Assembly: GCA_959606905.1 (NCBI GenBank)
Contig: CAUHML010000086.1
Span: 1 to 13,295, forward strand
Direction: 5' to 3'
Origin: an uncultured Bacteroides sp.
Lineage (GTDB): Bacteria > Bacteroidota > Bacteroidia > Bacteroidales > Bacteroidaceae
Length of the DNA stretch: 13,295 nt
Positions 1 to 13,295 of the stretch are shown here, in pieces; position 1 is the stretch's first letter, and each line of letters opens with the position of its first letter. The position numbers were made by a program, and so were the translations under genes. The notes under the pieces are model-generated. The model searched no databases, was not told the DNA's origin, and saw only the letters and a list, made by a program, of their open reading frames with translations.

Positions 1-82
1 TGCCCTTGTACATTCTGTAATTGAAACGGATAAATTTCTTAAGTTCTCTCTTTGTGGAGACTTTCTTGATTGTAATAGCCAT
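1..82 (-). CDS. Partial conserved protein, N-terminus only (possible GNAT-like)
   Basis: The ATG is the complement of bases 80-82, and 27 codons run open to the window edge. The visible protein starts MAITIKKVSTKRELKKFIRF and continues NYRMYKG. This lysine-rich opening, with a 'KKV.TK.ELK.FI.F...' pattern, resembles the start of a conserved Bacteroidales protein of roughly 370 residues usually annotated as a GNAT-type acetyltransferase or hypothetical protein; that comparison is from memory. There is no signal peptide, so it should be cytoplasmic. A good promoter lies 26 bases upstream of the start (108-137), which would give a leader of about 20 bases, and the polysaccharide operon is terminated before it. 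It is therefore an independent housekeeping-type neighbour rather than part of the operon. Function cannot be settled from 27 residues. Confidence 0.72.
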   Translation of the reverse strand, partial: MAITIKKVSTKRELKKFIRFNYRMYKG

Positions 83-107
83 ATCTCGTATTTATGATTT
101 GAGCAGG

Positions 108-137
108 CAAAGATACGTGATAATCTTTAAATTACAA
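108..137 (-). promoter_or_regulatory. Bacteroides-type promoter for the left-edge gene
   Basis: On the minus strand a TTG at 137-135 is followed, 19 bases later, by TATCTTTG at 115-108. This matches the Bacteroides primary-sigma consensus (TTTG or TTG near -33, TAnnTTTG near -7) in both sequence and spacing. Transcription would start near base 101, about 20 bases before the ATG at 82. It sits between the operon's terminator and the next gene, exactly where a new transcription unit needs one. Confidence 0.75.
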
Positions 138-197
138 CGCGACGGAAAGAGAAAATATAGTCTCTGGACGATTAGGGAGTGGACTGTAAATATGAAA

Positions 198-236
198 AAT
201 ACCGGAAATGATGATCATACATTCATTGCCGGTATT
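198..236 (-). terminator. Hairpin terminator ending the polysaccharide operon
   Basis: Arms 198-211 and 223-236 pair over 14 bases with a single mismatch (A206 opposite G228 on the plus strand), closing an 11-base loop. On the minus strand the stem runs straight into a T tract (complement of 195-199). It starts 23 bases after the stop of the esterase gene ending at 260, so it is well placed to end that message. On the plus strand the stem is also followed by a T-rich run (238-250), so it could terminate in both directions, although no plus-strand gene is seen here. Confidence 0.85.
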
Positions 237-259
237 CTTTTTCTGTTTTTGTAGGCCGT

Positions 260-2179
260 TTATTGGCTGATGTGTCCTTCGAAAGGCGAGGCAGGTAAAC
301 CGGCTGCGTTGTATAAGTTAGCATCATTGGGATTATCTCCCCAAGCATATCGTACAGAGACCGGTTGCTGTATTTCCTTATTCCATACTATTACTTTATT
401 GTTTTCGATTTTAGCCTGTGCCCATTGGTATTTTCCATCTGCGCCGGCAATGGCGAATCCTGATAAATAGCCATATTTATTACGAGCTACTAGTTGCTCG
501 TCACAAGCGTTAAAGGTGACCTCCAGTGCATCTCCGATTCTTTTTACCGACTGGAATATCGGGCCGGTGCAAACAATAGAGTTATATCCGTAATCATTGT
601 GGAGAGCATGCAAAGCAAGTCGTTTACCTACATCTTGTTTGTTGCGGGGATGTATGTCATTTTCTTCACCGATGTCTATAATGACGGCCTGTCCTGTATG
701 TGGTAAGGCCAGTGTCTTCGACTGTGTATCCCGCAGGTTTGCCCAATGACTTTCAGAGGGCTGCTTGGCCGGAGACATGAAGTTTGCTAATTGAACCCAA
801 TAAAATGGAAATTCGTTATTCCATCTACTTCTCCAGTCTGTAATTAAAGCCGGAAATAAATCAATGTATTCGTTGGCGCGGGCGGCATTGTTTTCTCCCT
901 GATACCAGATTACCCCTTTCATCCCCAAACCTACCAGTGGATGAATCATTGCGTTGAACAGCAAAGAAGGAAAAGCGTTAGGACCATATTCTACATAATC
1001 ATATTGTGCACTCGATACTGCAACTTTATACTTCCAATTATCACACAAAGGGAAAATTCGGTTGTTGACTTTCAGGTATACTTCATCTTTAGGACCATAT
1101 AGACCGCCTCCTCCACGATAGTCGGATATTTTAATAGTGATGGTATTCTGTTCCTTTAATACTTCTGCCGGGATCTTGTATAAACGTTTCAGGTCATATC
1201 CTACCGTTCGTCCTACTTCATGTCCGTTAACCCAGGTAATGTCATCGTCATCGATAGTACCGAGACTCAATTCTGCATCCTGTCCTAAACAGTTGGCCGG
1301 TATGGAAAACTGATAAGTAAACCATACAACTCCATCTATACCGGATAACTCTTCATTTGACCATAATGACGGAACAATATGTTCCTTCCAGTTTTCTGTA
1401 GGGGTGTTTTCTAAATACCATTTCTCTTTTTCTCCCGGTTCGTTTATGATGGCTTGTTCGAATTCTTTTTTGACTTTGTCACTGTGCTTGATGTATTCTT
1501 CGAATTCAGAAGAGCGCATACGGGCTAATGATTTTTCATATTTCGGGAAATGCTCTATCACTTCCATGCTCATCCAGGTTTCGATGTCCGTACCACCCCA
1601 TGAGGAGTTGATGAATCCGATAGGAATATTGAGTTTTTGGTATAATTCACGCGCAAAGAAATAGCCGACAGCTGAAAAATCAGAAGCGGAGGCGGGTGAA
1701 CATACTTCCCATTTACCTTTTAAGTCGGTTTTAGGAGTGTGCCCCATTTCTTGAATTACGTTGAATGAACGGATTTGAGGGTAATTGGCAGCTGCGACTT
1801 CTTCGGTAGCATGATTAGCGCTACGCAGACGAAACTCCATATTTGACTGTCCGCTACAAATCCATACTTCACCGATTAAAATATCTGTAAATGATAAAGT
1901 CTGCTTGAGGCTTTTTACATTTAGAGTATACGGTCCACCGGCTTGCATAGGAGGTAGGCTGACTGACCATTTCCCATTTTTATCGGTTCGGGTACTCTTT
2001 TGAGCATTTCCTAATGTTACGCTAATTCGCTCACCGGCACTGGCAGTTCCCCATATATTGATTGGCTTCTCACGTTGCAGCACCATGTGGTCTGAAAAGA
2101 AAGAAGGTACGGAAAGCTGTGCCATTATTTGTGATAGGACAAATAACAAGCAAACTGTTAATGATAGAAGTTTTTTCAT
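260..2179 (-). CDS. Exported sialate O-acetylesterase-like (SASA) carbohydrate esterase
   Basis: A 639-residue exported protein with a type I signal peptide (about 1-20, cleaved near IMA|QLS). It belongs to the SASA/SGNH esterase group that removes O-acetyl groups from sugars. Visible parts: an N-terminal beta-rich region (about 22-100); the nucleophile block CSGQSNME with Ser112; the block WYQGEN (425-430); and the C-terminal Asp508-x-His510 of the triad. Residues about 275-375 form an inserted galactose-binding or GH2-like jelly-roll (GTIDDDDITWVNGHEVG), which in related proteins splits the esterase fold. It is the last gene of the operon, 18 bases after the DUF5040 gene and just before the terminator. 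Despite the family name, sialic acid is unlikely to be the target, since no sialidase or sialic acid gene is near. Deacetylation of a plant or microbial polysaccharide is more likely (inference). Confidence 0.9.
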   Translation of the reverse strand: MKKLLSLTVCLLFVLSQIMAQLSVPSFFSDHMVLQREKPINIWGTASAGERISVTLGNAQKSTRTDKNGKWSVSLPPMQAGGPYTLNVKSLKQTLSFTDILIGEVWICSGQSNMEFRLRSANHATEEVAAANYPQIRSFNVIQEMGHTPKTDLKGKWEVCSPASASDFSAVGYFFARELYQKLNIPIGFINSSWGGTDIETWMSMEVIEHFPKYEKSLARMRSSEFEEYIKHSDKVKKEFEQAIINEPGEKEKWYLENTPTENWKEHIVPSLWSNEELSGIDGVVWFTYQFSIPANCLGQDAELSLGTIDDDDITWVNGHEVGRTVGYDLKRLYKIPAEVLKEQNTITIKISDYRGGGGLYGPKDEVYLKVNNRIFPLCDNWKYKVAVSSAQYDYVEYGPNAFPSLLFNAMIHPLVGLGMKGVIWYQGENNAARANEYIDLFPALITDWRSRWNNEFPFYWVQLANFMSPAKQPSESHWANLRDTQSKTLALPHTGQAVIIDIGEENDIHPRNKQDVGKRLALHALHNDYGYNSIVCTGPIFQSVKRIGDALEVTFNACDEQLVARNKYGYLSGFAIAGADGKYQWAQAKIENNKVIVWNKEIQQPVSVRYAWGDNPNDANLYNAAGLPASPFEGHISQ

Positions 2180-2197
2180 CCGATGAGTATTTGGTGA

Positions 2198-2977
2198 TTA
2201 TTCATTAATATATTCTTTGGGAAGCAATATCTTACGAAGCGTATCGGCAAAGATTGCAGCCATGCGCTGTTGAATAAATGAATGTTCTCCATGTGGCGGA
2301 TGCCATCCAAATATTTCTCCATGAGTCTCTTGTGAATCCCCAGTGTAAATTAGGCTATATTGTTTTCCTGTAACCGGATGTTTCTGGTTTTTGGAGAATC
2401 CGATGTATCTGTCGAATTCTACTACCGGGAATCCCCATTTTTCTGCCAGTTTTCGGACCGAAGTGTTGAATATCGGACGACTGTCATGCCAATGAGTACA
2501 TAAGACAATAGAAGCAGGTTTCCCATAAGGAGTGTTGTAATATCTGGATTTTGGATTGAATTTCTGGTTATAACAGTCTGATATGTAGCGCTTGATGACA
2601 TAATCATAGCAAACGGCATAGTCGGAAGCATCAAAAGGAGTTTTATAATCCTTGTAGTTCTCTTTTAAGTTTGCTTCGTTATATACGTCTTTTTCATGTA
2701 CTTGCATCAAGACAAATACATCAATGTTATCGAACTCTTCCGGGGTATAGAGAGTACCGTCCAGCATTTTATTTGCAGTGTGAGCAATAGATTCTGCACT
2801 TACAGCCCGATTGATGGGGATGGCGTGAAGGGCACGACATCCCATTTCAAACCACTTATTGTTAGGTTCGGCAAAAGATGCTCCGGATAATAAAATGGTA
2901 TAAGTGTCTTTATTTTGGGCTATTCCTGCTAAAGCGAGCAGGCAAATGAATGTGAATAAGGTGATTCTTTTGTACAT
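2198..2977 (-). CDS. Exported DUF5040 / SGNH-hydrolase-like protein
   Basis: A 259-residue protein with a type I signal peptide (about 1-20, LALAGIA|QNK), so probably periplasmic. I place it in the DUF5040 group of Bacteroidales, recalled from memory and not searched. It has an SGNH-like outline: a first beta strand ending LLSGASF, with Ser34 where the Ser of the usual GDS block would be; a PINRAVSAES segment after the next helix, like block II; VLMQVHEKD where GxND would be; and WHPPHGEH near the C-terminus followed by a helix with QRMA, like the block with the catalytic His (His226 candidate). The canonical GDS, GxND and DxxH motifs are each altered, so activity is uncertain. It starts 2 bases after the GH78 stop and sits next to a second esterase. 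That suggests translational coupling and a role in removing acyl groups (inference). Confidence 0.75.
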   Translation of the reverse strand: MYKRITLFTFICLLALAGIAQNKDTYTILLSGASFAEPNNKWFEMGCRALHAIPINRAVSAESIAHTANKMLDGTLYTPEEFDNIDVFVLMQVHEKDVYNEANLKENYKDYKTPFDASDYAVCYDYVIKRYISDCYNQKFNPKSRYYNTPYGKPASIVLCTHWHDSRPIFNTSVRKLAEKWGFPVVEFDRYIGFSKNQKHPVTGKQYSLIYTGDSQETHGEIFGWHPPHGEHSFIQQRMAAIFADTLRKILLPKEYINE

Positions 2978-2979
2978 AG

Positions 2980-5646
2980 TTATCGTTGATTGATTAATTG
3001 GTGAATAAAATCAAGTTCAAGTGAATGTTTTCCGGCTTGTAAAGTTATAGATTTTTGGGGTTCTGGCATTGTAAAAGGAACAAATGTTGCAGAAGTGCCT
3101 GCCGGAATATCGATTGTATAACGGATGCAGTCATTAGTTTGACGAACCCAGTTGATATTTAACCAGCCATAGGGAGTATTATAGCGTATGGTAAGTTCAT
3201 TCATGTCTGCCGGAAAGAAAGGTTTTAGCAAAATATGCTTGAATCCGGGATGTTTTTCATCTATCTGAATTCCTCCCAGTCCTTTGTATAGCCATGCTCC
3301 TATTTCTCCGAACATAATATGGTTATATGAGTTGTCGATAACGACATCTGTCCGCCAATTTTCATGTAGAGTTGTAGCACCTTGTTTGATCCAGTACCCC
3401 CAGGAAGGATAGGTGTCTTGTGATGCGACTTTGTAAGCTGTTTCCGCATATCCGTTATCTGACAGGGCGGAAAGTAGGGCCTTGCTTCCTAATAAACCGA
3501 CGTCCAGATGATAATCGTCTTTTTCTACCAATTCATGTAGTCTGGCAGCAACTTTCTTTTTATCTTCTTCCGGAACGATTCCCCAGTATAATGGCATGGC
3601 AAGTTCTGTCTGTGTTCCCTCTGCATATATTCCTGTTTCCTTATTGAGAAAACTGGTGTTGATAGCCTCTTTTATTTTTTGTGCCAGCGTGTTATAATAG
3701 GAGGCATCTTCGGCATATCCGAAAAGTCTGGCTGCTTTGGCTAGAATACAGACGTCCGTATAATAATAGATAGAGGAAGTCAAGGTTATATTGCTTTTTG
3801 AGCGTACAGGTACCCAGTCGCCCAGTCCCCAGTCTGTAAGATGATTGGTTGATATGGATTCTATATAGGAGACATATTTTTTGATTGGTCCGTACATGCG
3901 GCGGAGTAATGTGGTATCTCCGTAAAATCGATAAATTTCCCAGGGGATAATGGCGACAGCACTCGTCCAGTCGACCCCGTTGGCCCAATCATAGCCCCAT
4001 ACAGAAGTTGGGATGATACATGGGAGGACTCCGTTGTCTTTTTGTTCATCACAAAAGTCGTTCATCCATTTCTCATATATAGAGATACCATCGAAATTGT
4101 ATAATCCTGTTTCTATGGCAATATGTGCATCTCCTGTCCAGCCATTCTTTTCCCGTTGAGGGCAGTCAGTCGGGTAACCGAACAAGTTGGCTAAATAGGA
4201 ACTGTTAGTGGCTTTCCATATTTTGTTTAGCAGATCGGATGACGAAGACCAGTAGCCGATGATCGGAACATCACTGTGCATTTCTACTGCAATAAGATTT
4301 TCGTCGGATAATTGAATGGGGGCAGATGATGAGACTTCTACAAACTGAAAACCTTTGTAGTTGAATTTGGGCATGAATCTATCTTGCTTTCCGCTAAGTA
4401 TGACGATGTCTGTTTGAAAAGGATCGCTGTCGTCTGTCGGCCGGTAGTGATAATCTATATTTGCCATGTTTACCATACCGTTTTTGTCTAAAAGTTCCCC
4501 ATGTTTCAGGCGCAGTTTTGTTCCTTTTTTTCCTTTCACTTTTAGCTCGGTGACACCTGCAATGTTTTGGGGGAAATGATAGACGTAGCAGCTGTCATTT
4601 ATTTTTTTACATTGAGTTGCTGTATAGCGGGCCGTTTCACGAATCGGATGCATAACTTGTGATTTGATCGTTTCCGTAGGCGATTCGGTTTCTTGTGCAT
4701 GATACCATCCGGTAGCGTTGAATCCGGGGGAGTCCCAGCCTGCTAATTCTTTCTGTGCATCATAATGCTCGGCTGTATAGATGCTGTTGAAAATAACCGG
4801 GCTGTCAGTTGTTTGCCAGGTTGAGTCAGTACCCAGATATTCTGTTGTTCCATCTGTGTAACGCAGATGGAGTTGTGCTGTGAATTTAGGGCGGTTTCTC
4901 CATGAAGCCTTGTCGAAAAACCATACTGCTGTGGATTGATGATTATACCAGCCGTTCCCCAGTTGTACTCCTATTACATTTTCACCCAGAGATAGTAATG
5001 ACGTAACATCATGAGTGACTGATAGTATACGTTTGTCGAAATGTGTATACATAGGGTCCAGGAAATGATTTCCTGCCCGTTGCCCGTTGACTGAGAGCTC
5101 ATGCAGGCCTGCCGATGCAATAGTGAGTAAGGCTTGCTCGATTGTTTTGTCTAATTGGAAGCTCTTTCTATAATAGGGTGCCGGACGGTATGTGATTTCA
5201 TGTTTGTCAGTAATCCATTTCCCTTTCCAGTTGTCGGGTGATAAACATCCTGTCGTGAAGGAGGATATTGGAGAAAATGTAGTTTTCTGTTTGGAAGAGG
5301 TTTGATAGCCTATTTTCCAATAATACGTTGTATATGAATCTAATGGTTGTCCATCATAGGAGACTCTTATGGGAGCTCCTATGATGGATTTGTTCCAATA
5401 ACCGGACTGTCTGTCTGATAATTGAGTACTGTCTGTTGATAGCCATATCTCAACTCTGTTGATACTATCTTCCTCTAGTAGCGGAAGTTTCCAGGAGAGT
5501 CTGGGAGTTTGAGTATCTACTCCTACAGGAACGGGTATATTCTCACATTTTAATTCAAATGGCGTTTTTAGCTCTTGAGGTGCACATGAGAATAGGGTTG
5601 TACCCAATAGTAAATATAAATAGGACCGAATTGGAATATGAGCCAT
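2980..5646 (-). CDS. GH78 alpha-L-rhamnosidase, lipoprotein
   Basis: An 888-residue enzyme that would release alpha-linked L-rhamnose from poly- or oligosaccharides. I chose the ATG at 5646. It gives a clean lipoprotein signal, MAHIPIRSYLYLLLG then TTLFSC with the lipid Cys at 21, and leaves 25 bases after the transporter stop. The frame is open to an ATG at 5727, but that adds 27 charged residues in front of the signal and overlaps the transporter. Order of parts (from the chosen start): Fn3-like domain (about 30-135), rhamnosidase N and concanavalin-like regions (about 140-450), the (alpha/alpha)6 catalytic barrel (about 460-800), and a C-terminal beta domain. The family signature DCPQREKNGWTGD is present, with Glu499 as probable general acid. 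Glu762 in TTLHENW is the likely general base (less certain). Terminal rhamnose on the substrate is implied. Confidence 0.93.
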   Translation of the reverse strand: MAHIPIRSYLYLLLGTTLFSCAPQELKTPFELKCENIPVPVGVDTQTPRLSWKLPLLEEDSINRVEIWLSTDSTQLSDRQSGYWNKSIIGAPIRVSYDGQPLDSYTTYYWKIGYQTSSKQKTTFSPISSFTTGCLSPDNWKGKWITDKHEITYRPAPYYRKSFQLDKTIEQALLTIASAGLHELSVNGQRAGNHFLDPMYTHFDKRILSVTHDVTSLLSLGENVIGVQLGNGWYNHQSTAVWFFDKASWRNRPKFTAQLHLRYTDGTTEYLGTDSTWQTTDSPVIFNSIYTAEHYDAQKELAGWDSPGFNATGWYHAQETESPTETIKSQVMHPIRETARYTATQCKKINDSCYVYHFPQNIAGVTELKVKGKKGTKLRLKHGELLDKNGMVNMANIDYHYRPTDDSDPFQTDIVILSGKQDRFMPKFNYKGFQFVEVSSSAPIQLSDENLIAVEMHSDVPIIGYWSSSSDLLNKIWKATNSSYLANLFGYPTDCPQREKNGWTGDAHIAIETGLYNFDGISIYEKWMNDFCDEQKDNGVLPCIIPTSVWGYDWANGVDWTSAVAIIPWEIYRFYGDTTLLRRMYGPIKKYVSYIESISTNHLTDWGLGDWVPVRSKSNITLTSSIYYYTDVCILAKAARLFGYAEDASYYNTLAQKIKEAINTSFLNKETGIYAEGTQTELAMPLYWGIVPEEDKKKVAARLHELVEKDDYHLDVGLLGSKALLSALSDNGYAETAYKVASQDTYPSWGYWIKQGATTLHENWRTDVVIDNSYNHIMFGEIGAWLYKGLGGIQIDEKHPGFKHILLKPFFPADMNELTIRYNTPYGWLNINWVRQTNDCIRYTIDIPAGTSATFVPFTMPEPQKSITLQAGKHSLELDFIHQLINQR
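5350..5388. repeat. Perfect 13-base inverted repeat inside the GH78 gene
   Basis: Arms 5350-5362 and 5376-5388 are exact reverse complements (TCCATCATAGGAG and CTCCTATGATGGA) around a 13-base spacer. In the messenger this can form a long unbroken hairpin over codons 87-99 of the gene (from the 5646 start), in the N-terminal domain. No T tract follows on either side, so it is not a standard terminator. The arms are clearly visible; any function is unknown. Confidence 0.85.
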
Positions 5647-5671
5647 ATTGGTTAGTTGGTTAGTGATGAAT

Positions 5672-7066
5672 TTACTTTTTTCTTCTCTCTTCGAGTTCTG
5701 TTGATATTTCATATAATCTTTTTTCATTTAACGGATAACGTGAAATGAAGAATGCTGATAGCATGGTGGCAATTGCCGGGAAGATACTCATCATCATACA
5801 AATGCCGGTTTGAGCAAAGTCGGATTGGATTACATTTGCTTTGAAACCGAAATAGGCCAGTAGCCATCCGGTCAAAGCACCTCCGATTGTCCAACCGAAC
5901 TTTTGAGACATGGACGAAGAAGAGAATATCAGGCCGGTTGCCCGTCTTCCGGTTTTCCATTCGGAATAGTCTGATATATCTGCATACATAGACCATAATA
6001 AAGGAGAAATAATACCCGCACAGATACTTATTAAGACCTGTAAACAAAGAATTCCCCAGATAAAATCTTTAGGAAGGAAGTAGAATAAAACACTTAGAAT
6101 GGTAGCGCCAACCATTGCTACAAAATAAGTTTTCTTTTTACCGATTCTTTTGGTGAGTGATGGCACAAACATGATTCCGAGGATATTGGCGGCTTGTCCT
6201 AATACCAAGTAGATCGTGATTAGAGTAATGGCACTATTCATGAATGAGAAAGAGAATGTATCGGAGCTGTCTACATAATATTTGAAATAGAATACAGCAG
6301 AACCGTCACGAAGAGAATTGAACACTAATGCCATGATTCCTGCGCATAAAAGAATCCACCAGGGTTTGTTTCTGCCCAGATCTTTCAGATCTTCTTTCAG
6401 TGATCCTTTTTCTTCCTTTATGGGCTGCACTCTTTCTTTTGTCCATAGAAAAGTTAATAAGAACATTCCACTAGCCATAATCGCAAATACGACTGCAGCC
6501 ATCTGCCAGCCGAAAGCGATGTCAGGTATATTTTCCGTTATCTTCATTTTACTGAATATATCAACCAGTGGCTCAATGAGGAATAGTACCAGAATACTTC
6601 CTCCAAAAGCAAATGTCATGCGGTAGGAGGAGAACTCTGTGCGTACTTGTGGATTGGCAGACATTACTCCTAATAGAGATGCGTACGGAACATTGATTAA
6701 TGAATATACCATCATCATAAGGGTATATGTGGCATAGGCAAATATTATTTTGGTAGTCATGTTATCTCCAAAAGATGAGAAGGTCAGTATACCACAGATG
6801 CCGAATGGTATGGCTATCCATAGTAGGTAGGGGCGGAATTTACCCCAGCGTGAGTTTGTCCGGTCGCCTAATATTCCGACAAACGGATCGAGGAAAGTGT
6901 CCCAAATGCGTGTGATAAGGAACATTGTTCCTACCACTGCCGAAGAGATACCTACCACGTCTGTGTAGAAGAATAGCAGATACATTGTGAATAACTTCCA
7001 AAACATGGAAGAAGCAGCATCTCCTAATCCATACCCGATTTTTTCTCTTAGTTTTATGTTTTCCAT
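5672..7066 (-). CDS. GPH-family (MFS_2) sugar:cation symporter
   Basis: A 464-residue inner-membrane protein with about 12 hydrophobic segments and no cleavable signal. It belongs to the glycoside-pentoside-hexuronide:cation symporter family (relatives: melibiose MelB, YicJ, xyloside carriers), which moves glycosides with Na+ or H+. Family marks are the N-terminal GDAASSMFWK, the segment TFLDPFVGILGDRTNSRWGK (57-76) leading into FRPYLLW, and the C-terminal YADISDYSEWKTGRRATG (361-378) followed by a serine-rich stretch and QKFGWTIGG. Length is normal. It lies 10 bases after the GH130 gene. That pairing suggests it imports the disaccharide which the cytoplasmic phosphorylase cleaves, most simply beta-mannosyl-1,4-glucose. 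Substrate and coupling ion cannot be read from the sequence, and transport of released rhamnose or another glycoside is possible. Confidence 0.92.
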   Translation of the reverse strand: MENIKLREKIGYGLGDAASSMFWKLFTMYLLFFYTDVVGISSAVVGTMFLITRIWDTFLDPFVGILGDRTNSRWGKFRPYLLWIAIPFGICGILTFSSFGDNMTTKIIFAYATYTLMMMVYSLINVPYASLLGVMSANPQVRTEFSSYRMTFAFGGSILVLFLIEPLVDIFSKMKITENIPDIAFGWQMAAVVFAIMASGMFLLTFLWTKERVQPIKEEKGSLKEDLKDLGRNKPWWILLCAGIMALVFNSLRDGSAVFYFKYYVDSSDTFSFSFMNSAITLITIYLVLGQAANILGIMFVPSLTKRIGKKKTYFVAMVGATILSVLFYFLPKDFIWGILCLQVLISICAGIISPLLWSMYADISDYSEWKTGRRATGLIFSSSSMSQKFGWTIGGALTGWLLAYFGFKANVIQSDFAQTGICMMMSIFPAIATMLSAFFISRYPLNEKRLYEISTELEERRKK

Positions 7067-7076
7067 GGTGATGTAT

Positions 7077-8246
7077 TTATTGTTTCAGGTATTGTTTATT
7101 GTGGTTTACCATAGTAATGATCCGCTTCACAGATTCTATAGAACGGAAACCGTCGGTTGGTGTGTGCAGACAATAATCTACAAGCTGGCTTACTGTTGAT
7201 TCGGCTACATGAAGACGGGTGTCCGAAGACGCATAATAGATATAAATTTTTCCGTTATCATCTTCAATCCATCCGTTTGAGAATAATACATTCGATACAT
7301 CACCGATTCTTTCTTCTCCTATAGGGGCCATGAAATAACCTGCAGGTTCAGCTATAATTTCTGTCGGATCTTCTAAAGAAGTCATGTATAAGTATAATAC
7401 ATAGCGTAATCCGGCTGCGCATCCTCTTACACCATGTGCTAAATGTAACCATCCTTGTGGAGTTTTAATGGGGTGTGGCCCTTCTCCATTTTTTACCTCC
7501 TTGATCGTATGATAAAACCGTTTATTGATGATTTTTTCCTCTTTTATTTCGGCATGACAGATGTCATCTATGAGTGCCCATCCGATACCTCCTCCATTGC
7601 CGGCGTCAATAAAACCATCTTGAGGGCGGGTATACAGGGCATACTTCCCATTCACAAATTCCGGATGAAGCACTACGTTACGTTGCTGGCTCGGAGATTT
7701 CAGATCCGGCAAGCGTTGCCATGTTTTTAGGTCTTTTGTTCGTGCAATACCTGCAACGGCTACTGCGGAAGATAAATCACCGGCTGGAGCGTTTGTATCT
7801 TTGCGTTCCGCACAAAAAATGCCATAAATCCATCCATCTTCATGTGCGGTCAGGCGCATATCGTACATATTGGTATCAGGAATGTCTGTCTCCGGCATTT
7901 CTATCGGATAATCCCAAAAACGAAATCCGTCTACGGGACTATTACTTTCTGCTACTGCAAAGAATGATTTTCGGTCTGCTCCTTCCACACGCGCCACAAG
8001 ATAGTATTTATGATTGATCTTGATGGCTCCCGTATTCATTACAGCGTTGATACCAATTCTTTCTTCCATGAATGGGTTTTGTTTTTCATCAAAATCATAC
8101 TTCCAGATGAGTGGTGCATGTTCTGCTGTTAATACAGGGTGGTAGTAACGTTTATATATACCGTTGCTATTGTTACATATCTCATTTTTTCGGTTGATAA
8201 GAGCTTCATAATTTTGTGTTAGCTCTTCTAATCTATTACTTTTCAT
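7077..8246 (-). CDS. GH130 4-O-beta-D-mannosyl-D-glucose phosphorylase
   Basis: A 389-residue cytoplasmic enzyme (no signal peptide) of GH130 subfamily 1. It should catalyse Man-beta-1,4-Glc + phosphate to alpha-mannose 1-phosphate + glucose (EC 2.4.1.281). It closely follows the characterised Bacteroides fragilis enzyme as I remember it, in length (about 390) and in long shared stretches: [16 protein letters not shown] (86-101), [19 protein letters not shown] with catalytic Asp129, [45 protein letters not shown], and [14 protein letters not shown]. The five-bladed beta-propeller fold is expected. It sits 26 bases after the GH140-like gene and 10 before the symporter. In mannan loci this enzyme normally works with mannobiose 2-epimerase, which is not in this window. 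The mannosylglucose may therefore come straight from the polysaccharide (inference). Confidence 0.93.
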
Positions 8247-8272
8247 ATTCTATAGTTATTTTTCTCGGTTAA

Positions 8273-9634
8273 TTATTCTATAATTAAAACCCAGTCATTT
8301 CCTTTTCCCTTTGTGGGAGAGGATACGGGAATGGTATCTGCTGTTGTATTTTGATGGAATGTGATTCTTCCATTGCGAGGATTCATCCACTTTAAAGACC
8401 GTTTGGATGCCTTCATTGAAGGCAAATAAATCGTTCTCTCTCCACCTTGTGGAAAATATACTAATAAGTAGTCTTTGTTGCCGAATGCTACGGGATAGTT
8501 TTTATTTTCTAAAGGTATATTGCCAAAGATGGTTTGTTGGTTTTTTCCTTGAGTAAAGTCAAATTTTTCCCATAATCTGCGAAAGTGAATTAAGTCCCAT
8601 GCTCCTTGTTTATCCATTGATTGGTACCATGGAGTGTCGGCGTCACATTTAGGCTCACGTCCGGTATCAAACATCTGCCATATATCATTACAGCCGTATG
8701 TATATCCACAAGCTCCGCTGAACATACTTTGGTAAAGTGTATGGCGGATATCATCATCTCCAAATCTTCCATTTTCTTTTTTGAAATTGATCGGAATATT
8801 TTCATATCGGGGTTCTCCGTCCATGCATGGCTTGTGTGGTTCCTTTTTTAAATCGGGCAAAAGCAGACGTTGATAGATTGCGAAATCTTGTTGTGCGTGT
8901 CCGGATTGACACATATTAAAATCCAGCCACGAAGCATTGTGAAACCAGAACGAGGATGAGTGCTCTCCATGAGGATGATAGGTCATCAAATGGTTTTTGT
9001 CTACACTTTTAATACCGGTTGCTAATGCATTCCAAATGGCAAAGTTTTTTCCGTCTCCACTTCGATCACCTCCTATTATCCATATCAGATTGGGTGCGTT
9101 CATATAACGTTCTCCTAACCATTTGCCGTATCTATATGCATTTTCCGGTGTAAAAATCTCCGGTCCTTTTCCCCATTGTTTGTCTACCTTATCTCCCCAG
9201 GTTGGTAATAGAGCTATGTATAAACCTTTGGCTGCTGCCAGAGAAATAACTTTGTCTACATGAGTGAAATAGCCGGGAGCGGGCTTGTCAATATTGCCGT
9301 CAATTAACTTAGGTTCTCCGTTAGATGAAACATCCATATCATCTAATTCATCCAGGATTACCGTTTGTATGACGGTAAATCCTTTTTCTCTGCGATTCTC
9401 CAAATATAGTTCAGTCTCTTTGTCATTTAAGCGGCTGATGAGTTCCCATGCTGTATCTCCCATGTAGAGAAAAGGAGTTCCGTCACTGTATTCTAGGTAA
9501 CGTCCTGAAGAATTTACTCTTAAGTTTCCTTTGGATAGATTCGTGGCGTTTCCTGTCCACCGGTCTTCTTGGGCGGAAGTTCCAGTTATACAAAACATGA
9601 ATAAAATATAGCAGATGGAGAATCGTTTGAACAT
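8273..9634 (-). CDS. Exported GH140-like (DUF4038) glycoside hydrolase
   Basis: A 453-residue exported protein with a type I signal peptide (about 1-21, GTSA|QED). It has a DUF4038-type (beta/alpha)8 barrel (about 36-360) and a small C-terminal beta domain (about 365-453) like the 'putative collagen-binding' domain usually found with DUF4038. Diagnostic segments are DGTPFLYMGDTAWELISRL near the N-terminus, WIIGGDRSGDGKN with Asp190, and CMDGEPRYENIP with Glu274. These two acidic residues sit where the catalytic Asp187 and Glu284 lie in BT1012, the GH140 apiosidase that acts on rhamnogalacturonan II. Length matches that group. Only a few members of the family have known activity, so apiose specificity should not be assumed; another exo- or endo-acting role is equally open. 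The gap to the GH5 gene is 4 bases, indicating strict co-expression. Confidence 0.85.
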   Translation of the reverse strand: MFKRFSICYILFMFCITGTSAQEDRWTGNATNLSKGNLRVNSSGRYLEYSDGTPFLYMGDTAWELISRLNDKETELYLENRREKGFTVIQTVILDELDDMDVSSNGEPKLIDGNIDKPAPGYFTHVDKVISLAAAKGLYIALLPTWGDKVDKQWGKGPEIFTPENAYRYGKWLGERYMNAPNLIWIIGGDRSGDGKNFAIWNALATGIKSVDKNHLMTYHPHGEHSSSFWFHNASWLDFNMCQSGHAQQDFAIYQRLLLPDLKKEPHKPCMDGEPRYENIPINFKKENGRFGDDDIRHTLYQSMFSGACGYTYGCNDIWQMFDTGREPKCDADTPWYQSMDKQGAWDLIHFRRLWEKFDFTQGKNQQTIFGNIPLENKNYPVAFGNKDYLLVYFPQGGERTIYLPSMKASKRSLKWMNPRNGRITFHQNTTADTIPVSSPTKGKGNDWVLIIE

Positions 9635-9638
9635 AATT

Positions 9639-10679
9639 CTATTTTTTTAAGGTACTTGTATATTTCTCAATGATAGGCATTTGCGGTCTGTCTTTTCCGT
9701 CTTTGGGGGTGATTGCCATGAAATAGGTATCCCACCACGGACCCGCAGCCCAATATGTACCATTGATTCCATTTTCTTGTAAATATCCCAAGAATAAGTC
9801 GAGGGTTTCATTCCAACGGGGATCATTGTCGGGGATTCCATATTCTCCGATAAAACCATGGAATTTATTCTGTTTAATCCATTCTACAAATGGTTTTACC
9901 CGGTCGATTCCTTTCTCCGGATAACATTCTTCCTCTTCGTATGAATATTTGTACGTACCGGATGCATCCTTGTCAAAATATACATGAGCTTCAAAAGCAA
10001 GGTTATTAGCCGGGTCTTTTAAGAATTTGAGTGTATCACTCTGCTCGATCCAACGCTCTGCTGATGACCAGTCGTTGCCGCCTACCATAATAAGCGTATT
10101 TGTGTCGACTTCTCGTATGGCATTGATGGACGCTTGTGCCATGTCGAACCACTTGGTTTCCGGGGCCAGATCATGTGGTTCGTTCATTAGCCCGTAACCA
10201 TATATGTTTTTAAAAGTGGAGAATTCTTTAGCGATAGCTTGCCAGAAAGAAGCCAGGTCTTCGATTGTTAATCCGTTGTTTCCAATGAGGGTATGTTCGT
10301 TGTTCATGAAGCGGCGACAGTAATTATGTAAGTCAAGAATAACCACCATATCGCGTTTCTCTGCTGCTCTGACCAATTCTTTCATTTTATTGAGGTCATG
10401 CTGGTTTAGCGGTCCTTTTAAGTCAAGTTGTAGCCGTTCCCATTTGAATGGTAACCGGATAAGTTTCAGCCCTTTCTTTTGCCAATATTCGAGGTCTTGA
10501 TCTGTCGGGTAGGTATAGTCTTTATTATACTCACCGGGGAAAGATGAACCGAAGTCCGCGCATGCCAAGTTTACTCCGTAGGGTTCACCTGTCTCTTTTG
10601 CCGGAGGTTGATTACTTTTACATCCATTTAGAGTAAGAAGGCTAAGTAGTAGAAAAGCCGAAATAAAAACTTTTTTCAT
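9639..10679 (-). CDS. GH5 endo-beta-glycanase (cellulase family), lipoprotein
   Basis: A 346-residue lipoprotein (LLTLNGC, lipid Cys20) with one GH5 barrel and no added binding module. Seen in order: the start motif YGVNLACADFG, IRLPFKWERLQ (74-84), VILDLHNYCRR with His118, the acid/base in GLMNEPHD (Asn166-Glu167), AHVYFD with His232 and Tyr234, the nucleophile in GFIGEYG (Glu279), and WAAGPWW near the end. The PFKWERLQ and DLHNY pattern is most like subfamily GH5_5 endo-beta-1,4-glucanases (judged by eye). Endo-cleavage of a beta-1,4-glucosyl or gluco-mannosyl backbone is therefore the best guess, with beta-mannanase less likely. Residues after Cys20 (KSNQPP) lack an acidic surface-export signal, so it may face the periplasm. 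It lies between the GH2 gene (10-base gap) and the GH140-like gene (4-base gap). Confidence 0.9.
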   Translation of the reverse strand: MKKVFISAFLLLSLLTLNGCKSNQPPAKETGEPYGVNLACADFGSSFPGEYNKDYTYPTDQDLEYWQKKGLKLIRLPFKWERLQLDLKGPLNQHDLNKMKELVRAAEKRDMVVILDLHNYCRRFMNNEHTLIGNNGLTIEDLASFWQAIAKEFSTFKNIYGYGLMNEPHDLAPETKWFDMAQASINAIREVDTNTLIMVGGNDWSSAERWIEQSDTLKFLKDPANNLAFEAHVYFDKDASGTYKYSYEEEECYPEKGIDRVKPFVEWIKQNKFHGFIGEYGIPDNDPRWNETLDLFLGYLQENGINGTYWAAGPWWDTYFMAITPKDGKDRPQMPIIEKYTSTLKK

Positions 10680-10689
10680 AATGTTCTGT

Positions 10690-13260
10690 TTAATAGGGTG
10701 ATTGAAGATTCCAGCCTTTTACAATAACTGGAGATTCCAAATTTATTTTTAATATTTTTGATTCCTGTGGGTTAAGCCATATATAGTTCTCCGAAACGAT
10801 AAGTTGGTCCATTTTTTCTGGTACTTCTACGTGTACTCCGATAGCAGGGTGCTTTCCTGTATTTGTTAAAGTCACCATATTACCTGTGCGTTCCATTTTA
10901 ATTTCTGTTTGGGGCATTGATACGATGGAGCCCGGACGTACTTCGTAATTGGTAAAGTAATAATTCCGATATATGTTTTTGTTATCTTTGATTATGTCCA
11001 GAACAAAGAATAGCATGGTCGATTTGGTTTGTTCTCTATTCAGATTTATTTCTCCTAGTTTTTTGACGACATTATCATCGCCGATACCGTTGAATGTATG
11101 GGTGGCAACAGTATCTAGTAATGCATTGTATATAGACACTTTGACTTGATAAGGTTCTTTCTCTAATGTTTGGCAGTCATCAAGTAGATAGGCAGGAAGA
11201 CTGACTTCTTGACTGGCAAGGTTGCTGCGGTCAAACAGCATGACTGCTGCTAACGGGGCAAAAGACTTTTGCACAAAATAGTGAACGGGTTTGATGATAC
11301 CATAATAGTCTACACATGACCATGATACACCAGGATAGTTATCGTTCATCTTATAATAAAGTGCTCCGGTAGTATGAGGCCATAATGTGCGTGCCCGTTC
11401 TAATGTATGGCGCACTCCTACTACTTGTGCTAACTGTGACCCGAGGATGAAAGAAGCCAGCGAGTCCTTCGGCATAAAATAACCGGAATATTGAGTAAGT
11501 TTCTCCATTTCTCTCATCGTTCCGAAGATAGGAGTGTGGTGCGTGAAATTACCGCTCCTTTGGGGAGGCCACACTTCTTTTTCCTCGTCCAAATATCTAC
11601 GCACTGTCTCGATGTGAGGCAATGATGCTATCCCAAATTCTCCCCAAAAAGGAGCGGTCATATTCAAATTGTGATTAAGATGAGCATCGTCCCACCAGCA
11701 GTTATAATTGTGCAGGCTGCCTCCCCAGGCTTCCCCACGATGGAAGGGACGTGTTCCGTCAAGTTCTATACTAAGTCGTCCCATCATGTCAATTGCAGGT
11801 CCGAATGGTTTATCTGATTCATTCCCTGCTCCCCACATAATAAGAGAAGGGTGATTTCTTAATCGTTTGGTATTTCTTTCCACTGTTTCTTGCAGGATAG
11901 TGTACGGTTGCGTGTTATGGCTATTCCAGGCCGTTGGCCATTCTTGCATGACTAAAATACCATATTTATCGCATAATTCGTAAAAATCATCGGTTTCGGG
12001 CATTCCTCCTCCCCAGGCTCTTAACATTTGTATGTGCTGCCTTTGGGCTATCTGGAGCAAATGTTCGTATTTATTTCTTGAGAAGTCCATTAATGCATCC
12101 ATAGTGCACCAGCCTGTTCCTTTTATGAACATCGGCTTGCCATTGATGACGAATGTCCAGTTATAATAATCTTCTTTAGCACCATCAATTAATGGTCTCA
12201 TCTCAATAGTCCGTATACCGAACGACGTTTTTATATGGGCTGTCTTCCCTTTTTGTGGAACGAAGAATAGGTTGAGGTCATATAGTGATTGTTCTCCTCT
12301 GTCATTGGGCCACCAAAGATGCGGATCTTTGATTTGAAAGTCTAAAGATAAAGTTTCCTGTTTTTTCGGACTATTTATGTCGAAACGATAATATTGTGTT
12401 ATTCCTTTGAAGTTCTTGGGAGATACTTCTGCATATAATACTCCTTTTAATGGAGATGATTTTTTATGCAGATCAAGAGTTAAGCGCATTTGACCATCGA
12501 GCGAACGAGTAGCGATGAAGGGTGATTCTATTTCTACTGCGGCTTGTTCTTTTAATTGAACACTACGCCAGATTCCTAATGATGGGATTTGTGCATAATG
12601 CCATCCATAAACGCAATTGAATACAACTGTATATTTCCAACTTTCATTTGCGTTGGGAGGCCAGTTGCCCAGAAACATTTGAGGGATGGCTTCTAGTTTT
12701 ACTATGAGAGTGTTTTTATTTTTTAAATAGTTACCTATTGAAAAATCGGGCCCTCCGAACATACCTTCGTGTGTTCCTAAAAGTTTTCCATTGAGCCATA
12801 TTGTACATTTGTTAGCAATTCCGCCAAAAGATAATATACAGTGAGATGAGGGGGAGTCTAGTTCGAACTCCCGCTTCATCCACCATGTCTTGTAAGATTG
12901 TTTTTCTGCAATAGAGTCATTCTGTCCGATGTATGGATCGGGTATGATTCCATTTTCTACTAATGCGGTGTGAATACTACCAGGCACATGGGCAGGTATT
13001 TGATCTGTCCAGATAGTGTGTAAACGTTCTTTTTCAGTTCCTCCTTCTGCCAGTTGCCAGGTTCCGTCCAAAAAGATGTTTGCAGGAGTATCTCTGACAA
13101 GAGGAATATTTCCTGTTTCAGTCATCTGTATACCTTTTACTTCCATTGGAGATAGCTTTGCTGCAAAGCTTTCTCTGTCTATCTCATCCATTGATTTTTG
13201 TGCAATAACCATTGGAGTGGATAGCAGTAAAGTGATAATAGTGATGATTCGAGTTCTCAT
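10690..13260 (-). CDS. Exported GH2 beta-mannosidase-like glycoside hydrolase
   Basis: An 856-residue exported enzyme (signal about 1-20, MVIA|QKS). It has the GH2 layout: sugar-binding jelly-roll (about 60-235, with WLNGKLLG), immunoglobulin-like sandwich (about 240-350), catalytic barrel (about 370-670), and C-terminal beta domains. The segment RAWGGGMPETDDFYELCDKY places it with beta-mannosidases and exo-beta-glucosaminidases rather than beta-galactosidases. The acid/base is Glu481 in WGAGNES and the nucleophile Glu541 in FWGEFG. Their 60-residue spacing is shorter than in the Bacteroides beta-mannosidase BtMan2A (Glu462 and Glu555), so specificity may differ. A periplasmic beta-mannosidase would also compete with the cytoplasmic phosphorylase for Man-Glc. 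It is the first operon gene visible. The start is supported by the signal peptide; the 35 bases upstream show no clear promoter. Confidence 0.88.
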   Translation of the reverse strand: MRTRIITIITLLLSTPMVIAQKSMDEIDRESFAAKLSPMEVKGIQMTETGNIPLVRDTPANIFLDGTWQLAEGGTEKERLHTIWTDQIPAHVPGSIHTALVENGIIPDPYIGQNDSIAEKQSYKTWWMKREFELDSPSSHCILSFGGIANKCTIWLNGKLLGTHEGMFGGPDFSIGNYLKNKNTLIVKLEAIPQMFLGNWPPNANESWKYTVVFNCVYGWHYAQIPSLGIWRSVQLKEQAAVEIESPFIATRSLDGQMRLTLDLHKKSSPLKGVLYAEVSPKNFKGITQYYRFDINSPKKQETLSLDFQIKDPHLWWPNDRGEQSLYDLNLFFVPQKGKTAHIKTSFGIRTIEMRPLIDGAKEDYYNWTFVINGKPMFIKGTGWCTMDALMDFSRNKYEHLLQIAQRQHIQMLRAWGGGMPETDDFYELCDKYGILVMQEWPTAWNSHNTQPYTILQETVERNTKRLRNHPSLIMWGAGNESDKPFGPAIDMMGRLSIELDGTRPFHRGEAWGGSLHNYNCWWDDAHLNHNLNMTAPFWGEFGIASLPHIETVRRYLDEEKEVWPPQRSGNFTHHTPIFGTMREMEKLTQYSGYFMPKDSLASFILGSQLAQVVGVRHTLERARTLWPHTTGALYYKMNDNYPGVSWSCVDYYGIIKPVHYFVQKSFAPLAAVMLFDRSNLASQEVSLPAYLLDDCQTLEKEPYQVKVSIYNALLDTVATHTFNGIGDDNVVKKLGEINLNREQTKSTMLFFVLDIIKDNKNIYRNYYFTNYEVRPGSIVSMPQTEIKMERTGNMVTLTNTGKHPAIGVHVEVPEKMDQLIVSENYIWLNPQESKILKINLESPVIVKGWNLQSPY

Positions 13261-13295
13261 GGACAGTATTTATTCTGATTATTGTTGTGTACTTT
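13261..13295 (-). other. Leader before the GH2 gene, cut by the window edge
   Basis: These 35 AT-rich bases lie upstream of the GH2 start. On the minus strand no TAnnTTTG box is visible, and no strong ribosome-binding site. The promoter, or a preceding co-transcribed gene, must lie beyond the window. Confidence 0.5.

Follow-up and report, generated by a model that had tools for sequence, protein, structure and literature searches.

The 13,295-nucleotide stretch of DNA analysed here (the window), from an uncultured Bacteroides sp., appears to hold the enzyme-coding half of a polysaccharide utilization locus (PUL) of 13 genes. On balance, and with some reserve, we favour the reading that this PUL serves a neutral polysaccharide that carries O-acyl groups and L-rhamnose on a beta-1,4-linked Glc/Man backbone, from which Man-Glc would pass directly to a GH130_1 phosphorylase without the help of an epimerase. 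The backbone would be rich in Glc-Man and perhaps strictly alternating. Overall, the locus resembles a PUL of the mannan type that has been rebuilt to handle a Glc/Man polymer bearing rhamnose and acyl groups; its set of genes matches no known polymer.

The window lies on the minus strand of a 6.47 Mb, single-contig genome (G000:C1:3761647-3774941). A previous sequence-only reading had listed eight minus-strand genes between positions 260 and 13260, combining GH130_1, GPH, GH2, GH5, GH140-like, GH78 and two esterase-like proteins. All eight are present as open reading frames, and their Pfam families (SASA, DUF5040, GH78-type Bac_rhamnosid, MFS_2, Glyco_hydro_130, Apiosidase (PF13204), Cellulase (GH5) and GH2 domains) agree with that mix. 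The gaps of 2-26 bases that it described hold at six junctions (18, 2, 10, 26, 4 and 10 bases) and fail between the GPH and GH78 genes, which overlap by 56 bases if GH78 begins at its first ATG, or lie 25 apart if it begins at the Met at codon 28, where a lipoprotein-like signal starts. Rfam returned no match in the window or in the upstream stretch L008. The features, with predicted activities, are as follows.

13279..13295, minus strand: final 17 bases of the gene for GH5b, a GH5_5-like endoglucanase that has a lipoprotein-like signal; the remainder lies outside the window at G000:C1:3760578-3761663 (position computed from the window placement).
10690..13260, minus strand: GH2, beta-mannosidase-type (Pfam and solved relatives; signal peptide by eye; GNE 479, GEFG 540).
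9639..10679, minus strand: GH5c, GH5_5-like endoglucanase (Pfam and solved relatives; lipoprotein-like signal; NEP 166, GEYG 278).
8273..9634, minus strand: GH140-like (PF13204) enzyme (Pfam, solved relatives and homologue labels).
7077..8246, minus strand: GH130_1 4-O-beta-D-mannosyl-D-glucose phosphorylase (Pfam and solved relative; no signal peptide by eye).
5672..7066, minus strand: GPH-family sugar:cation symporter (Pfam MFS_2 and relatives).
2980..5727, minus strand: GH78 alpha-L-rhamnosidase (Pfam and relatives; likely true start 5646).
2198..2977, minus strand: DUF5040 protein, predicted SGNH/GDSL-fold esterase (Pfam and a structure model of the 99% identical homologue P0121).
260..2179, minus strand: CE20-type carbohydrate esterase, whose SASA domain is interrupted by a beta-sandwich insertion.

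The window truncates the locus. Five more co-directed genes lie upstream, encoding a GH5_2-like enzyme, SusC (L008:14281-17541), SusD (L008:17551-19317), an SGBP and GH5b, and the adjacent susC-susD pair with its co-directed CAZyme genes makes the whole a Sus-type PUL. The best solved relatives of the GH5_2-like protein are cellulases and endoglucanases (5i2u, 438 bits), and GH5b is closest to endoglucanase 4ee9 (272 bits); the GH5_2 and GH5_5 subfamily labels are our assumption, based on these solved neighbours. The SGBP carries TIG and SGBP_B_XBD (xyloglucan-binding-type) domains. The first PUL gene is immediately preceded by a divergent DUF2961 gene (L008:10886-12883), and at the other end CE20 is followed by a GNAT protein gene and then a gyrase-B-type gene. 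No regulator was recognised by Pfam among the nearest flanking ORFs. About 5 kb past the PUL end, a minus-strand cluster of GH3, GH2, GH31 and a hybrid two-component regulator (L010:10111-19996) has a xyloglucan-like make-up. Joint work with this cluster was set aside because it lies on the other strand behind genes for a GNAT protein, a gyrase-B-type protein, a cytidylyltransferase and an S41 protease.

The GH130 protein matches the 4-O-beta-D-mannosyl-D-glucose phosphorylase 3was with 674 bits, and its D129, within a YDMR motif, aligns opposite D131 of the BfMGP reference, a residue that we take to be catalytic. Closeness to BfMGP and the kept Asp place it in GH130_1 as a predicted mannosylglucose phosphorylase acting on Man-beta-1,4-Glc. 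For the GH2 enzyme, 11 of the 14 closest solved relatives are named beta-mannosidase and the other three GH family 2 only; all three GH5 proteins have cellulases or endoglucanases as best solved relatives, with mannanases appearing only at weak scores. The GH140-like protein matches PF13204 with 375 bits and has solved matches in 8t9w and 3kzs; NCBI labels several of its homologues GH140, a match at the family level that leaves apiosidase activity putative. Both esterase-like proteins of the sequence-only reading do look like esterases. One is a CE20 enzyme, an SGNH esterase with an inserted beta-sandwich that matches CE20 structures over its full length (7kmm, presumably XacXaeA, over 23-634, and 9h4u over 3-634; GQSN 110, DIHP 508). 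The other, DUF5040, is modelled as an SGNH-fold hydrolase with invariant Ser and His, for which an esterase role is predicted. Structure 9h4u is probably Fl8CE20_II, judging from PMC12313940.

Signals read by eye suggest where these proteins may act. GH5b, SusD and the SGBP are Cys-anchored with acidic residues following, a feature frequent in surface lipoproteins; GH5c and GH78 are Cys-anchored without acidic residues; GH2, the GH140-like protein, DUF5040 and CE20 have plain signals; and GH130 has none. In the model that we propose, whose locations and cleavage points are predictions, surface GH5 endoglucanases would cut the polymer, and SusC/SusD and the SGBP would take up the fragments. Once in the periplasm, these would lose acyl groups to CE20 and DUF5040, rhamnose to GH78 and a further side sugar to the GH140-like enzyme, while GH5c and GH2 would trim the backbone. 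Mannanases give mannobiose, which needs epimerisation before GH130_1 can act. A glucanase-type cut would instead leave Glc at the reducing end and so yield Man-beta-1,4-Glc directly, making mannobiose 2-epimerase dispensable; GPH would import this disaccharide and GH130_1 would convert it into Man-1-P and Glc. The absence of GH3 and GH94 from the PUL fits a backbone poor in Glc-Glc; three other GH130_1 loci (L060, L078 and L079) do carry GH94.

Among the best 80 of 545 GH130_1 loci, an epimerase homologue was detected by tblastn in 67 (35 of the 42 loci of at least 20 kb and 32 of the 38 shorter ones). The long loci with none are L011, L012 and L069, which represent the PUL of the window, together with L031, L044, L075 and L086; the short ones are L039, L052, L054, L061, L081 and L088. 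Besides the three of this PUL, ten loci thus show no epimerase, six of them under 20 kb. GH5_5 homologues occur among these 80 only in L011, L012 and L069, none with an epimerase, an association that is not independent because the three loci belong to one PUL lineage. L044, L075 and L086 (about 9983-11176) show a further setting for this enzyme: GH130_1 adjoins SusC/SusD sets of other kinds, and tblastn found neither a GH26 nor an epimerase homologue within 21 kb.

The PUL has a sparse, patchy distribution. Of 393 genomes from the order, 10 encode a GH5c-like protein at E 1e-60 or better, some without this PUL. In the window's own family, with at most six candidates scored per genome, SusD matches at 1e-60 were found in 8 of 201 genomes; those outside the window genome show 39-49% identity, against 73-74% for the orthologues that G021 and the Barnesiella-type genomes carry. 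In a phylum sample 2 of 395 genomes gave a SusD match, the second at 37%. Gene content of relatives was read by tblastn; longer antisense frames mask GH2, GH5c, SGBP or DUF5040 in some ORF lists. In G021, which belongs to a different family, the full set of 13 genes recurs with its order unchanged, and a CE7-type gene is added before DUF5040. Five genomes share one genus code (Barnesiella-type): G109, G209, G356 and G980 have 12 of the 13 genes, DUF5040 not being found in the stretches examined, and G981 shows 11, the GH5_2 end falling outside the stretch read. CE20 is complete in L012 (G109) and L011 (G209). A Proteiniphilum variant (L069) keeps SusC, SusD, the SGBP, both GH5_5 genes, the GH140-like gene and GH130; GH2, GPH, GH78 and CE20 were not found within the 21 kb examined. 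Inside this variant (L069:12475-16287) lie genes for an 836-aa and a 431-aa protein without Pfam match, the former having 2801 homologues at 1e-10, mostly unnamed among the 120 listed. Because the PUL is so rare and scattered, its distribution suggests horizontal spread.

Independent support for a rhamnose-bearing substrate, as the sequence-only reading had proposed, comes from the co-occurrence of the PUL with L-rhamnose isomerase (RhaA). RhaA is encoded in all seven PUL genomes (G000, G109, G209, G356, G980, G981 and G021) and in one of 12 comparison genomes from the same two families that have no GH5c match at 1e-90 (present in G978; absent from G977, G979, G292, G135, G982, G983, G984, G310, G374, G985 and G232). 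The overall Fisher p value of 1.6e-4 comes from few related genera and is not corrected for relatedness; within f109 the counts are 5 of 5 versus 1 of 4 (p 0.048), and within f22, 1 of 1 versus 0 of 8 (p 0.11). G166, which has RhaA and a different PUL, was left out of this comparison. All six PUL genomes from f109 and f22 carry a third GH5_5 gene, which none of the 12 without the PUL has; the window genome has two. In G021 (L132:2397-10450) this third gene directly precedes, on the same strand, genes for an AraC-type regulator, an FGGY kinase, RhaA and RhaT, and its neighbours in G109 are different. The G021 protein has 765 aa and a weak C-terminal DUF6383 match, and a 263-aa gene after the rhamnose genes looks aldolase-like by eye. 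The L069 genome, a draft of unstated completeness, gave no RhaA match, and its PUL variant shows no GH78.

The sequence-only reading had placed the locus apart from mannan loci, citing the lack of GH26, mannobiose 2-epimerase and alpha-galactosidase. None of these enzymes is in the PUL, and the flanks, which might have completed a standard mannan locus, add GH5, SusC, SusD and SGBP genes and neither GH26 nor epimerase. The implied distance from mannan loci does not survive, because the SusC/SusD pair is kin to the transporters of beta-mannan PULs. About 150 kb away (L143, about G000:C1:3590082-3604747), the same genome has a second locus, a standard mannan PUL with SusC, SusD, an SGBP, two GH26, GH36, GH130, GPH and an epimerase. 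Identity between the two loci is 57.5% for SusC and 48.5% for SusD. GH26 occurs in the genome only at 3596410-3598175 and 4729299, and the nearest epimerase match is at 3590133. A maximum-likelihood tree built from 16 SusC+SusD pairs and rooted by hand on L151 places the PUL beside GH26-associated PULs; the uniting node, which excludes a GH92 locus, has a support of 71, and GH92- and GH27-associated loci branch next. GH26 was assigned by Pfam in L143 and L029 and by BLAST alone in L145-L148 and L151, where matches are weak (27-29%; 38% over 90 residues) except for one of 87% in L145. The transporter pair thus appears to belong to a family that includes those of beta-mannan PULs and also serves GH92- and GH27-linked loci. 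The PUL shares this kinship with canonical beta-mannan PULs and lacks their GH26 and in-locus epimerase.

Such kinship would also be expected if the PUL targeted ordinary plant glucomannan or galactoglucomannan, with the standard mannan PUL supplying GH26, GH36 and epimerase in trans and with GH78 and the GH140-like enzyme acting on contaminating side chains. The GH26 and epimerase genes elsewhere in the window genome could indeed act in trans, and G109, G209 and G356 each have one GH26 and one epimerase match, none near the PUL. Known mannan loci can also hold GH5_2 (PMC13276840) or GH5_26 (PMC9860051) glucanases, as far as the available text of these sources goes, the latter enzyme cutting glucomannan. 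In S. copri, the available text of PMC12704710 has mannobiose and Man-Glc both arising from glucomannan through a GH26 (GH26A), so a glucanase is not the sole source of Man-Glc. We nevertheless consider this explanation unlikely. G021 (99% complete) has the full PUL and no match genome-wide to the epimerase family or to GH26, the one mannanase family searched for there out of a range that also includes GH5_7, GH113 and GH134; RhaA tracks the PUL; and GH78, the GH140-like gene and CE20 are kept across families.

Eudicot beta-galactoglucomannan, a plant hemicellulose, is a quite improbable target. A glucanase cutting its strictly alternating Glc-Man backbone (PMC10735049 and PMC11662442, in the portions available) would release Man-Glc, one domain of the SGBP is of a xyloglucan-binding type and, in the accessible part of PMC12313940, the founding CE20 acts on xyloglucan oligosaccharides. 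Against this, the 13 genes include no alpha- or beta-galactosidase-type gene, and no alpha-galactosidase was found among Pfam-scanned flanking ORFs either (upstream to 3740000 and downstream to 3789999, with six ORFs at L008:1-7785 left out); moreover, GH78, the GH140-like enzyme and the co-occurrence with RhaA would be unaccounted for.

We give very little credence to an acidic bacterial exopolysaccharide or O-antigen, such as a gellan-, acetan- or xanthan-like polymer. A relative in G166 (L122/L123) mixes homologues of GH5c, GH130 and GPH with GH94, GH29, heparinase II/III-type and GH88-type genes, and the epimerase matches of that genome lie on other contigs. However, its SusC/SusD share only 29% identity with their counterparts in the PUL, and the PUL has neither a lyase nor a GH88/GH105 (unsaturated glucuronidase) gene, which gellan and acetan would be expected to need. 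The G166 locus also has BNR_4 genes and is apparently for an acidic polymer. RG-II was set aside as a substrate because none of the 13 genes is of a pectin-cleaving type.

No description matching the 13-gene set was found in the available portions of the literature searched. The comparison with published loci was confined to their gene lists. Bacteroidota beta-mannan loci (L143, and, from partial texts, B. cellulosilyticus BcMUL, PMC13276840, and S. copri PUL 7/8, PMC12704710) share SusC/SusD, GH130_1 or GH130 and, in some, GH5 glucanases and esterases; the SGBP and GPH of L143 are related ones as well. Unlike them, as far as those texts describe, the PUL of the window lacks GH26, GH5_7 and epimerase, has GH5_2/GH5_5-like endo enzymes and adds GH78, the GH140-like protein, CE20 and DUF5040. 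The Muricauda marine galactoglucomannan PUL (PMC9860051) shares a GH130 mannosylglucose phosphorylase, a GH5 endo-beta-1,4-glucanase and a Glc/Man backbone, but has three GH26, GH27 and an epimerase, and no rhamnosidase appears in the available part of that paper. The Spirosoma CE20 cluster IV locus (PMC12313940, in part) likewise combines CE20 with GH2, GH78 and a cellulase-type family (GH9), a likeness of gene list and not of sequence; it differs in having GH26 and GH29, and its authors assign it to N-glycans. The protein family PF13204 is common to the GH140-like protein and the RG-II apiosidase GH140; the two settings differ in that the PUL has no pectin-cleaving gene. The RG-II enzyme is, we presume, BT1012.

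A fuller version of our preferred reading can be offered only tentatively, namely that this is a rare, scattered PUL type for an undescribed rhamnosylated, acylated, alternating Glc-Man polysaccharide, with glucanase cutting in place of mannanase and epimerase and with a GH140-like activity on a side sugar new to that family. If the preferred reading is correct, mannosylglucose phosphorolysis would have a second route of entry, with the site of the cut standing in for the epimerase. A 13-gene locus kept by bacteria of several families would likewise suggest that a rhamnose-bearing polymer of this kind exists, be it a fibre of the glucomannan type or a microbial polysaccharide, and would offer a conserved setting for testing GH140-like and DUF5040 proteins outside RG-II.
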